From Acidobacteriaceae bacterium (lineage in GTDB: Bacteria > Acidobacteriota > Terriglobia > Terriglobales > Acidobacteriaceae), in assembly GCA_003152695.1 (NCBI GenBank), contig PMAT01000066.1, forward strand, positions 24,089 through 88,088: a DNA stretch of 64,000 bases. The letters run 5' to 3'. Each line of letters opens with the position of its first letter. Position 1 is the stretch's first letter. Both the position numbers and the translations under genes were made by a program. Of the stretch, positions 1 through 64,000 are shown piece after piece. Below the pieces are notes generated by a model, which was not told the DNA's origin, searched no databases, and was given only the letters and a program-made list of their open reading frames with translations.

Positions 1-192
1 CCCCGTCGCCACGAGGCGGTGGTCACGCCCTGGGGCGAAGTGCGCATGAAGGTCGCGCATCTCAACGGCGCGGTCTCGCAGTACGCGCCGGAATATGAAG
101 ATTGCCGGCGCATCGCCGTCGAGCATCGCGTCCCTCTGAAGACGGTGATGCAGGAAGCTATTCGCTTGTACCTGGACCAGAAGAATGGATAA
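1..192 (+). CDS. larC: LarC-type nickel-pincer cofactor protein, C-terminal end (partial)
   Basis: The first 192 bases are an open frame with no start inside the window. It ends in TAA and encodes 63 residues of a C-terminus. It contains the PEYEDCRRIA stretch followed by VPLKTVMQEA, which I recognise from the end of LarC/DUF111 proteins. LarC inserts nickel into the pincer nucleotide cofactor of lactate racemase and related enzymes in the cytoplasm. The stop lies 8 bases inside metG, so the two genes are probably translationally coupled. Only the last part of a roughly 400-residue protein is visible, so the assignment rests on this one motif. Confidence 0.8.
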   Translation, partial: PRRHEAVVTPWGEVRMKVAHLNGAVSQYAPEYEDCRRIAVEHRVPLKTVMQEAIRLYLDQKNG

Positions 193-2320
193 TCCCGAGA
201 CGTTTTACATCACGACGCCCATCTATTACGTGAATGCGCGGCCTCACATCGGGCACACCTATACCACGGTGGTGTGCGATGCCATTGCCCGCCGCCAGCG
301 CATGATGGGCGCGGACACCTGGTTCCTGACGGGCACCGACGAACATGGCCAGAAGATTGAGCGCTCGGCCGCCGCTGCCGGCTGCTCACCCAAAGAGTTC
401 GTGGCCAGGATCTCGGGCGAATTCCGTGCGCTATGGGACCGCATGAAGATCTCCTACGACGATTTCATTCGCACCACGGAGCCCCGCCACGTTCGCGGTG
501 TGCAGGCCCTGTTCACGCGCCTGCAAGAGCGCGGCTACATCTACAAGGGATCGTACAGCGGGCAATATTGCGTCTTCGACGAACTTTACGTCGATGCCGT
601 GGGCCCCGGTGCTCCCTGCCCGGAATGTGGACGGCCCACCGAAACCGTGCACGAAGAGAATTACTTCTTCAAACTGTCGGCAATGCAGGATCGCCTGTTG
701 CAGTACTACAGCGACAACCCCGACTTCATTCGCCCGGAAACCCGGCGCAATGAGGTGATCGCTTTCGTGCGCAGCGGACTGCGCGATCTCTCCGTCAGCC
801 GGACGTCGTTCAAGTGGGGTATCCCGGTGCCCGGCGATCCCAAGCACGTGATTTATGTCTGGCTGGATGCGCTGGCCAATTACTTGACCGCGATCGGCTT
901 TGGCTCCGACGATCCGGCGGACCAGCAGAAACTGGCGCGCTACTGGCCGGCCGATGTGCACATGATCGGCAAAGAAATCGTGCGCTTCCATTGCGTTTAT
1001 TGGCCGGCATTTCTGCTGGCCGCCGATCTGCCGCTGCCGAAGTCGATCATTGCGCACGGCTGGCTGCTCTTCGAGGAGAGCAAGATGTCGAAGTCGCGCG
1101 GCAACATCGTGCGCAGCGAAACCATCCTCGACACCCTCGGCGGCGACGCATTGCGCTATTTCCTGTTGCGTGAAATTGTCTTCGGGCAGGATGGATCGTT
1201 CAGCTTCGATGCCCTGGTGCAGCGCTTTAACGCCGATCTCGCCAACGATCTGGGCAACTTGTCGAGCCGCACGCTCAGCATGATCACCCGCTATTTTGAC
1301 GGCGAAGTACCCTATCCGTCGCCCAGCGAGACGGCGCCTGCCGATGAGACCATCGCCGCCCTGGCGCAGAAAACCATTGCGGGCTTCCACGCCCAGTTCG
1401 AGCAATTTCAATTTTCGCGCGCGCTGGAAACCGCGTGGTCTCTGGTGGCCGCGGTCAACAAGTACATCGTCGAGAACGAACCGTGGGCCGTCGCCGAGCG
1501 CGAGGATAAAGACTCGCGCGCCCGCCTCGCCACCATTCTGTACACGTCGGCCGAGGCGCTGCGGGTGGTAACGGCACTGGTGCATCCGATTATTCCAGAG
1601 GCCACAGCCCGCATCTGGACGCAGCTCGGGCTGGGCGAGATCGGCCAATTGGACCTGCGCACGTTGGCTTGGGGAAACTTGCCGCTGGGCACCAAGCTGG
1701 GCAAAGTCGAAGGCGTATTTCCGCGTGCGGACAAGAGCACCGTCGAAAGGATGCAACAGATGGAACAGCAGCGCTCCGCTGATCTAGCACAAGCGAGTGA
1801 GAAAACGGCAGCGGAAGGGACACAGTCCTCCGGAACTGGCGCGCAGACGGGGCAGCCAGCGACCCAAACAGCCGGAGGGGCATCACCTGCGGCGCCGCCG
1901 AAAGAGTCCGGTGCGATCGTCAGTCCGAAGACCACGCCTGCCACAGTCGCCCAGGGCGGAGGCGTGACTGCGGCTGCCGCGGCCAGCCCCAATCAGATCA
2001 CGATTGACGATTTTCTGAAGGTCGAATTGCGGGTGGGCGAAGTGAAGGTTGCCGAGCGCGTGAAGGGCGCCGACAAGTTGCTGCGTCTGGAAGTCGATAT
2101 CGGCAGCGAAGTGCGGCAAGTCGTCGCGGGAATTGCGAAGGCTTACGAACCGGAAAAGCTCATTGGACGCAAGGTCGTGATCGTGGCCAATCTGCAGCCA
2201 CGTAAGCTGCGCGGGCTGGAATCGAACGGAATGATCGTGGCTGCGTCCATCGGCGACGATGGCCAGCCGGTCCTGGCGGGATTTTTGGAGGACGTACCGG
2301 CGGGCGCGAAGTTGAAGTAG
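185..2320 (+). CDS. metG: Methionyl-tRNA synthetase with C-terminal tRNA-binding domain
   Basis: A cytoplasmic class I aminoacyl-tRNA synthetase of 711 residues that charges initiator and elongator tRNA-Met. The HIGH motif is at residues 21-24 (RPHIGH) and KMSKS at 300-304. A zinc-knuckle type CPEC pair lies in the connective region near residue 145. After the anticodon-binding domain a low-complexity Ala/Gln/Thr linker (about 520-600) leads to a Trbp111/EMAP-like OB fold (about 605-711) with the KVELRVGEV and LQPRKLRG motifs. The long linker is unusual but ends are intact. It overlaps the larC end by 8 bases, and the ATG is the first plausible start. Confidence 0.97.
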   Translation: MDNPETFYITTPIYYVNARPHIGHTYTTVVCDAIARRQRMMGADTWFLTGTDEHGQKIERSAAAAGCSPKEFVARISGEFRALWDRMKISYDDFIRTTEPRHVRGVQALFTRLQERGYIYKGSYSGQYCVFDELYVDAVGPGAPCPECGRPTETVHEENYFFKLSAMQDRLLQYYSDNPDFIRPETRRNEVIAFVRSGLRDLSVSRTSFKWGIPVPGDPKHVIYVWLDALANYLTAIGFGSDDPADQQKLARYWPADVHMIGKEIVRFHCVYWPAFLLAADLPLPKSIIAHGWLLFEESKMSKSRGNIVRSETILDTLGGDALRYFLLREIVFGQDGSFSFDALVQRFNADLANDLGNLSSRTLSMITRYFDGEVPYPSPSETAPADETIAALAQKTIAGFHAQFEQFQFSRALETAWSLVAAVNKYIVENEPWAVAEREDKDSRARLATILYTSAEALRVVTALVHPIIPEATARIWTQLGLGEIGQLDLRTLAWGNLPLGTKLGKVEGVFPRADKSTVERMQQMEQQRSADLAQASEKTAAEGTQSSGTGAQTGQPATQTAGGASPAAPPKESGAIVSPKTTPATVAQGGGVTAAAAASPNQITIDDFLKVELRVGEVKVAERVKGADKLLRLEVDIGSEVRQVVAGIAKAYEPEKLIGRKVVIVANLQPRKLRGLESNGMIVAASIGDDGQPVLAGFLEDVPAGAKLK

Positions 2321-2326
2321 AAGCTG

Positions 2327-2444
2327 TCTCATGAATCGGTTTGTATCAGGGCACGGCTTCAGCCGTGCCGCAAATGGCGCGCGTCACGCACTGGGCTTTA
2401 GCCCCTGAGGTACTTCGCTTTAGGGCGCCTCGCTATTTATGAGA
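2327..2444. repeat. REP-like two-palindrome intergenic element
   Basis: A gene-free stretch just after metG carries two palindromes. The first, at 2350-2369, has arms GGCACGGCT and AGCCGTGCC. The second, at 2393-2404, reads GGGCTTTAGCCC. The unit is flanked by an imperfect inverted repeat, TCTCATGAAT at 2327-2336 and ATTTATGAGA at 2435-2444. A second element with the same two-palindrome plan lies at 53666-53721, which argues for a dispersed family rather than a single terminator. There is no T-run after either stem. Confidence 0.6.
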
Positions 2445-2453
2445 TGCCTTCTA

Positions 2454-2533
2454 GTAGCTAGTGGATATCCTTCAGCCTTGGACTTTGTGGAACCCGGCCT
2501 CGAAACTATCCACTAGCCACTAATCACTATCCA
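2454..2533. repeat. CTAGTGG/TAGTGATTAGT-type degenerate simple repeat
   Basis: The sequence between the REP-like element and tatD is made of short words such as TAGTAGCTAGTGGATATCC and CACTAGCCACTAATCAC. Similar words recur at 5796-5827. I see no open frame or promoter-like order in it. It belongs to a set of low-complexity intergenic patches seen throughout this window. Confidence 0.5.
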
Positions 2534-2535
2534 CT

Positions 2536-3345
2536 GTGTACACCGACTCCCACGCTCATCTCGATGGCAAGCGCTTTGACGCCGATCGCGCTGAGGTCAT
2601 CGCTCGCGCCAATCAAGCGGGCGTCAGCACCCTGCTTGCCATCGGCAATGGCAACGGCCCCGGGACGGACACGCTCGACTGCGCCATCAAGCTCGCAAAC
2701 CAATACGATTGGATTTACGCGACGGTTGGAGTTCATCCTCACGAAGCCGCGCTGGCCAAACAGTCCGACTTCGACGAACTCGAGCGTTTGGCGAAATCAC
2801 CCAAGGTAATCGCCTGGGGCGAGATCGGCCTTGATTATTTCTACGACCACTCGCCGCGCGACGTGCAGCAACGAGTCTTCCGGCAGCAGATGGAGATGGC
2901 CCGCGCCGCCAAGCTGCCCATCGTCATTCACTGCCGCCCTTCCAACAACAGTGAGAACGCCTGGGACGATGTGCTGCGCCTGATGCGAGAAAACTGGGCG
3001 ACCAGCGGATTAGGCGGGGTGCTCCACTGCTTCACCGGCACTGTCGATCATGCTCGTGCAGCGCTTGATTTGGGATTCATGATTTCCTTCGCCGGCAACA
3101 TCACCTTCCCCAAGGCGCAAAACATTCGCGACGCGGCCAGCATGGCCCCGCTCGATCGCATGTTCATCGAGACCGACTGCCCGTATCTTGCTCCGGCACC
3201 CCATCGCGGACAGCGCAATGAACCCGCCTTCGTGGTTGAGGTGGGCCGCCAGATCGGGCAAATTCGTAATCTTTCCTGCGAGGAGGTCGGACAGCAAACG
3301 ACCGCCAATTTCCATAACTTTTTCCGGCTTACAAAATCCAACTGA
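2536..3345 (+). CDS. tatD: TatD family metal-dependent hydrolase (3'-5' DNase)
   Basis: This 269-residue protein starts with GTG and opens with YTDSHAHLD, the TatD metal-binding HxH motif. It continues with TVGVHPHEA, WGEIGLDY, LPIVIHCR, GVLHCFTG and IETDCPYLAP, the ordered signature of the amidohydrolase-like TatD family. Length matches the family (about 260). TatD enzymes are cytoplasmic metal-dependent exonucleases linked to DNA repair and turnover. Location next to metG is a common bacterial arrangement. Upstream lies a repeat patch without a clear Shine-Dalgarno sequence. Confidence 0.93.
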   Translation: MYTDSHAHLDGKRFDADRAEVIARANQAGVSTLLAIGNGNGPGTDTLDCAIKLANQYDWIYATVGVHPHEAALAKQSDFDELERLAKSPKVIAWGEIGLDYFYDHSPRDVQQRVFRQQMEMARAAKLPIVIHCRPSNNSENAWDDVLRLMRENWATSGLGGVLHCFTGTVDHARAALDLGFMISFAGNITFPKAQNIRDAASMAPLDRMFIETDCPYLAPAPHRGQRNEPAFVVEVGRQIGQIRNLSCEEVGQQTTANFHNFFRLTKSN

Positions 3346-3429
3346 GGTGCTACGCTTCCCTACTCGGTAGTGCCGGGCCGCTGGCTTGCAATTGCGGGAA
3401 ACGCCGCGTCTCTTGTTACACTTGAACTT

Positions 3430-3924
3430 ATGGCCGAATCATTCGACATCGTCAGCAAAGTTGATATGCAGGAAGTTTCCAACGCCGTGCAGCAGGCGTT
3501 GAAAGAGATCCATACGCGCTACGACCTCAAGGACTCGAAGTCGGATATCAAGATCGAGGAGAAGGAAGGCCTGGTGCTCGCCTCGGCTGACGAGTACAAG
3601 CTGAAGGCGGTGAACGACGTCTTGCAGGGGAAGCTGGTGAAGCGCGGGGTCTCGCTCAAGGCGCTGACCTACGGCACCATCGAACCCGCCGCCGGCTCGA
3701 CCGTGCGCCAGAAGGTCGGCATGCAGCAAGGTATCCCGATTGAGAAGGCGCGAGAGATCGTCAAACTCATCAAGAACTCGAAGCAAAAAGTGCAGGCAGC
3801 GATCCAGGGCGACCTGGTTCGCGTCAGCGGCAAAGACCGCGATACACTTCAGGAAATCATTGCGCTGCTGAAGCAGAGCGATTTCGGCATTGACATGCAG
3901 TTCACCAACTATCGATCCAACTGA
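3430..3924 (+). CDS. YajQ family nucleotide-binding protein
   Basis: The 164-residue product beginning [10 protein letters not shown] matches the usual YajQ length and start. It shows [12 protein letters not shown] near the N-terminus, KRGVSLKAL in the middle and [20 protein letters not shown] near the end, all family hallmarks. YajQ proteins bind nucleotides; some homologues bind cyclic di-GMP. A GTG 60 bases upstream (3370) would extend the frame by 20 residues, but these do not look like YajQ, so ATG 3430 is preferred. No strong ribosome-binding site is seen. Confidence 0.93.
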
Positions 3925-3938
3925 CGGGGCGAATCCGT

Positions 3939-4928
3939 TTGAATACGACTGTAACCCGCAACGCTAAAGAAGTATTCGACCTGCTGCACGACGACCTTGC
4001 TGCCATTGAGCGCGAGTTCGGTCGCGACACCGTGTCGAGCGTACGGGCGATCACGGAAATTGGCGAGTACCTGCGCGCCGGCGGCGGCAAACGGCTTCGT
4101 CCTGCGCTGTTGCTGCTCTCCTGCAAGCTGATGAACTACACCGGCCATGGGGCGATCAAGCTGGGAGCGGTGGTCGAGATCATTCACACTGCGACGCTCG
4201 TCCACGACGACATCATCGACGAAGCCCAGACGCGCCGCGGCCGCCCTGCTGCCAACACCCAATGGGGCAATGCCAAATGCGTGCTTGCGGGCGATTGGCT
4301 CTACATGCAGGCGTTCAAGATTGCCGTGCAGGAGCGCAATTTTCACATCCTCGACGCGCTCATTGACCTGACCCAGGCGATGGTCGAAGGGGAATTGCTA
4401 CAGATCGAGCGGCTGGGCAAGACCATCACGATGGATGAGCACTTCGAACTCATCTACCGCAAGACAGCCTGCCTGTTTTCGGTCTGCATGAAGATGGGCG
4501 GCATCCTCGCGAATGCCAGCGAAGCCGATCAGCAGCGGCTTGCCGAATACGGACGCAACCTCGGCATGGCCTTCCAGATCGTTGACGACGTGCTCGATCT
4601 CACCGCCTCCGAAGAAGTGCTGGGCAAGCCGGTTGCCAGCGACCTGCGCGAAGGCAAAGCCACCATGGCAGTCCTGCACGCGCTGGAACATTGCACCCAG
4701 ACGGAGCGCGAGACGATTGAGTCTGTCCTGAGTAACGGCGGCTTCAACGGCATCACGCCTGCCGACATCGTGGCGATCTTGAGCCGCAACGGCTCCATCG
4801 ACGCCGCCTACGCACGGGCGGTAGAATTCAGCAACAAAGCGCGCGAGGCCCTCTGCACCTTCCCCGATTCCGAGATCAAGCGCGTGCTGTTGTGGGTACC
4901 GGAGTTTGTGGTGGAGCGGGAAAGCTGA
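3939..4928 (+). CDS. Polyprenyl diphosphate synthase (trans-isoprenyl family)
   Basis: A 329-residue cytoplasmic prenyltransferase that extends isoprenoid chains, probably the octaprenyl/heptaprenyl tail of menaquinone or a related lipid. GGGKRLRPAL precedes the first aspartate-rich motif (LVHDDIIDEA), and the second is FQIVDDVLDLT. The residues before the first motif that set chain length (EIIHTATL) are of the medium/long-chain type, but the exact length cannot be read. The start is TTG, 14 bases after yajQ. The UbiD-type gene at 56.8 kb could use its product, but the two are not linked. Confidence 0.92.
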   Translation: MNTTVTRNAKEVFDLLHDDLAAIEREFGRDTVSSVRAITEIGEYLRAGGGKRLRPALLLLSCKLMNYTGHGAIKLGAVVEIIHTATLVHDDIIDEAQTRRGRPAANTQWGNAKCVLAGDWLYMQAFKIAVQERNFHILDALIDLTQAMVEGELLQIERLGKTITMDEHFELIYRKTACLFSVCMKMGGILANASEADQQRLAEYGRNLGMAFQIVDDVLDLTASEEVLGKPVASDLREGKATMAVLHALEHCTQTERETIESVLSNGGFNGITPADIVAILSRNGSIDAAYARAVEFSNKAREALCTFPDSEIKRVLLWVPEFVVERES

Positions 4929-5026
4929 AGAAGACCGCTATTCGCCAAGAAGCCAAAGTCAGATGACCGCGCCCCCGGTGCCTTAGGTGCTCCCGCCATA
5001 AGCTGTGCTGCGAGACCAGCGTATCT

Positions 5027-5056
5027 GGCGAACAGCGAAGAGCGAACAGCGAAAAG
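5027..5056. repeat. GCGAACAGCGAAGAG-type simple repeat
   Basis: A short run of the word GCGAA(C/G)AGCGAA lies between the prenyl synthase and the CYTH gene. The same words occur as an inverted pair at 20577-20682. No promoter or hairpin is obvious. Confidence 0.45.
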
Positions 5057-5083
5057 TGTTTTCTCCTGATTTACACTTTCCTC

Positions 5084-5653
5084 ATGGCCACGCCCCAAGA
5101 AGTCGAAATCAAATTCCTCGTCTCCGATCTGAAAGCGCTCGAGCAGAAGTTGCGCGAGCTTGGGTTTCACGAGGAGACGCCATCTACCCACGAGGTGAAT
5201 ACCCTGTACGATCTTCCCGGCCAGAAGCTGCGTCGCAAGGGCGAACTACTGCGCCTGCGCGACTACGGCGGGAAATGGAGACTGACGCACAAGGCCAAGG
5301 TCAAGCTCGGAAGGCACAAATCTCGTGGTGAATTGGAAACTGGCGTCTCCGACGGCAAGCAGATGGATGCCATGTTGCACGCGTTGGGTTACTCGCCGTC
5401 GTTCGTGTACGAAAAATTTCGTGCGGAATGGAGCGACAACAAAGGGCATGTCGTGTTGGACCACACACCCATCGGTGACGTCGCTGAAATCGAAGGCAAG
5501 TCACGCTGGATTGATCGCATCGCTCGCGAGCTGGGCGTGAAGCCGGCGGACTACATCACCAAATCGTATGCTGAACTTTTCTTCGACTGGAAACGTAGAA
5601 CAGGTAGCAAGGCAGAGAACATGACATTCCGCGAGGTGAAAGGCAAGGGCTAG
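5084..5653 (+). CDS. CYTH domain protein (class IV adenylate cyclase-like)
   Basis: The 189-residue product starts MATPQEVEIKF, carrying the ExExK signature (E6, E8, K10) of CYTH proteins. It goes on with basic strands (RRKGELLRLRDY, WRLTHKAK), the GELETGV strand and a GDVAEIEGK segment, consistent with a triphosphate tunnel and the class IV cyclase (CyaB) subgroup. Members hydrolyse or cyclise triphosphorylated substrates using Mg2+ or Mn2+. Whether it makes cAMP or acts on another organic triphosphate cannot be decided here. It appears to be a single gene. Confidence 0.85.
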   Translation: MATPQEVEIKFLVSDLKALEQKLRELGFHEETPSTHEVNTLYDLPGQKLRRKGELLRLRDYGGKWRLTHKAKVKLGRHKSRGELETGVSDGKQMDAMLHALGYSPSFVYEKFRAEWSDNKGHVVLDHTPIGDVAEIEGKSRWIDRIARELGVKPADYITKSYAELFFDWKRRTGSKAENMTFREVKGKG

Positions 5654-5878
5654 TTTCAAGTTTCAAGTTTCGAGTTTCGAGTGAGAAGCAACTGACCTTC
5701 GTCGCGCAGCGAGTGCGCTCGAACCAAAGTTTCCGCGGAAGCCTGCGCCGGCTCCGGAGTTTAGACCTTGCCGGGCCTGAACCGGAGCCGGAGGCAGTGA
5801 TTAGTGGTCAGTGGCTAGTGATTAGTCGCAGACCATCACAAAAACCGAGACTGGAAACTAGCCCCTAATCCCTAACTC
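5654..5878. repeat. Intergenic patch of degenerate simple repeats
   Basis: The 225 bases after the CYTH gene hold no open frame of interest. They begin with TTTCAAGTTTCAAG and TTTCGAGTTTCGAG words, and 5796-5827 holds AGTGATTAGTGGTCAGTGG followed by CTAGTGATTAGTC. From 5860 the words CCCCTAATCCCTAACTCC lead into the 3' end of the next gene. The TAGTGATTAGT words match the patch at 2454-2533. Confidence 0.5.
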
Positions 5879-6952
5879 CTAGCCCATGCTTTTCATCCTC
5901 TCCAGCACTGCACCCGCGATCAGCGGCAGTCCGACAGTCGCATCCAGCAAAACCTCGGCGAAGCGGCCACCCTCTTCCGGAGGCACGAACTTGCCCCACG
6001 ACACGGCTTCGCTGTAGGTGCAGCCCGACAACCCGCCCCAGTTCACCGGCTCAGGACAGATGCGCACACCATAGTGAAAGCGCTTCAGGGGCAGGTCTTC
6101 CCCGCCGCGGCGATGGCGCAATTCTATGAATGGACCAAATTGTTGCGCCCAATTCCTGGGCACACCGCCGCCGATGGTGAAAATCCCGAGACGCTCCTGC
6201 TGCAGCAGTGTCTCGGCGTAATGTTCCAGGTCCTCAAACGGATCGAAGCGCAGCAGAGGAATGTTGTTCTTGCGGCGCATGCGGTTGTGCAGGGCAACGT
6301 CGAGGCCGATCTCCGAATCGCTGAACGCGGGCACAAACACCGGCACATTCTTCTCATACGCCGACTTCAGGATGCCGCGATCTTTCACGTGCTCGCTCAG
6401 GTAGCGCCCGATCTCACGATTCAATTTGTACGAGCACAGCACCTCGTTGTGGTCCCAGTTTTTCAGAATGCGCGCGACAATCGTCTCGACGAAGTCGAGG
6501 TTGGTCTCCGGCTCCAGCGTGTCGTACACGCGGTTGTAGCCGGCTTCGTAGAGTTCGCTGTCGTCCATCTTCGGGTCGTAGCGGAAGTGCGATCGGCCGG
6601 CAGCCTCAACCAAGCCGTGCGCCATCAGCGCTCCCGTGGAGACGATGGCCTTTACCACTCCGTGATCGATCAGGTCGGTAACGATCAAACCTTGTTTCGC
6701 AACCGTCATGGCGCCAGCCAATGTCATCACGACGAAACAGTCCTTGTCGCGAGCCATGGCCTCCAGGACCTCAGCGCCTTGCCCCACCTGCCGCCCGGTG
6801 AATGCGGTGTTGCCCATGGCGCGGACAAGGTCATCCACAGTGTGAATCTTCGAGAGATCGAGCGGCTCCAGCGGAATCAGCTTGTCGGAAATGGGATCGT
6901 GGAGTTTGCGATCAATGCCCGCGCCGTGCGTCTTGTGATGTTCGTCGGCCAA
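5879..6952 (-). CDS. Deoxyhypusine synthase-like protein (possible homospermidine synthase)
   Basis: A 357-residue NAD-dependent enzyme of the deoxyhypusine synthase family. Near the C-terminus SEAVSWGKF places the catalytic lysine at K321, followed by the conserved ATVGLPLIAGAVL segment. Bacteria lack eIF5A, so the usual protein substrate is absent. Bacterial homologues can transfer the aminobutyl group to a small amine. Divergent neighbours aguB and aguA make putrescine from agmatine, so homospermidine synthesis is a reasonable inference. The start is TTG, 5 bases after a GAGGTG ribosome-binding site. The substrate is not proven. Confidence 0.85.
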   Translation of the reverse strand: MADEHHKTHGAGIDRKLHDPISDKLIPLEPLDLSKIHTVDDLVRAMGNTAFTGRQVGQGAEVLEAMARDKDCFVVMTLAGAMTVAKQGLIVTDLIDHGVVKAIVSTGALMAHGLVEAAGRSHFRYDPKMDDSELYEAGYNRVYDTLEPETNLDFVETIVARILKNWDHNEVLCSYKLNREIGRYLSEHVKDRGILKSAYEKNVPVFVPAFSDSEIGLDVALHNRMRRKNNIPLLRFDPFEDLEHYAETLLQQERLGIFTIGGGVPRNWAQQFGPFIELRHRRGGEDLPLKRFHYGVRICPEPVNWGGLSGCTYSEAVSWGKFVPPEEGGRFAEVLLDATVGLPLIAGAVLERMKSMG

Positions 6953-7146
6953 GCTTCACCTCGATGGATTACGACAATGCGGATACGCATCTTTTGCCGA
7001 ACAATCGAAGCTACAGGCTTAATGCGGCCTCCGTCAATGCGCAGGCACACGCAAGGAGAGTTGTCATGGTCAATTAACGATTGATTCGGTTCATGACCAG
7101 CGCGCGCGGGATGCTATTCTTGAAATGCATTTCGCACGGGAGCTAA

Positions 7147-8052
7147 GTGTTGGCGGAACGAAACTTTCAGATTGGCATCGTGCAGATGTCGTGCACGCCG
7201 GAGCCTGAGCAGAATCTGGAACGTGCCATTGTGCACACTCACGATGCAGCCGCCAGAGGCGCCGAGGTTGTCTGCCTGCCCGAACTGTTTCAGACCCAGT
7301 ATTTCTGCCAGCGCGAGGACATCGCTCTGTTCGATTTGGCCGAGCTCATCCCCGGTCCCACGACGGCGCGCCTCGGCGATCTGGCTCGTGAACTGAAGAT
7401 CACCATCGTCGCGCCCCTGTTCGAGCGGCGCGCCCCCGGCATCTATCACAATACTGCGGCCGTTCTCAATGCGGATGGCAAGCTGGCCGGCATTTACCGC
7501 AAGATGCACATTCCTGACGATCCCCTCTATTACGAAAAGTATTACTTCACGCAAGGCGATCTGGGTTTCAAGGCCTTCGAAACTGACGCCGGCAAAATCG
7601 GGACGCTGGTCTGCTGGGACCAATGGTATCCCGAGGCAGCGCGCTTGACCGCGCTTCAGGGCGCTAACGTGCTCTTCTATCCCACGGCGATTGGATGGCA
7701 TCCGGACGAGAAGGCGCAGTACGGGGACGCGCAATACGACGCATGGAAGACCATGCAGCGCGCGCACGCCATCGCCAATGGAGTTTATGTTGCCGTGCCC
7801 AATCGCGTCGGCTTTGAGACCGGCAACATTCGCGGCAAGGTTGCGCCCGGCAAAGGACTTGAGTTCTGGGGAGGATCGTTCATCGCCGATCCCTTTGGAC
7901 AGGTTATCGCTCAGGCATCTCACGACAAAGAAGAGGTGCTGATCGCGGAGGTGGACCTGCAGCGGATCGAGGAGGTTCGCCGCAACTGGCCCTTCTGGCG
8001 CGATCGCCGCGTGGATGCGTACGGCCCGATTACGCAGAGATTCCTGGTATAG
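7147..8052 (+). CDS. aguB: N-carbamoylputrescine amidase
   Basis: This 301-residue nitrilase-superfamily enzyme hydrolyses N-carbamoylputrescine to putrescine, CO2 and ammonia in the cytoplasm. The Glu-Lys-Cys triad is visible at E46 (LPELFQTQYF), K119 (YRKMHIPDDP) and C156 (LVCWDQWYPEA). The segments around the triad are those of the AguB subgroup. Start is GTG at 7147, preceded by GGGAG. It lies 8 bases upstream of aguA, so the two steps from agmatine are co-transcribed, although in reverse order to the reactions. Confidence 0.95.
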   Translation: MLAERNFQIGIVQMSCTPEPEQNLERAIVHTHDAAARGAEVVCLPELFQTQYFCQREDIALFDLAELIPGPTTARLGDLARELKITIVAPLFERRAPGIYHNTAAVLNADGKLAGIYRKMHIPDDPLYYEKYYFTQGDLGFKAFETDAGKIGTLVCWDQWYPEAARLTALQGANVLFYPTAIGWHPDEKAQYGDAQYDAWKTMQRAHAIANGVYVAVPNRVGFETGNIRGKVAPGKGLEFWGGSFIADPFGQVIAQASHDKEEVLIAEVDLQRIEEVRRNWPFWRDRRVDAYGPITQRFLV

Positions 8053-8060
8053 CCGCTCGC

Positions 8061-9191
8061 ATGCCCAAACCTCGGAAATTTTCGCAAACCCCTGCCGCCC
8101 TCGACTACCGTATGCCAGCCGAGTGGGAAGCACACGAGGCGACGTGGATCGCGTGGCCGCACAACCGGGCCGACTGGCCGGGGAGGTTCGAGCCCATCCC
8201 GTGGGTGTACGCGGAGATCGTTCGGCAGCTGGCGCGGGTGGAAGGCGTCAATATTCTGGTCGAGGACGTGGCGGCGGAAGCCAAGGTCCGCGAGCTGCTG
8301 ATTCGCGCGCATGTTCTCCCGCAACAGGCTGCGATGACAGACAAACCGGCCGGGGCAATTCGCTTTCACCACATTCCTACCGACCGCGGTTGGACACGTG
8401 ACTCGGGCCCGATCTTTCTGCGGCGCGATTCCCGCCCCACTAGAGACTTCCCTGCTGTGGCGGCCACCGCATGGCGCTTCAACGCCTGGGCCAAGTACAA
8501 CGATTGGAAGCTCGACGCGATGATCGCGGGTGAAATCACCAATCGGCTGCGCGTGCCGGCGTGGGAGCCGGAAGTCAAAGTGAACGGGCATCCGCGCCAG
8601 GTGGTGTTGGAGGGCGGAAGCATCGACGTCAATGGATGCGGGACGCTCATCACCACCGAAGAGTGCCTGCTGAGCGACATGCAGCAGCGCAATCCGGGCG
8701 TGACGCGGGAGGAACTGGAGGAACTTTTCGCCGACTACCTGGGGGTAGAGAAAGTGATCTGGCTGGACCGCGGCATCGCCGGCGACGACACTCATGGGCA
8801 CGTTGACGATATCACTCGCTTCGTCACGCCAACGACGGTGGTGACGGCGTACGAGCCTGACCCTGCCGATCCTAACCACGAGCCCTTGAGCGACAACTTC
8901 CGCTGGCTGAAGAAGAGCACAGACCAGTCGGGCCATCCGCTGCGCGTGGTCAAGCTGCCAATGCCAGCTCCCGTGTATTTTCGTGGACGGCGCTTGCCTG
9001 CCAGCTATGCCAATTTTTACATCGCGAACAAGTTGGTGCTTGTGCCTGTATTCAGCGACCCCAACGATCGCGTCGCGCTCAATACCCTGACTGCCGTATT
9101 TCCCGATCGCGAGATCGTCGGAATTTATTGCCGGGACTTGATCTGGGGATTGGGCGCGCTGCACTGCATGACGCAGCAGCAACCGGCTTGA
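8061..9191 (+). CDS. aguA: Agmatine deiminase
   Basis: A 376-residue guanidino-modifying enzyme that converts agmatine to N-carbamoylputrescine. The N-terminus (MPAEWEAHEATWIAWPHN) and DRGWTRDSGPIF are typical. EGGSIDVNG and DTHGHVDDITRF supply active-site acid and histidine residues, and the catalytic cysteine is C369 in GALHC near the end. The gene follows aguB by 8 bases with no separate promoter seen. Together with the divergent DHS-like gene it forms a polyamine block. No arginine decarboxylase is in the window to supply agmatine. Confidence 0.96.
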   Translation: MPKPRKFSQTPAALDYRMPAEWEAHEATWIAWPHNRADWPGRFEPIPWVYAEIVRQLARVEGVNILVEDVAAEAKVRELLIRAHVLPQQAAMTDKPAGAIRFHHIPTDRGWTRDSGPIFLRRDSRPTRDFPAVAATAWRFNAWAKYNDWKLDAMIAGEITNRLRVPAWEPEVKVNGHPRQVVLEGGSIDVNGCGTLITTEECLLSDMQQRNPGVTREELEELFADYLGVEKVIWLDRGIAGDDTHGHVDDITRFVTPTTVVTAYEPDPADPNHEPLSDNFRWLKKSTDQSGHPLRVVKLPMPAPVYFRGRRLPASYANFYIANKLVLVPVFSDPNDRVALNTLTAVFPDREIVGIYCRDLIWGLGALHCMTQQQPA

Positions 9192-9193
9192 TA

Positions 9194-9230
9194 ACCAGTT
9201 ATCAGTCGTCAGTTACCAGTTGCCAGTGAT
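9194..9230. repeat. CAGTTACCAGTTGCCAGT-type simple repeat
   Basis: Directly after aguA the sequence repeats words such as CCAGTTATCAGTCGTCAG and TTACCAGTTGCCAGTG. A related patch (ACTGGCTACTGGCTACTG) lies at 16000-16080. No function is evident. Confidence 0.45.
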
Positions 9231-9253
9231 GCGCGCGGCCAGGAGTCGCGAAC

Positions 9254-9550
9254 CTATCGCCGCACTTTCTTCTTTGCCGCAAGCGTAAAAACGAAGTAGC
9301 CGCCTGCCGCCGCGCCGGCGTAGAGAAACGCGTTGGCGAAGACGATGGTACCCACGACCAGCACCAGTACAAGATCGGAATCAGGAATGGGCCCGATCAC
9401 CAGTGACAGCACAAAAGGCGGACAGATGGTCAGCGCGATCGCGGTCAGGAAGCCGTGCGCTTGCAGTCCTCCCACGTTCAGCCTCCACGCGAAGTAAACC
9501 GCCAGGGCCACGGCCATCCCCAGAACGAAGCTGAGGGACAGCACCGTCAT
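9254..9550 (-). CDS. Small hydrophobic membrane protein, unknown
   Basis: The 98-residue product from ATG 9550 has three hydrophobic segments (about residues 3-22, 34-52 and 61-83) and ends in a basic tail (AAKKKVRR), so an inner-membrane location is likely. A longer frame reaches back to 9670, but its extra N-terminus (MRGSQVRFLPGSP) is the antisense-free readthrough of the tRNA-Lys gene and is not real. I do not recognise the family. It lies between aguA (convergent) and tRNA-Lys. Confidence 0.5.
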   Translation of the reverse strand: MTVLSLSFVLGMAVALAVYFAWRLNVGGLQAHGFLTAIALTICPPFVLSLVIGPIPDSDLVLVLVVGTIVFANAFLYAGAAAGGYFVFTLAAKKKVRR

Positions 9551-9631
9551 CAAGTTGTCGTTATCTGCTTTTCGCAACCGAGTCAACGCATACCAGCGTG
9601 AATCAAAAGGAAGGGTGAATACCGAACGGCA

Positions 9632-9707
9632 TGGTGAGCCCGGCAGGAATCGAACCTGCGACCCACGCATTAAAAGTGCGTTGCTCTACCAACTGAGCTA
9701 CGGGCCC
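9632..9707 (-). tRNA. tRNA-Lys (anticodon TTT)
   Basis: On the minus strand a 76-base cloverleaf runs from GGGCCCG to an encoded CCA. The acceptor arms GGGCCCG and CGGGCTC pair with one G-U. The D arm is AGCTCAGTTGGTAGAGC, the anticodon loop is CTTTTAA (anticodon TTT), and the T arm is centred on GGTTCGATTCC. All invariant positions I checked are present. Confidence 0.96.
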
Positions 9708-9818
9708 ACACTCACTAATCTACCATAGCAAAAATCGGCACGCCGCCATCGACAGAAGCATTGCGCATTGATCGCCACCGGCGCACAATCGTTCGTGGAT
9801 TGCACAAGGAGAACGGCT

Positions 9819-10232
9819 ATGAAGCGCTGTTACTATTCGCTCCTGATACTTTGTCTCGCCCTTACAACCGCGGCATTCCCCCAGGACAAGACGCAAGCTG
9901 CCGAAAAGGCCGCCGCCGACTGGTTGAAGCTACTGGACTTCGACGCCTACGCGAAGAGTTGGCATCAGGCCTCAACCACGTTAAAAATTAAGGTTACCGA
10001 GGGTAACTATGAACAAACGCTACGGGCGACGCGCAGCCCCTTGGGCACCGTGCTCTCCCGACAGATGAAATCCGTGGAATACCGAACGCAATTGCCGGGA
10101 GTTCCGGACGCAGAGTATGCCCTCTTGAAATATGACACCAGCTTCGAGCACAAGAAAAGGGCGATTGAGACGGTTACCATGACGCTGGAGAAGGATGGTC
10201 ACTGGCGAGGGGCTGGCTATTCCATTAAGTAG
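9819..10232 (+). CDS. DUF4019-type secreted protein
   Basis: A 137-residue protein with a signal peptide (MKRCYYSLLILCLALTTAAF). The mature part has AEKAAADWLKLLD, then TRSPLGTVLSRQ, LPGVPDAEYALLKYDTSF and a closing ETVTMTLEKDGHWRGAGY, the pattern I know as DUF4019. These are small periplasmic proteins of unknown role. ATG 9819 follows AAGGAGAACGGCT, a good ribosome-binding site, so the start 51 bases upstream (9768) is rejected. Confidence 0.8.
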   Translation: MKRCYYSLLILCLALTTAAFPQDKTQAAEKAAADWLKLLDFDAYAKSWHQASTTLKIKVTEGNYEQTLRATRSPLGTVLSRQMKSVEYRTQLPGVPDAEYALLKYDTSFEHKKRAIETVTMTLEKDGHWRGAGYSIK

Positions 10233-10305
10233 GATTTCGATGGCCTCAGCTCATATTAGACCTTGCTCCGTTGGACCATAGCCGCGCATCTCATTCAGTA
10301 GAGCT

Positions 10306-11700
10306 ATGGCTGGGAAATTACGTCCGCGCATCATCGTCGTGGGAGGCGGATTCGGCGGGTTGGAGACCGCCAAGTCGTTGGCGCGCCTGCCTGTCCAGAT
10401 CACCCTGCTAGACCGCAAGAACCATCACACCTTTCAACCCCTGCTCTACCAGGTGGCGACCGCCGGATTATCACCGGCAGAAATCGCCGCCCCCATACGC
10501 GAAATTCTCGCCAAACATGAGAATGTGGAAGTTCTGTTGGGCGAAGTGCTCGGCTTTGACCTGGCGCGGCGCATCGTCAAGCTACAGGGATTCGAGCTTC
10601 CCTACGATTATCTCGTTGTTGCCGCGGGCGCAACCCACGCCTACTTCGGGCATAACGAGTGGGAGCCGTTCGCTCCGGGATTGAAGACCATCGAAGATGC
10701 GCTGGAAATGCGCCGCCGTATTCTGCTGGCCTACGAACTGGCAGAACGAGAAGCAGCACTGACCGGCCATCACCAGCCGCTGAATTTCGTGGTCGTGGGC
10801 GCCGGGCCCACGGGGGTCGAGCTGGCAGGAACTTTGGCTGAGATCGCGCGCAAATCGCTGCCCGAGGATTTCCGCAATATCCAACCGGCGAAGACCCGGG
10901 TCCTGCTGATCGAAGCTGGTCCGTCCGTGCTGAGCGCCTATCCCAACGATCTGCGCCAGAGCGCCGTGAAGCAACTGCAAAACCTTGGCGTCGAGGTGCG
11001 CACGAACTCCGCTGTCACCAACGTGCGACCGGGCGCAGTTTGTATCGGCGAGCAGGTGGTGCCGGCGGCAGCCGTGCTGTGGGCGGCTGGAGTATCGGCC
11101 TCGCCTCTCGGGGCGGCGCTTGGCGCGCAGGTCGATCGCGCCGGACGAGTGCTGGTCGAACCCGACCTAAGCGTCTCCGGACATCGCGAGGTCTTCGTCA
11201 TCGGCGACCTCGCCAGTATGAAGGATGCAGCGGGCAAGCCGCTGGCGGGCGTCGCTCCGGTGGCCATGCAGCAGGGCAGATGCGTGGCACGCCAGGTTGC
11301 GGCTGACCTGGCCGGTAACCCGCGTCAGAAGTTTCATTATGTTGACAAGGGTTCTCTGGCGACCATTGGACGGGCAGCGGCTGTCGCACAATTCGGCAAG
11401 GTACACATCTCCGGCTTCCTGGCCTGGCTCTCGTGGTTGTTCATCCACATCCTGTTTCTGATTGGCTTCCGCAACCGCGTGGTCGTGATGTTCCAGTGGG
11501 CGTGGAGCTATCTCACCTACGAGCGTTCGGCGCGGCTGATCACCGGCGAATCGAGAATAATCTCCGTTCCGTCGATGGAGTACGCCGAAGAGGCTGCCGC
11601 GCATTTCGATCGCGACGGCCAGGCTGGGTCAGGCGACGGACGTATGGCCACGCAAGAAGGTTCTGCAAAGAATAAAAGTCAGGCTCGCAAAGTGAGCTAA
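10306..11700 (+). CDS. ndh: Type II NADH dehydrogenase (NAD(P)/FAD-dependent oxidoreductase)
   Basis: A 464-residue single-subunit flavoprotein expected to pass electrons from NADH to quinone at the inner face of the membrane without pumping protons. GGGFGG at residues 13-18 binds FAD, VVGAGPTGVELAG near 162-174 binds NADH, and VFVIGDLASM is the second FAD motif. A C-terminal hydrophobic segment (LSWLFIHILFLIGFRN) and YLTYERSARLI fit the membrane-anchored NDH-2 type. It is a single gene upstream of the convergent TadG-like gene. Confidence 0.9.
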   Translation: MAGKLRPRIIVVGGGFGGLETAKSLARLPVQITLLDRKNHHTFQPLLYQVATAGLSPAEIAAPIREILAKHENVEVLLGEVLGFDLARRIVKLQGFELPYDYLVVAAGATHAYFGHNEWEPFAPGLKTIEDALEMRRRILLAYELAEREAALTGHHQPLNFVVVGAGPTGVELAGTLAEIARKSLPEDFRNIQPAKTRVLLIEAGPSVLSAYPNDLRQSAVKQLQNLGVEVRTNSAVTNVRPGAVCIGEQVVPAAAVLWAAGVSASPLGAALGAQVDRAGRVLVEPDLSVSGHREVFVIGDLASMKDAAGKPLAGVAPVAMQQGRCVARQVAADLAGNPRQKFHYVDKGSLATIGRAAAVAQFGKVHISGFLAWLSWLFIHILFLIGFRNRVVVMFQWAWSYLTYERSARLITGESRIISVPSMEYAEEAAAHFDRDGQAGSGDGRMATQEGSAKNKSQARKVS

Positions 11701-11781
11701 ATGCCAAGCGCCGATCCCGTCACGAGGTTTAGGATGGCATGGTCATTCTGCGATGTGCCATCAACAACAAGTTGATGGATC

Positions 11782-13053
11782 TTACTGCGTGAGACGGAGG
11801 AGAATCTTAGCGGCGATAGTCTGAAAGACTTGCTGCAATTCAGCGCTGCACTGGCTCGATGGGCAATTGGAAGCAAATACCGCCTGTCCCTCCGGCTGGT
11901 TTGGGTCGTAAGTGGAGCTGGCTGGATCGTTAGCGATCTGTTGCAGAAAAGCCTGATCGACACTCGACCCCAGCCCAACCGAGTAGATATACATGCCGGG
12001 ATTCTCGGTGCGCATGGCGGTCGCGGTTTGAAGAGCCCGATACTTGGCGTCCGCGGTGACGTTGCTACGATTCAGGGACTTTAACTGCCCATTAATTGCG
12101 GAAGTGAACTTGGTCACATTCTTTACGCAAGTGTTCGAGGGTGTCCAATTGGAAACCCCGTCGTAGGTCGCAAGAGAAGTTCCGGTGGTGGGAACGAAAA
12201 CGTCGACCGAGCTACCGGAGTCGTATCCTCCGTAATTATAAAGAGTGAGCGTTCCAGAGCAAGACAGCTTGTCCTGGATGGTATTGACATATCCGTCGGT
12301 GAAATAGACCACAACTTTGACCACGTTTTGTCCCGGCTGCACAGTAACGCTGTCGTTCTGGGCCTTCGCGTCGGTCAGTCCGCCCGGACCAAAGGTACCG
12401 CCGGAGAACTTGCTTTTCATGGCGTTGACTGCATTGGTAATCGGGGTGATGAAGTTGTAGCCGATCGCCACATCTATGGTCGCATTGGAGGCAAAGCTGA
12501 TCATTGCGACCTCGTCGTTGCTGTTGTCGAAGTAGTTGATGAACGTCGTGACCGCGGGAGGAAGCGCTGTCGATCCGCCATTGCTAGTCATCGAACCCGA
12601 GCGATCCAATACCAATGACATTACTAGCTTGCCGCGTGTCGCCTGGGCGCTGTCGCTGACGGAAAAGGTCTGCCGATTGGGCAACATGCGCATGAAGAAG
12701 GTTCGGATGGTGGCTGCGCCGTTGACATTGACCAGGGTTTGGCCGTAGGCGTCCGTAGAAAAACTCACGGTCACCGTGGGTGGATTCTTGTCAAGACCGG
12801 ACACTTTATAGTTCCCGTTGAACGAATTTATCGCCAGATTCCTGGCTATTGTTTGTCCTTGAGCAAGGTTTCTCATGGCTGTAAGGCAGGCGGCGTCCAC
12901 CGACTTCGACAGCTTCGCTTTCGTCACATAAGCGAAACCCACATCAATCGCCAAAGCCATGAACAGCAGCATAAGAGTGAAGGATACGGCTACCAGGAGA
13001 ACAACCTGCCCGCACTCGTTCTCCCTGCTCCGATTGCGACTGGAGAGTTTCAC
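11782..13053 (-). CDS. TadG-like pilus-assembly protein with von Willebrand A domain
   Basis: The 423-residue protein begins with a TadE/G-type N-terminus: a short basic head and one transmembrane helix (VVLLVAVSFTLMLLFMALAIDVG), followed by AKLSKSVDAACLTAM. From about residue 145 a von Willebrand A domain carries a MIDAS-like DRSGSM, with FTDGYVN later. Such proteins sit in the envelope and are linked to Flp/Tad pili or other metal-dependent adhesion. The start is GTG after a perfect AAGGAGGTGA. It is last in a three-gene operon with two TadE-like genes; no TadA/B/C or prepilin gene is present. Confidence 0.88.
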   Translation of the reverse strand: MKLSSRNRSRENECGQVVLLVAVSFTLMLLFMALAIDVGFAYVTKAKLSKSVDAACLTAMRNLAQGQTIARNLAINSFNGNYKVSGLDKNPPTVTVSFSTDAYGQTLVNVNGAATIRTFFMRMLPNRQTFSVSDSAQATRGKLVMSLVLDRSGSMTSNGGSTALPPAVTTFINYFDNSNDEVAMISFASNATIDVAIGYNFITPITNAVNAMKSKFSGGTFGPGGLTDAKAQNDSVTVQPGQNVVKVVVYFTDGYVNTIQDKLSCSGTLTLYNYGGYDSGSSVDVFVPTTGTSLATYDGVSNWTPSNTCVKNVTKFTSAINGQLKSLNRSNVTADAKYRALQTATAMRTENPGMYIYSVGLGSSVDQAFLQQIANDPASSTYDPNQPEGQAVFASNCPSSQCSAELQQVFQTIAAKILLRLTQ

Positions 13054-13068
13054 TCTTTCACCTCCTTA

Positions 13069-13602
13069 TCAGTAGTACGCCACGTCGTAGGACTGTGATG
13101 GCAATACGATTCCGACCAAAAACTTGCCGATCGGCGTGATCGGCTTGTATTTGTAGTAGACCTCCGTCACATAAACCGTCTGGTTGAGTTGGGGAGTGAC
13201 CAAGGTTGGAAGGATAGCTGTGCCACCAATCGAATGTCCGATTTGGCTAGTCGCCCCCATTCCACCTTGGGATACTTGTCCTGTGAGCTGAAGTTGATTG
13301 TTGTTGTTGAAAACTGACGAAACGATCACTGTCCCATTGAGATTCAGGTTAAGCGGCGCCGATGCTGCAACCACGGCGGCGGCGGTAGCGGAAAGCGTGG
13401 AGCCGCGGGAGGCCATGCTCGACCCTTCCCCGCTCAAATTTGTGATTACTTCCTTAATGAAGATGGCACGACTGAAATCAACCGCCGCAAACACCAGGGT
13501 GAGCATCAGGGTTGCCGATATGGCAAATTCCACAAGCGCCTGCCCGGAATCGTTCGCCCTTTGCGGGTTGCGCATTGCGTGATCGCGGCCTGGTGCTGCC
13601 AT
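13069..13602 (-). CDS. TadE-like pseudopilin
   Basis: A 177-residue protein with the TadE pattern: GQALVEFAISATLMLTLVFAAVDFSRAIF near the N-terminus gives the Glu in the processed hydrophobic helix. The rest is a small-residue-rich periplasmic domain. TadE-type minor pseudopilins are anchored in the inner membrane. It sits 14 bases after the first TadE-like gene and 15 bases before the TadG-like gene, so all three are one operon. A start at M10 is also possible. Confidence 0.85.
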   Translation of the reverse strand: MAAPGRDHAMRNPQRANDSGQALVEFAISATLMLTLVFAAVDFSRAIFIKEVITNLSGEGSSMASRGSTLSATAAAVVAASAPLNLNLNGTVIVSSVFNNNNQLQLTGQVSQGGMGATSQIGHSIGGTAILPTLVTPQLNQTVYVTEVYYKYKPITPIGKFLVGIVLPSQSYDVAYY

Positions 13603-13616
13603 CGTGATTCGCTCCG

Positions 13617-14111
13617 CTAAGTGGTATTGCCTGGCGGGAAGGCCTCATTCTTGAAGCTGACCGCGACCGTAAATGTATAAGTACCGTTCCCGAAGAACCG
13701 GGCAACGATAGGTGTCATGAGTTTCAGATTGGTGGTCAGGGAGACTGTTAACGTGTCTTGCGGACCGCCTGCGCTGCCTTTGCCCCCGCCGGTGCTGGAG
13801 ATTTGCATGTTGGAGACATCAAGGCCGACGGCCGCTTGCTGCGCAACTTGAATCATCGAACTCACGCGCGACAAGTTCTGGCCCGGATGTTTCGGGTCGG
13901 CGAGGTGGTTTCCTGTGACGCCGTAACGTCCCGCCGTGCGCACCGCGTTCTGCAGCGTCATCTCCACGTAAAACAGACGCGTGAAGTCGAACACGCCAAA
14001 TAACAGGAGGAAAACCATGGGTGCAACCAGGGCAAACTCCAACAGGGAGGTCCCTCTTGTCGCCCCGCCGCAGCGCTGCTGGAGTCTTACGTCCTCGTTG
14101 CGAGTCTGCAT
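13617..14111 (-). CDS. TadE-like pseudopilin (first gene of operon)
   Basis: A 164-residue product with GTSLLEFALVAPMVFLLLFGVFDFTRLFYVE, the TadE motif with its conserved glutamate at the start of the helix, then MTLQNAVRTAGRYGVTG. A Gly/Ser-rich stretch follows and the domain ends in beta-rich sequence. It leads the TadE-TadE-TadG operon. The 287 bases upstream hold an orphan terminator on the other strand (14289-14323). Confidence 0.86.
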   Translation of the reverse strand: MQTRNEDVRLQQRCGGATRGTSLLEFALVAPMVFLLLFGVFDFTRLFYVEMTLQNAVRTAGRYGVTGNHLADPKHPGQNLSRVSSMIQVAQQAAVGLDVSNMQISSTGGGKGSAGGPQDTLTVSLTTNLKLMTPIVARFFGNGTYTFTVAVSFKNEAFPPGNTT

Positions 14112-14119
14112 GTAAGGGT

Positions 14120-14323
14120 TATCGGCACAACCCGCGCGGCGGCTTAGAGCGGTTCCAGACTACAAGACCGCGCCGGGAGATCCCGCGCTTTCCGTGCCAT
14201 GCGGGGCTTCCTACCATGGGAACTAATTCACATTTGGGAATACAGTTATGGGCTGCCTACCAGACCGTTCTTTTGCCAGATAGCGATGAACGCCGGAGCC
14301 GCGAGCTTCGGCGTTTCTTTTTC
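14120..14323 (+). ncRNA. Candidate small RNA ending in an orphan terminator
   Basis: This gene-free stretch ends on the plus strand in a very good intrinsic terminator, yet no plus-strand gene lies upstream for more than 2 kb. The preceding bases hold several short complementary arms (GCGGT/ACCGC near 14151-14178; CGGG/CCCG near 14176-14187). They also hold a near-repeat, GGGCTTCCTACCATGGG and GGGCTGCCTACCA, about 47 bases apart. The 5' end is a guess. I could not match it to 6S, SRP or tmRNA by eye. Confidence 0.35.
14289..14323 (+). terminator. Rho-independent terminator (11-bp stem, T-rich tail)
   Basis: AACGCCGGAGC at 14289-14299 pairs with GCTTCGGCGTT at 14305-14315 (one G-T) across a 5-base loop, followed by TCTTTTTC. 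The T-tract is on the plus strand, so it stops plus-strand transcription. The adjacent protein genes are on the minus strand. Confidence 0.75.
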
Positions 14324-14398
14324 TGGAGAGCACGGGGTAGGTTGAGAGGGCCGCCGGGTCTTTCGATAGACGGCGGGATGCTACTGCTGACTCCAGAG

Positions 14399-15106
14399 CT
14401 AGCGCTTCACAATTGGGTTGTAGCCCTCGCCGGTCAGCTTCACCTTCATCGCCTCGGCGTCCTGGATGGAGGTAAACGGGCCAACCTGCACGTGGTAGAG
14501 CTTGTCGTTGGTGATGGGATTGTTCACCACGAAGACGTTGTAGTTTTTCTTGCGCAGCGCACCCGCCAGCGCGACCGCGTCGTCTTCCCGGGAAATCGCG
14601 GCGATCTGCACCACGATTGTCCCTGGGCCGGTCACGGGAGCTGGGCGGGTTACCTGAGGAGCGGGGCTGACGGTCGCTGCAATTGGCGGGGTCGCGCTCT
14701 TTGTCGTTGTCACGACCGCCGATTCCGCGGCTGCCGTCGCCTTCGCCGGAGCCGTGGAAGGTGTGTCCTTGGGCGGCAAGGGCGCTCCCGTCTGCTGCAC
14801 CGCTTTGTAGAAAGTAAGATTGCTTTGCGGATTGGAGGTTGCTTCCGGCGGCGCCGGCTCCGCCTCTGCTTTCACCGCCACTACGGCCGAAGGCTTGTTC
14901 TGGCTACTTCCCGAGGCAATCGCCGCCGGCTCCGTCGCAGCGGCCGCCGGCTGATCATTCAGCGCCTGTTCGCGCCCCGTATTTTTGCCCAGCGAGTAGC
15001 CAATCGAAAAGAAGACCCCGCAAATGGCTGCCAACAGAAAAAATAGTCCCAGCAGTTTTCCCATGCCCAAGGTTATTTCCGTGTCGTCAGAAGCCATGGT
15101 CCTCAT
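14399..15106 (-). CDS. SPOR domain membrane protein
   Basis: A 235-residue protein with one N-terminal membrane helix (LLGLFFLLAAICGVFFSIGYSLG), a long Ala/Pro/Thr linker (about 45-160) and a C-terminal SPOR domain (TIVVQIAAI to GEGYNPIVKR). SPOR domains bind denuded glycan strands of peptidoglycan, often at division sites. It is the last gene of nfeD-slipin-SPOR, 8 bases after the slipin gene. Its role in that operon is unknown; a link between membrane-domain proteins and the wall is inference. Confidence 0.85.
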   Translation of the reverse strand: MRTMASDDTEITLGMGKLLGLFFLLAAICGVFFSIGYSLGKNTGREQALNDQPAAAATEPAAIASGSSQNKPSAVVAVKAEAEPAPPEATSNPQSNLTFYKAVQQTGAPLPPKDTPSTAPAKATAAAESAVVTTTKSATPPIAATVSPAPQVTRPAPVTGPGTIVVQIAAISREDDAVALAGALRKKNYNVFVVNNPITNDKLYHVQVGPFTSIQDAEAMKVKLTGEGYNPIVKR

Positions 15107-15114
15107 GTTCCTCG

Positions 15115-15909
15115 CTATTTCTCTGGCGGCCCGGAGCCTGCCACTTTCGCCGGGGCCGCTTGCACCCGGTTCAGCAGTCCGGCCAGCAAGTCCACCGGGA
15201 CTGGGAAGATGATGGTGGTATTCTTCTCCACTCCAATTTCAGTCAACGTTTGCAAATATCGCAACTGGATGCTGGTGGGCTCCTGGGCAAGCAAGTGCGC
15301 GGCGTCGATCAGGCGCTGGGCCGCGGCAAACTCGCCCTCGGCGTGAATGATCTTGGAGCGCTTCTCGCGTTCGGCCTCGGCCTGCTTGGCCATGGCGCGC
15401 GTCATGGTCTCCGGCAGATCCACCTGCTTGACCTCGACGTTGGTCACCTTCACACCCCAGGGATCGGTGTGCTGATCCAGGATGGACTGCAACCGCAGAT
15501 TGATCTTCTCGCGGTGAGCCAGCAACTCGTCGAGCTCGACTTCACCCAGCACAGAACGCAGAGTGGTTTGCGCAAACTGCGACGTCTGGTACATGTAATT
15601 GGAAACCGCGACCACCGCTTTGTTGGAATCGACCACGCGCAGGAAGATGACTGCGTTCACCTTCAACGTGACGTTGTCACGGGTAATGATGTCTTGCGGT
15701 GGAACCTCCAAGGCCTCCTGCCGAAGTGAAACCCGCACGATGCGATCGATCGGCGCGAACACAAGTATGATGCCTGGGCCCTTCGGCGTCCCCAGCAGGC
15801 GCCCGAGGCGGAAAATAACACCACGCTCATACTCGGCCAGGATCTTGATCGAGTTGATGATGTAGAGAGCGACAATGACGATGACAACAATGCCAGCTAT
15901 ACCGGGCAC
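15115..15909 (-). CDS. Slipin (stomatin/SPFH family) membrane protein
   Basis: The 264-residue product has an N-terminal membrane hairpin (IVVIVIVALYIINS) followed by EYERGVIFRLGRLLG, KGPGIILVFAPIDRIVRVSLR and the long SPFH domain. The helical tail AKQAEAEREKRSKIIHAEGE is typical for oligomerising slipins. The C-terminus ends in Pro/Ala. Slipins form membrane scaffolds and pair with NfeD proteins, and here nfeD lies directly upstream. GTG at 15909 follows GGAGG by a proper distance. Confidence 0.93.
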   Translation of the reverse strand: MPGIAGIVVIVIVALYIINSIKILAEYERGVIFRLGRLLGTPKGPGIILVFAPIDRIVRVSLRQEALEVPPQDIITRDNVTLKVNAVIFLRVVDSNKAVVAVSNYMYQTSQFAQTTLRSVLGEVELDELLAHREKINLRLQSILDQHTDPWGVKVTNVEVKQVDLPETMTRAMAKQAEAEREKRSKIIHAEGEFAAAQRLIDAAHLLAQEPTSIQLRYLQTLTEIGVEKNTTIIFPVPVDLLAGLLNRVQAAPAKVAGSGPPEK

Positions 15910-15999
15910 GGGGTGCCTCCAGTTACTTAGAATTGTAAAACGAGTACTACGGAAGATTGTAGAACCAATTGGATGAGTTACCTAACTTGGTAACAGGCG

Positions 16000-16080
16000 A
16001 GCTGTCAGCTATCAGCCAAAACGCTGAGCAGGATTCTCCGACCTGCTGACAACTGGCTACTGGCTACTGGCTACTGACTC
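16000..16080. repeat. ACTGGCTACTGG-type simple repeat at the nfeD 3' end
   Basis: The patch contains GCTGTCAGCTATCAGCC and then CTGACAACTGGCTACTGG with two more CTACTGG words. It overlaps the end of nfeD: the stop codon and the last residues of that protein are read from the repeat. Similar words lie at 9194-9230. Confidence 0.5.
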
Positions 16081-17358
16081 CTGCTTCTCCACTTCCAGAT
16101 CCAGACCCTCAACCTTGCGCACCACGACGTGCTCGCCGAGGCCGACGCGCGAGCGGGCGTGCGCGTTCCACAGCTCGCCCTGGACAAAGACCTTCCCTTC
16201 CGGATCGATATCGGTGCGCGCTTCACCCACCGCGCCGATCATGCCTTGCAGTCCGGTCACGACTTTGCTGCGTCGCGCCCGTAGGGCAATGGTCATCAGA
16301 AACACCGTGATCAGACCGAGCGGCACGCTCACGCCGAGCGCCGTCCATAACTGCACCCGCATTTGCGGAATGGGGCCATCCACCAGCAGCAGCCCGCCGA
16401 TCGTGAGCAGAGCTATCCCACCGAGGCCGAGGACGCCATGAGTTGCAAATTTGGCCTCCAGGGCAAACAGCACGAACGCGGCAATGATCAGGGTGAACGA
16501 CGCGTACTGCGTGGGCAGCAAGTTGAGCGCAAACAGCGCCAGCAGGATAAAAACCACCCCCACCACTCCGGGCACGATCGCACCTGGGTGATTGAATTCG
16601 GCGTAGAGCGCCAGCGCACCCACCGCCAGCACCAGGAAGGCGATGTTCGGATCGAGCAGAAAATCCAGAATTCTCTGCTTCAGCGTCATGGGCAATTCGT
16701 CGATCGAGTCCCCCGCGAGATGCAGCTTCGCCGTCTTGCCGTCGAAGCGTTTGATGGTGCGGCCGTCGAGTTGATGGAGCAAGTCGTTCTGATCGCGAGC
16801 GACTATGTCGATGAGGTGCTGCTGCAAAGCTTCCTGGTCGGTCCACGACTTCGACTCGCGCACCGCGGTCTCCGCCAGTTGCACGTTGCGTCCCCGAGGC
16901 CCGACGTAGGAGCGCATAAAAGCGGCCGAGTCGTTCTCGACCTTGGCCTTCATGGTGTCATCCATCTTTTCGCCACCGAGGGTGACGGGATGCGCCGCGC
17001 CGGTGTTGGTCCCGGGAGCCATGGCCGCAACGTCGCCGGCTTCGAGGATGAAGAAGCCTGCGGAAGCAGCTCGCGCGCCACTGGGGGCGACGTAGATGAT
17101 GACCGGAACGGGCGACGCCAGGATCGTCTGGATGATCGTACGCGTGGAATCCAGCAAACCGCCGGGCGTGCTCAGTTCGATAAGTACGGCGTCAGCGTTG
17201 GTCTGGCGAGCGTGTTCGATGGCGCGGTCGATGTACTCGGCCGTAATCGGCTGAATAGTGTCATCTATGCGGATCTTGACGATGCTGTTCGCCGAAGCCA
17301 CGCTGGTGGCAAGAAGCGCCAGCAAGCCACAAGAGAGGATGAAACGAATCCGGGACAT
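16057..17358 (-). CDS. nfeD: Long NfeD protein (ClpP-class protease plus NfeD OB domain)
   Basis: A 433-residue membrane protein. A signal peptide (SCGLLALLATSVASA) is followed by a ClpP-like serine protease domain with IELSTPGGLLDSTR and the nucleophile segment GARAASAGFF. Four to five membrane helices follow, then a C-terminal OB fold (GLQGMIGAVGEA to VEGLDLEV). Such proteases can cut stomatin-type partners, and the slipin gene follows. ATG 17358 has GAAGAAGG upstream; an ATG at 17382 adds 8 residues. The last residues come from the simple repeat. Confidence 0.92.
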   Translation of the reverse strand: MSRIRFILSCGLLALLATSVASANSIVKIRIDDTIQPITAEYIDRAIEHARQTNADAVLIELSTPGGLLDSTRTIIQTILASPVPVIIYVAPSGARAASAGFFILEAGDVAAMAPGTNTGAAHPVTLGGEKMDDTMKAKVENDSAAFMRSYVGPRGRNVQLAETAVRESKSWTDQEALQQHLIDIVARDQNDLLHQLDGRTIKRFDGKTAKLHLAGDSIDELPMTLKQRILDFLLDPNIAFLVLAVGALALYAEFNHPGAIVPGVVGVVFILLALFALNLLPTQYASFTLIIAAFVLFALEAKFATHGVLGLGGIALLTIGGLLLVDGPIPQMRVQLWTALGVSVPLGLITVFLMTIALRARRSKVVTGLQGMIGAVGEARTDIDPEGKVFVQGELWNAHARSRVGLGEHVVVRKVEGLDLEVEKQESVASSQ

Positions 17359-17486
17359 GTGTGCCTTCTTCCGGAGGATCATTGCCGCTGGCCACTAAGA
17401 GCAGTGGTCCCAGTGCGACAAGCGCGCCAGTAGTAGTGCCGGGAAATGTAACGACTACGCCGGCGTTGCCTCCCGGGGCAGTCTTA

Positions 17487-18164
17487 TCATAAATGATGAC
17501 CATGCTCCCCTGGCGGCGTGACAAACTCGGCTGGAGGCCAAGGCCCGCTCAAGCGAAGCCGGACCCCTTGGGACGGTCCGGCGCTTCGCAGCGACGCGAC
17601 GAACCGCTCGCGGCTTTCCCGAGGCACCAACGCGAACCAGCGATGGCTCTTGCGCTCCTGCCGTGCCCGCCACTCGCGCACGCAGCCGGCGGTGACGCCT
17701 TTCAGTTTGCTGTCGATGGCCGCGATCCGTCCTGCCGCCTGCGAACGTCGCTTGAGATACTCTCGGCCGCTGACCGGTGTCGCCAGATCAACCTGCTCAT
17801 CCTCAGCCCAGCTGCCCACCACCTCGTACTGCACGGCATCGCCAATCCGCTCCAGGGCTTCGCGATACAGTTCCTGCCCCTCTGCGAGTTGTGTCTCGAT
17901 TCCATCTTCGTTTTCCAGCAGCGTGGGAAAACGAAACGGAATCGGAGTCGCGGTCGCCAGGATCTCGCGCAGCACCTGGTGAAATTGCAGCGCGGCTTTT
18001 TTTAGCGATTCGGCCGAGCCTAAACATGCTTCAGGATTGGCGATTTCGCTCCAGTACACCTGCACTTCCAGCATCTCACGCGACTCGACCACGCCGTCGC
18101 ACACTCCCGCTGCCATTATCACGATTTGGCTCGGCTGGGTGACGCAATAGAGCAAGCAGGGCAT
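17487..18164 (-). CDS. Orphan GvpL/GvpF family protein
   Basis: A 225-residue protein with the GvpL/F pattern: PIPFRFPTLLENEDGI in the N-terminal half, a helical middle with YEVVGSWAEDEQVDL and REYLKRRSQAAGR, and the closing LSGPWPPAEFV. GvpL/F proteins are accessory or minor proteins of gas vesicles. No gvpA shell gene or other gvp gene is nearby, so a gas-vesicle role here is doubtful. It is encoded upstream of nfeD on the same strand, about 130 bases away. Confidence 0.8.
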   Translation of the reverse strand: MPCLLYCVTQPSQIVIMAAGVCDGVVESREMLEVQVYWSEIANPEACLGSAESLKKAALQFHQVLREILATATPIPFRFPTLLENEDGIETQLAEGQELYREALERIGDAVQYEVVGSWAEDEQVDLATPVSGREYLKRRSQAAGRIAAIDSKLKGVTAGCVREWRARQERKSHRWFALVPRESRERFVASLRSAGPSQGVRLRLSGPWPPAEFVTPPGEHGHHL

Positions 18165-18477
18165 TCAGCGGCTCACGAGGCGTGGTTCTCCACCGCTCAC
18201 TCTCGCACGCGCCCTGTCATTGCGCAACAGAGATGACGAACTCTCTCGACCGTCATCCCATATAACTTTGTCATCCTGACCGAGGGCAGCGAGTCGAAGG
18301 ACTCCTATATTGCCTGCGCATTCGAGCGGTTCGACAACGCAGTACGCCAAGTGCTCACCGTTTCAAAAAGAGGAATTGCTCAGGTGCGAGGCGGAGGAAA
18401 AGAAAACGCGGGAGTGCCAGAGGCAACGAAAAAGTCGTTAAGCCCGGATCACTTACGACAAGGCGATTTTACGCCAG
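18165..18477. other. Intergenic region without a convincing gene
   Basis: The 313 bases contain GTCATCCTGACCGAGGGCAG followed by CGAGTCGAAGGACTCC near 18271-18305. This resembles a dispersed GTCATCCTGAGCGA... intergenic word seen in many soil bacteria. I see no promoter or RNA gene that I would defend. Confidence 0.4.
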
Positions 18478-19077
18478 TTATTGCTTTGGTGGCCCTTGCA
18501 CGTCCTGTGTGACGAACTTCAATGAGCGCAATACGTGATCAAACGCTGCGAGTTCGTCTTGCGTAGCGGCTTCCTTTTCTTTCGACATCGCCACAGAAAA
18601 CACCAAGTTAAACTGCGATCCGGGGTTCACATACGCTACGTACTCGTAGAACTCGTTCCGCGTATAAAACAGCTTTGTCGCGGTCGGGTAATCTGGATGC
18701 TTGACGGCCAAGTCCGTGAATTGTGTACTCGGGTATTGTTTCTTGTACTGATTCATATCGAACGTCATGTTTTGCTGTGGGTCTTCGGTCGTCTTGCTAT
18801 TTAACCTGACGCGTATTGTTACATGATGGGAACGGGACGACTGTGCGCGTGGAAAAAAGATAGCGTTCACGCCGTACTCTCTGGCGACCTGTCCGGTATC
18901 AGTATCCCAATCGTTCGGTTCACTAGCGAGAAAGGCAAATCCCTGACCATAGACGATCAGGCCGTGCATGTCCTTACCCTCGACACGATCGTTGGCTGTG
19001 TTCGATTGACCGAGGGCGGCCCAGGCCATCACCCAGATAAGGCTACCGAGTAGTGCAACACGTGTAAGATTCACCAT
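18478..19077 (-). CDS. Secreted protein of unknown function
   Basis: A 199-residue product with a signal peptide (LGSLIWVMAWAALG) and a globular mature region containing GLIVYGQGFAFLASEPNDWD and AIFFPRAQSSRSHHVTIRVRLN, and ending in AAFDHVLRSLKFV. The shape resembles small periplasmic proteins of the PsbP/DUF1795 style, but I cannot name a family. No conserved catalytic residues are visible. It stands alone between a low-information region and a possible MITE-like element. Confidence 0.65.
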   Translation of the reverse strand: MVNLTRVALLGSLIWVMAWAALGQSNTANDRVEGKDMHGLIVYGQGFAFLASEPNDWDTDTGQVAREYGVNAIFFPRAQSSRSHHVTIRVRLNSKTTEDPQQNMTFDMNQYKKQYPSTQFTDLAVKHPDYPTATKLFYTRNEFYEYVAYVNPGSQFNLVFSVAMSKEKEAATQDELAAFDHVLRSLKFVTQDVQGPPKQ

Positions 19078-19195
19078 TGTCTCGGCTCAGGTCTCTGCTT
19101 GATACCAGCCAATTACACCACTGAAGACAGGCACAGAGGAGTGACGCAGGTCACGAGCACCGCGGTTGAGGGTAACTGTTGTGAACAGGCGTGGG

Positions 19196-19334
19196 TGTTG
19201 AAAAAGTCCATTTTTCCGAAAATCGACCCAAAATGGGTGACCAGAAATGTATACCCGGGGCGGAGAAAATCCTTTATAAGGCATCCTAGTGCAACGAATT
19301 TTCTGCGCGATCTCTGCAAGCGAGTTTTTCAACA
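19196..19334. repeat. Possible MITE-like element with TGTTGAAAAA ends
   Basis: About 139 bases are bounded by TGTTGAAAAAGTC (19196-19208) and GAGTTTTTCAACA (19322-19334), which are near-perfect inverted repeats. Such TGTTGAAAAA ends are common at the borders of some transposase-carrying elements. No transposase frame lies inside. A target-site duplication is not evident. The internal GACCCAAAATGGGTGACC is also partly palindromic. Confidence 0.4.
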
Positions 19335-19443
19335 GCCACAGGCGTTACCATAAGCGATCCGAATAAGGGTAGCGTCCCGCCATCTCCCGCGACCTCCCGT
19401 CATTTTGCCAAAATACATTACTGCCCCTGAATTTCGTGCCGCG

Positions 19444-19806
19444 TCAGCTCACCAGGTACTCCAGCGCTTCCCCGCGGGTGGCGAAGGTCGGGATCTGGCG
19501 GGCGGAGAAGGTGCGGATGGAATCGTAGAACGCTTTGGGAAGGTTTTCGGTCAGCACCCAAGCTGACCGTTTCAAGTGAGGGCGATGGAAGACTGCTGAG
19601 ATTTTAAGGTGCTCGACCGCCTCGCGGCTGAATTGCGCGCCGGTGAAATCGCCCAGCAACAGCACCGATCCCAGTGGCTCGCGGGTGACGAAATCGGGCA
19701 GTAGGTCGGCAATCGTGGCTATCTCAGCCGCCGTGCAATGGCTGCAATCCACCAGCAGGATGCGCTGGTCCCGATGCGTAATGAACCGAATGCGATCCAA
19801 TGCCAC
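19444..19806 (-). CDS. STAS/SpoIIAA-like protein, unknown role
   Basis: A 120-residue protein with the order ILLVDCSHCTAAEI, GSVLLLGDFTGAQFSREAVEHL, HRPHLKRSAWVL, IRTFSARQIPTFATRGEALEYL. This matches a small STAS-like family I have seen near signalling genes, with a strand-helix fold ending in the EEALEWL-type helix. No phosphorylated Ser typical of anti-sigma antagonists is evident. The GTG start overlaps AGGAG, so a TTG two codons further in is the better start. Confidence 0.6.
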   Translation of the reverse strand: MALDRIRFITHRDQRILLVDCSHCTAAEIATIADLLPDFVTREPLGSVLLLGDFTGAQFSREAVEHLKISAVFHRPHLKRSAWVLTENLPKAFYDSIRTFSARQIPTFATRGEALEYLVS

Positions 19807-19946
19807 TCCTGTCCAGCGATCCGGTACAGCCTCGTCTGCTGATATCCAAGACTAAGTTGCGCAGTTTACTTCAGAACGTGGCGTGACTCAAGCGGCGGCT
19901 TCCTGCGGCAGTGAATCCGCACCCCGCTTCGTGATAGTTTTGAACC

Positions 19947-20576
19947 ATGATCCACGAGATCTTCCCGGTCGGCCCGCTGCAATGCAATTGCTCGGTGATC
20001 GGCGATGAACAGACCAAAGAGGCCATGGTCATCGATCCCGGCGATGACATCGCAGACGTGATGGCCGTGGTGCAGCGTCACGGGCTGACGGTGAAGCAAA
20101 TTGTCGTCACCCACGCGCACATTGATCACGTGGGTGGAGCGATGAAGCTGAAGCGTCTGACCGGCGCGCCCATTCTGCTAAACCAAAACGATCACGCCCT
20201 GCTGAAGATGCTGGACGTGCAAGCGACATGGATCGGCATGCCCACTCCGGAAAAGGTGGTGATCGACGCCAGCCTCAGCGCGGGCGACCAAGTCCGCGCG
20301 GGCAGCCTGATCGCGGACGTTCTGCATACGCCCGGTCACACCGAGGGCAGCATTTGCCTGTATTTCGCGCCCGAGAAGAAGCTGATCGCGGGCGATACTT
20401 TGTTCGCGGGCTCGATTGGCCGCACCGACTTGCCGGGCGGCTCGTACAAAAAGATCATGCAGTCGTTGCACGGCCCCGTGCTGGCGCTGCCCGACGAGAC
20501 CATCGTGGTGCCCGGACACGGACCGCTGACCACCATCGGCGAAGAGCGCGCCAGCAACCCCTTCCTGGTGGGCTGA
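19947..20576 (+). CDS. MBL-fold metallo-hydrolase (glyoxalase II-like)
   Basis: The 209-residue product has the metallo-beta-lactamase metal motif THAHIDH at residues 55-61, then HTPGHTEGS, AGDTLFAGSIGRTDLPGG and VPGHGPLTTIGEE. It is a single domain, shorter than classical glyoxalase II, and resembles the YcbL/GloB-like group that hydrolyses thioesters or related substrates with two metal ions. The substrate is not known. It is transcribed toward the flippase gene, with an inverted simple repeat between them. Confidence 0.88.
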   Translation: MIHEIFPVGPLQCNCSVIGDEQTKEAMVIDPGDDIADVMAVVQRHGLTVKQIVVTHAHIDHVGGAMKLKRLTGAPILLNQNDHALLKMLDVQATWIGMPTPEKVVIDASLSAGDQVRAGSLIADVLHTPGHTEGSICLYFAPEKKLIAGDTLFAGSIGRTDLPGGSYKKIMQSLHGPVLALPDETIVVPGHGPLTTIGEERASNPFLVG

Positions 20577-20682
20577 AACGAATCGCTATTCGCTTTTCGC
20601 TCCTCGCTCCTCGCTCTTCGCCGGACAGCGCTCTAGAGAAGTTTTGCTTTGGCGAGGAGCGAAGAGCGAAAGGCGAACAGCG
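20577..20682. repeat. Inverted pair of GCGAAGAGCGAA-type repeats
   Basis: Left words (CGCTATTCGCTTTTCGC, CTCCTCGCTCTTCGCC) and right words (GGCGAGGAGCGAAGAGCG, AAAGGCGAACAGCG) face each other around 20631. They lie between two convergent genes and could fold as a long imperfect hairpin. The right arm is read as the last 17 codons of the flippase gene. Words match the patch at 5027-5056. Confidence 0.5.
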
Positions 20683-22018
20683 TCTCCCCCTCAGCCGCCA
20701 GTTCCTGCTTAAACAACCTATGCACAATAACGCTTTGCGGTACTACCAGCACGAAGAGGTAGGACAGAATCGTTCCGCCAATCACGCCGAGCGAGCCGAC
20801 GTGCCGCACCAGCGCGATGGACAACGCGATATTCACCACTGCCGCCACGATCGACAGTGCGGCCTGCTCACGGATCCGGTTCAGGGCCGCCAGCAAACAG
20901 GATTCGACGCTCATGAATCCGCTGATCAGCGCCCACACTCCCATCGCCAGCAACAGGGGAAATGTTGGCACAGCCGCCGCACCCGCCCACAACCGAATCA
21001 AGGTGCGGCCACAACCGATCAGCACAGCCACGCAGCATAGATTGAGCACGACGGTGCCTTTCATGGTCACAGAGAAGGTGCGCCGTATCCAGCCATAGTC
21101 GCGCTTGGCATAAGCTTCTGCGTAGGCCGGCCAGAGCGCTGGAAAGATGAGCGACTGCAATACCGCGGCGAGTCCCACCAGTCGCCAGGTAACGCTGTAA
21201 GGCGTTACCTCCGCCGCTCCCAGATAATGACTGACGACGATATTGTCGGAGCTGAACACGACCACCGCCGCCACTTGAATCAGAAAAAAGGAAGAGCCGG
21301 AATCAAGCAGTTCCCTGCTGGTCGAGCGGTCGAGCAGCGAAGGCCGGGGCAGGAGCCACGGCTTGTGCCACGTGATCACAAGAATCAGGTTAGCCAGGCT
21401 GGCAAAAGTCAGGCATCCCACCGACATCACAAACAGCACCGGCATCGAGACGCGCAAGGTGATGCCCAGGGCAAGCCCGATCACACCGGCCACTGCTCCG
21501 GCACAGACGGCGTAATTGTTGCGATGCAGCTCCTGGTAGCCGGCGAGCAGCTTCGCGCCTAAGTTGCACGGCAGGCCAAGCAACATCAGTGCGACAGCAA
21601 CCGCGACCGTGTCTCGCACCTCGGCCGCCGGCACGTGCGCACTCACATTGAACAAGCTCATCCAGTTCACGCGAGAAGAGACAGCGGCGAATACTCCGCC
21701 CACAACCGCCGCAATGGTTCCGGTGACCAGCAGCGCGTTGCTGAAATAGCGCGCTGCGGACGCTTTGTCGTCGAGCGCGTAGGCCCGCGAGATGCTATTG
21801 GTTAGTGTGTTGGCAATGCCGAGGTCCAGCAGGTTGATCCACACTACGGTCGTGGTGATGGTCGCCCACACGCCATAGCGTTCGGCGCCCAGGTAGCGCA
21901 CGGCGAGGGGCAACGACACCAGCGTGATTGCGGCCGACAGCAGCCTCGCGGCAGCACCCGACGACACTGCCTTCGCGATTCGACCGTAACGGGATGCCGG
22001 CAAGCACGTTAAGGGCAT
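20633..22018 (-). CDS. Oligosaccharide flippase / polysaccharide export MATE-like protein
   Basis: A 461-residue multi-pass membrane protein of the MOP/Wzx type, with about 12-14 hydrophobic segments. ARLLSAAITLVSLPLAVRYLGAERYGVWATI at the N-terminus and DLGIANTLTN are hallmark segments. It would flip lipid-linked glycans across the inner membrane. ATG 22018 lies 10 bases after the GT9 gene; a longer frame to 22369 merely reads through that gene. The C-terminal 17 residues (starting ETLFAFRSS) are encoded by the simple repeat, so the original end may be shorter. Confidence 0.85.
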   Translation of the reverse strand: MPLTCLPASRYGRIAKAVSSGAAARLLSAAITLVSLPLAVRYLGAERYGVWATITTTVVWINLLDLGIANTLTNSISRAYALDDKASAARYFSNALLVTGTIAAVVGGVFAAVSSRVNWMSLFNVSAHVPAAEVRDTVAVAVALMLLGLPCNLGAKLLAGYQELHRNNYAVCAGAVAGVIGLALGITLRVSMPVLFVMSVGCLTFASLANLILVITWHKPWLLPRPSLLDRSTSRELLDSGSSFFLIQVAAVVVFSSDNIVVSHYLGAAEVTPYSVTWRLVGLAAVLQSLIFPALWPAYAEAYAKRDYGWIRRTFSVTMKGTVVLNLCCVAVLIGCGRTLIRLWAGAAAVPTFPLLLAMGVWALISGFMSVESCLLAALNRIREQAALSIVAAVVNIALSIALVRHVGSLGVIGGTILSYLFVLVVPQSVIVHRLFKQELAAEGETLFAFRSSLLAKAKLL

Positions 22019-22028
22019 GGCTGGTCTT

Positions 22029-23369
22029 TCAAGGCAGGTCCGCTGTCCTGTTCCTTGCAACCTTGGAAAGTTCTGCCGCTCTGCTGAGTGCAACTGCCGC
22101 GGCAGGATCAATTGCCGGGCGAGAATGGTCACTATGCGGAGGCGACACCTTCGCCTGGATGCACGACGGTAGAGACTGATCGCTCCGCAGCAACTCGCGC
22201 ACGGCGGCAACTGCCTGCTCCACGGACACAGCCTTGATGCAATGCGGCTCCGAGGAGAGGCACTCTGCTCTGCACGCCTCCAGCCCAGCCTCCGGTTGCA
22301 GAACGCGCACTCGATCACAATAAGGCGCGAAGCGGATGGGACTGTTGGCATGGTTGGGATCGCCGCCACTCGGATGCCGTGAAATTACAATAGTCTTGCA
22401 ATTCATCGCGCCCGCCAGATGGGCGCTTCCGCTGTCGTTCCCGATAAAAAGATCGCAGCGCTCCAGCACGGCACACACCTTACGAAGCGGCGCGCCACTA
22501 ATGATGATGGCTTCGCAGCACAGAAGCTTGTCAAGCTTGCAGGCTTCTTCCCATTCGCCATCTGAGCAAATGATCACCGGCTGCATGCGATGTTCCTTCC
22601 AGAGTTGCGCCAGGCTCTGGGCATAGTTTTCCAGCGGCCATCGGCGGCTGGCGCTCCGGCCACCGATACCGACGGCGACCAGGGTGCTTGAGGCGGGCAC
22701 GTTCGCCAGCAGCTTCGACGCGAATTCACGGTCGTGCTGGGTGAGGCTGATGTCCAGTTTGCTGTCTTCGACCTTCCCACCCAGGGCGCTTACGATCTCG
22801 AGGTTGCGCAACACTTCGTGTTGAACCGGACCCGCCGCAAGACAGGCGCTGAATGCCGTGTCGAATCCGCGATTGTGGCGCTGCTTGGCGGGCGAGGCCA
22901 ACTCGGTGTAGCCCACCCGTTGCTTGGCATCGACCAGTGAGGCCAGAAATGTCGCGAGTTGGTCATCAACATCCCACCTCGGAGAGATGGCAAGGTCGAA
23001 GCGCCTGCCTCGCAATCGGCCCCAATAGAGCCTCAGCACCGACAGCAGAGTTCGCACCCGCGCTGGCAGCCACACAGTCCGTAACGGGCGCAAACTTATG
23101 ATCTCGTCAATGTGCGGATTGGTTACGAGGAGTTGGCGGAAGGCCTCCTGCACAACCACTGTGCAACAGGATCCAGGGAAGGCACGCTTCAGTTCCCGGA
23201 AAAGAGGCGTAGTCAGCACTACGTCGCCGAGGCCATCGAGCCGGATGACAAGCAAAGTCAGAGTATCGCGACGAGGAGAGTCGTCCCTGGCTGCCGGCGC
23301 CAGGTGGGCGCGCCAGAAGATCGCCAACTTTGTGGGCACGCGAACGGACAAGAACAGAGGCGGCAGCAT
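22029..23369 (-). CDS. Glycosyltransferase family 9 (heptosyltransferase-like)
   Basis: A 446-residue glycosyltransferase with LLVIRLDGLGDVVLTTPLFRELKRAFPG, the GT9 N-terminal signature, and GNDSGSAHLAGAM in the C-terminal nucleotide-sugar domain. GT9 enzymes add ADP-heptose to LPS core or similar glycans. The position 21 bases after hldE fits with use of ADP-heptose made by its neighbours. The ATG follows GGAGAGG. The C-terminal 60 residues are not part of the standard fold and look weakly conserved. Confidence 0.88.
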   Translation of the reverse strand: MLPPLFLSVRVPTKLAIFWRAHLAPAARDDSPRRDTLTLLVIRLDGLGDVVLTTPLFRELKRAFPGSCCTVVVQEAFRQLLVTNPHIDEIISLRPLRTVWLPARVRTLLSVLRLYWGRLRGRRFDLAISPRWDVDDQLATFLASLVDAKQRVGYTELASPAKQRHNRGFDTAFSACLAAGPVQHEVLRNLEIVSALGGKVEDSKLDISLTQHDREFASKLLANVPASSTLVAVGIGGRSASRRWPLENYAQSLAQLWKEHRMQPVIICSDGEWEEACKLDKLLCCEAIIISGAPLRKVCAVLERCDLFIGNDSGSAHLAGAMNCKTIVISRHPSGGDPNHANSPIRFAPYCDRVRVLQPEAGLEACRAECLSSEPHCIKAVSVEQAVAAVRELLRSDQSLPSCIQAKVSPPHSDHSRPAIDPAAAVALSRAAELSKVARNRTADLP

Positions 23370-23390
23370 CGATCCTCTCCAACCTGTGAA

Positions 23391-24893
23391 TCAGGCCCTG
23401 ACAGCGGAGGAGGCCAGCCTCGACGAAGGTTTCGTCCCCGCCCTCGCAATCAACTGTGTGGTGCTGATTCCCTCGACCAAAGGTATGAGTTCGACACGCC
23501 CGCCCCAGAACCGCACTTCGCGGGCCCCCACGACAGCCTCTTCGCGGTAGTCGCCACCTTTCACCAACACGTCCGGACGAATCGCCTCGATCAGTGTCAA
23601 AGGTGTGCTTTCGTTGAAGACGATCACCGCGTCCACCGCGCTGAGAGCGGCCAGAATCCGCGCGCGCTCATGTTCGCCCACGATGGGCCGCAACGGTCCC
23701 TTGATCTGGCGTACCGACGCATCGCTGTTGAGCGCGACAATCAGGCGATCGCCCTTGCGGCGCGCCTGCTCCAGCAAACTGATGTGCCCGATGTGCAGGA
23801 TGTCGAAGCATCCGTTGGTCAGAACCACGGAGTCGCCGGCAGATCGCCACGTCGCCACGCGGGAAAGCAGCCGCTTCAAGGGCAAGATTTTTTCCTCCAG
23901 GTGCAGCGCAAGTTCTTGCGACAATGCGCCCAGCAACTCTTCGCGCTGAATGGGAACGGTGCCCACCTTGTTCACCACGATTCCCGCCGCGAGGTTTGCC
24001 AACTGGGCCGCAGTCTCGATCTCGACCTGGCACGCCAACGCCAGCGCCAGGACTGCCATGACCGTATCCCCCGCTCCGGAAACGTCGTAAACCTGGCGGA
24101 CAACTGCGGGCGCATGGAGGCGCGAGTTCTTGCGCAAGACGGCAATGCCCTTGTCGCCCAGCGTCACCACCATGAACTCCATATCCAGCGAAGCGAGCAT
24201 GGCATGGCCGGCGGCCAGCACTCGATCGATGTCAGAGAAAGGCTCGCCGGTAGCTGCCGCCAGTTCCTTCAGGTTGGGACAGACCGTAGTGGCGCCATGG
24301 TAGCGCGAAAAATCTCGCTGCTTAGGATCCACCAGGACGGGGACCCCTAGCTTGCCCGCTTCCGCAATGATGAAACGGCACACGACTTCCGTCAGGACAC
24401 CTTTGGCGTAATCGGAGAGCACAACAATGTCGGCGTTCGGCAGTGAGGTGGACACGCTCTTCAGCAGCTCTGCATAAGCCGCGTTGGAAGGTGACGGCGC
24501 GGCCTCGGTATCGAGTCGCATCATTTGCTGGTTGCCAGAAAAGATGCGCAGCTTGGTGGTCGTCGGAATGGCCTCAACTGCGCTTAAAGCTGGCTCAACC
24601 CCCGCTTCGGCCAGCATGGATTCCAATCTTTCCTGCTCGGTGTCGCCGCCGCCGAACCCCGCGACTGTGACGCAAGCCCCCAGCCCTGCAAGGTTCATGG
24701 CTACGTTGGCCGCGCCTCCCGGTCGCTCGTTATGCCAGGTAGCGCGAACCACGGGGACTGGCGCTTCTGGCGAAATACGTTGCACATCGCCCCAGATGTA
24801 CTTGTCCAACATGACGTCGCCGACCACCAGCACCCGAACATTGTGCCAGCCCGACTCGACGAGAGCGACAATGCCAGGTAAGTTGGCGATCAC
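23391..24893 (-). CDS. hldE: Bifunctional heptose-7-phosphate kinase / heptose-1-phosphate adenylyltransferase
   Basis: A 500-residue cytoplasmic enzyme. The N-terminal part is a PfkB-type sugar kinase (RVLVVGDVMLDKYIWGDV; NERPGGAANVA; catalytic GAGDT near residue 291). The C-terminal part is a nucleotidyltransferase with TNGCFDILHIGH and DVLVKGGDY. It makes ADP-heptose precursors for LPS. The GTG start overlaps the gmhA stop as GTGA, so the two are translationally coupled; the longer frame to 25175 only overlaps gmhA. No gmhB is visible. Confidence 0.95.
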   Translation of the reverse strand: MIANLPGIVALVESGWHNVRVLVVGDVMLDKYIWGDVQRISPEAPVPVVRATWHNERPGGAANVAMNLAGLGACVTVAGFGGGDTEQERLESMLAEAGVEPALSAVEAIPTTTKLRIFSGNQQMMRLDTEAAPSPSNAAYAELLKSVSTSLPNADIVVLSDYAKGVLTEVVCRFIIAEAGKLGVPVLVDPKQRDFSRYHGATTVCPNLKELAAATGEPFSDIDRVLAAGHAMLASLDMEFMVVTLGDKGIAVLRKNSRLHAPAVVRQVYDVSGAGDTVMAVLALALACQVEIETAAQLANLAAGIVVNKVGTVPIQREELLGALSQELALHLEEKILPLKRLLSRVATWRSAGDSVVLTNGCFDILHIGHISLLEQARRKGDRLIVALNSDASVRQIKGPLRPIVGEHERARILAALSAVDAVIVFNESTPLTLIEAIRPDVLVKGGDYREEAVVGAREVRFWGGRVELIPLVEGISTTQLIARAGTKPSSRLASSAVRA

Positions 24894-25507
24894 GGTGCGC
24901 CTCCCTCGACGGCCATTGCGTCGGTGATGCAGGCGGCAAGTTCGATCCATTCGCACAGAATGTGCCCGCAAACGATATGGCCTTCCTGGATGCGCGCCGG
25001 ATCGGTGGCAGGAATGCGCAAGCAGACATCCGCGAGCGCAGCCATGCGGCCTCCGTTTCGGCCAGTCATGGCCACCGTGAAGGCCCCCAATTGACGCGCC
25101 TTGGCCAGGGCGGCGCAAACATTCTTGCTGTTTCCCGAGGTCGAAATCCCGACTAACACGTCTCCCGATTGGCAAAGAGCTTCAACTTGGCGTGTAAACA
25201 CGTCGTCGTAGCTCCAGTCATTGGCGATGGCAGTCAGAACCGAGGTGTCGGTGGTGAGAGCGATGGAAGGAAAAGCGCGGCGCGAGCGGTGGAAGCGTCC
25301 CACGAGCTCAGCCGCAAGATGCTGTGAGTCGGCTGCACTGCCGCCGTTGCCGCACCACAGAATCTTGTTCCCCGCGAGCAAACAGTCGGTGATGCGCTCC
25401 GCGGCGCGCTCGAAGGAATCTTCCTGCGCCACAAATTGGCGAATGATGGTGAGGTGTTCAGCAATAGCGTCAGTGAAGACGCCAGACAAGTTCAACGAAG
25501 ATGGCAT
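24890..25507 (-). CDS. gmhA: Phosphoheptose isomerase (SIS family)
   Basis: A 205-residue enzyme that converts sedoheptulose 7-phosphate to heptose 7-phosphate, the first step toward ADP-heptose. ILWCGNGGSAADSQHLAAELVGRF, then TDTSVLTAIANDWSYDDVF and GISTSGNSKNV, are the GmhA/SIS signatures. The closing helix GHILCEWIE contributes active-site residues. ATG 25507 is preferred over an upstream start at 25618. It leads the gmhA-hldE-GT9-flippase operon. Confidence 0.94.
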   Translation of the reverse strand: MPSSLNLSGVFTDAIAEHLTIIRQFVAQEDSFERAAERITDCLLAGNKILWCGNGGSAADSQHLAAELVGRFHRSRRAFPSIALTTDTSVLTAIANDWSYDDVFTRQVEALCQSGDVLVGISTSGNSKNVCAALAKARQLGAFTVAMTGRNGGRMAALADVCLRIPATDPARIQEGHIVCGHILCEWIELAACITDAMAVEGGAP

Positions 25508-25574
25508 ATGTTTCTCGTTTCGGCCAACGAGTTTCGAGGATCTTCGCAGAACTTTTGGGACGATCTGTGGGGAA

Positions 25575-25580
25575 ATTATA
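25575..25580 (-). promoter_or_regulatory. Possible -10 element upstream of gmhA
   Basis: The minus strand reads TATAAT about 65 bases before the gmhA ATG, in a less GC-rich stretch. A matching -35 at standard spacing is not clear (GTGACG with a 20-base gap is poor). It is offered only as a candidate for the heptose operon promoter. Confidence 0.3.
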
Positions 25581-25741
25581 GACGATGGGGACGAAGCTAG
25601 CGTCACTAACTTGTCCAATATTGATCATGCTTTCCTAAATTGGGAATCAAGTCTGGCGCACGCCGTCGCCTCCTTCCGGACTGCGTGAAACGATATCGCT
25701 CCCGGGAAGCCACGCCTTGAAGTGAGAGAGACTCGACGAAC

Positions 25742-26722
25742 CTAGCGGACAAGCTGCTCGAGCGCCTGGTGTACCATGCTCAGGCTGGCCGGCCAAAGAA
25801 CCACAATCATCAGCGACGCGCCCATCAGTGCCCCGGCCCCGCTTATTAGGGGGACCAATTGCTTCGCCGGCTTTTCGGCAATGGGCTGAGGGCGCAGCAG
25901 ACGATCGACCCTCTCCGACAGATCGTGATCATCGGCCATCAACGAACTGGATAGATAGGAAAGCTGCGGCTGGCTGCCCATTTTCGCCACTTTCACCAGC
26001 GCGTCGGCCAGAGAAAGAGCGCGACGGGGATCGCCGGCACTGGCTTGATCGTCGGCCGCCCATTCGATGGTTTTCGCCCACCGCTGTTCCAGAGCTACAA
26101 AACCGCGCAGGAAAGGCAGAACATCGGGCGCCAGCAACATGAGAAAGCGCTTGAGGTTGTCGCCCGAGGCGCGATGGGCGCGCTCATGGCGCAGGGCAGC
26201 GTCAATCTGTTCCGCGCTAAGCCCGCGCATGACGCGACGCGAAATCACCAGCCGGGGATGCACTACACCAGCCACGGCTAACACCGGAGATCTATCTTTG
26301 AGCAACAACGCCGGTGTGGTTTCTCCCGGCATTTCGATCTGCTTCCCGTGGCGTTCACAGCGATGCAGATAGCGCGCTGTGCCACGGACCGCATTGACCG
26401 CCCGCACGATGGCCAGCGTCCAGATCGCCACGCCCAGCAGCGCCGTCAAAAAACAAACGAGACCGACTTTTTCACCGGCCGCTTCCGGCTCCAGCCACAG
26501 ATAGCTAGGAATGCAGAATGCCAGCACCGCCAGCAGTGTCAGCGTAAAGGGAAGCATGCGCAGCGCAAATAGCAGGCGCGCCGCAGAACTGGGCTTCAAT
26601 CGCTCCGCCATGCGCATCGCGGTGCCGGCACTCAATCGCGTGGCGACAGCGAGGGCAGCGTGAATCATGAAAAACGAGGCGCCACATAAGCAGAGTAATC
26701 GCAAAGTGTACGGGAGGCTCAT
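25742..26722 (-). CDS. M56 (BlaR1/MecR1-type) membrane metallopeptidase
   Basis: A 326-residue membrane protein with hydrophobic segments at about 1-25, 50-75, 85-110 and 295-320. The zinc motif HExxH is present in ALRHERAHRASGDN. BlaR1-like proteases cleave a partner repressor when a signal arrives. The C-terminal sensor domain of BlaR1 is absent. The gene overlaps the blaI-like repressor gene upstream by 4 bases, the usual pairing. Confidence 0.88.
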   Translation of the reverse strand: MSLPYTLRLLCLCGASFFMIHAALAVATRLSAGTAMRMAERLKPSSAARLLFALRMLPFTLTLLAVLAFCIPSYLWLEPEAAGEKVGLVCFLTALLGVAIWTLAIVRAVNAVRGTARYLHRCERHGKQIEMPGETTPALLLKDRSPVLAVAGVVHPRLVISRRVMRGLSAEQIDAALRHERAHRASGDNLKRFLMLLAPDVLPFLRGFVALEQRWAKTIEWAADDQASAGDPRRALSLADALVKVAKMGSQPQLSYLSSSLMADDHDLSERVDRLLRPQPIAEKPAKQLVPLISGAGALMGASLMIVVLWPASLSMVHQALEQLVR

Positions 26723-27150
26723 AGCTTCCTCCCTGCTGATAGTTCTTTGCGCTTCTTCCGGATCTTCTCTTGCAATTGATCGAGCAGGACGGCGTCGTGT
26801 TGGCCAACGGCATCAATCAGCGATGACAACAACACGTCGCGGGCAGGTTGCGGACCGGCCAAAAAACCGGCAATCAGGTCGCCAGCGCGCTGCCGCTCCC
26901 ACTCTCGACTGGACAGGCGCGGCAAATATAGAAACGCGCGCTCCGACTTCTGCCGATCCAGCATTCCCTTCTTGAACAGCCGGTCCAGGGTGGTCATCAC
27001 CGTGGTGTACGCCAGCCTGGTTTCCAATTTCTCGACCACGTCGCGCACACTACTCTGGCCTGCGCTCCACAGCACCTCCATGACGCGAATCTCCAAAGGA
27101 CCGAGTATGGGGTGGTGCGGGCTCGTGCGGTTTGTCGCGTCGCTAGGCAA
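26719..27150 (-). CDS. BlaI/MecI/CopY family transcriptional repressor
   Basis: A 143-residue winged-helix repressor (ILGPLEIRVMEVLWSAGQSSVRDVVEKLE; LAYTTVMTTLDRLFKKGMLDRQK) with a C-terminal dimerisation tail. It would be destroyed by the adjacent M56 protease. An ATG at 27186 is possible. However, a TTGACA/TACGCT promoter overlaps it, and the TTG at 27150 comes after AAGGGAAAG, so I prefer the TTG. Regulated genes are unknown; itself and the M56 gene are likely targets. Confidence 0.85.
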   Translation of the reverse strand: MPSDATNRTSPHHPILGPLEIRVMEVLWSAGQSSVRDVVEKLETRLAYTTVMTTLDRLFKKGMLDRQKSERAFLYLPRLSSREWERQRAGDLIAGFLAGPQPARDVLLSSLIDAVGQHDAVLLDQLQEKIRKKRKELSAGRKL

Positions 27151-27170
27151 ACTTTCTTTCCCTTCTTTCC

Positions 27171-27199
27171 AGCGTACGGACTGCATTGAGCGCTGTCAA
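27171..27199 (-). promoter_or_regulatory. Probable sigma-70 promoter of the blaI-M56 operon
   Basis: On the minus strand TTGACA (27199-27194) is separated by 17 bases from TACGCT (27176-27171). Transcription would start near 27165, 15 or so bases before the TTG start codon of the repressor gene, and just after the stop of the upstream secreted-protein gene. No TACA-N-TGTA type operator is obvious. Confidence 0.45.
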
Positions 27200-27212
27200 T
27201 TCAGAAATCGTT

Positions 27213-28895
27213 CTACTTTCCGGCAGAGCTGCTGGCGGAAAACTCTTGCCCTCGTACCGGCGCCAAAAAGGGGATAACGTAGCCCCTTATATCAAAATGG
27301 CCCGACTTGATGGCCTCAACTATGAGGTCGTACTTGAATTCGCCTCGGCTGAACGACTCATCACTCAAATGAAAGACGATCATCTGGTCTTTGGCGCCAC
27401 GCATCGAAACCTGTTCAGGCGTCAGGTTCTTGACAACCAGCAAAATCGATCCCCCTTTTTTCTCGTCCGCCTCTCGCTTCTCTTTTGACTCTTGCTTGGG
27501 TTCCGCCTCTTGCTGCTCGCGCCCCTTTCGATCTTCTCGCGGCAACTGAAATCCGGGTATCAGCTTCCGCGCCTCCTCAAGATTCGTCGCGGGGAAGTTT
27601 CCCGCCTGCCAGGCGGCGTCGGAAATGTCGGACGGGCCCTCCAGAATCGGGAACGTCACTATGGTCTGCCCCGGTTGTACCTGCCTATCTCCGTTCTTGA
27701 GAGTGAACTCGCCGACTGCCACTGGCAGTGCGACCACTTTTGAGTTCTCCGCGATAAACAAGGGCCGCGCGCCCGGTTCGGTCCGCTCCGGAATACGGAT
27801 ATATGCGGCGTCGGGCGTTTCGGCCACGACCATCGCCGGGCGGTCCTCGAAAGCGGCGAAGGTTTTGCTGCTGTCTCCGCTGAACGGTCCACGGACGGTA
27901 CACAGTTGTCCCTTCAGGCATAGCGCCGCCGCCTCAAACGAACCTGGCGTTTTCCGCTTCTTGACCTCGCTTCGGGGAAAGCTTACGAGCTTGGAAACGG
28001 TGTGGGCGGAATTCCCCGTTTGCCGGAACGTGATGTTGAGTCCCGAGCCGCCGCGCGGCACGGTGAAGGTGATCGGTCCGTCAGTGCGCTGCGGGCTTTC
28101 GCCGGCCACCTCGACAGTCCAGCCCGCCAACGTCGAAGCTTCGTCACTCGATCCAGGCGCCGCAACCTCGATCACAGTCACGTCTGGTAGATCTGCATAC
28201 TCGGCAGCGTTTGCGACCATGCGGCCCGAAACGCGCTCGCCAGGATGGACCTGTGCCGGCACGATCAACCCGACCTCCTGCTTTGTCTTAACAGCTGGCC
28301 GTTCAGGATTGAAGACTTGCGGATTTTGTTCCCCGGCGGCTTTTCGGGCCGCTTCCAGATGTTTCATAATCTCGTCGTAAGTGAACTTCTTGACCCCTTC
28401 GGATCCACCACTTGATTCCTCGCCCGCGGGACACTCGACAGACTTGTAGGTTTGCGTAGCCGTGCTCCAATCGGCGCAGGTATAGACGTTCGTCATGGGA
28501 TCGTGAGTCAACCGATGCCCCGCGGTTTGTTTGCCGGATTCATCGAGCTCCTGGACGAATTCGCCTGTGAAATTTGCGCTCGCATCGTAGGTGTTCTTGG
28601 TGATCCTGTGGACCTTGCCGTCCGGCCAATAGAAAGTGGTGGTTTGGTCAGCGACGAAGTATCCGGGCCGAGACTCGTAATCGACTTTCTGCTCCAGCTT
28701 GCCATCCGCGCCCATGGTGCGCTGCTCCGTCACCTGACCGGCGGTGTTGTAGTCGAACTCCAGCTTTCTGCCGCCTCCGGCATCCTGCTTTACGGTTTTT
28801 TGTGCCAACGATGACGCTGCACTGCATGTCAGGACCGCGAAGAGAGCGAAGCAGAGCCAAATACGCGATAGGTAACAGTCATGTTCTTGTCGCAC
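27213..28895 (-). CDS. Large secreted protein, unknown function
   Basis: The 560-residue product has a signal peptide (IWLCFALFAVLTCSAASSLA). An N-terminal region (about 40-140) has repeated YD-like strands (LEFDYNTAGQVTEQRTMGADGK) of the kind in RHS/YD-repeat proteins. Then come a middle part with Ig-like strands and a charged EQQEAEPKQESKEKREADEKK segment before the end. I cannot assign a function. It is encoded upstream of the blaI-M56 pair in the same direction, so it may be controlled with them. Confidence 0.75.
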   Translation of the reverse strand: MRQEHDCYLSRIWLCFALFAVLTCSAASSLAQKTVKQDAGGGRKLEFDYNTAGQVTEQRTMGADGKLEQKVDYESRPGYFVADQTTTFYWPDGKVHRITKNTYDASANFTGEFVQELDESGKQTAGHRLTHDPMTNVYTCADWSTATQTYKSVECPAGEESSGGSEGVKKFTYDEIMKHLEAARKAAGEQNPQVFNPERPAVKTKQEVGLIVPAQVHPGERVSGRMVANAAEYADLPDVTVIEVAAPGSSDEASTLAGWTVEVAGESPQRTDGPITFTVPRGGSGLNITFRQTGNSAHTVSKLVSFPRSEVKKRKTPGSFEAAALCLKGQLCTVRGPFSGDSSKTFAAFEDRPAMVVAETPDAAYIRIPERTEPGARPLFIAENSKVVALPVAVGEFTLKNGDRQVQPGQTIVTFPILEGPSDISDAAWQAGNFPATNLEEARKLIPGFQLPREDRKGREQQEAEPKQESKEKREADEKKGGSILLVVKNLTPEQVSMRGAKDQMIVFHLSDESFSRGEFKYDLIVEAIKSGHFDIRGYVIPFLAPVRGQEFSASSSAGK

Positions 28896-29484
28896 GTGTC
28901 TTTCCCCTTGGCGAAGATCTTACCGTTGATGAAAGCTTTGAAAATTCAGGGAGCTGGAATGGGAGCCTTACGATGGCCGCGCACACGCTAGGCTACCCGG
29001 TAGCAGTCAATTTTTTAGTTTAGCACGGAGGCTCTCATACACGGGCTGCGCAATATCTAAAGGTCAGCCCAAAAAGGGAATGCGGAGCAGCCCCGCGCGA
29101 CCTGGGCTTTGTAAAATTTCTGTGACATTTTTTTCATACAGACTGAGCCAAGAACGGGAACTCCGGTGCTTTTTCGCTCAAAACTCATTGAAAACAGGCT
29201 TTGACCGCACTCCGCCGACCCCGACTGGATTTGAGAAGGAGGGCGGCGGGGCCCGCAAGGGAGCCTGTAACTACGAGAATAATAGTTGCATTGCCCATCC
29301 CTCTGTGTTTCAATCCTTTCACCTGCCTAGGAACAATTCAAACAGGTAACGAATCACAATTGCTCAACCAAGAAGGCACGAAGAACCGTGTTTCAACCAA
29401 ACACACCTGCCGAGTTGCGAAGACTACTGCGGGCAAGCGATACCCAATGCGCCGCGTAGATCAGTTAAGGAGAATGGGATCGAT
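28896..29484. other. Intergenic region between divergent secreted-protein genes
   Basis: The 589 bases separate two divergent genes and must hold both promoters. I see no open frame worth calling and no convincing RNA gene. A short AT-rich stretch near 29005-29020 and another near 29120-29145 are the only promoter-like positions. Nothing else stands out. Confidence 0.35.
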
Positions 29485-31200
29485 ATGACAAGAAACACCT
29501 CCAAAATTATCGGGACGTCCATGTTCGCCGTGGGCGTTTTGTTGCTCTGTATCCTGCCACTCGCTGCGCAGGAAATATCCGTGAACCACGCCGTGGCGTC
29601 TGGCCAGACCGCGCCACTCAGAGAACTGATGCAGCAGCCACAACCACTACAATACGGCTTCCACGAAGCGAATCCGGTGCGTCGCATTGCCAAACGCGAC
29701 TTCGGAAAGTCCGTGGACCCCGTGGAACAGAGCAGCACTGGTGCTCCGTCAACCAATTATTCGATCATTGCTAATTTCCTTGGTGTCGGCAACGGCTTCC
29801 CGGGATACACCGTTCCTGACGCTCCTCCCGATACCAACATGGCAGTGGGCGACACCCAGGTGCTGCAATGGGTGAACGTTTCCTACACCATCTGCTCCAA
29901 GACTTCACCCTACACCTGCGGGCCGGCCATCCTCGGCAACACGCTCTGGCACAACGGCATCCCTGGGACCCTGTGCGCGAACAGCAACGCCGGCGACATC
30001 CTCGCGGACTTTGACCGGAAGGCCGATCGCTGGTTCCTGTCGCAGAACGTCTTTTCTTCTCCATACGCCGTCTGCGTCGCTGTCTCCGACACCAACGACG
30101 CAACTGGTACCTATCATGTTTGGCAGTTCTCGGTGCCCGGTAGCGGCTTCCCTGACTACCCGAAGTTCGGTATTTGGCCTACCTCTGGCGTCAACAACGG
30201 CTACTACCAAGCTTGGAATAACTTCGGCCCCGGCGGCAGCGGCTTCCAGGGTCCGAAAATCTGCGCCTATGACCGCGCCGCCATCCTGGCGCACGCTACC
30301 AGTCCAACGCAGATTTGCTTCCAGTTGTCCTCGAGCGAGGACAGCCTATTGCCGGGCGACCTCGATTCCATTCTCGGTGTGCCCAACACCTCGGCTGGCA
30401 CTCCCCAAGATGAGTTCTATATTGGCAGCGTAGGCGATGTGGACAACTCCCATTTGTCGCTGTATCAGTTCCACGCGGACTTTACGACGCCTGCGAATTC
30501 GTTCGTTTTGGGTAGCCCCAACACAATCCTCCAGGCCGTACCCACGTACAACGGTTCCTGCAGTGGCGGTTTTGGTGGCGATTGCGTTCCCAACCTTGGC
30601 GGCGCTCCCATAGATTCGCTGGGCGATCGCTTGATGTATCGCTTCGCCTATTGGAATGATGGCCCGGCGCCTAGTGCCTTAGCCTGCGCTCTTTGCGGCA
30701 ATGCTCACTCCCAGCACTGGTATGTAAACGGCGACGTGGAATCCTCCGGTGGAGAGATTGGCGTCCGGTGGTACGAGTTCCGGGCCCCGGTAATACCCGG
30801 TATCGGCACCCTGACCTCTACCAGTCTCACCACTTTCCAGGCGGGCACGTACGCTCCCGACAACACTTACCGTTGGATGGGCTCGGTGGCCCAGGACAAG
30901 GCAGACAATATCCTGGTGGGCTACAGCCAATCCAGCGCAAGTACGCACCCGGCGATTTATATAGCCGGACGTACGCTCGGCGACTCGGTCGGCCTCAACA
31001 ATCTGGAATCAGAGGTGCTGGTGGTCCAGGGCAACGGTTCGCAGCCGGATACGGCCCAACGCTGGGGCGACTACAGCTCCATGCATATTGATCCGGTTGA
31101 TAACTGCACCTTGTGGTACACCACCGAGTTCTACATGGTCACACAGAGCTTCGACTGGAGCACCCAGATCGCTTCCGTGAAGTTCTCCAACTGCCACTAG
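29485..31200 (+). CDS. Large secreted protein, possible beta-propeller-like exoprotein
   Basis: A 571-residue protein with a signal peptide (FAVGVLLLCILPLAAQ), then a short polar region and a Gly/Asn/Tyr/Trp-rich body (VPDAPPDTNMAVGDTQVLQWVN; DFDRKADRWFLSQN; YRWMGSVAQDKADNILVGYS). Eight or so cysteines suggest disulfides. The repeating D-R-W/F strands look beta-rich, perhaps a propeller. I do not know a function. AAGGAG lies 12 bases before the ATG, and an excellent terminator follows 57 bases after the stop. Confidence 0.8.
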   Translation: MTRNTSKIIGTSMFAVGVLLLCILPLAAQEISVNHAVASGQTAPLRELMQQPQPLQYGFHEANPVRRIAKRDFGKSVDPVEQSSTGAPSTNYSIIANFLGVGNGFPGYTVPDAPPDTNMAVGDTQVLQWVNVSYTICSKTSPYTCGPAILGNTLWHNGIPGTLCANSNAGDILADFDRKADRWFLSQNVFSSPYAVCVAVSDTNDATGTYHVWQFSVPGSGFPDYPKFGIWPTSGVNNGYYQAWNNFGPGGSGFQGPKICAYDRAAILAHATSPTQICFQLSSSEDSLLPGDLDSILGVPNTSAGTPQDEFYIGSVGDVDNSHLSLYQFHADFTTPANSFVLGSPNTILQAVPTYNGSCSGGFGGDCVPNLGGAPIDSLGDRLMYRFAYWNDGPAPSALACALCGNAHSQHWYVNGDVESSGGEIGVRWYEFRAPVIPGIGTLTSTSLTTFQAGTYAPDNTYRWMGSVAQDKADNILVGYSQSSASTHPAIYIAGRTLGDSVGLNNLESEVLVVQGNGSQPDTAQRWGDYSSMHIDPVDNCTLWYTTEFYMVTQSFDWSTQIASVKFSNCH

Positions 31201-31256
31201 AAGAATCTCTCGCTTGGCCTTACGGCCCGGCGAGGATTCAGTAACGAACCTCACCA

Positions 31257-31292
31257 CAGGGCATTCCGGCAACGGGATGCCCTGTTTCTTTC
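31257..31292 (+). terminator. Rho-independent terminator with GCAA loop
   Basis: CAGGGCATTCCG (31257-31268) pairs with CGGGATGCCCTG (31273-31284) through a GCAA tetraloop, one T-G pair, followed by TTTCTTT. It lies 57 bases after the secreted-protein gene and ends that transcript. Confidence 0.85.
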
Positions 31293-31486
31293 CCTATGGG
31301 CATTTCTACCCGTCTGGTCAGCATCAAAAGCTTCGACGTGTTCCCCAACCCATAACATGCGCCGCCTCTGCCAGCGGGGGAACGCAGAAGCGTTCTGGGC
31401 CCCTTCTGTCCGCATGGATTCCTTCGTAGGTTTATGCTAAGAGTCACCTCACAGAAAAGACATGCCACTATTACAAGGGGGGATAG

Positions 31487-32836
31487 ATGGTTCGCGTAAT
31501 GGGATATGTCGTTCAGGTCGTTCTACTGTGCACTGTCCTAACGGCTATAGCGACGGCGCAGAGTGCCGGCGGGAACCCTGCGTCCACGCCGTCGGTCGCC
31601 GATGGGCATGCAACATGGGAATCATTCGACGTCAACGCAGCCGTCGATGCATATCTGGCGAAGATGCCTCCCGCAGAACGGGCTCGTTCCAACGCGTATT
31701 TCGAAGGCGGCTATTGGCTGCTCTTGTGGGATTTTCTCTCGACCGTCGTTGTAATGTGGCTGTTGCTCAGGTTTCGATGGTCGATGCGCATGCGTGATTT
31801 GGCCGAGCGCATTACGCGCTTTCGTCCCCTCCAGACGGCGCTTTACTGGGTCCAATTTATTATCGTCGTGTCTGTGCTCACCTTCCCGCTCTCCGTTTAC
31901 GAAGGCTACTTCCGCGAGCGCGAGTATGGCCTGCTGAATCAGACGTTCGGGCCGTGGATGCGGGACCAGGCTGTTATGTTGGCGGTTGGCGTGGTGCTGG
32001 GCGGGATTCTGATGATTCCGCTCTTCGGACTGGTGCGGCGCCTGGGAAGAAGCTGGTGGGTGTGGGGAGCCGCATTGGCGATAGTTTTTCTGGCGTTCGT
32101 CAGCCTGATCGCACCGGTATACATCGCCCCCTTATTTAACAAGTACACGAAGTTACAAGATTCCCGGATCAAAGATCCAATCCTCAGCATGGCGCGCGCG
32201 AACGGGATTCCTGCCACCGACGTCTACGAGTTCGACGCCTCCCGGCAGTCGAACCGGGTTAGCGCCAACGTCAGCGGCTTCGCCGGGACGCAGCGAATTT
32301 CGCTGAACGACAATCTCTTGAAGCGGTGCACCCTGCCGGAGATTGAAACCACCATGGGACACGAGATGGGCCATTATGTTCTCAACCACGAGTACAAGGG
32401 ATTGGTCATGTTTGGGGTCGTGGTGGTGATCGGGTTTGCCTTCCTGAGCTGGTGCATCAACTTTGGCCTGGCGCGCTGGGGAGAGCAGTGGGGCATCCGG
32501 GAGATGACCGACGTCGCTGTGCTCCCGCTGGCGATTATTGGATTGTCCGTTTATTTCTTTCTCCTGACGCCCGTGACCAACACCATCACCCGCACCATGG
32601 AGTTTGAGGCGGACATGTACGGCTTGAATTCTGCTCGTCAACCTGATGGCGAGGCCAACGTAGATTTGATGCTGGGAGAATATCGCAAACTTGATCCGGG
32701 GCCGGTTGAGGAGTTCATCTTCTTTGATCATCCCAGCGGACGCACCCGGATTACCGCTGCCGTGCGCTGGAAGGCGGAGCACCCGGAGTCGGCATCCCCG
32801 GAAGAGCTGGCCAGACCGCTTTTCAATACTCCATAG
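31487..32836 (+). CDS. M48 family zinc metallopeptidase (Ste24/CAAX protease-like)
   Basis: A 449-residue integral membrane protease. An N-terminal signal-like helix and several more hydrophobic segments surround the zinc motif HEMGH (in TTMGHEMGHYVLNH), and FEADMYGLN gives the third ligand. RIKDPILSMARANGIPATDVYEFDASRQSNRVSANVSG matches Ste24-like enzymes. Such proteases act in membrane-protein quality control in bacteria. GGGGG precedes the ATG. It appears to be a single gene after the terminator at 31257. Confidence 0.92.
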   Translation: MVRVMGYVVQVVLLCTVLTAIATAQSAGGNPASTPSVADGHATWESFDVNAAVDAYLAKMPPAERARSNAYFEGGYWLLLWDFLSTVVVMWLLLRFRWSMRMRDLAERITRFRPLQTALYWVQFIIVVSVLTFPLSVYEGYFREREYGLLNQTFGPWMRDQAVMLAVGVVLGGILMIPLFGLVRRLGRSWWVWGAALAIVFLAFVSLIAPVYIAPLFNKYTKLQDSRIKDPILSMARANGIPATDVYEFDASRQSNRVSANVSGFAGTQRISLNDNLLKRCTLPEIETTMGHEMGHYVLNHEYKGLVMFGVVVVIGFAFLSWCINFGLARWGEQWGIREMTDVAVLPLAIIGLSVYFFLLTPVTNTITRTMEFEADMYGLNSARQPDGEANVDLMLGEYRKLDPGPVEEFIFFDHPSGRTRITAAVRWKAEHPESASPEELARPLFNTP

Positions 32837-32989
32837 GACTGGTCTGCTTGTCATCAGCATTGGAGGAGCGCTGGTGGTTGCCACGGGTATACTCATCGCA
32901 GCTCCCAACGGACAACCTCGTAGGGATGCGTGACACCACCCTGCATGTTCGAAGGCCGCTGAAGGATTAATGCAGTAGGTGATTGAAAA

Positions 32990-33066
32990 TGGTAGCCCTG
33001 GGCAGAGTCGAACTGCCGACCTTCGGTTTAGGAAACCGCTGCTCTATCCATCTGAGCTACAGGGCC
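32990..33066 (-). tRNA. tRNA-Arg (anticodon CCT)
   Basis: A minus-strand 77-base cloverleaf starting GGCCCTG and ending in an encoded CCA. Acceptor arms GGCCCTG/CAGGGCT pair with a G-U at the first position. The D arm is AGCTCAGATGGATAGAGC, the anticodon loop TTCCTAA (CCT), and the T arm holds AGTTCGACTCT. One weak pair at the base of the anticodon stem does not affect the call. Confidence 0.95.
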
Positions 33067-33214
33067 GATGCGACGTAACCCGATTATCTCATGTCACTTG
33101 AGAACGATTTGGACTGCAAGGGAGGCTCGCGTTCGGGATTGTCGAGCGCACTCAGACTACATAAAGCGCTGCCTCCTCTGGATCGCGCCCGGTATCATCC
33201 AGATTTACTGTCTC

Positions 33215-34234
33215 TCACTTCCCCGCCGTTTTTTCCAGGTGGCCGCCGAACTCATAACGCATCGCCGACAGAAGCTTGTCGGCAAAGTCGGCCTCGCCGC
33301 GCGAGCTGAAGCGCTCGTAGAGCGCGGTGGTAAGCACGGGACTTGGCACCGCCTCGTCGATGGAGGCCTTGATGGTCCAGCGCCCTTCGCCGGAATCTGA
33401 CACCCGGCCGGCGAATTTCGCAAGCTCGGGATCTCCCGCCAAGGCTGACGCGGTCAGGTCCAACAGCCAGGAAGCGATCACGCTGCCTCGCCGCCACACC
33501 TCGGTGACGTCGGTCAGGTTGAAGTCGTACTGGTAATGTTCCGGATCGCGCAAGGGGGTAGTCTCGGCGTCGATCGCGTGGGTCTGCTTGCCCACATTGG
33601 CTGATCGCAGAATGTTGAGCCCCTCGGCGTAAGCGGCCATGATGCCGTACTCGATTCCGTTGTGCACCATCTTGACGAAGTGCCCGCCACCGCTGGGTCC
33701 GCAGTGCAAATAACCCTGTTCCGCCGTGCCGCCCATCTTCTCGCGTCCCGGTGTCCGCGGTATGTCGCCGATGCCGGGGGCAATGGTTTTGAAGATGGGA
33801 TCGAGGTGCTGCACCGCCGATTCCGGGCCGCCAATCATCATGCAGTAGCCGCGCTCCAGACCCCACACGCCGCCGCTGGTGCCGACATCCACGTAGTGAA
33901 TGCCCTTGGATGCAAGCTGGTTCGCCCGGCGAATATCGTCGATGTAATAGGAATTGCCGCCGTCGATGAGGACGTCCCCGACTTCAAGGTAGGGCACAAT
34001 TCCGGCGATGGTCTCGTCCACGACTGCTGCAGGGATCATCAACCACACCGCCCGCGGCTTGGTCAGCTTGCTCGCAAAATCCTTCAGCGAGGACGACCCT
34101 ACCGCCTTTTCCTTCACCAACTCTTCCACCGACTTCGGGGACATATCGAAGACCACGCACTCGTGGCCCGCATTCATGAGCCGCCGCACCATGTTGGCCC
34201 CCATTCTTCCCAGACCTACCATTCCGAGTTGCAT
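33215..34234 (-). CDS. gnd: 6-phosphogluconate dehydrogenase, decarboxylating (short, NAD-type)
   Basis: A 339-residue enzyme that oxidises 6-phosphogluconate to ribulose 5-phosphate and CO2. [15 protein letters not shown] binds the nucleotide, DGGNSYYID and [15 protein letters not shown] are substrate segments, and [21 protein letters not shown] contains the catalytic lysine and asparagine. The length (about 340, not 470) fits the NAD-preferring GntZ/YqeC-type. It lies 35 bases after the coiled-coil gene at the end of the pump operon; whether it is part of that transcript is unknown. Confidence 0.93.
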
Positions 34235-34269
34235 AGACTACCCTCTTTCGCAGTAGCGTTGGAATCGCC

Positions 34270-34467
34270 CTAGCTTTCCAGTTGTTCCTGGCTCTTCTTG
34301 AGCCGCTCCCGCTCCAATGCTAATCGCGCCTCAGCCTTTTTCAACTGCGCCTTCGCTTTGTCGCGGTCGCGTTTTGCCTTCTCGACCCGTTGCTGGGAAT
34401 CCTTGATTGCAGCGATTGCCTTCTTGTGTGATTGCAGCATGGAACCTAGTTTAGACCCTAGGGTCAT
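34270..34467 (-). CDS. Small coiled-coil protein, unknown
   Basis: A 65-residue, lysine/glutamate-rich protein that is almost entirely a heptad coiled coil (QQRVEKAKRDRDKAKAQLKKAEARL). The ATG overlaps the TolC-like gene stop (ATGA), which supports real coupled translation. It has no signal peptide. It could be a cytoplasmic adaptor, but no family is recognised. It is placed between the pump genes and gnd. Confidence 0.55.
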   Translation of the reverse strand: MTLGSKLGSMLQSHKKAIAAIKDSQQRVEKAKRDRDKAKAQLKKAEARLALERERLKKSQEQLES

Positions 34468-35939
34468 GGCCCGCTGGGCGAAGACGACGCAATTTGGAAG
34501 CGCAATACCGACTCCGCAATCTGGTATTGGTATTTGGCCGCAGCGAACTGGATTGCGGCTTCCGTCTGCTGCAATTGCGCCTGGCTCAATTCGACAATCG
34601 AACTCAAGCCGAGGCTGTAGCGGGTCTGCGACAAATCCACCGCCAAGTTGGTCTGATCGACAAACTGCTGCGTGACACCGATCCGGTTAAATGCAGTGAT
34701 AGCGTTCAGCCAACTGGCACGGACGTCGTTGGCGATCCGGTCCTTCAAATCGCGGAGTTGTTCTTCGTCGGCCTGTGCGCGCAACGCTGCTTCCCGCGAT
34801 CGCGCGGGATACAGGAAGCCATTGAAGATTGGAATGTTGACATTAGCTCCCACCGCCCCGTACCAGCTCGTGAATGGCGTGACGCCGGCGACGGTGTTGC
34901 TGTAGGGAGTCCGGCCCACAACACCCAACGCCTCGACGCTGGGAAACAGCAGGTCTCGCTCGGCTTTCTGGAAGCGCTGTGCGGCCTGATATTCGTAAGT
35001 CTGGGCGGCAATCTCCGGGCGATTGCTGAGGGCCTCGTCCACCAACCTGCTGACCGAATCGGGGGGAGGCTTCAACTCCTCCGCGGACTCGACCAAATCA
35101 AACGGCTGTTGCGAGGCATATCCCAGGATTTCCGAGAGCAAGGAAAGCGCGGCCTGCTGATTACTTTGCGCATCCAGCAACAGCAGCCTGGCTTGCGCCA
35201 GATTGGCATTCGCAAAACTGACGTCGAGTTGCGATCGTAATTTGTTTTGAAACAGGGTCGTGATCTGGTCCGACACCAGTTGCCGCGCAGAAACGGTTTG
35301 CTCGGCAACCTTTAGCAGGGCAACCGTCTGTAGGGCGTTATAGAAGGCCTGGTCCACCGCCAGCTTGATCTGGTCGGCGGTGGCAACCGAATTCATGTTG
35401 GCTGCCTTGGCGTGAAGCGCCGCGGTGGCTACCAGGTTGTTGGTGCGTCCGAAGTCGGTGATGAGCTGCGACAAGGCAAGCCCACCGGCGGCACGTTCAT
35501 AGACAATTGGATTGTTGAGATTGCCCGCCGCGATACGGCTTCCCTCTTCCGGCTTCACCGCCGTCAGGCTGCCGTACAGGTCGGGATAGTAAGCAGCCTT
35601 CTGCTGGCGGGTTACCTGCTGGGAAGCCAGGGCCAGCAGGCGGTAAACCGAGATCTGCGGATTGTTCTTCAGCGCCAGTGCCTCCGCGTCCTGGACCGTG
35701 AGGCGCTGCAGCGTTCCGGTGGTTGGCAACTGGGCCGGCGCCTGGGTGCCCGGGATGGTTTGCATCTGCGGCGGCGAAGACGCGGGGGCGGGGGGCGTTG
35801 TTTGCGGTGCAGGTGGCGTTCGTTGCGTGGGCGCGCTTTGTTGTTCGGGCACTGGCGACGTGGGCGAACTGCTTTGCGCCGCGAGGGCACAACTACCTAA
35901 CATCAAGCAGACAACAAGCCAGAGGATCGAGCGTCTCAA
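34464..35939 (-). CDS. TolC family outer membrane efflux protein
   Basis: A 491-residue outer membrane factor. A signal peptide (LRRSILWLVVCLMLGSCALA) is followed by a Pro/Gln/Thr-rich spacer (to about residue 75), then two TolC-like repeats: AEALALKNNPQISVYRLLALASQQ in the first, and SVSRLVDEALSNRPEIAAQTYEYQAAQ in the second. It ends in YQYQIAESVLRFQIA. It forms the exit channel for the RND pump. The TTG start overlaps the pump gene stop as TTGA; the longer frame to 36167 is not real. Confidence 0.92.
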   Translation of the reverse strand: MRRSILWLVVCLMLGSCALAAQSSSPTSPVPEQQSAPTQRTPPAPQTTPPAPASSPPQMQTIPGTQAPAQLPTTGTLQRLTVQDAEALALKNNPQISVYRLLALASQQVTRQQKAAYYPDLYGSLTAVKPEEGSRIAAGNLNNPIVYERAAGGLALSQLITDFGRTNNLVATAALHAKAANMNSVATADQIKLAVDQAFYNALQTVALLKVAEQTVSARQLVSDQITTLFQNKLRSQLDVSFANANLAQARLLLLDAQSNQQAALSLLSEILGYASQQPFDLVESAEELKPPPDSVSRLVDEALSNRPEIAAQTYEYQAAQRFQKAERDLLFPSVEALGVVGRTPYSNTVAGVTPFTSWYGAVGANVNIPIFNGFLYPARSREAALRAQADEEQLRDLKDRIANDVRASWLNAITAFNRIGVTQQFVDQTNLAVDLSQTRYSLGLSSIVELSQAQLQQTEAAIQFAAAKYQYQIAESVLRFQIASSSPSGP

Positions 35940-38900
35940 GCCTGCACCTCCGGGGTGGGCTGCGCCTCTTCCCTGCGGTGGATCAGCAAGTAGGCCGCAG
36001 GGACAATGAATACGGTCAGCACCACCGATACCAGTAGGCCGCCGATGATCGAGCGCGCCAACGGAGCGTACTGCTCGCTCCCGGCCTCTAGCGCCAGCGC
36101 CATGGGAATCAGGCCCAGAAGGGTCGCCAGAGAAGTCATGAGGATTGGCCGGAGACGAACTCGGCAAGCCAAGGTGACGGCCTCCCGGATCGGCATCCCG
36201 CCCTCGCGGTACTTGCGAGCCACGTCCACGATCAGAATGCTGTTTGACACCACGATACCGGTCATCATGAGCACGCCCATCAGCGACATGACATTCAGCG
36301 TGGTTCCGGTAAGGAGCAGGATAAGAATCACGCCGGTGATGCCCGACGGTATGGCCAGGAGGATGATGAAGGGATCGATAAAGGAGGCAAACTGCGCCAT
36401 CAGGATCAGGTAAACCAGCACGATCGCCAGCAGCAGTCCGACACCGAAGCTGAAAAACGACTGGTGCATGGCCTTCACCGAGCCGCGCATCTCCACCCGT
36501 GTGTTGGGCGGCATCTTGGTGTTGTCGATGATCTTCTGCACCTGGCTGGCAAGCGAGCCCAGGTCCTCGCCTTTGGGCGAAACATAAACGTCGATCTTGC
36601 GGAAGAGCTGATAGTGGTCCACTTCGGTCGGAGTGTTGATCATCTTGATGTCGGCCACGTTTTCCAGCATGGTGGTGCTGCTGTTGTCCTTGGCGTGCAA
36701 CGGAATCTGCTTAAAATCGTCCATGGTCATCGAGTCGAGCTGATGGTTGGTGTACTGCACGGTGAGGAAGTAGTTGTTGCCGCTGTGGGGATCGACCCAG
36801 TAACTGGGAGCAATCATGCCGTTTGAGGTCAGCGCGGTCACCACGTTATCGACAACATCGGTAGCGGTAAGCCCCAGCCGCGCCGCCATTTCCCGGCGCA
36901 CATCGAGTTCGATGCCGGGATAATCCAGGTCCTGCGGGATCAGCACGTCGCTCACGTCCTTCAGCTGTCGCACTTTCGCCGCCATCTCGCTGGCGGCGGC
37001 ATAAGCCGCGTGCTGATTGTTGCCGCTCACCTGGATGTCGATAGGCGCCGGCATTCCCATGTTGACCACCGAATCCACCAGCCCTCCGGTTTGAAAGTAG
37101 GTGGAGAGTTCAGGCAGATCGGAGTCCAGCTTCCGCCGCACCCGGTCCATATAAGCGAAGGTGCTGACCTTGTGCTCCTGGTTCAAGCTCACCTGCACGA
37201 AGGCGGTGTGCTGGGCGGAGTTGCTGGTGTAGATGGCGGACAAGTCGGGCGTCATTCCGATGTTGGAAACGATCATCTGCAGATCATCTTTGCCGATGAC
37301 CTCGCGGATGTCGTTCTCCACCCTGGCGATGTACTGGTTGGTCACCTCCAGCCGGGAGCCCGGAGGCGCCTTCACGTTGATGACAAACTGGCCGGGGTCA
37401 GTGCGCGGGAAAAAGGCAACACCCAGCAGCGGAAACAGGGCCAGACTCACCACAAAGCTGCCCATGATGAGGAGCACGGTGGCTGCCGGGCGCTCCAGCG
37501 CTTTGGCAACGGCAGTGTCGTACCTGCCCAACATGCGGTTGTAGCGATGATTGAAGCCGGCAACGAATTTTCCGAACCTTGACTTGGTTTCCTGGTGTCC
37601 GCCATGCCCATGTGCCGTCTTGATGAACTTCGCGCAGAACAGGGGCACAACCGTCATCGCCACGAGGTAGGACGCAGCCAGGGCCAGTACCACGCCGAGC
37701 GCCAAGGCAGTGAACAGGTACTTGCTGACGCCGTATAGGAAAATGACGGGGAAGAAAACAATCGCGGTGGTGAACGTGGCCGCCAACACCGCAAGTTGGA
37801 CCTCCTGGCCGCCGCGTTCGGCCGCGCTGACGGCGTCCTCGCCCTCCTCCATGTGACGGAAGATGTTCTCCAGCACCACCACGGAGTTGTCGATCAGTCG
37901 CGAGAGCACCAAGGCGAGTCCGCCCAGCACCATGGTATTGATCGTCCCACCAAAAACGTTCAGCAGAAGGAACGCCGCCAGGCAGGAGACGGGAATCGAG
38001 ATCAATACCGAGATAGTGCCGCGCGCCGAGCCTAGGAAAATCAGGATCATCACCGCCGTCAGTATCAGACCTATGCCGCCTTCGCGCAGCACATTGGTCA
38101 CCGCGATCTTCACGTATTGCGACTGGTCGAAGACCACATTGGCTTTCAGGGAAGACGGGATGTCCAGCAGATGCTTAACCCGGTCGCGCACTCCGTCCAC
38201 AATCGAGATGGTGTTGCTGTTGCCGCCCTGCTTCAGGATGGGCAGATACACCGACTTCTGGCCGTCCACGCGAACGATGTTGTACTGAATCGCCGACGAG
38301 TCTTCGGCGTGCCCGATGTCGCCGAAGCGAAGCACGCCATTGCCGATGGCCTTCAGCGGCACATCGTTCATCTGGGCGATGTTTGGGAGTTGAGCGTTGC
38401 TGTAGATGTTGTAGTCCTTGGGGCCGATGCGAACGTCGCCCGCAGGCAAAATCTTGTTGGAATTGTTGATGACATCGACCACGTCCATGGGGCTCATTTG
38501 CGCCGCCTCCAGCTTCACCGGATCGACGTAAAACTGGATCTGGCGATACTTGCCGCCATAAGGCTGTGGCACCGAGGCCCCCGGCACATTGGCAATCTGG
38601 TTGCGCACGTTGAACTGTCCCTGGTCGTGCAAATCGGTTTCGTTGAGCCCCTGTCCCTTCAGGGTCACAAGACAAACCGGCAGGCTGGAGGCATCGAATT
38701 TCAGCACCACGGGAGGCAGCGTTCCCTGCGGCAAGCGTCGCAGATCGGCCATGGCCAGGTTGGCAATTTCACTGGCGGCGGCATCGGCGTCGGTACCCGG
38801 CTGGAAGTACACCTTGATCAGGCTCACCCCGGTCAGCGAGCGCGATTCGATGTGATCGATATTGCTACCCAGGGTGAAGAAGCGTTCAAAGGTATCGGTG

Positions 38901-39082
38901 ATGTTGGCCTCGATCTGCTGCGGAGGCATGCCGCCATAGAACGTGGCCACCACGACCACCGGAATGTCGATGGGAGGAAAGAGATCGACTGGCATGCGGT
39001 AAACCGTGACCACGCCGACCACGATGATGGCGAGGCACAGCATAAGAATGAAGAACGGATACTTGATCGCAAAACTAGGCAT
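35936..39082 (-). CDS. RND efflux permease (AcrB/HAE-like)
   Basis: A 1048-residue inner-membrane pump with two repeats of six helices and two large periplasmic loops; the N-terminus (FAIKYPFFILMLCLAIIVVGVVTVYRMPVDLFP) is typical. In helix 4 the usual Asp-Asp pair is D398-N399 (SRLIDNSVVVLEN), and in helix 10 the position of the AcrB lysine is S946 (GIVVSNSILIVD). These substitutions look like a subfamily trait. The operon order is adaptor, permease, TolC, with a 6-base gap and a 4-base overlap. Substrates are unknown. Confidence 0.94.
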   Translation of the reverse strand: MPSFAIKYPFFILMLCLAIIVVGVVTVYRMPVDLFPPIDIPVVVVATFYGGMPPQQIEANITDTFERFFTLGSNIDHIESRSLTGVSLIKVYFQPGTDADAAASEIANLAMADLRRLPQGTLPPVVLKFDASSLPVCLVTLKGQGLNETDLHDQGQFNVRNQIANVPGASVPQPYGGKYRQIQFYVDPVKLEAAQMSPMDVVDVINNSNKILPAGDVRIGPKDYNIYSNAQLPNIAQMNDVPLKAIGNGVLRFGDIGHAEDSSAIQYNIVRVDGQKSVYLPILKQGGNSNTISIVDGVRDRVKHLLDIPSSLKANVVFDQSQYVKIAVTNVLREGGIGLILTAVMILIFLGSARGTISVLISIPVSCLAAFLLLNVFGGTINTMVLGGLALVLSRLIDNSVVVLENIFRHMEEGEDAVSAAERGGQEVQLAVLAATFTTAIVFFPVIFLYGVSKYLFTALALGVVLALAASYLVAMTVVPLFCAKFIKTAHGHGGHQETKSRFGKFVAGFNHRYNRMLGRYDTAVAKALERPAATVLLIMGSFVVSLALFPLLGVAFFPRTDPGQFVINVKAPPGSRLEVTNQYIARVENDIREVIGKDDLQMIVSNIGMTPDLSAIYTSNSAQHTAFVQVSLNQEHKVSTFAYMDRVRRKLDSDLPELSTYFQTGGLVDSVVNMGMPAPIDIQVSGNNQHAAYAAASEMAAKVRQLKDVSDVLIPQDLDYPGIELDVRREMAARLGLTATDVVDNVVTALTSNGMIAPSYWVDPHSGNNYFLTVQYTNHQLDSMTMDDFKQIPLHAKDNSSTTMLENVADIKMINTPTEVDHYQLFRKIDVYVSPKGEDLGSLASQVQKIIDNTKMPPNTRVEMRGSVKAMHQSFFSFGVGLLLAIVLVYLILMAQFASFIDPFIILLAIPSGITGVILILLLTGTTLNVMSLMGVLMMTGIVVSNSILIVDVARKYREGGMPIREAVTLACRVRLRPILMTSLATLLGLIPMALALEAGSEQYAPLARSIIGGLLVSVVLTVFIVPAAYLLIHRREEAQPTPEVQA

Positions 39083-39088
39083 TGGCGA

Positions 39089-40351
39089 TTACTCCGAATC
39101 CGCGCTGTTGGCGGTGAACACCGCCTCTTTCGGCCGCACGAGCTCGCGTGGCTGATAGCTTCCCAGGTTGCCGACGATGACGCGCTCGCCCGGAGCAAGG
39201 CCAGCTACGACCTCGACGTTGTTGGAGCTTTGCACTCCCAGTTGAACTTCGCGAGACTCGACCCGGTTCTGCGGGTCCACCACCAGCACCTTCACCTTGT
39301 TCGGCTCGCGCTGAATGGCATTCACCGGAACGGTGAGGACATCCTTCCTGCTGTCGGAGGCCAGCACCACGTCCGCATACATTCCGGGCTGCAGACGATA
39401 GGTGGGATTGGGCACGTCGATCTCCACCTGCATGGTGCGCGTGGAGGGATCGAGGGCGTTGGTGAAGCGCGTGACCTTGCCGGTGAAACGCTCGCCGGTG
39501 GCCTGGACCTTCACGTCAGCGGAATCGCCGTCGCGGACCTTGGCGGCAATCGACTCCGGAACCGGGATGCGCAAACGCAGCAGATTGATTTGCGCCACCG
39601 TGACCACCGGCAGGCCGCTGGTATTGGAGGTTCCCGCCTGCACCAGGGACCCTGTATCGGAGAAACGCCAAGTCACGACGCCGTCATAGGGCGCAACGAT
39701 CCGCGTGTAGTCGGACAAGGCGGAATAGTGCTGCTGGTTGGCCTTGGCGACTTCCAACTGCTGCCGCGCCGCGGCCAAGGCTGATTTGGCGGCGTCTACT
39801 TGCGCCCCGGAAGCCCGGTCCCTGGCGTTAGCATCGTCCAGCTCTTGCTGCGCGATCAGGCCCGGCCGAGCTTTGTCGGTGTTCACCAGCCGGTCGGCGT
39901 TGGCGTGTAACGCTACGTGGTCAGCCTCGGCCCGGGCCACGTCGCTCTTGGAGCGTTCAATCTCTTCCTCCGCGTGATGCACGGCCGCTTTCGCTTCGTC
40001 CACCTGCGCCACCAGCTCAGGAACTTCCAAAACCGCCAGCACCTGTCCGGTGTGCACGCGATCGCCGATGTCCACGTAGATGTTCTTGATGTAGCCCGCC
40101 ACCTTGGCGTGCAGTTCGACATTCTGGTAAGGCAGGAATTGACCTGCAATGGAGAACGAGTTGGCGATGTCAGCCCGCTTCACGTCAGCGACGGCCGCAA
40201 ATGGTACGTTATCGCCTGACAGCGCGCTGGCTCGGTCCGCTTTTCCATGGGACGAGCTGCCCGCGCGCACCCGCCCGACCTGCCAGACCGCAACGATCAG
40301 ACAAAACAAAATCGCGCCGAACACAAGCAGCGTGTTTCGACGAATCGTCAT
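39089..40351 (-). CDS. RND periplasmic adaptor (membrane fusion protein)
   Basis: The 420-residue adaptor begins with one membrane helix (LLVFGAILFCLIVAVWQVG). ELHAKVAGYIKNIYVDIGDRVHTGQVLAVLE is the lipoyl-like half motif, followed by a long alpha hairpin (about 110-205) and the return lipoyl half RIVAPYDGVVTWRF. A beta-barrel (KVTRFTNALDPSTRTMQVEIDV; LQPGMYADVVL) and membrane-proximal domain close the protein. It joins the permease to the TolC channel and leads the pump operon. Confidence 0.93.
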   Translation of the reverse strand: MTIRRNTLLVFGAILFCLIVAVWQVGRVRAGSSSHGKADRASALSGDNVPFAAVADVKRADIANSFSIAGQFLPYQNVELHAKVAGYIKNIYVDIGDRVHTGQVLAVLEVPELVAQVDEAKAAVHHAEEEIERSKSDVARAEADHVALHANADRLVNTDKARPGLIAQQELDDANARDRASGAQVDAAKSALAAARQQLEVAKANQQHYSALSDYTRIVAPYDGVVTWRFSDTGSLVQAGTSNTSGLPVVTVAQINLLRLRIPVPESIAAKVRDGDSADVKVQATGERFTGKVTRFTNALDPSTRTMQVEIDVPNPTYRLQPGMYADVVLASDSRKDVLTVPVNAIQREPNKVKVLVVDPQNRVESREVQLGVQSSNNVEVVAGLAPGERVIVGNLGSYQPRELVRPKEAVFTANSADSE

Positions 40352-40467
40352 GACTTACCTCGAATTCGTTTGCACTGAATTTGCCAACTGGGTATTCACG
40401 ATTGACGTGCCTACCCAGACCGGGAACCCAATCAAGAATCGGGCTTATTAGGAAGATATTTGGCTAA

Positions 40468-40857
40468 TTATCGAACCGGGGGAGGGCGAAGACAACGACG
40501 CCAGTGCAACAGACTGAGTCGGACTGGGGCGGGAGCCCGGAAAAGGGTCTGAACGGCACCCTTACGATGCAGATATAGATAGTGGATCAAGAGAATCGCA
40601 AACCAGACCAGCCAGGTGCCAGACGGAGCGGTGGGCTCGACTTCCGCCCTTTGCCCGCCGAGCCACATCTTCGCAGAGGTCGAAGCCGTTGCTTTAACGC
40701 CGGGAACCCCGCCATATACCCCAACTTTTGCGTGAAAGGCAAACAGGAACACCACGGCGGCGGCGAGCGTTATCAACAGCATTCGCCACTTTTCTCTAAG
40801 ATGTAGTGTTCGAGGACTCACAGACAACGGCACCCCACCACACCATACTAGACGCAA
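40468..40857 (-). CDS. Small membrane protein, unknown
   Basis: A 129-residue frame with two hydrophobic segments (LLITLAAAVVFLFAFHAKV at about 27-45 and TWLVWFAILLIHYLY at about 81-95) and a basic tail. Codon choice resembles that of neighbouring genes only weakly. An internal ATG at 40782 would give a shorter product starting at the first helix. I do not recognise a family, and the gene could be spurious. Confidence 0.4.
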   Translation of the reverse strand: MRLVWCGGVPLSVSPRTLHLREKWRMLLITLAAAVVFLFAFHAKVGVYGGVPGVKATASTSAKMWLGGQRAEVEPTAPSGTWLVWFAILLIHYLYLHRKGAVQTLFRAPAPVRLSLLHWRRCLRPPPVR

Positions 40858-41079
40858 AAACTCGGGCCTGGAAAGCGAGTTGCCCTAAAGAATCAACTTT
40901 TGCCTAATGCTCTCCAGCGAAACCATTGAATAGAAATGAATTATCGCAATTCGCGAGATTTTGTCAATGATTCCCCGCAAAATCAATTTTCGCCACGACC
41001 GCAATCAATTGAAAGCTCCAGCGACTAGACTGTTGGTAGCGCATCCTGTGGTGCAATCATATTTCTGAAGGTAATTCTT

Positions 41080-42285
41080 ATGGCTAATGGGAACCCCAAG
41101 AAAGGCGTCATCGGAATCCTGACAGGCGGTGGTGATGTGCCGGGCTTGAACCCGGCCATCCGGGCGGTGACGATCAGGGCCATCCGTGAAGGCTATGAAG
41201 TTATCGGCTTGCGGCGAGGCTGGGCCAGTCTTGTGGACATGGTCCGCGAGGAAGATTACGACAACAGCGACAACTTTCAGTTTCTCACCGAAGAAGAGGT
41301 CAATCGCTGGGGCCGCACCGGCGGGACCTTCCTGCACACCTCGCGCACCAATCCCGGGCGAGTCAGCCAGGCGAACGTTCCGGCCCACCTGCAAGGTCCT
41401 TATGCGGCCCCGGTGAACGATCTCACCGCGGAGGTGCTCAAGAACCTGGACTGGCTAGGGATTGACAGTCTCATCCCCATCGGCGGCGACGACACGTTGA
41501 GTTACGGCGTGCGGCTGCATCGGGAAGGGGTAAAAGTAGTTGCCATCCCCAAGACGATGGACAACGACGTGCCTGGGACCGACTATTGCATCGGCTTCAG
41601 CACCTGCGTGACCCGCACCATCGAAATGACGAACCGGCTGCGGACCTCTGCCGGCTCGCACGAACGCCTGCTCGTCCTGGAAGTCTTCGGTCGCTATGCG
41701 GGTTTCACGGCCATGTTGCCCACCATGGCCGGGGCAGCCAATCGCTGCGTGATCCCCGAACACAAATTCAACATCGAACGTCTCGCCGAGTTGCTCATGG
41801 CTGACCGGCGCAAGAACCCCAGCCGGTATTCCGTGGTGCTCATCTCGGAAGGCGCGACCTTTGAAGGCGGCGAGATGATCTTCTCGCACGACACCACAGA
41901 CGCTTTCGGCCACAAGAAACTGGGCGGCATTGGCAACATGGTTTCCGACAAGCTGAAGGAACTCTCTCCCCGATACAACAGCGGCAAAGCGGTGGACACC
42001 ATCAACCAGAACCTGGGCTACCTGGTCCGCTGCGGCGACCCCGACGCCATCGACTCGATCGTTCCCATGGCTTACGGGAATCTCGCATTGGACCTGCTGC
42101 TAAGGGGGATCCATGGAAGGCTGGTTGTGCTAAAGAACGGCCGCTACAGCAACGTCCCGATTGAGACCGTGGTGGCCTCGAAAAAAGTGGTCAACGTGAA
42201 GGAGCAATACAACACCGAAAGGTTGCGGCCGTACTACAAGAGCTTTGAAGATAAACCGCTTTTCATGATGACCAGCGAGGGCTGA
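41080..42285 (+). CDS. 6-phosphofructokinase, probably PPi-dependent
   Basis: A 401-residue cytoplasmic sugar kinase with ILTGGGDVPGLNPAIRA, GGDDT (residues 135-139) and PKTMDND (157-163). D138 in GGDDT and K158 in PKT are the residues typical of pyrophosphate-dependent enzymes; ATP-dependent bacterial enzymes carry glycine at both. D161 is the catalytic base. It would phosphorylate fructose 6-phosphate reversibly. The ATG follows GAAGGT. It is followed 33 bases later by the 19-bp repeat array. Confidence 0.93.
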   Translation: MANGNPKKGVIGILTGGGDVPGLNPAIRAVTIRAIREGYEVIGLRRGWASLVDMVREEDYDNSDNFQFLTEEEVNRWGRTGGTFLHTSRTNPGRVSQANVPAHLQGPYAAPVNDLTAEVLKNLDWLGIDSLIPIGGDDTLSYGVRLHREGVKVVAIPKTMDNDVPGTDYCIGFSTCVTRTIEMTNRLRTSAGSHERLLVLEVFGRYAGFTAMLPTMAGAANRCVIPEHKFNIERLAELLMADRRKNPSRYSVVLISEGATFEGGEMIFSHDTTDAFGHKKLGGIGNMVSDKLKELSPRYNSGKAVDTINQNLGYLVRCGDPDAIDSIVPMAYGNLALDLLLRGIHGRLVVLKNGRYSNVPIETVVASKKVVNVKEQYNTERLRPYYKSFEDKPLFMMTSEG

Positions 42286-42318
42286 CGGGCTTGCTGCGGG
42301 CACGATCGCGCTGTCAGG

Positions 42319-42488
42319 TTTGTGTCAGATGTGAGACTTTGTGTCACATGCGCATATTTATGTCAGATATACGACTTGGCGTCCTGTTCTCATATTTATG
42401 TCACATCTGCAAATGTGTGTCGTATTCTTATTTCTCTCAGATCTTCAAATTTATGTCATATTTTCGCATTTCTGTCACATATGCGCGG
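42319..42488. repeat. Degenerate 19-bp tandem repeat, nine units
   Basis: Nine consecutive units of 18-20 bases share the core TTT(A/G)TGTCA(C/G)AT. Units start at 42319, 42338, 42357, 42376, 42395, 42414, 42432, 42450 and 42469. Unit 4 and unit 6 are the most decayed. The stretch is AT-rich, unlike its surroundings. The period is not a multiple of three, so it does not encode a repeat protein. It overlaps the last 14 bases of the minus-strand gene that ends at 42475. There are no spacers, so it is not a CRISPR array. Confidence 0.75.
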
Positions 42489-44202
42489 ATTTGACCGCGG
42501 GCTGTTCTGACCCTAATCTCAGGACGATCTCTTTCAATCCCTGGTGTTGCTGGAGCAGGCGGAGATACTTGCTCTCATCGGCGGAAACCTTGGCGCGGAT
42601 GACGTCCACCAACGCCTGCTTCTGCAGACTCGTCCATTGCCTGAGTTCGGGCGCCAGCAACAAAACCGACGCAACATTTTCGAACGCTGACTGCTGGAGG
42701 GGAGTCCATGTTCCAATATCCACTTGCAGATTTTGGGATAACGCCTTCGTGGCGGCCCGCCGCAGCTTTTCAGGATCGCCGCCGAATTCTTCCGCCGTCC
42801 GTTGCTGCACAGCTCGTCCGATCCTTCGGGTCGAGAAGGTGTCCCATTGTCCGGGCGGTTCCTCACCAAACTGATAGAACACATGCTCGGCCGCCAACCT
42901 CCGCAGGACGCGCGGCGAAGTCCGATGCGCCGGATCGCGCGTCATCCGCGCCTCCTCTTTCCTGGTGATTGCAAGCAGTTCGGGACGTCCGGGACGAAAT
43001 CCCAGCTTGCGATAAAACCAAAAAGCGCCGGACTTGATCGCCTCTTCGTTCTCGTAACCGAGCTGGTAGGGATAGACCGAAAAACAGCTCACGCCAGTAA
43101 GCTGATGCAGGAAGTGAAGGACCTTGGAATAAATCCAAGCCGTCTCTCCGTCGCGAAAGGCATAAAAGGTGTTGAACCCAACCTCCATCCACTCGAACAG
43201 CGAGATGCCCTCGATGTAGTTGATGGGAACGCCATTCTTCAGCGTCAAACCCGCATGATAAGCGCGCAGCGGCAAACGCCGCTCGGGTGGCAGTCCCCAC
43301 AAGAAGATCTGCACACCGCGCCCCACATCCGCCTCAAAGACCTGCTTCGGATCGCCACGGGTTGTGCCGTACAGTTCGCGATAGCGGATGGTGAGGGCGG
43401 TGCGTGTCATGTCCAGCACGTCTTCGCCTTGACGCCGCGAAAGTCTGCGAACTGGCAACGGCGACGAACTCAGTTCGCCGGCCAACGATACCTGGTTGCG
43501 ACGAAGTAGTGGCTGCCGCTGGTAGAACATCCGCGACACGTTTCGACGGGCGCGCGTCCGGCTCGCCGCAGAATTGCCCAGCTTCCACGAGATGCTGACC
43601 GCTAAGGAGTCATAGAGCGATGTCCTCTGCAAGCTGCTAAGGGGCGTACCGGCGACGCGCTGCAAGAGCCATGGCAGAATCTTTTCCGGACCACCGGCGG
43701 CACTCGCCATCCAGTCCAGGAAAGGCGTGTCGGCTTCGACGAGCGAATCGTCTCCCAGCAGCGGAATCAAAAGGGGCAACGTCACCGCCATCTGGCGCCT
43801 TTGCTCTTCAAAATTCCACTCGACCGTAAGCTGTTGCGGATAGCGTTGCGCCAGCCAGCGGGCAACGTCGTAGGTGAACGTGTCGCTGATCGCGGTGCCT
43901 ACGATGCCGGAGAACTCCTCATCGTCGAACTGCTCCATGTCAGCACCCGCAGCCTGAAGTCTCTCGACCTGGTGCGCAATGGCGGCCAGCAAGTTGTCGG
44001 CCAGGTGAGCAACTTTGCGGCTTTGCGGAAACGCCCGCAGGAACAAGAGAACGTCATGAAAACGGATGAGCGATCCGGCATCGTCAAATTCGACCTGCCC
44101 CATTGCAGCCAGCAGCTTCGCGGTCGCCTCGGCACAACCGGGTCCGTATTGAAGTTTGGAGCCTTCCAGTCGCGCCCAAGGGGATACTTTGCCGGCCGTC
44201 AC
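42475..44202 (-). CDS. Unknown protein with GNAT-like C-terminal segment
   Basis: A 575-residue, mostly helical cytoplasmic protein. I recognise no domain in the first 320 residues. The part around 330-420 (INYIEGISLFEWMEVGFN; YENEEAIKSGAFWFYRKLGF) looks like the acetyl-CoA binding part of a GNAT acetyltransferase. The tail is rich in charged helices. It overlaps the antiporter gene upstream by 4 bases (ATGA), so the two are co-expressed. The end falls within the 19-bp repeats. The function is unknown. Confidence 0.75.
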   Translation of the reverse strand: MTAGKVSPWARLEGSKLQYGPGCAEATAKLLAAMGQVEFDDAGSLIRFHDVLLFLRAFPQSRKVAHLADNLLAAIAHQVERLQAAGADMEQFDDEEFSGIVGTAISDTFTYDVARWLAQRYPQQLTVEWNFEEQRRQMAVTLPLLIPLLGDDSLVEADTPFLDWMASAAGGPEKILPWLLQRVAGTPLSSLQRTSLYDSLAVSISWKLGNSAASRTRARRNVSRMFYQRQPLLRRNQVSLAGELSSSPLPVRRLSRRQGEDVLDMTRTALTIRYRELYGTTRGDPKQVFEADVGRGVQIFLWGLPPERRLPLRAYHAGLTLKNGVPINYIEGISLFEWMEVGFNTFYAFRDGETAWIYSKVLHFLHQLTGVSCFSVYPYQLGYENEEAIKSGAFWFYRKLGFRPGRPELLAITRKEEARMTRDPAHRTSPRVLRRLAAEHVFYQFGEEPPGQWDTFSTRRIGRAVQQRTAEEFGGDPEKLRRAATKALSQNLQVDIGTWTPLQQSAFENVASVLLLAPELRQWTSLQKQALVDVIRAKVSADESKYLRLLQQHQGLKEIVLRLGSEQPAVKSAHM

Positions 44203-45476
44203 GTTTCACCATGGCTTGCGGCGGAGGCCTTCATGGCGCCAGGAACGTCAATCGAAGGCAGTGTCAACTCTCCCCTCGCGGAAGGCTCCTCTGTAGACGA
44301 CGGCACCAGGGCCGACATCTTCGCCGACCTCACGGCACCCACTACCACAAACAGGTTGGTCACCAAGACGACGGTGAATGCCATCGCAGGCAGAAAGGCA
44401 AACACCTCCCCACGGGCATTGACGATCGCCAGCGCCAGCACAGCCGTGACCAACCCGCGTGGAAGCATCCAGAACAACAACTCGGTTTCCCGGCGGGTGT
44501 TCACGTCCCGGACCGCCCAGCGGCTGGTCTGCATCGCGAGGAAGCGTGCCAGGAGCAGCGCCGCGAGAATACCGGCGATGGGAAGCAGGTATTTCCGGCT
44601 GACAAACTCGGCAACAAACCCCAGGAGAACGAAAAAGAACGAGCGCACCAGAAAGCTCAGCTCGGCATGGAAAGCGAGCAGGCGCGCGCCCTGTCGAGCC
44701 ATGTGGGGTGTACGGGGCAGATTGGCCAGGGTGATGCCAAAAATCAATACCGCCAGCAGGCCGCTGCCACCGAAGTAGCGCGTCAGCGCGTACACACCAA
44801 ACACCACTCCCAAGTTCGCAATGTTGGCGTTGGGATAGCCTGCAATCCGCGGCCACAGTCGTGACCAGATGGCGCCCGCCACCACGCCCAGAAGCAACGC
44901 GATCACGATGTGCCGGGAAAAGTCGGCGGCCACCCCGAACAGCAGCGAGTGGCTTACGTCCGCATTCAGCAAGCTGCCGATGAGCAAAACCGCGATCACC
45001 TCGCCCATGGTGGATTCCAAAGTCAGGGTGATCTTGACGGACTCAGGAGTAGAGATCTGTTCCAAGGCGGGTATGACAATGGTGCCGCTCGTGCACCCCA
45101 AGGCCGCTCCCAGAAGCACGCAATCGCTCCACTGGAGGTGCAGCAGTGCCCTGCCCATCAAGGCAATCAATCCCAGGCTCAGCCCATAGCTGACGATCAT
45201 CAACAACAGTGCAGCGGGAGCGTAGCGGGCGGCTTGTCGTAACCTGAGTTCGGCGCCGCCGGCGAAAAGAATCAGGATCAGGGCCAGCGTTCCGAGGATA
45301 TCGATGGTGCCCTGAAACGTTGCAGGCCGGACCCAATGCAAAATCGGACCAAGGGTCACGCCGATCAACAGCAGCACAACCAAGTCGGGCACACGGGTCA
45401 AACGCGACAGCCGGTTGGCAATGTATGCCACCACCAGCAGAGTGCCCACCATACCGAATATAAGCGTCAATTCCAC
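44199..45476 (-). CDS. Cation:proton antiporter (CPA family)
   Basis: A 425-residue integral membrane protein with 12-13 hydrophobic segments and no C-terminal RCK domain. RVPDLVVLLLIGVTLGP near the N-terminus, GCTSGTIVIPALEQ in the middle, then LTLESTMGEVIAVLL with its acidic residue pair region, are typical of the Na+/H+ or K+/H+ exchanger domain. It would exchange monovalent cations for protons. It is coupled with the unknown GNAT-like gene downstream, a pairing I do not recognise. Confidence 0.9.
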   Translation of the reverse strand: MELTLIFGMVGTLLVVAYIANRLSRLTRVPDLVVLLLIGVTLGPILHWVRPATFQGTIDILGTLALILILFAGGAELRLRQAARYAPAALLLMIVSYGLSLGLIALMGRALLHLQWSDCVLLGAALGCTSGTIVIPALEQISTPESVKITLTLESTMGEVIAVLLIGSLLNADVSHSLLFGVAADFSRHIVIALLLGVVAGAIWSRLWPRIAGYPNANIANLGVVFGVYALTRYFGGSGLLAVLIFGITLANLPRTPHMARQGARLLAFHAELSFLVRSFFFVLLGFVAEFVSRKYLLPIAGILAALLLARFLAMQTSRWAVRDVNTRRETELLFWMLPRGLVTAVLALAIVNARGEVFAFLPAMAFTVVLVTNLFVVVGAVRSAKMSALVPSSTEEPSARGELTLPSIDVPGAMKASAASHGET

Positions 45477-45557
45477 AATGAGGATCTCGCCAGTTCAGCC
45501 CCGCAAGGCAGCGGCCAGGATTAATGGAAGGACACATCATATACGGAAGTTCGGCGA

Positions 45558-45965
45558 TTACGCAGCCCTACCTCGCAGTCTCGCCCAGACTATCCACCCC
45601 ACCGCCAGCAGTGTAAGCACGGCAATAATCCCTTGCGAGATCACGCAATACAGACACCACACCTCCAGAACGCGGGCCTCGATGTTTGTCAGATATAAAG
45701 CGAACCCCAGCCCAATCAGGACGCACACCAGCAACAACCCGCGGCGGCGCATAAATCCCAAGACACCGATCAGCAGGTATCCGACGATGCCGATGGCGGC
45801 CACTGGCACGCCACGGATCACTGCGTACGGGCTGTGGTTCACCACCCCGCAGTCCCACTTGTCATTGATACTGCAGGGCTCGGAACCCGTATCGTAGTGG
45901 ACTTTCAGGGCCAGGCCGGAAACCACGATCCCGGCGATCGCCAGCAGCACGATGAGATAGCGCAC
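45558..45965 (-). CDS. Vitamin K epoxide reductase (VKOR) family protein
   Basis: A 135-residue protein with four membrane helices. C31 and C39 (PCSINDKWDCG) form the loop cysteine pair and C104-C107 (CLYC) the CXXC active site. Bacterial VKOR reoxidises DsbA-like proteins and passes electrons to quinone, aiding periplasmic disulfide formation. GTG 45965 follows AGGAG by 7 bases; the longer frame to 46085 lacks homology. It is divergent from a Cys-rich secreted protein. Confidence 0.9.
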   Translation of the reverse strand: MRYLIVLLAIAGIVVSGLALKVHYDTGSEPCSINDKWDCGVVNHSPYAVIRGVPVAAIGIVGYLLIGVLGFMRRRGLLLVCVLIGLGFALYLTNIEARVLEVWCLYCVISQGIIAVLTLLAVGWIVWARLRGRAA

Positions 45966-46083
45966 GAAGTTTCTCCTGTGTGGAATTGTAGCGTGGAAGT
46001 CGCAGCACGCGATCTGACTCCGCCATTTCGCCCGGCGCCGTCGCCATCGCAAACCACTGTGATGTAGTAGAATTCTGCTGCTC

Positions 46084-46422
46084 ATGCGCCGTCTTGCTGC
46101 CAGTTTGCTGCTCTTGCTGTTGTGTGCGGGACTAGCTCTGCCCCTGCTTCAAGCGCGGGACGCTGGCGTTCCGGCCTGCTGCCGTCGCAGCGGCAAACAT
46201 CATTGCGTGATGCTTCCGCAAGGCGATGGCTTCCGGACGGTAACAGCCAATTGCCCATATCGCCGTTTCACCGCTCTGACCTCGCACTCGACACCTTGCA
46301 GCACCGCAGCTACCGCGCTGAGCGTCAGCCTGGACTGCGAAAATTCGGTTGCTTTCGAACCGCCAGATGTCGTGCTGCACGTTGCCGGCAATGCCCAGGA
46401 ACGCGGCCCTCCGCTTCCCTAG
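46084..46422 (+). CDS. Small Cys/His-rich secreted protein, unknown
   Basis: A 112-residue protein with a signal peptide (LAASLLLLLLCAGLALPLLQA) and a mature part starting VPACCRRSGKHHCVM. Further cysteines follow (NCPY, TPCS, LDCE). The CC...HHC cluster suggests metal binding or disulfides, but no family is certain. It lies 143 bases before the TonB-dependent receptor gene and is divergent from VKOR. Co-function in periplasmic metal or thiol handling is only inference. Confidence 0.65.
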   Translation: MRRLAASLLLLLLCAGLALPLLQARDAGVPACCRRSGKHHCVMLPQGDGFRTVTANCPYRRFTALTSHSTPCSTAATALSVSLDCENSVAFEPPDVVLHVAGNAQERGPPLP

Positions 46423-46476
46423 TTCTCTTCTCTCGAAGAACTTATAGGCAAGCCAGAGACTGCTCACCATGCAGTC

Positions 46477-46539
46477 GGGCGGATGGTTCTCCGCGTGTCT
46501 GTGCCGCATTCCGGTGCGTCACGCGCGGATGATCCGCCC
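46477..46539 (+). promoter_or_regulatory. Long hairpin in the leader of the TonB receptor gene
   Basis: GGGCGGAT (46477-46484) pairs with ATCCGCCC (46532-46539), and inside it CCGCGT (46491-46496) can pair with ACGCG(CG)G (46521-46528). The structure ends 26 bases before the receptor start. There is no T-run. It may be an RNA leader or a protein-binding palindrome. I do not see a cobalamin-riboswitch box. Confidence 0.4.
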
Positions 46540-46565
46540 ACACTCTCTGGTCTACGACAGCTACT

Positions 46566-48818
46566 ATGGAGAGGACCCATTTGCAGCACAATGCCTGGAT
46601 TGCGAGGATGGCCGCGCTCATCGTGCTCATCAGCGCGTTGCTCGCAATGGCAGTCTCGCCAGCGGCAGCGACCGTGTTCGGCAATGTGCGAGGCGTGGTC
46701 CACGACTCGCAGCACCACCCAATCACTGGAGCACAGGCCACGCTCCAAGCCAGCGATTCGGGCTATTCCATGACGGCGGAGACTGGCGTCGATGGGGAGT
46801 TCCACTTTGACGCAGTGCCGCTCGGCCAATACAGCGTCACCGTCGAAGCGCCGGGATTCGCGCCTCAGAAGCAGGCCCTGCTGGTCGTGTCGGGCAGTGC
46901 GCCAATCTTGCATTACCAGTTGGCCATCGCGGCGGCGCAAGAGAAGGTCACGGTCACGGCAGCGCCTGAGGACTTGGATCCGGAGTCACCTCGTAGAGAC
47001 ATCGTGATTGACCAAAAGCAGATCTCGCGCTACGCGGGTGTGGATGCCAGCAACAGCTTCAAGATCATCACGGAATTTGTTCCCGGATCGTATATGGTGC
47101 ACGATCAGCTTCACGTCCGTGGCGGACACCAGATCACCTGGGCAATCGACGGCGTTCCGGTTCCGAATACCAACATCGCCTCCAACGTTGGGCTGCAGTT
47201 TAATCCCAAAGATGTCTCCTACCTCCAGGCCGAGACCGGCAGCTTCGCCGCCGAGTATGGCGACCGGACCTACGGTGTTTTTAACGTAGCCCCGAACAAT
47301 GGCTTCGAACGCAACCGGGAGGCGGAGCTAATCGCCAGCTACGGCAACTACAACCAGACTGACGATTGGCTTAGCTTCGGCGATCACACTGCAAAGTTCG
47401 CGTATTACGCCAGCCTCAGCGGCAATAATACGGACTGGGGGTTGGAGCCGCCCACCAGCGTCAATCTGCACAACCAAGCGAGTGGGGGCGGCGCTTTCAC
47501 CTCTCTCATCTACAATCCCAATTCCAAGGACCAGTTTCGTTTCGATGCCGGCCTTCGCCTCGATTACTACCAGGTACCGAACGACCCTGACATGCAAGCC
47601 GCGGGCATCCAAGACCGTGAGCGCGAGCAGGACATCTTCGGAACGGCCACCTGGGTGCACACGTATTCGCCCGGTCTCATGCTAATTGCGTCGCCGTTTT
47701 ATCACTTCAACCGCGCCGCGTATGAGGGAGGGCCCAACGACGTTCCAATCGCCACCGACAACCGCGCCTCCAACTATGAAGGCGGCCAGGTAACAATTTC
47801 TGCCATCAATGCCCGAAGCAACGCGCGCGCGGGCATTTATGCCTTCGCGCAGCAGGACAACACATTGTTTTCGGTGATCGCAAACGATGGTTCGGGAAAC
47901 GCTTTCAGCCAGCGCGTGTCTCCAGGCGGCAACCTGGAAGCGATGTTTCTGGAAGACCAGTTCAAGGCGACGTCGTGGCTAACTTTGACGGGAGGGCTTC
48001 GGCTTACGCACTTTGACGGTCAGATCACCGAGAATGCCGCCGATCCCCGTCTGGGAGCGGCCATCCGTATTCCTAGGCTCAATTGGGTGCTGCGCGCCGC
48101 TTACTCCTATTTCTACCAGCCGCCTCCGCTCGACACCGTGTCGGGACCGCTGCTCCAGTACGCGGCCAGCCAGGGGGTCTCCTTCCTCCCGTTGAAGGGC
48201 GAGCGCGACATCCAGCAGGAATATGGTGTCACGATTCCGCTGCGCAACTGGGTGTCAACCCTCACGTACTTTCACACCGGAGCGCAAAATTTCTTTGACC
48301 ACGACGCCATCGGCAATTCGAACATCTTCCTGCCGCTTACCATTCAAGCGGCCCGCATCAAGGGCTTGGAAGCAGCCGTCCGCTCGCCGCTGATTCTCAA
48401 CCGTTACCACGCCCATCTGGTGTTCTCGAACCAGCAAGCCCAGGGGTTCGGAGCCGTAACCGGCGGGCTGACGGATTTTTCGCCTCCGCCTGTTGGAGGC
48501 TTTTATCTGGACCACGATCAGCGCAACACGCTTTCTGCCGGGACGGAGGGCGATCTGCCGTGGCGTAGCTTCGCCGCTTTGACGTTCAACTATGGTTCGG
48601 GATTTCTCAATGGCAACGGGCCCAATCACCTGCCGAGTAATTACACCTTCGATTTGGCGCTGGGCAAAACTTTCGGCGAGAGAATTACAGTGCGGTTAAT
48701 CGGCGCCAACGTCACCAACAATCGCTACCAACTGGATAACAGCAACACCTTCGGCGGTTCGCACTGGGCCGATCCCCGAATGCTGTCGGTACAGGTAAAA
48801 TATCGGTTCCGGTATTGA
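46566..48818 (+). CDS. TonB-dependent receptor with carboxypeptidase-regulatory-like domain
   Basis: A 750-residue outer-membrane protein. A signal peptide (ALIVLISALLAMAVSPAAA) is followed by a CarbopepD_reg-like beta domain (VRGVVHDSQHHPITGAQATLQ to QYSVTVEAPGF), then a plug domain (LHVRGGHQITWAIDGVPV) and a beta-barrel ending in QVKYRFRY, with a terminal aromatic residue. It would import a ligand with TonB energy. No ligand can be inferred from the sequence. A TTG at 46578 after GGAGAGGA may be the true start. Confidence 0.9.
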   Translation: MERTHLQHNAWIARMAALIVLISALLAMAVSPAAATVFGNVRGVVHDSQHHPITGAQATLQASDSGYSMTAETGVDGEFHFDAVPLGQYSVTVEAPGFAPQKQALLVVSGSAPILHYQLAIAAAQEKVTVTAAPEDLDPESPRRDIVIDQKQISRYAGVDASNSFKIITEFVPGSYMVHDQLHVRGGHQITWAIDGVPVPNTNIASNVGLQFNPKDVSYLQAETGSFAAEYGDRTYGVFNVAPNNGFERNREAELIASYGNYNQTDDWLSFGDHTAKFAYYASLSGNNTDWGLEPPTSVNLHNQASGGGAFTSLIYNPNSKDQFRFDAGLRLDYYQVPNDPDMQAAGIQDREREQDIFGTATWVHTYSPGLMLIASPFYHFNRAAYEGGPNDVPIATDNRASNYEGGQVTISAINARSNARAGIYAFAQQDNTLFSVIANDGSGNAFSQRVSPGGNLEAMFLEDQFKATSWLTLTGGLRLTHFDGQITENAADPRLGAAIRIPRLNWVLRAAYSYFYQPPPLDTVSGPLLQYAASQGVSFLPLKGERDIQQEYGVTIPLRNWVSTLTYFHTGAQNFFDHDAIGNSNIFLPLTIQAARIKGLEAAVRSPLILNRYHAHLVFSNQQAQGFGAVTGGLTDFSPPPVGGFYLDHDQRNTLSAGTEGDLPWRSFAALTFNYGSGFLNGNGPNHLPSNYTFDLALGKTFGERITVRLIGANVTNNRYQLDNSNTFGGSHWADPRMLSVQVKYRFRY

Positions 48819-48873
48819 GGCCGCTCGATCGGGCAACCTCAGTGCAAAACCGGCCTTCGGGGACACGCACTAC

Positions 48874-49518
48874 TCACAGAATGTTCACCGCCCTGGCGGC
48901 CAGCAACACAATGATGGTCAAAGAAATGAGCGATTGCAGCATCATCAGGCCCTTCGCCCAACGCGAAAGGATCTGCGTATCCGTCGGAGACAATGCGGTG
49001 CTGGTGTTGAACGAGAGAAAAAGATAGTCGATGAAGCGGGGATGCCAGTTCTCGGGCTTCGCCGGGGACAGCTCGTGCAGGGCCATCTGAGGAAACAGAA
49101 ACGCGCCGAGCTCATGGCTTTTTGTCTTTTCCCGCCGGTAGGGGCCTCCGGCATCTAACTTCCAATACCAGGCGGCAAACACCAGCAGGTTGCTGATCCA
49201 GAGGGAACCTGCCGACTGCAGCAGATGAACCGGCGACTCCTTGTGGCTCGGCAGGAAGCGTACCAGCAGGACCAGTGATGCGATCACGGCCAGGGTGACG
49301 GAACTAATCAGAATCAGCCCGCCAACATACGCAATGCCCTCTGCGCCTCTCGAATGAGATATCGAGACCAGCGTGGCCAGCGCCGCGAACACCGCAACCA
49401 ACAGCCAATTGGGACCAAGGCTGAGTATCTGAGGCAAGGAGAAATGAAGAGCTACGACGGCTGCCAGCGCCAGAATGACCGGCCAGCGCGGCTCGACGTG
49501 GCTAGATCGATTGGACAT
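48874..49518 (-). CDS. DUF1345-like membrane protein
   Basis: A 214-residue protein with five or so hydrophobic segments. The C-terminal part FIDYLFLSFNTSTALSPTDTQILSRWAKGLMMLQSLISL is the DUF1345 pattern, which resembles the pore region of two-helix ion channels. The product sits in the inner membrane; its function is unknown. The gene is convergent with the TonB receptor gene and divergent from the TreS-maltokinase gene. Confidence 0.8.
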   Translation of the reverse strand: MSNRSSHVEPRWPVILALAAVVALHFSLPQILSLGPNWLLVAVFAALATLVSISHSRGAEGIAYVGGLILISSVTLAVIASLVLLVRFLPSHKESPVHLLQSAGSLWISNLLVFAAWYWKLDAGGPYRREKTKSHELGAFLFPQMALHELSPAKPENWHPRFIDYLFLSFNTSTALSPTDTQILSRWAKGLMMLQSLISLTIIVLLAARAVNIL

Positions 49519-49712
49519 GATTCCGATAATACTGCCGAGTGCGCCGTTTTAGCGAAACGATATGGGGCAGTTGCTGCGGAAGAGACGCCCTTGCCCCCAC
49601 TTGCATCGAATTGTCAAGGGACTATCCTCGGGCAAAGCATCTCGTCCCATGGGAATTGCAGACCGCAATCGAAAGCTTTGCGTACCGTGGGTATGCCCTA
49701 TGATTGAACATC

Positions 49713-52700
49713 ATGACTTTGCCCTCTAGTGTGCCGTGGTACAAGAACGCCATCATCTACGAAGTGCACGTGCGCGCTTTCTCCGACAGCAACTCCGATG
49801 GCATCGGCGACTTCGGCGGCCTGACGCAGAAGCTTGATTTCCTGGAAGATCTTGGAGTAACGGCCATTTGGCTCTTGCCCTTCTGCCCCTCGCCGTTGCG
49901 GGACGATGGGTACGACATCGCCGATTACACCGACGTCCATCCCGCGTATGGGACATTGAAGGATTTCCAGCGCTTCCTGCGCGAGGCCCATCGCCGCGGC
50001 CTGCGCGTGATTACCGAGCTGGTCCTGAATCACACATCAGACCAGCATGCGTGGTTTCAGCGCGCTCGCCGGGCGCTGCCCGGCAGCCACTGGCGCAACT
50101 ACTACGTGTGGAGCGACACCCCGGAGAAGTATCGTGACGCTCGCATCATCTTCAAAGACTTCGAAAGTTCCAACTGGTCCTGGGACCCGGTTGCCAAGGC
50201 ATACTACTGGCACCGCTTCTACTCGCATCAGCCTGACTTGAACTGGGACAACCCTGAGGTCCGCGAGGCCATGTTCGCGGCCGTGGATTTCTGGCTTGAT
50301 CTGGGCGTCGATGGCTTGCGGCTCGACGCTGTCCCGTACTTGTTTGAGCGCGAAGGCACCAATTGCGAAAACCTGCCGGAAACTCATCAGGCGCTGCGCG
50401 AACTGCGCCAGCATGTTGACCAGAAATACCATGACCGCATGTTGCTGGCGGAGGCCAACCAATGGCCGGAAGACGCGGTCGCTTACTTCGGCCAAGGCGA
50501 CGAGTGTCATATGGCCTTTCATTTCCCGCTGATGCCACGGCTGTTCATGTCGCTGCGCATGGAAGACCGCTATCCCGTCACCGACATTCTGAAGCTGACG
50601 CCGCCCATTCCCGAAAGCTGCCAATGGGCCCTGTTCTTGCGCAACCATGACGAGCTGACCCTGGAGATGGTGACCGACGAAGAGCGCGATTACATGAATC
50701 GCACCTACGCCCGCGATCGGGAGATGCGAATCAATCTCGGCATTCGCCGCCGGCTGGCGCCGCTGCTGGAAAACGACCGCCGCCGAATCGAGCTGATGAA
50801 TGCCTTGCTGTTCTCGCTGCCGGGAACGCCGGTCATTTACTACGGCGACGAAATCGGCATGGGCGACAATGTCTTCCTGGGTGACCGTAACGGAGTGCGC
50901 ACTCCCATGCAGTGGAGCTCAGACCGCAATGCCGGTTTCTCGCGCACCAATCCTCAACGCCTCTATCTGCCGGTCGATATCGATCCCGAGTATCACTACG
51001 AGACCGTCAACGTCGAGGCCCAGCAGAACAATTCTCATTCCCTGCTGTGGTGGATGAAGCGCCTCATTCAACAACGCAAGCAGTTTCACGCCTTCGGCAG
51101 CGGCAGCCTGGAATTTCTCTATCCCAGTAACCGCAAGGTGCTGGCCTTCATCCGTCAGTTCGGCGACGAAAAGGTCCTAGTGGTTGCAAATCTCTCCCGA
51201 TTCACGCAATGCGTAGAGCTTGATCTGGCAAGCTTGCAGGGCTCGGTGCCGGTGGAAGTCTTCGGGCGCAGCAAGTTCCCCAGCATCAGCGAGCACTTTT
51301 ACCTGCTGTCGCTGGGGCCGCACGCCTTCTACTGGTTCCATCTGCAGCCGCGAGAGGCGACGCAGGAATCGCTGAATATCAGCCCGGCGCCACAGCAGTT
51401 GCCGGTGGTGCAGGTGGCATCGGCCGGCGATGTTTTCTCCGAGACGACCTTGCGTGCCTTGGAGCACATGATTCCCAAGGTACTGCGAAGCCGGCCTTGG
51501 TTTCCCGGCAAGAACCGCTATATCACCGGGGCCGAGGTCCACAACATCGTCTCGCTCCCCGATACGGCGGCGCACCTTATTTTTCTCGATATCACCTATG
51601 GAGATGCCGAACCCGAGACCTACCTGATCGCTTTATCAATCGCCAGCGGCGAAAAGGTGGATGCCCTGCTGCGCGACCGGCCGGATGCAGTGCTGGCGCG
51701 TCTGGAAGGCATGGGGACCCAGACGCCGGCGATACTGTACAGCGCCACCCTGGACCGCGATTTCAGCGATTCCCTGTTGCGCGCGATTGTGCGCCGCCGG
51801 CGTATCCGTGGAGACTCGGGCGAACTGATTGGCGCTCATACTCGCGCCTTTCGCAAGGCATGGACCTCGGTCCACTCCAACCTGGAGCCACACCCCCAGC
51901 CCACAGAGCAGGCTTATACCGTCATCAATTACGGTGACGCCTTTGTATTGAAGCTCTATCGCAAGCTGGAAGAAGGCGTCAATCCCGGACGCGAGGTGCC
52001 CGAGTTCCTGACCGAGCAGACCGAGTTCAGGGCAATTCCGCGGGCCCTCGGCTCCCTGGAATACCGGCGCTATCATAGCGGCGCAGTCCACGAGATGAAC
52101 GTTGGCACGCTCAGCAGCTTCATCCCCAACGCAACCAATGGGTGGAGCTATACGCTGGACCATCTCGGGCTGTTCTTCGAGCATGCATTGGCCCTCCCTC
52201 AAGAGGACCAGCGAGTTCGCGATCTGACCCTCGCGGATCCTCTGGCGTCACTCAAATCGCCGGTTCCCCAAATCATTGCTGAGTTGCTAGGAAATTCCCT
52301 GGACAGCATTCGGGTACTGGCGCAGCGAAGCGCCGAGATGCACATCGCCCTCAGCACCCGTCCCGACGTTCCCGACTTTGCCCCTGAGCCATTTACCACG
52401 TTTTACCGGCAAGGCATTTACCACGGGATCGTTGGTCAATTGAATCGTTCGTTCGACACCTTACGGAGCCGCCTCCACCTGCTCCCCAGCGACGCGCAGC
52501 CCGACATTTCCGAGGCGCTGAATCGTGAAGGCGATATCCGCAATCGCCTATTGCTGCTGCGTGACAAGCGCTTGTCCGGCAACCGAATTCGGCAACATGG
52601 CGACTATCAGTTGAACAACGTACTGTTTTCGGGCAGCGACTGGGTCATCACCAATTTCGAGGGTGATTCAGATCGGCCCTTGAGCGAGCGCCGCATAAAG

Positions 52701-53063
52701 CGTTCCGCCCTGCGCGATGTGGCCACCATGCTGCGCTCGTTCCACTATGTTTCCCACGCGGCGCTGTTTGGCGATGTTCCCGGCATTGTTCCCAGCCGGG
52801 AATCGCACCCCCAAGTGGAGAAGTGGGCAAACACCTGGTATCAATGGGTTAGCGCCATTTTCCTCGAGAACTACTTAAAGGTGGGATCGAGTGCTGCTTT
52901 CCTCCCGCAGCAGGAGGAAGAGATCAGGATCATTCTCGGCGCCTACATGATCGAGCGAGCTTTGGCGGAGATTGAGTATGAGCTCGAACACCGGCCGCAA
53001 TGGATTCGAATTCCGGTTTTAGGGCTCCTGGAGCAGATCCAGCCCTCACAAGCAAACGGATAA
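49713..53063 (+). CDS. treS: Trehalose synthase-maltokinase fusion protein
   Basis: A 1116-residue cytoplasmic protein. The N-terminal GH13 domain (about 1-550) has nucleophile D205 (GLRLDAV), acid E247 (LLAEANQW) and D313 (NHDEL), and interconverts maltose and trehalose. The C-terminal part (about 600-1110) resembles maltokinase, which makes maltose 1-phosphate for GlgE. The catalytic-loop HGD is at 962-964, but the metal-binding DFEGE appears as NFEGD with N981. Kinase activity is therefore uncertain. No glgE or other trehalose gene is in the window. ATG 49713 is preferred to an upstream TTG. Confidence 0.93.
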   Translation: MTLPSSVPWYKNAIIYEVHVRAFSDSNSDGIGDFGGLTQKLDFLEDLGVTAIWLLPFCPSPLRDDGYDIADYTDVHPAYGTLKDFQRFLREAHRRGLRVITELVLNHTSDQHAWFQRARRALPGSHWRNYYVWSDTPEKYRDARIIFKDFESSNWSWDPVAKAYYWHRFYSHQPDLNWDNPEVREAMFAAVDFWLDLGVDGLRLDAVPYLFEREGTNCENLPETHQALRELRQHVDQKYHDRMLLAEANQWPEDAVAYFGQGDECHMAFHFPLMPRLFMSLRMEDRYPVTDILKLTPPIPESCQWALFLRNHDELTLEMVTDEERDYMNRTYARDREMRINLGIRRRLAPLLENDRRRIELMNALLFSLPGTPVIYYGDEIGMGDNVFLGDRNGVRTPMQWSSDRNAGFSRTNPQRLYLPVDIDPEYHYETVNVEAQQNNSHSLLWWMKRLIQQRKQFHAFGSGSLEFLYPSNRKVLAFIRQFGDEKVLVVANLSRFTQCVELDLASLQGSVPVEVFGRSKFPSISEHFYLLSLGPHAFYWFHLQPREATQESLNISPAPQQLPVVQVASAGDVFSETTLRALEHMIPKVLRSRPWFPGKNRYITGAEVHNIVSLPDTAAHLIFLDITYGDAEPETYLIALSIASGEKVDALLRDRPDAVLARLEGMGTQTPAILYSATLDRDFSDSLLRAIVRRRRIRGDSGELIGAHTRAFRKAWTSVHSNLEPHPQPTEQAYTVINYGDAFVLKLYRKLEEGVNPGREVPEFLTEQTEFRAIPRALGSLEYRRYHSGAVHEMNVGTLSSFIPNATNGWSYTLDHLGLFFEHALALPQEDQRVRDLTLADPLASLKSPVPQIIAELLGNSLDSIRVLAQRSAEMHIALSTRPDVPDFAPEPFTTFYRQGIYHGIVGQLNRSFDTLRSRLHLLPSDAQPDISEALNREGDIRNRLLLLRDKRLSGNRIRQHGDYQLNNVLFSGSDWVITNFEGDSDRPLSERRIKRSALRDVATMLRSFHYVSHAALFGDVPGIVPSRESHPQVEKWANTWYQWVSAIFLENYLKVGSSAAFLPQQEEEIRIILGAYMIERALAEIEYELEHRPQWIRIPVLGLLEQIQPSQANG

Positions 53064-53120
53064 GAAAAGTCCAGAACCAGCGATTAGGCAGCCGGGGCCT
53101 GACACATTTGCGCGGCGCGG

Positions 53121-53636
53121 TTATTTGTTCGGGACCAGTCTGGCGTTCTCGTACTGGCTGAAGATAGCATTCGCGCCTTCGTGCGCGGGCGTTCCAGCCA
53201 GCAACTGTTCTTTGCGGTAAACCAGGCTGCTGGCATTGTAGGTCGCCAGCTCGAAGCCATGACCGTGCGTGATTGCGTCGGTGGGACAGGCTTCCACGCA
53301 GTAGCCGCAAAAGATGCAGCGGTTGTAATCGATGTTGTAAACCTTGGCGTAGCGCTCGGCGCCGCTCACGCGTTTCTCGGCGGTGTTCTCGGCGGCTTCG
53401 ATGTAGATGCAGTTCGAAGGACAGGCGGCGGCGCACAGGAAGCACGCCACACACTTCTCCAGACCGTTCTCGTCGCGCTGCAGTACGTGCATTCCGCGAA
53501 AACGCTCCTGAAACATCGCGCCCCTGGTGGGACCGGGACCGTCCGGATAGTTCTCCACGATCGTCGGGTTGAACATTTCCCGGAAGGTCACGCTCATGCC
53601 TTTGGCGATCGCCGCAATATTTCTAACGATTCCCAT
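53121..53636 (-). CDS. nuoI: NuoI-like 2x[4Fe-4S] ferredoxin subunit
   Basis: A 171-residue peripheral protein with two [4Fe-4S] binding motifs: C62, C65, C68, C72 and C107, C110, C113, C117. The spacing and the surrounding sequence (NCIYIEA, IFCGYCVEACPTDAITH) match NADH:quinone oxidoreductase subunit I. It would be part of the peripheral arm carrying electrons to quinone. No other nuo gene is nearby, so it may be a stand-alone second copy. It is convergent with the TreS-Mak gene. Confidence 0.88.
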   Translation of the reverse strand: MGIVRNIAAIAKGMSVTFREMFNPTIVENYPDGPGPTRGAMFQERFRGMHVLQRDENGLEKCVACFLCAAACPSNCIYIEAAENTAEKRVSGAERYAKVYNIDYNRCIFCGYCVEACPTDAITHGHGFELATYNASSLVYRKEQLLAGTPAHEGANAIFSQYENARLVPNK

Positions 53637-53665
53637 GCTCGTTTCAGTATAACAATCCAGCGAAG

Positions 53666-53721
53666 GGGACGGCCTTTAGGCCGTCCGCGAATGCCTGATA
53701 AAGGTCGGGGCTTTAGCCCCG
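53666..53721. repeat. REP-like two-palindrome element, second copy
   Basis: GGGACGGCCTTTAGGCCGTCC is the first palindrome (53666-53686), and CGGGGCTTTAGCCCCG the second (53706-53721), followed by GAGG. The arrangement matches the element at 2350-2404, where the second palindrome has the same GGGCTTTAGCCC core. Confidence 0.6.
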
Positions 53722-53754
53722 GAGGGATCCTCACCTGACTTAATCAGACCTTCC

Positions 53755-54288
53755 TTAGCCGCCTGTTCCGGCCCGCCCGGTTAAACCTGCTTTCAGCAAT
53801 TCGAAATGATGTTGCGCGTGGCCGGCTGCAATATACGCGAGCGCGCGAACGGTAACCTTATTCCCATTGGCAATGCCAGCGCGCATCTCGGCCTCCGGAG
53901 GCAACGAACCGAACAGGGCGATCGTCGCTTTGCGGATGCTCTCGAATTCGGCGAGCAGGTCATCGAAGGCGCGCGAGTTCGATTGCGCTTCGCGCACGTA
54001 GTCGTCCTGCTCGAAGCCGCGCAACTCGCCGGCATCGCCGCGGGCGAAGCGCAGTGCGCGGTAGGCCTGGACGCGCTCGGCGTCGCACAAGTGCCCGAGC
54101 ACCTGCTTGATGCTCCACTTGCCCGGCGCTGGCGCCGCGGTGGCAATCTCGTCGGACACGCCCGCCAGGAGCTGCCGGTACTCGCCAAGTTGCTTGGCGA
54201 GAAAATCGAGGACCGGGCCCTCGGAAACCTTTGCGATATAGTTCTTGTAGAACTCGGCGTATTCGGTACTGTCAGGACGGGTGAGCAT
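53755..54288 (-). CDS. DinB family protein
   Basis: A 177-residue four-helix bundle protein. PGKWSIKQVLGHLCDAERVQAYRALRFARGD gives the first metal-ligand histidine, and GHAQHHFELLKAG near the end gives two more. DinB/YfiT-like enzymes use such a site for thiol-dependent or hydrolytic transfer reactions; the substrate here is unknown. A GGAG site precedes the ATG. It lies 16 bases after the antitoxin gene, and its first 19 codons are duplicated at 55044-55100. Confidence 0.88.
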   Translation of the reverse strand: MLTRPDSTEYAEFYKNYIAKVSEGPVLDFLAKQLGEYRQLLAGVSDEIATAAPAPGKWSIKQVLGHLCDAERVQAYRALRFARGDAGELRGFEQDDYVREAQSNSRAFDDLLAEFESIRKATIALFGSLPPEAEMRAGIANGNKVTVRALAYIAAGHAQHHFELLKAGLTGRAGTGG

Positions 54289-54304
54289 AGTCGAAGTTCT
54301 CCAA

Positions 54305-54703
54305 TTAGCCAGTCACGAGTCGCATTCGTTTCCTGGTGTGCTGACCGGGTCTAGAAGATCGGGCTGTGGTTCCGGTCAAGCTCTTGGCGCCATTGGGCGC
54401 ACGGTCTGCATCAACAATTTCGACCCTAATGCGCTTCCCCACGGCACGCGCAGCTCTGGCAACCGCCTCCAGACTGACGCCGACGTATGACGGATTGAGT
54501 AGGCGGTCCACTTGCGTGCGGCTGGTCCGCAGTCGTTCAGCCATGTGTTTCTTGGTGACCTGCTTCTGGTTCATGGCTCTTTGTAACTGCCAGGCGATCA
54601 CACGTTTGATCGCGACCGCCTCCGATTGCTCGAGGAGGCCTTCTTCTTCCAGAAAATTGTCAAAACTGGAGCCGCTGTGGTCGATGATTCTTGGGCTGCT
54701 CAT
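54305..54703 (-). CDS. XRE-family antitoxin (HigA-like)
   Basis: A 132-residue DNA-binding protein. SSFDNFLEEEGLLEQSEAVAIKRVIAWQLQRAM precedes a helix-turn-helix (KKHMAERLRTSRTQVDRLLNP) and closes with LEAVARAARAVGKRIRVEIV. This is the antitoxin type paired with Gp49/HigB toxins. The ATG overlaps the toxin stop by 4 bases. The tail after residue 105 is basic and not conserved. It would neutralise the toxin and repress the pair. Confidence 0.85.
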   Translation of the reverse strand: MSSPRIIDHSGSSFDNFLEEEGLLEQSEAVAIKRVIAWQLQRAMNQKQVTKKHMAERLRTSRTQVDRLLNPSYVGVSLEAVARAARAVGKRIRVEIVDADRAPNGAKSLTGTTARSSRPGQHTRKRMRLVTG

Positions 54704-55041
54704 TTCGGCTTTTTCAACCCTTTCTCATGTTTGGCTTTGTTGGCACTGGCAAGACTCAAATCCTCAGTTGGTGTCTTCCGGGTCTTCTTGATGAAGCCGT
54801 GAAGCAGCACCATTCGCTGATTTGTATCGATGTAGAAAATTATCCGAGAGATTCGATTCGCTGTCAGATTTGTACGGACCTCAAACAGACCGCCGCTCAG
54901 CGGCCGTGCAGCCGGCATTCCCACTGGCCAGCCAAATTCAATAGTTTTGATATCTTCTCCGATGCGCTGCTTGTCATTCTCACTAAGCGTCCTAAGCCTG
55001 TCGCGTAGGGGTTCGCCACCCGCCTCCGTGCGATAAAAAAT
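54700..55041 (-). CDS. RelE/HigB (phage Gp49-like) toxin, start missing or shifted
   Basis: The conserved part, 113 residues from IFYRTEAGGEP, has LSENDKQRIGEDIKTIEFGWPVGMP, GLFEVRTNL, RISRIIFYID and VLLHGFIKKTRKTP, the pattern of HigB/Gp49-type mRNA-cleaving toxins. No ATG, GTG or TTG lies close to its expected start: the frame runs back into a duplicated dinB 5' fragment in another frame. A T6 run lies at the joint. Toxin expression may need an ATT start, a distant TTG at 55143, or slippage. Its ORF overlaps the antitoxin gene by 4 bases. Confidence 0.7.
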   Translation of the reverse strand: MFYRTEAGGEPLRDRLRTLSENDKQRIGEDIKTIEFGWPVGMPAARPLSGGLFEVRTNLTANRISRIIFYIDTNQRMVLLHGFIKKTRKTPTEDLSLASANKAKHEKGLKKPK

Positions 55042-55043
55042 CG

Positions 55044-55100
55044 CGCAATGTAGCTCTTGTAGAACTCGGCGTATTCGGTTGGTCCTGGGCGTGTGAGCAT
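55044..55100 (-). pseudogene. Duplicated 5' fragment of dinB
   Basis: ATG at 55100 opens a frame starting MLTRPGPTEYAEFYKSYIA, nearly the same as the first 19 residues of the intact DinB at 54288 (DS in place of GP at 6-7, N in place of S at 16). The match stops at the T6 run, after which the sequence is toxin. It is a truncated duplicate; the frame continues meaninglessly to 54897. Confidence 0.8.
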
Positions 55101-55329
55101 GGGAACAACTTTGACATGTGTGGATTCGGGAAGCAACTCCCAAGGGGACCCACCGAGAACCGCGTGGGTGCCCCGGCACCCGGCAAGTACATGAAGCCGC
55201 TGCGCCGCAATGATAAAGCTGCTAAAGGATCACGGTGAATGATAGCCTGATGTGTACTTGGCGAGACATGATGCTTCTTGAGTCCGATCTTGAAGCCAAA
55301 CGCTGATGGGGTAGAGGGGGTGAAGCCAA

Positions 55330-55776
55330 ATGCCCAAGATTCTTAAGGTTTTTATTGCGTTGATATTTGCGCTGTTGGCTGCAATGGTTGGAGTCGTCGC
55401 GGTGGCAATAGCAAAAGCCATCGTGCCAATATTTCGGTTAACATCTGGGACGAAGTTTGAAGTTTATGTTCAAGATCCTATCCTCTACATTCTTGTCCCT
55501 CTATACGGTGGGTACATGGCGTTCCGAGAGGTTATGAGCAAAAGCATGAACGAGAGGGTTCTAAGGTCAACGGCTTTGGGTGTCGCTGCGGGAATAGTAA
55601 CGACAATTGTCGGAACATTCGCGATTCCCTTCCGAAACTTTGAGGGACCCCTCCGGTGGCTTCTGATATTGGGGCAATTTCCAGTCGTTCCGTTCGTTGT
55701 CGCGTACATGGTTTATCGCATTACCCTGATGATGTACCATGACGGAAGCGGCGGCAAGCGGCATCCGACGGCCTAG
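55330..55776 (+). CDS. Small membrane protein, unknown
   Basis: A 148-residue product with four hydrophobic segments (about 5-30, 47-65, 82-100 and 112-133). The first helix (IALIFALLAAMVGVVAVAIAKAI) may act as a signal anchor. The sequence is less GC-rich than its neighbours, which may point to acquired DNA next to the toxin-antitoxin pair. I recognise no family and no conserved charged residues in the helices. Confidence 0.6.
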   Translation: MPKILKVFIALIFALLAAMVGVVAVAIAKAIVPIFRLTSGTKFEVYVQDPILYILVPLYGGYMAFREVMSKSMNERVLRSTALGVAAGIVTTIVGTFAIPFRNFEGPLRWLLILGQFPVVPFVVAYMVYRITLMMYHDGSGGKRHPTA

Positions 55777-55975
55777 CCCCCGGCGCCCCGATCCCGCTGC
55801 CGAATGAGTTCAACTATCTCCAATAGCGCCTGCACGTTGATCGACGGGGCCTGCCCTCTGGTAGTTCGGGCCTTATCCTCCAAGATCGCCGCAGCGCTAG
55901 CCAGCGAAGACGCGTCAGGAGGCGTTTGGGTGGGCCACCCGCCCTACCGGCCGTAGGATAGGAAGGAGCTTGGCA

Positions 55976-56662
55976 ATGACCGACAAACCGATACCCAAAC
56001 CCGCGAGACATCTTTTTGTCGCTGCAAATGGCAAGAGCAAAGCGGCAGGGGGCAATGTCGTGCTGAACTTCATGGGCGCACCTAAACGTGAGTTGGCGCT
56101 GATCGGAGATGAATATTTTGAGGCAGCGAAGGTTCTCATGGGCAGTCTGGCGCAGAAGGGAAGCTACAGCGATCTTAAGGCGTATCCCATCGTTTTTCTT
56201 TACCGGCACGCATTAGAGCTATATCTCAAAGCATTGTTGGTCACGGGGGACAGTCTCGCTGGACTGCTCGGAGACGGGCGGCTGGAATTCGATTTGCGGA
56301 GAGCGAATCACAAATTAACACCACTCCTCGACAAATTGGAGCAGCTCTTCAGCGCGCTTGGCTGGAGCTGGGAGGACTATGGCATCTCGGGGCTCACGGC
56401 GGAGGGATTTCGCAGCATCATCTCCGAATTCGACGAAGTCGACGATTCATACGCGTTTCGATATCCTCTGAACAAGAATGGTACAGCGTCAGTGGAGGAG
56501 CACTTCGCGTTCTCGCTCCTACAGATGAGCCGGGTCTTGGATCCTGTGCTGGAGATGCTTTCAAATGCTTGGATGACGCTTGGGGAATATCACAGCCAGT
56601 TGTCCGAAGCGGCTTACCTAACGGCCTACGAGAACGATTCGAACTACGACGCCGAGCCGTGA
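55976..56662 (+). CDS. Unknown cytoplasmic protein, possibly HEPN-like
   Basis: A 228-residue soluble, mostly helical protein. The AYPIVFLYRHALELYLKALL helix resembles those of HEPN-type proteins, but a clear RxxxxH catalytic pair is not seen. No membrane segment or signal is present. ATG 55976 follows AAGGAG by 7 bases; TTG two codons earlier is less likely. It is a single gene between the toxin region and ubiD, in an area of mixed, possibly acquired genes. Confidence 0.65.
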   Translation: MTDKPIPKPARHLFVAANGKSKAAGGNVVLNFMGAPKRELALIGDEYFEAAKVLMGSLAQKGSYSDLKAYPIVFLYRHALELYLKALLVTGDSLAGLLGDGRLEFDLRRANHKLTPLLDKLEQLFSALGWSWEDYGISGLTAEGFRSIISEFDEVDDSYAFRYPLNKNGTASVEEHFAFSLLQMSRVLDPVLEMLSNAWMTLGEYHSQLSEAAYLTAYENDSNYDAEP

Positions 56663-56756
56663 AGAAGAGCGGCTCGTCCGTACTAAACGAGGCTTGAAGG
56701 GGCTCGACGCCTGTAGGAAAACGATCGTCCCTCGCTGTAGCTAAATAGCCGCTGCC

Positions 56757-58331
56757 TCACTCCAGCCCCAACTCTTTCCACCGCTTCGTCACTTGAGCCT
56801 TCGTCCTTTCGTCCATCCTGATTTCGTCCGGCCACGGGCGCGTGAAGCCCTCGCTCGGCCACTTGCGCGTGGCGTCAACGCCCATCTTCGAGCCGAAGTC
56901 GGGCAGCCGCGAAGCGTGATCGAGCGAGTCCACCGGGCCGAGCGTGAACTGGATGTCGCGCTCGGGGTCGATGTTGTTCAGCACTTTGAGCGTAACGTCG
57001 GCGAGGTCCTGCACGTCCACGTCTTCATCCACCACCAGAATACATTTCGTGGACATCGCCTGCCCCAGCGACCATATCCCATTCATCACCTTGCGCGCCT
57101 GGCCGGGATACGACTTCTTGATCGAGACAATCATCAGGTTGTGAAAGATGCCTTCGACCGGCAGGTTTATGTCCACCAGCTCGGGAATGCTGACGCGCAT
57201 CAGCGGCAGGAAAATCCGCTCCACCGCTTTGCCCATCCACGCGTCCTCCATCGGTGGCTTGCCGACGATGGTGGTCGAATAGATCGGGTCCTTGCGGTGG
57301 GTGATGCAGGTAACGTGAAACACCGGGTAGAGATCTTGCGGCGTGTAGAAGCCGGTGTGGTCACCGAACGGTCCCTCCATACGCAGCTCGTCCAATAGCA
57401 CGTAGCCCTCGAGCACGATCTCCGAGGTGGCCGGCACTTCCAGGTCGACGGTTTCGCACTTCACCAATTCAACCGGCTTCTGCCGCAGGAATCCGGCAAT
57501 CATGTATTCCTCGACATCGGGAGGCGCGGGCACGATGGAGGAGAACATCATGGCCGGATCGGTGCCGATGGCGACGGCGACCTCCATTTTTCCTGCAACC
57601 TGCTTCCCTTCCGCCACTCGCGAGCCCCCACCTGAGCGCGCCATCATGTCCAAAGCTGCACTAACGGGATGCGCCTCGCCCGCCGCCGCGGCCCGGCGCA
57701 TCTGTTGACGGTAGTTCTCTGCTCCTTGCTTCTGGCGCTGCCAATGCATGCCGGCACTGCGCTCGTCGTACACCTGCAGGCGATAGATGCCGGCGTTGCG
57801 TTTCCCTGTCTTGGGATCTTTGGTGATCACCGAGGGCAACGTGATGAAGCGTCCTCCGTCCTGCGGCCAGCATTGCAGGATGGGAAAATCCAACAGCGAG
57901 AAATTGTCGCGCTTGATGACTTCCTTGCAGGGACCGCTGGAAACTTCTTTGGGGAAAAATCTGCCCATCTCCGCCAGCATGGGCAGCATTTTGATTTTGT
58001 CCAGCAGCCCTTGCGGAGACTTCACGTCCATGAAGTACTTGATCCGGTCGGCGACCTCATCGAGCGAATCCACGTCCAGCGCCAGCCTCATGCGCCGTTC
58101 GGAGCCGAACTGGTTAATCAGCAGCTTGGCCCCGGGATAACCCTTAACGTTTTCGAAAAGCAATGCCGGTCCGCCGGGACCAAGCTTGCCCCGAGGTCCC
58201 CATTTGGAGACCCGGTCCGTGATCTCGGCGATCTCAAGGACGGGATCAGCTTCTGCTTTAACGCGCTTCAACTCTCCCGCTTTGTCCAGCGCGGAGATCC
58301 AATCTCGCAGGTCGTAATAGGCCAAACCCAC
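56757..58331 (-). CDS. UbiD family decarboxylase
   Basis: A 524-residue cytoplasmic enzyme of the prenylated-FMN-dependent UbiD family. It shows YYDLRDWISALDKAGELKRV at the start, then NAGIYRLQVYDERSAGMHWQRQKQG with residues that bind prFMN and metal, and MEGPFGDHTGFYTP. It probably decarboxylates a quinone precursor (menaquinone via futalosine, or ubiquinone) or another aromatic acid. No UbiX partner gene is in the window. The stop is followed by the divergent unknown gene; the start is ATG at 58331. Confidence 0.9.
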   Translation of the reverse strand: MGLAYYDLRDWISALDKAGELKRVKAEADPVLEIAEITDRVSKWGPRGKLGPGGPALLFENVKGYPGAKLLINQFGSERRMRLALDVDSLDEVADRIKYFMDVKSPQGLLDKIKMLPMLAEMGRFFPKEVSSGPCKEVIKRDNFSLLDFPILQCWPQDGGRFITLPSVITKDPKTGKRNAGIYRLQVYDERSAGMHWQRQKQGAENYRQQMRRAAAAGEAHPVSAALDMMARSGGGSRVAEGKQVAGKMEVAVAIGTDPAMMFSSIVPAPPDVEEYMIAGFLRQKPVELVKCETVDLEVPATSEIVLEGYVLLDELRMEGPFGDHTGFYTPQDLYPVFHVTCITHRKDPIYSTTIVGKPPMEDAWMGKAVERIFLPLMRVSIPELVDINLPVEGIFHNLMIVSIKKSYPGQARKVMNGIWSLGQAMSTKCILVVDEDVDVQDLADVTLKVLNNIDPERDIQFTLGPVDSLDHASRLPDFGSKMGVDATRKWPSEGFTRPWPDEIRMDERTKAQVTKRWKELGLE

Positions 58332-58842
58332 CTCGCTTCAGTGGTCGCCGCAGCAAAGCGGCGAGACACTGTTGGTCGTTCAGGATTCGAGTAACTGACG
58401 ATTATAGTGGGCGACCAATCCAAGGCACTGCGCTGCTTGTGCGAGGTCTCTCTGGACGCCGGTTTTAATTGCTGCTGCCGCAAGTAACGGCACTTGTTTT
58501 TCACTAGCACCGAGGTGCCGCACCGATTCCTAAGCTAGCAAATTAATTGCCAACAATTTTCTTATTTCCCCTTGAATCTGTGCGGTCAATTGCATAGTCT
58601 TGAGAGTATTGGGGAGAGCGGCAGCGCAAGCCTTTTGTCGCTCATCGGTGTTCTCAGCAAGTAGTCCGATTTTGCGAAGATAGTTTTTGCTGTGAGAGTT
58701 TTCACCCGCTTCGGCCATCTCTGCAATCCTCATGCTTCCCGTGTGTCCCTCGCCGCAAGCACCAGAGAATACAAGGGACAAGAGGCAACGGGGGAACGCA
58801 ACCGAGAATCCACTCTTCTGACAAAGGAAGGTTACTATACAC
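58332..58842. other. Intergenic region with one doubtful small gene
   Basis: The 511 bases between the divergent ubiD-type and HgdB-like genes are less GC-rich in the middle. TGCCG and CGGCA at about 58482-58498 form a short hairpin followed by CTTGTTTTT on the plus strand, a weak terminator-like feature. Only the frame at 58530-58733 resembles a gene. Confidence 0.35.
58530..58733 (-). CDS. Doubtful small protein, unknown
   Basis: A 67-residue frame (a longer version extends to 58853) with a polar N-terminus and helical, Gln/Lys-rich C-terminal part (LPNTLKTMQLTAQIQGEIRKLL). The GAGG upstream of an internal ATG at 58718 could serve as a ribosome-binding site. Without a match this may be a chance frame. 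Confidence 0.25.
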   Translation of the reverse strand: MRIAEMAEAGENSHSKNYLRKIGLLAENTDERQKACAAALPNTLKTMQLTAQIQGEIRKLLAINLLA

Positions 58843-60669
58843 GTGACTCGCATCGATTTCCCCGTAGATGAATTGACGCTCCCTCACTCCGAAGAGGAGA
58901 TTCAGCGGAAGCTGGCCCAGGAACGCGCACGCCTGGCCAGCATGATGGGGCTCGATAGTGGCCCCGTCCACCACTTTCGTCGCCCCGCCGAGCGGCCCTT
59001 CACCGCGGAAGAGCGCGGCAAGGTGACCATTCTGTTCGGTGGCCTGACCTGGAAACACGAGCGCGTGATCCAGGCGGTGTTTGAAGGCTGCGGATACGGC
59101 TGCGAGATTCTGCCCGTGCCCAACGTCTCGGCGTTTCAACTGGGCAAGGAATACGGCAACAACGGTCAGTGCAATCCCACGTACTTCACGGTTGGCAACC
59201 TGGTGCAGTACCTCCAGGGCCTGCAAGCCCGCGGCATGACAAAGGACGAGATCATCAACAACCATGTCTTCTTTACCGCCGGCTCATGTGGTCCATGCCG
59301 CTTCGGCATGTACGAGTCGGAGTATCGCCTCGCTCTGCAAAACGCCGGCTTCGATGGCTTCCGAGTATTGCTCTTTCAGCAGAATGACGGCGTAAAGGCC
59401 GCCTCCGGCGAATCCGGGCTGAAGTTCACGGTGGACTTCGGCATGGGCATGTTCAATGCCCTTAACCTCGGCGACATCATGAACGAGATGATCTACCGCA
59501 TTCGTCCTTACGAAGTCGAGAAAGGCAAGACGGATGAAGTCTTCCAGTCGTCCATCGACACGCTGTGCACCCTGCTGCGCGAGCGCAAGCCGTTCGAGGA
59601 CCACGAAGACCTGCCGGAGTGGATGGCCAAGAAAGTACGCGCCAACAAGGGCAAGAAGTGGGAGATTTGGGTCAACTCCCTGGCCAAGGTTCGCGAGCAG
59701 CTTTACGGCAACCCGTACAAAGAGGCGCTGGCGGCTGTCCGCGAACAACTCGCCACCATCGAAGTCGATCGCCTGCGTGTCAAGCCGGTGGTCAAGATCA
59801 TTGGCGAGTTCTGGGCCCAGATCACCGAGGGCGACGGCAACTTCCATATGTTCGAGTTTCTGGAGGGTGAAGGCGCGCAGGTGCTGGTCGAGCCTATCGG
59901 GACCTGGGTGATGTACATGATGTATCAGGCCAAGGCGCGCGCCGCCGCCCGCCGGCCGCTCGACGCTCCCTACAAGAAAGTGAAGTGGTACGAGCTGCGC
60001 AAGATGGCGGTGAACGAGTTGAAGTTTCGCCGGAAGCAGTGGTTGTGGGGCGTAGGCGAGCGCGTCTATGCCCGCCAATATCATCGCGTGGTGGAGGGGC
60101 TGGGCAACATCGCGCACCATCTGGTGGACCAGAAGGAAATGGCCGCTATGGCCAATCCGTTCTACAACGAATTCGCCCGCGGCGGCGAAGGCCATCTTGA
60201 AGTCGGCAAGAACGTCTGGTACACCAAGAACCGTCTCTGCCACATGGTGCTGGCGTTGAAACCGTTCGGGTGCATGCCGTCGTCGCAGTCGGATGGCGTG
60301 CAGTCGGCTGTGGCCAACCACTTCAAGGAGATGATCTTCCTGCCCATCGAAACTTCGGGTGAGGGCGAGATCAATGCCCACAGCCGGGTGCAGATGGCCC
60401 TGGGTGAGGCCAAGGTCAAAGCTCGCATGGAGTTCGAGCAGGCGCTGAAGTCCACCGGCAAGCGGCTGGAGGACATCAAGGACTACGTGGCCAAACATCC
60501 GGAGTTGCGCAACTTGTTTTATCCGGTGCCGCACGTTCATGGATACGCCGGCGTGGCTGCGAATTTCGTGCTGCATGTCAACGATCTGATGAACGGCAAG
60601 AAACGCCTGGCGCGCGTGCCGGTGACTCCGCCGCAGAAACTGACGGTGGCCGCCGCGTATGGCGACTAG
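58843..60669 (+). CDS. HgdB-like / DUF2229 acyl-CoA dehydratase activase-related protein
   Basis: A 608-residue cytoplasmic protein that resembles the DUF2229 part of large CoA-dehydratase activase proteins and the HgdB fold. Cysteines C83, C87, C110 (NNGQCNPT), C149 and C152 (AGSCGPC) and one in KPFGCMPSS are placed as expected for an iron-sulfur cluster. It starts at GTG, with AAGGAAGG upstream at the same 11-base spacing as in the next gene. It leads a cluster with a radical SAM protein and an ATP-driven activase. Its substrate is not known. Confidence 0.85.
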   Translation: MTRIDFPVDELTLPHSEEEIQRKLAQERARLASMMGLDSGPVHHFRRPAERPFTAEERGKVTILFGGLTWKHERVIQAVFEGCGYGCEILPVPNVSAFQLGKEYGNNGQCNPTYFTVGNLVQYLQGLQARGMTKDEIINNHVFFTAGSCGPCRFGMYESEYRLALQNAGFDGFRVLLFQQNDGVKAASGESGLKFTVDFGMGMFNALNLGDIMNEMIYRIRPYEVEKGKTDEVFQSSIDTLCTLLRERKPFEDHEDLPEWMAKKVRANKGKKWEIWVNSLAKVREQLYGNPYKEALAAVREQLATIEVDRLRVKPVVKIIGEFWAQITEGDGNFHMFEFLEGEGAQVLVEPIGTWVMYMMYQAKARAAARRPLDAPYKKVKWYELRKMAVNELKFRRKQWLWGVGERVYARQYHRVVEGLGNIAHHLVDQKEMAAMANPFYNEFARGGEGHLEVGKNVWYTKNRLCHMVLALKPFGCMPSSQSDGVQSAVANHFKEMIFLPIETSGEGEINAHSRVQMALGEAKVKARMEFEQALKSTGKRLEDIKDYVAKHPELRNLFYPVPHVHGYAGVAANFVLHVNDLMNGKKRLARVPVTPPQKLTVAAAYGD

Positions 60670-60722
60670 TGATTGATTTTTCAGGTTGAACGATAAATAA
60701 AAGAAGGAAGGTCACTCTCTAC

Positions 60723-62024
60723 ATGCCGGAAGTGCAAGCACCGGAAGGTACGCAAGCTGCCCCGACTTATCGCCTGGATGTGCAGCTACACGACCTGCTC
60801 ATGAAGCCGCCCGAGCAGCCACGGCTGTTGCCACCGCCTTCGAGCGGCAAAGAGCAGAAGCTGCCGACGCCGGTTTTCCCGCAGTTTCCCGAGCTGATGT
60901 CGGCCGCGGACGAGGATTTCTTCCCCAACAACGGCCGTCGCAAATACAAAGTCAAGCACATTTACCGCGCGGCGAAAGGCTGGGCCTTTCCATTCTTCCG
61001 TTCGCGAATCATGCCGGGCGAGTTTCATCCCATCATTGCCTATCTGTTCAACGAGTGGAAATGCAACCTCGACTGCCACTACTGCTGGGCGTTCGACAAT
61101 AGCGTCCGCGGCATGACCGAGGATGTGGCCAGGCGCTCCATCGACTGGCTGCACGACACCGGATGCCGTGTGCTGGCGCTAATGGGCGGCGAGCCGCTCC
61201 TGCGTCCCGACCTCGCCCATAAGATCGTCTATTACGCCGCCAGAAAAGACTTCTGGATCTATCTGCCGACCAACGGACGGCTGATGCGGCCTGAGGTAAT
61301 CGACAAGTTGGCTGACGCCGGTGTCGCCACTTTCAACCTCGCGGTGGATGCCTGGGACGTTAAGCCGGGACTGCCGAAGGCGATGGTTCCCATCCGTTCG
61401 TACTTCGATTATCTGGTCAAAAAGCAGTACAAGTACGGCTACAGCGTCTTCCTCAACATCAACATCTGCCATAACAACATGGACGACGTTCGGCAGCTAA
61501 CGGAACTGGCGCACGACAGCGGCATCGCCACGGACTATCACATCTGTGAGTCACCCATGACCGAGCAGCCGCACTTCAAGCACCTGTACACCAACCCGAC
61601 GTTCATCCGCGAAGAAGACCATCCCATGGTGTGCGAGCTGGTCGACTGGCTGGTGGAAAAGCAGAAGTCCGGTTACCACATGGTGAATTCGGTGGAGCGG
61701 CTCTCGCAGATGAAAGAATTCATTCAAGGCGAACTGGAAGATTGGAACTGCCGCGCCGGACACAATTCGCTGATTATTCGCGTGGACGGCACGCTCGCGC
61801 CCTGCTTCCCCATGTATTCCGCCGGATATGACTGGGGAACTATCGAGAACCACAAGTTCGAAAGCAAGCAGTTGAAAGACATGAAGAAAGAGTGCCAGAA
61901 GAGCTGTTTCTCTACCCTGAACCATATCCTGGCGTTTTGCTATAACGATCAGCGGGTGATTCGCTGGTTGTTCACGCAGGCCAAGCGTGGCTTTCAGGGT
62001 GTTAGCGGGAACTTCGGCGACTAA
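60723..62024 (+). CDS. Radical SAM protein with C-terminal cysteine-rich (SPASM-like) region
   Basis: A 433-residue enzyme. The canonical CxxxCxxC motif is C114, C118, C121 (CNLDCHYC), followed by MGGEPLLRPD. C-terminal cysteines (WNCRAG, APCFPM, KKECQKSC, AFCYND) are placed as in SPASM/twitch auxiliary-cluster domains. Such enzymes use S-adenosylmethionine for radical chemistry on peptides or small molecules. No peptide-substrate gene is next to it. It lies 53 bases after the HgdB-like gene and 35 before the activase gene. Confidence 0.9.
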   Translation: MPEVQAPEGTQAAPTYRLDVQLHDLLMKPPEQPRLLPPPSSGKEQKLPTPVFPQFPELMSAADEDFFPNNGRRKYKVKHIYRAAKGWAFPFFRSRIMPGEFHPIIAYLFNEWKCNLDCHYCWAFDNSVRGMTEDVARRSIDWLHDTGCRVLALMGGEPLLRPDLAHKIVYYAARKDFWIYLPTNGRLMRPEVIDKLADAGVATFNLAVDAWDVKPGLPKAMVPIRSYFDYLVKKQYKYGYSVFLNINICHNNMDDVRQLTELAHDSGIATDYHICESPMTEQPHFKHLYTNPTFIREEDHPMVCELVDWLVEKQKSGYHMVNSVERLSQMKEFIQGELEDWNCRAGHNSLIIRVDGTLAPCFPMYSAGYDWGTIENHKFESKQLKDMKKECQKSCFSTLNHILAFCYNDQRVIRWLFTQAKRGFQGVSGNFGD

Positions 62025-62059
62025 GGTTTTTATCACCGGTTCGGGTTTTCGGAGGGTTA

Positions 62060-64000
62060 GTGGGTTCGCATTCTCACCAGCAAGGTTCGTGCAGTAATGG
62101 CGAACAGAAGGTTGACGTCCAACTGGACGCCCTTCTGGGCTCGCCGCCCGTTGAAGACTCGCTTCCCGCGCGCGTTCTGGCCCGTTCGCGCGAAGTGAAT
62201 GCGCAGTCGGGCTTCAAGGCTGTCTATACCGTCGGCATGGATGTTGGCTCGACGACGGTGAAGGCGGTCATTGTCAACGCCGAAACCGACCAGATCATCT
62301 GGCAGGACTACCAGCGTCACGAAACCAGGCAGCCGGAGAAATTGCTGGAATTCCTCAAGCGCATGGAGGAGGAAGTCGGCATTGCTCCGCACAACTGCCG
62401 CATCTTCATCACCGGTTCGGGTGGAGGGGCGCTGGCCAACCTGGTCGGCGCGAAGTTCGTGCAGGAAGTCACCGCAGTCTCGCTGGCGGTCGAAAAGCTG
62501 CACCCCGAAGTGAACTCGGTCATTGAGTTGGGCGGGCAGGATGCCAAGATCATCGTTTTCAAGGAAGACGGGAATACCGGCCGCAAGAAAAAAATCCCGT
62601 CGATGAACGACAAATGCGCGGGAGGCACGGGCGCCGTCATCGACAAGATCAACGCGAAGCTCAAGATTCCACCCGAAGAACTCTGCGATCAGGGCTACAC
62701 CGGCATCAAGCTGCATCCGGTCGCAGGCAAATGCGGTGTGTTTGCAGAAACCGACATCAACGGCCTACAGAAGCAAGGCATCCCGCCCGATCAGTTGATG
62801 GCTTCCCTATTCGACGCCATTGTTCTGCAGAACCTCACGGTCTTGACCCGCGGACATACTTTGCGGCCGCACGTGCTGCTGCTGGGAGGGCCGAATAGTT
62901 TCATCCGCGGAATGAAGGAAGCGTGGCAGCAGAACATTCCCCGCACCTGGGAAGAGCGCAAGGTCCAGCTTCCGGAAGGCGTCAAGCCGGAGGATCTGAT
63001 CAAGGTCCCAGAGAACGCACAGTATTTCGCAGCGCTGGGCGCAGTGGAATTCGGCAAGGACGAAGAGTCCGAAGTCGGAACCTACATGGGTACCGAGTGC
63101 CTGGAGGACTACATCTCGGTCGGCCGGCAAGCGGAGAAGGCGAAATCGGGCGCTGCTGGTTTGAGCGCTTCCGAGGAAGAACTCGCTGGCTTCAAGCAGA
63201 AGTACGCGGTCCCGAAGTTTGTCGGCGCGAAGTTCGGTGTCGGCGAGACGGTGCGCGGATTCGTCGGCCTTGACGGCGGTTCGACTTCGACAAAAGCTGT
63301 GCTGCTCTCAGAAACCGGCGACGTGCTCTGCAAGGCCTACCAACTGTCGGGTGGCAATCCCATCCAGGACACCATCGACATGTTCGTCGCGCTTCGCCAG
63401 CAGGTGGAGTCACAGGGAGCAACCCTGGAAGTGCTCGGGGTCGGCACCACCGGATATGCCAAGGACGTTTTGAAAGACGTGCTCAAGGCCGATGTTGCGC
63501 TGGTGGAAACCGTAGCGCACACCGAATCGGCCCTGAAGTTCTACAAGAATCCCCATGTCATCGTGGATGTCGGCGGCCAGGATATCAAGCTGATCGTGTT
63601 GAAGGACGGTCGCGTCAAGGACTTCAAACTCAACACCCAATGTTCGGCAGGAAACGGCTATTTTCTGCAAGGTACCGCCGAGTCGCTCGGCTACAAAGTG
63701 GAGGAGTACGCGGACATCGCTTTCTCCGCCAACACCATGCCGATCTTCGGCTACGGCTGCGCGGTGTTCATGCAGTCCGACATCGTGAACTTTCAGCGGC
63801 AGGGTTGGCGCGGCGAAGAGATCCTCGCCGGACTGGCGAACGTCCTGCCGAAAAATATCTTCCTCTATGTCGCGGGAATTCCGAACCTCGCGAAGTTGGG
63901 ATCGCGCTTCATCTTGCAGGGCGGCACGCAAAAGAACCTGGCTGCGGTCAAGTCGGAAGTCGATTTCATTCACTCGCACTTCCACGGTGTTGAGCACGAA
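62060..64000 (+). CDS. Two-domain ASKHA ATPase activase (BadF/BcrA/HgdC-type), 3' end outside the window
   Basis: From GTG 62060, after GGAGGG, 647 codons run off the window without a stop. Two tandem acyl-CoA dehydratase activase domains are visible. The first has MDVGSTTVKAV (from residue 60), C186 (DKCAGGTG) and C225 (GKCGVFAETD); the second has LDGGSTSTKAV, C528 (TQCSAGNG) and C567 (GCAVFMQSD). These cysteine pairs are the ligands of the bridging [4Fe-4S] cluster in HgdC. It would use ATP to push low-potential electrons to the HgdB-like partner. The first 59 residues are Ser/Gln-rich and not conserved. Confidence 0.9.
   Translation, partial: MGSHSHQQGSCSNGEQKVDVQLDALLGSPPVEDSLPARVLARSREVNAQSGFKAVYTVGMDVGSTTVKAVIVNAETDQIIWQDYQRHETRQPEKLLEFLKRMEEEVGIAPHNCRIFITGSGGGALANLVGAKFVQEVTAVSLAVEKLHPEVNSVIELGGQDAKIIVFKEDGNTGRKKKIPSMNDKCAGGTGAVIDKINAKLKIPPEELCDQGYTGIKLHPVAGKCGVFAETDINGLQKQGIPPDQLMASLFDAIVLQNLTVLTRGHTLRPHVLLLGGPNSFIRGMKEAWQQNIPRTWEERKVQLPEGVKPEDLIKVPENAQYFAALGAVEFGKDEESEVGTYMGTECLEDYISVGRQAEKAKSGAAGLSASEEELAGFKQKYAVPKFVGAKFGVGETVRGFVGLDGGSTSTKAVLLSETGDVLCKAYQLSGGNPIQDTIDMFVALRQQVESQGATLEVLGVGTTGYAKDVLKDVLKADVALVETVAHTESALKFYKNPHVIVDVGGQDIKLIVLKDGRVKDFKLNTQCSAGNGYFLQGTAESLGYKVEEYADIAFSANTMPIFGYGCAVFMQSDIVNFQRQGWRGEEILAGLANVLPKNIFLYVAGIPNLAKLGSRFILQGGTQKNLAAVKSEVDFIHSHFHGVEHE

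Follow-up and report, generated by a model that had tools for sequence, protein, structure and literature searches.

Three neighbouring genes were analysed at the end of a 64-kb stretch of Acidobacteriaceae DNA (the window), and they are called genes 1, 2 and 3 here. We consider it somewhat probable that genes 1 and 3 are a split and reordered PlsA/PlsR (Ger-like) reductase, which would convert ester to ether glycerolipids, and that gene 2 acts on the same lipids. This reading is built on the observed gene content, domain order, conserved cysteines, clustering, co-occurrence and fold. From these we infer all the catalytic steps and the lipid substrate of the cluster, the reaction of gene 2 being the least certain.

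Results

Organization of the cluster

Three co-directional open reading frames on the + strand were confirmed in the window, and they are separated by gaps of 53 bases (gene 1 to gene 2) and 35 bases (gene 2 to gene 3), in agreement with the same direction and short gaps given in the preliminary description. The common ribosome-binding site that it assigned to genes 1 and 2 at equal spacing is also borne out: the pattern AAGGAAGG followed by 11 bases and a start codon has two matches in the window compared with 0.07 expected, and these lie exactly at the two genes. Table 1 summarizes the coordinates. Inspection by eye of the open reading frames in the 9.6 kb past gene 3 revealed neither HgdA nor a CoA-transferase nor an obvious peptide gene; the standard hydroxyacyl-CoA dehydratase locus, which had been named as something to look for downstream, is not found there. 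By the same inspection, the frames in this region resemble a nucleotidyltransferase (convergent), an LpxD-like acyltransferase, a response regulator and an aldo-keto reductase.

Table 1. Features of the three-gene cluster in window positions.
Feature	Position	Strand	Description
Gene 1	58843..60669	+	608 aa, GTG start 58843; detached second reductase subunit, PlsR/Red2-like by sequence, HgdB/BCR fold
Gene 2	60723..62024	+	433 aa, ATG start 60723; radical SAM protein with one auxiliary-cluster-like C-terminal motif
Gene 3	62060..64000, open at window end	+	codons 1 to 647 (1224 in total), encoding two activases of the HgdC type
Gene 3, full extent	runs to L002:6923 (window-equivalent 65734)	+	DUF2229 in continuation
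Gene 1 ribosome-binding site AAGGAAGG	58824..58831	+	11 nt 5' of GTG 58843
Gene 2 ribosome-binding site AAGGAAGG	60704..60711	+	11 nt 5' of ATG 60723
Gene 2 radical SAM motif C114xxxC118xxC121	61062..61085	+	invariant in 20 homologues
Gene 2 region with Cys 343, 361, 391, 395	61749..61907	+	invariant Cys, SPASM/twitch-like
Gene 3 activase domain 1 (PF01869)	62231..62893 (contig 86319-86981)	+	Pfam profile match
Gene 3 activase domain 2 (PF01869)	63263..64000, past window end (contig 87351-88139)	+	Pfam profile match

Gene 3

From the continuation of the contig, gene 3 extends 1.7 kb past the window and encodes a single protein of 1224 residues in the order activase-activase-DUF2229. The two HgdC-type activase domains described earlier are recovered as two stretches matching PF01869 in the Pfam profile search, and DUF2229 follows at residues 820-1049 (PF09989, 156 bits). 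The activases and DUF2229 had been thought to be split by the radical SAM gene. Both are found in the one gene 3, and the apparent split arose because the window stops within this gene, as the sequence beyond it shows. Each activase domain carries one cysteine pair, C186/C225 in the first and C528/C567 in the second, and across 25 homologues their conservation is 93% or higher. Activases of this family use ATP hydrolysis to deliver electrons of very low potential.

Some 1100 residues of gene 3 can be aligned colinearly with complete PlsA-like proteins, such as that of Acetoanaerobium (28% identity). The field cut-off for a Ger assignment is E ≤ 1e-30 together with at least 30% identity to a characterised Ger; the values of gene 3, 29.6% and E 1.7e-147, were obtained with the Haliovirga protein, one of the uncharacterised PlsA-like proteins. 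Plasmid-borne homologues are annotated as acyl-CoA dehydratase activase or 2-hydroxyacyl-CoA dehydratase.

Gene 1

In the profile searches, gene 1 has no Pfam match even at an E-value of 1 and no NCBIfam match, and its profile found no match among the PDB sequences. The HMM of its family aligns with the C-terminal domain (residues 1020-1446) of a 1449-residue PlsA-like fusion protein (E 3e-34), and the identity to PlsA-like proteins is about 22%. The best hit of the fold search is the double-cubane cluster oxidoreductase 6eno, then benzoyl-CoA reductase subunits. Cysteines 110, 149, 152 and 477 are invariant. As judged from these comparisons, it is gene 1 that is detached, and it corresponds to the reductase domain (PlsR or "Red2") at the C-terminus of PlsA-type proteins. 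It had been described as HgdB/DUF2229-like; the HgdB/BCR likeness is retained at the level of fold, but the protein is not DUF2229 and matches the PlsA-type C-terminal domain instead.

The cluster as a whole shows the features expected of PlsA/PlsR, namely tandem activases with their cysteine pairs, DUF2229 after the activases, and a neighbouring second reductase (gene 1). Compared with PlsA-like proteins, gene 3 stays under 30% identity and gene 1 reaches about 22%, which leaves room for a different substrate.

Gene 2

Gene 2 matches the radical SAM profile PF04055 (E 1.6e-19), while the SPASM profile scores 17.2 bits, short of the 21.5 cut-off, so that of the SPASM-like radical SAM enzyme proposed at the outset the radical SAM part is confirmed and the SPASM match stays sub-threshold. 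The CxxxCxxC motif, GGE (a GGEP-type motif) and the C-terminal cluster cysteines are all invariant in 20 homologues. Cysteines 343, 361, 391 and 395 are likely ligands of an auxiliary [4Fe-4S] cluster of the SPASM/twitch kind, and by its motifs gene 2 belongs to the radical SAM proteins with a SPASM/twitch extension, the sub-threshold SPASM score notwithstanding. Among curated models and folds, gene 2 comes nearest to SPASM enzymes that modify peptides, e.g. PapB, SkfB and anSME, with scores far under every curated family cut-off (62 against 340 bits for PapB).

Several identities were considered for gene 2. Tes was rejected, as only the generic radical SAM core aligns with the Tes structure 7tol (34.9 bits) and the Tes model NF045702 is not among the best 25 NCBIfam matches. 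Mss is disfavoured: gene 2 was found in none of 59 Poribacteria genomes at E ≤ 1e-20, compared with the 14 of 29 Poribacteria MAGs reported for Mss (PMC11868695). Judged indirectly by this distribution, gene 2 probably differs from the family to which the authors of PMC11868695 gave that name. A RiPP operon with its precursor gene between the cluster genes is likewise disfavoured, the gaps being too short for one. The helix moments of gene 2 are not distinctive for a membrane-binding helix. Stand-alone copies have no recurring partner among their neighbours, and their surroundings are unremarkable.

Conservation of the gene order

The survey consists of 80 named loci, nearly all from MAGs. In 76 of them gene 3 comes after gene 1, and the remaining four stop at contig edges. 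Gene 2 is present no more than 10 kb from the pair in 22 loci, always on the same strand and in three gene orders; 58 loci have the pair without a nearby gene 2, and no gene 2 was found in 24 of the 39 genomes carrying the pair. Gene 2 and DUF2229 occur together in 22 genomes compared with 6.8 expected (12 genera compared with 4.9), and so the co-occurrence beyond chance suggested for checking in the preliminary description is observed. Half of the genomes bearing gene 2 are without this type of gene 1-gene 3 pair, several of them without any DUF2229. With the exception of genome G377, the cluster-linked copies of gene 2 fall within one clade of 28 rows.

Genes 1 and 3 are an obligate pair, and gene 2 is an optional but recurrent member. 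Because most modules are without gene 2, the activase most likely serves gene 1 and DUF2229 rather than the radical SAM enzyme, contrary to the initial suggestion that it powers the latter. For the same reason gene 2 is not needed to mature the products of genes 1 and 3. In genome G337 all three genes are broken together. A TetR gene resembling the fatty-acid regulator FadR lies 5' of gene 1 in several loci.

Tes homologues

The source genome encodes a Tes homologue elsewhere (7tol, E 1.8e-99; NF045702, 408 bits). Strong Tes matches and DUF2229 occur together in 29 of 36 genomes (8.2 expected), and the co-occurrence of strong Tes with gene 2 is not significant (5 compared with 2.7 expected). 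The order in G377 (locus L107) is Tes-like, gene 2, TetR, gene 1, gene 3; a Tes-like gene is also near the module in loci L218 and L240, and Tes is near other PlsA-like genes in genomes G203 and G330. Genomes of family f24 carry a distant gene 2 and fused DUF2229 proteins, and no Tes match is listed for them at E ≤ 1e-40.

Discussion

In the pathway that we favour, the tandem activases of gene 3 would hydrolyse ATP and pass electrons of low potential, one at a time, to the iron-sulfur reductase domains, namely gene 1 and the DUF2229 part of gene 3. There the ester carbonyl of a glycerolipid would be reduced, turning the ester into an alkyl or alkenyl ether. On heterologous expression, PlsA-PlsR is reported to give plasmalogens and Ger alkyl ethers (PMC12838417, PMC13274423), and the latter paper describes Ger and PlsA as indistinguishable by primary sequence. 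Gene 2 would most likely act on the same lipid chains, e.g. by hydrogen abstraction for chain coupling, cross-linking, methylation or cyclisation. The products would be branched ether or tetraether (brGDGT-type) lipids, and the C-C coupling itself would probably fall to the genome's separate Tes homologue. As a tentative extension, gene 2 may found a new family of radical SAM enzymes modifying lipid tails (cross-link, C5/C6 methylation, ring or coupling), partnered with a split, reordered Ger in Acidobacteriota and supplying a missing brGDGT step.

Genes 1 and 3 may instead belong to the BCR/HAD superfamily as a reductase or dehydratase that is driven by ATP but acts outside the glycerolipids, on an acyl-CoA or, as the double-cubane protein does, on a small molecule; gene 2 would then modify that substrate. 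The fold of gene 1, closest to the double-cubane oxidoreductase and then to benzoyl-CoA reductase subunits, and the modest identity to PlsA-like proteins are consistent with this. We nevertheless hold it to be unlikely, as the order activase-activase-DUF2229-Red2 is of the PlsA type and unlike HgdABC or BCR, no HgdA, CoA-transferase or acyl-CoA gene adjoins, and a separate activase pair of the genome (C69:54488-56625), which scores higher against PF01869, is the better candidate for chemistry on CoA thioesters.

The remaining alternatives concern the role of gene 2. Its closest curated models and folds, PapB, SkfB and anSME, would suit an enzyme that has nothing to do with lipid chains and matures either a RiPP peptide or the products of genes 1 and 3; this is improbable given scores so far under the curated cut-offs and intergenic gaps with no space for a precursor gene. 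Slightly harder to accept is that gene 2 itself couples the chains, functioning as Mss or Tes in direct partnership with genes 1 and 3. Tes and the Tes-like Mss, both radical SAM enzymes, do perform such chemistry according to PMC8941075 and PMC13274423, and gene 2 is linked to the module and has the radical SAM core in common with Tes; however, the resemblance ends with that core, the genome already has a real Tes homologue, and the distribution in Poribacteria does not follow that of Mss. That the gene 3 activase passes electrons to the radical SAM enzyme is suggested by their physical clustering in a subset of loci, but we give it very little credence: the activase shares its polypeptide with DUF2229 and has gene 1 as a constant partner, whereas most loci are without gene 2, several copies of which occur in genomes devoid of any DUF2229.

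The proposed split ether-lipid reductase bears on the branched tetraether lipids of soil, which are a main proxy of past temperature and pH. Acidobacteriota are their best-supported source, and the brGDGT pathway in this phylum is described as unclear in published papers. Within the phylum, Edaphobacter aggregans and S. usitatus are brGDGT-positive; for A. capsulatus and K. versatilis no brGDGTs are reported. A conserved cluster of a PlsA/Ger-like reductase with an unassigned radical SAM gene, accompanied by a Tes-like gene in some genomes, provides concrete candidate genes for acidobacterial ether lipids, and could be used as a genomic marker of ether-lipid potential in uncultured soil bacteria.

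Comparison with known systems

The preliminary description knew of no described system with such a layout; the closest are the PlsA-PlsR plasmalogen synthase and the Ger family. PlsA-PlsR (Clostridium perfringens; fused in Enterococcus and Lactococcus) likewise has two activase domains and a first and a second reductase domain, possibly in two genes. Here, in contrast, the second reductase (gene 1, 608 aa) comes first, both proteins are longer, the two share about 22-30% identity with PlsA-like proteins, and a radical SAM gene may be interposed. Ger (Thermotoga maritima, Desulfatibacillum) is also PlsA-like, with two PF01869 domains ('BB') and a link to alkyl ethers; compared by description, in the accessible part of PMC13274423, it is a single PlsA-like protein and no radical SAM partner is reported in its cluster. 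For Solibacter usitatus, of the same phylum, a route to brGDGTs through PlsAR and Tes has been proposed, with GrsA/B homologues named for the rings (PMC10087280); a PlsAR-like reductase and a Tes homologue share one genome there as here, and the proposal has no counterpart of gene 2.

The fold of gene 1 and, as expected for the family, the activase mechanism are common to the double-cubane protein and the benzoyl-CoA reductase/2-hydroxyacyl-CoA dehydratase family, from which the present cluster differs in having no HgdB Pfam match, no HgdA/HgdB pair and no CoA-linked genes nearby. Finally, gene 2 shares CxxxCxxC, the GGEP-type motif and the C-terminal auxiliary-cluster cysteines with the SPASM/twitch enzymes (PapB, SkfB, anSME, HpnH), but falls below all the curated cut-offs and carries conserved residues specific to its own family.

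Results

Table. Features at the cluster and related loci (G, genome; C, contig; L, extracted locus; unprefixed positions are those of the window)
Feature	Position	Strand	Length or remark
Gene 1	58843-60669	same as genes 2 and 3	608 aa
Gene 2	60723-62024	same as genes 1 and 3	433 aa
Gene 3	62060 to window-equivalent 65734	same as genes 1 and 2	1224 aa
UbiD-family decarboxylase-like ORF (by eye)	56757-58331	-	divergent from cluster
Separate activase gene pair	G000:C69:54488-56625 (L137)		PF01869 scores above those of gene 3
Tes homologue	G000:C100:124702-125877 (L157 about 8700-9880)		PDB 7tol E 1.8e-99; NF045702 408 bits, readable part
Other PlsA/PlsR-like type	G203:C20:58674-63708		about 1040 aa plus second reductase
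Other PlsA/PlsR-like type	G330:C59:774-5695		about 1040 aa plus second reductase
Broken genes 1, 2 and 3	L125 (G337:C7) 6900-11650

The cluster consists of a putative reductase subunit (gene 1), a radical SAM protein (gene 2) and gene 3. The contig carrying the window (G000:C27:24089-88088) extends to 99423, and Pfam places two activase stretches (PF01869) together with DUF2229 (PF09989) in the single gene 3 protein. The separation of activase and DUF2229 by the radical SAM gene, claimed in the preliminary description, is therefore an effect of the window's end. The ribosome-binding site said to be shared by genes 1 and 2 was confirmed: the window holds two copies of AAGGAAGG-N11-start, one at each of these genes, where 0.07 would be expected.

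Gene 1 has zero matches to Pfam or NCBIfam models. A profile built from an alignment of 36 relatives matches the C-terminal domain (residues 1020-1446, E 3e-34) of the 1449 aa PlsA-like protein of Haliovirga abyssi and, more weakly, that of other fused PlsA-like proteins, while gene 3 is colinear with the remaining activase-activase-DUF2229 part of the fused protein (29.6% identity, 1122 columns, E 1.7e-147). The top fold match of the AlphaFold model (mean pLDDT 81.8) is the double-cubane cluster oxidoreductase 6eno (probability 1.00, E 2.9e-3), followed by benzoyl-CoA reductase subunits; the fold E-values are weak, yet the top four matches belong to one superfamily. Cys 110, 149, 152 and 477 are invariant in the 36 relatives and are plausible cluster ligands. 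Gene 1 is therefore the equivalent of PlsR/Red2, the second reductase domain of PlsA-type proteins, detached and in first position. The assignment of genes 1 and 3 as a reductase of this type is likely, at low identities.

Among 396 Acidobacteriota genomes, 39 have strong gene 1 matches and 90 have DUF2229, and all mapped uncut loci read gene 1 then gene 3, or gene 1-gene 2-gene 3 where gene 2 intervenes. The GTDB scan gave at least 555 gene 1 relatives; of 80 loci retained, gene 3 lies downstream on the same strand in 76 and the other four stop at contig edges. The pairing is obligate. It is present also in Neomarinimicrobiota, Poribacteria, Latescibacterota and Dadabacteria records (L211, L222, L225, L227, L229, L230, L233, L239) at high identity, 65-66% for the two gene 3 proteins tested against that of the window, which suggests transfer between phyla. 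Next to the module (the gene 1-gene 3 pair), or next to gene 2, an FhlA/NifA-like sigma-54 activator carrying GAF domains turns up repeatedly (L097, L100-L102, L103, L125, L155).

Gene 2 lies within 10 kb of the module in 22 of the 80 GTDB loci, always on the same strand (4 between genes 1 and 3, 13 upstream, 5 downstream), and a few copies are fragmented. In a tree of 46 gene 2 proteins, the linked copies, except that of G377, sit in one clade of 28 (100/100) which also holds 5 unlinked copies; those located between genes 1 and 3 make up a single group (93/90). Of the 396 Acidobacteriota genomes, 30 gave a gene 2 match, and 22 of the 30 carry DUF2229 (6.8 expected, p 1e-9 ignoring relatedness), or 12 against 4.9 by genus (p 3e-4, relatedness only partly corrected). 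Strong gene 1 is present in 15 (3.0 expected), with gene 2 adjacent to the module in 7 of these, and several gene 2 genomes are without DUF2229. In G337, a single locus holds all three genes with frame breaks or partial deletions, which would fit a joint loss, with sequencing error as an alternative. In the f24/g40 genomes (G106, G133, G150, G166, G174, G236), gene 2 belongs to a distant subfamily (44-47% identity) and is accompanied by a fused DUF2229 protein (about 1450-1700 aa); the matches listed include none to Tes (tetraether synthase) in these genomes.

With strong Tes matches defined as E <= 1e-100, a cut picked after the list was inspected, DUF2229 is present in 29 of 36 such genomes (8.2 expected, relatedness not fully corrected). 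G377 shows the order Tes-like gene - gene 2 - TetR gene - gene 1 - gene 3, all in a row on one strand, and in L218 and L240 the module has Tes-like genes in its vicinity. In G203 and G330, a strong Tes homologue lies on the same strand within about 3 kb of PlsA-like genes of another type. Several loci have a TetR gene upstream of gene 1; it is similar to the fatty-acid regulator FadR, with a score below the FadR cut-off. In the Tes homologue of G000, two N interrupt the radical SAM motif in the assembly, so the ORF appears shifted upstream of it.

Residues C114xxxC118xxC121, GGE 155-157 and Cys 343, 361, 391 and 395 are among those of gene 2 invariant in 20 homologues, a pattern that reads as a radical SAM core with a SPASM/twitch-like single-cluster extension. 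Its top NCBIfam match is PapB (62 bits, cut-off 340), and the closest folds to its predicted model (mean pLDDT 72) are SkfB, anSME and BlsE. The NCBIfam and 7tol comparisons rejected gene 2 as Tes.

Discussion

HgdC-type activases use ATP for injecting low-potential electrons into a reductase cluster. The proposal that the activase powers the radical SAM enzyme is opposed mainly by the lack of gene 2 in most gene 1-gene 3 loci; for the same reason the module can do without gene 2, and the natural partner of the activase is most likely gene 1/DUF2229. Gene 3 would drive gene 1/DUF2229, by which glycerolipid esters would be reduced to ethers. The separate activase pair of G000 probably represents a genuine locus of benzoyl-CoA reductase or similar type.

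A lipid role is plausible for gene 2, which may alter the chains of the module's ether lipids. It is probably not the membrane-spanning lipid synthase Mss, judged by distribution, since Mss is reported in 14 of 29 Poribacteria MAGs (PMC11868695) and gene 2 had 0 matches at E 1e-20 across 59 genomes of this group, an empty result that carries little weight without a positive control.

PlsAR and Tes homologues have been proposed for the synthesis of branched tetraether lipids (brGDGT) in Solibacter usitatus (PMC10087280). According to PMC12838417 and PMC13274423, heterologous expression of PlsA-PlsR (plasmalogen synthase) gives vinyl-ether lipids and that of Ger (glycerol ester reductase) gives alkyl ethers; PMC13274423 describes Ger and PlsA as indistinguishable by sequence. 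The same paper links Ger to the presence of two activation domains, the number also seen in gene 3.
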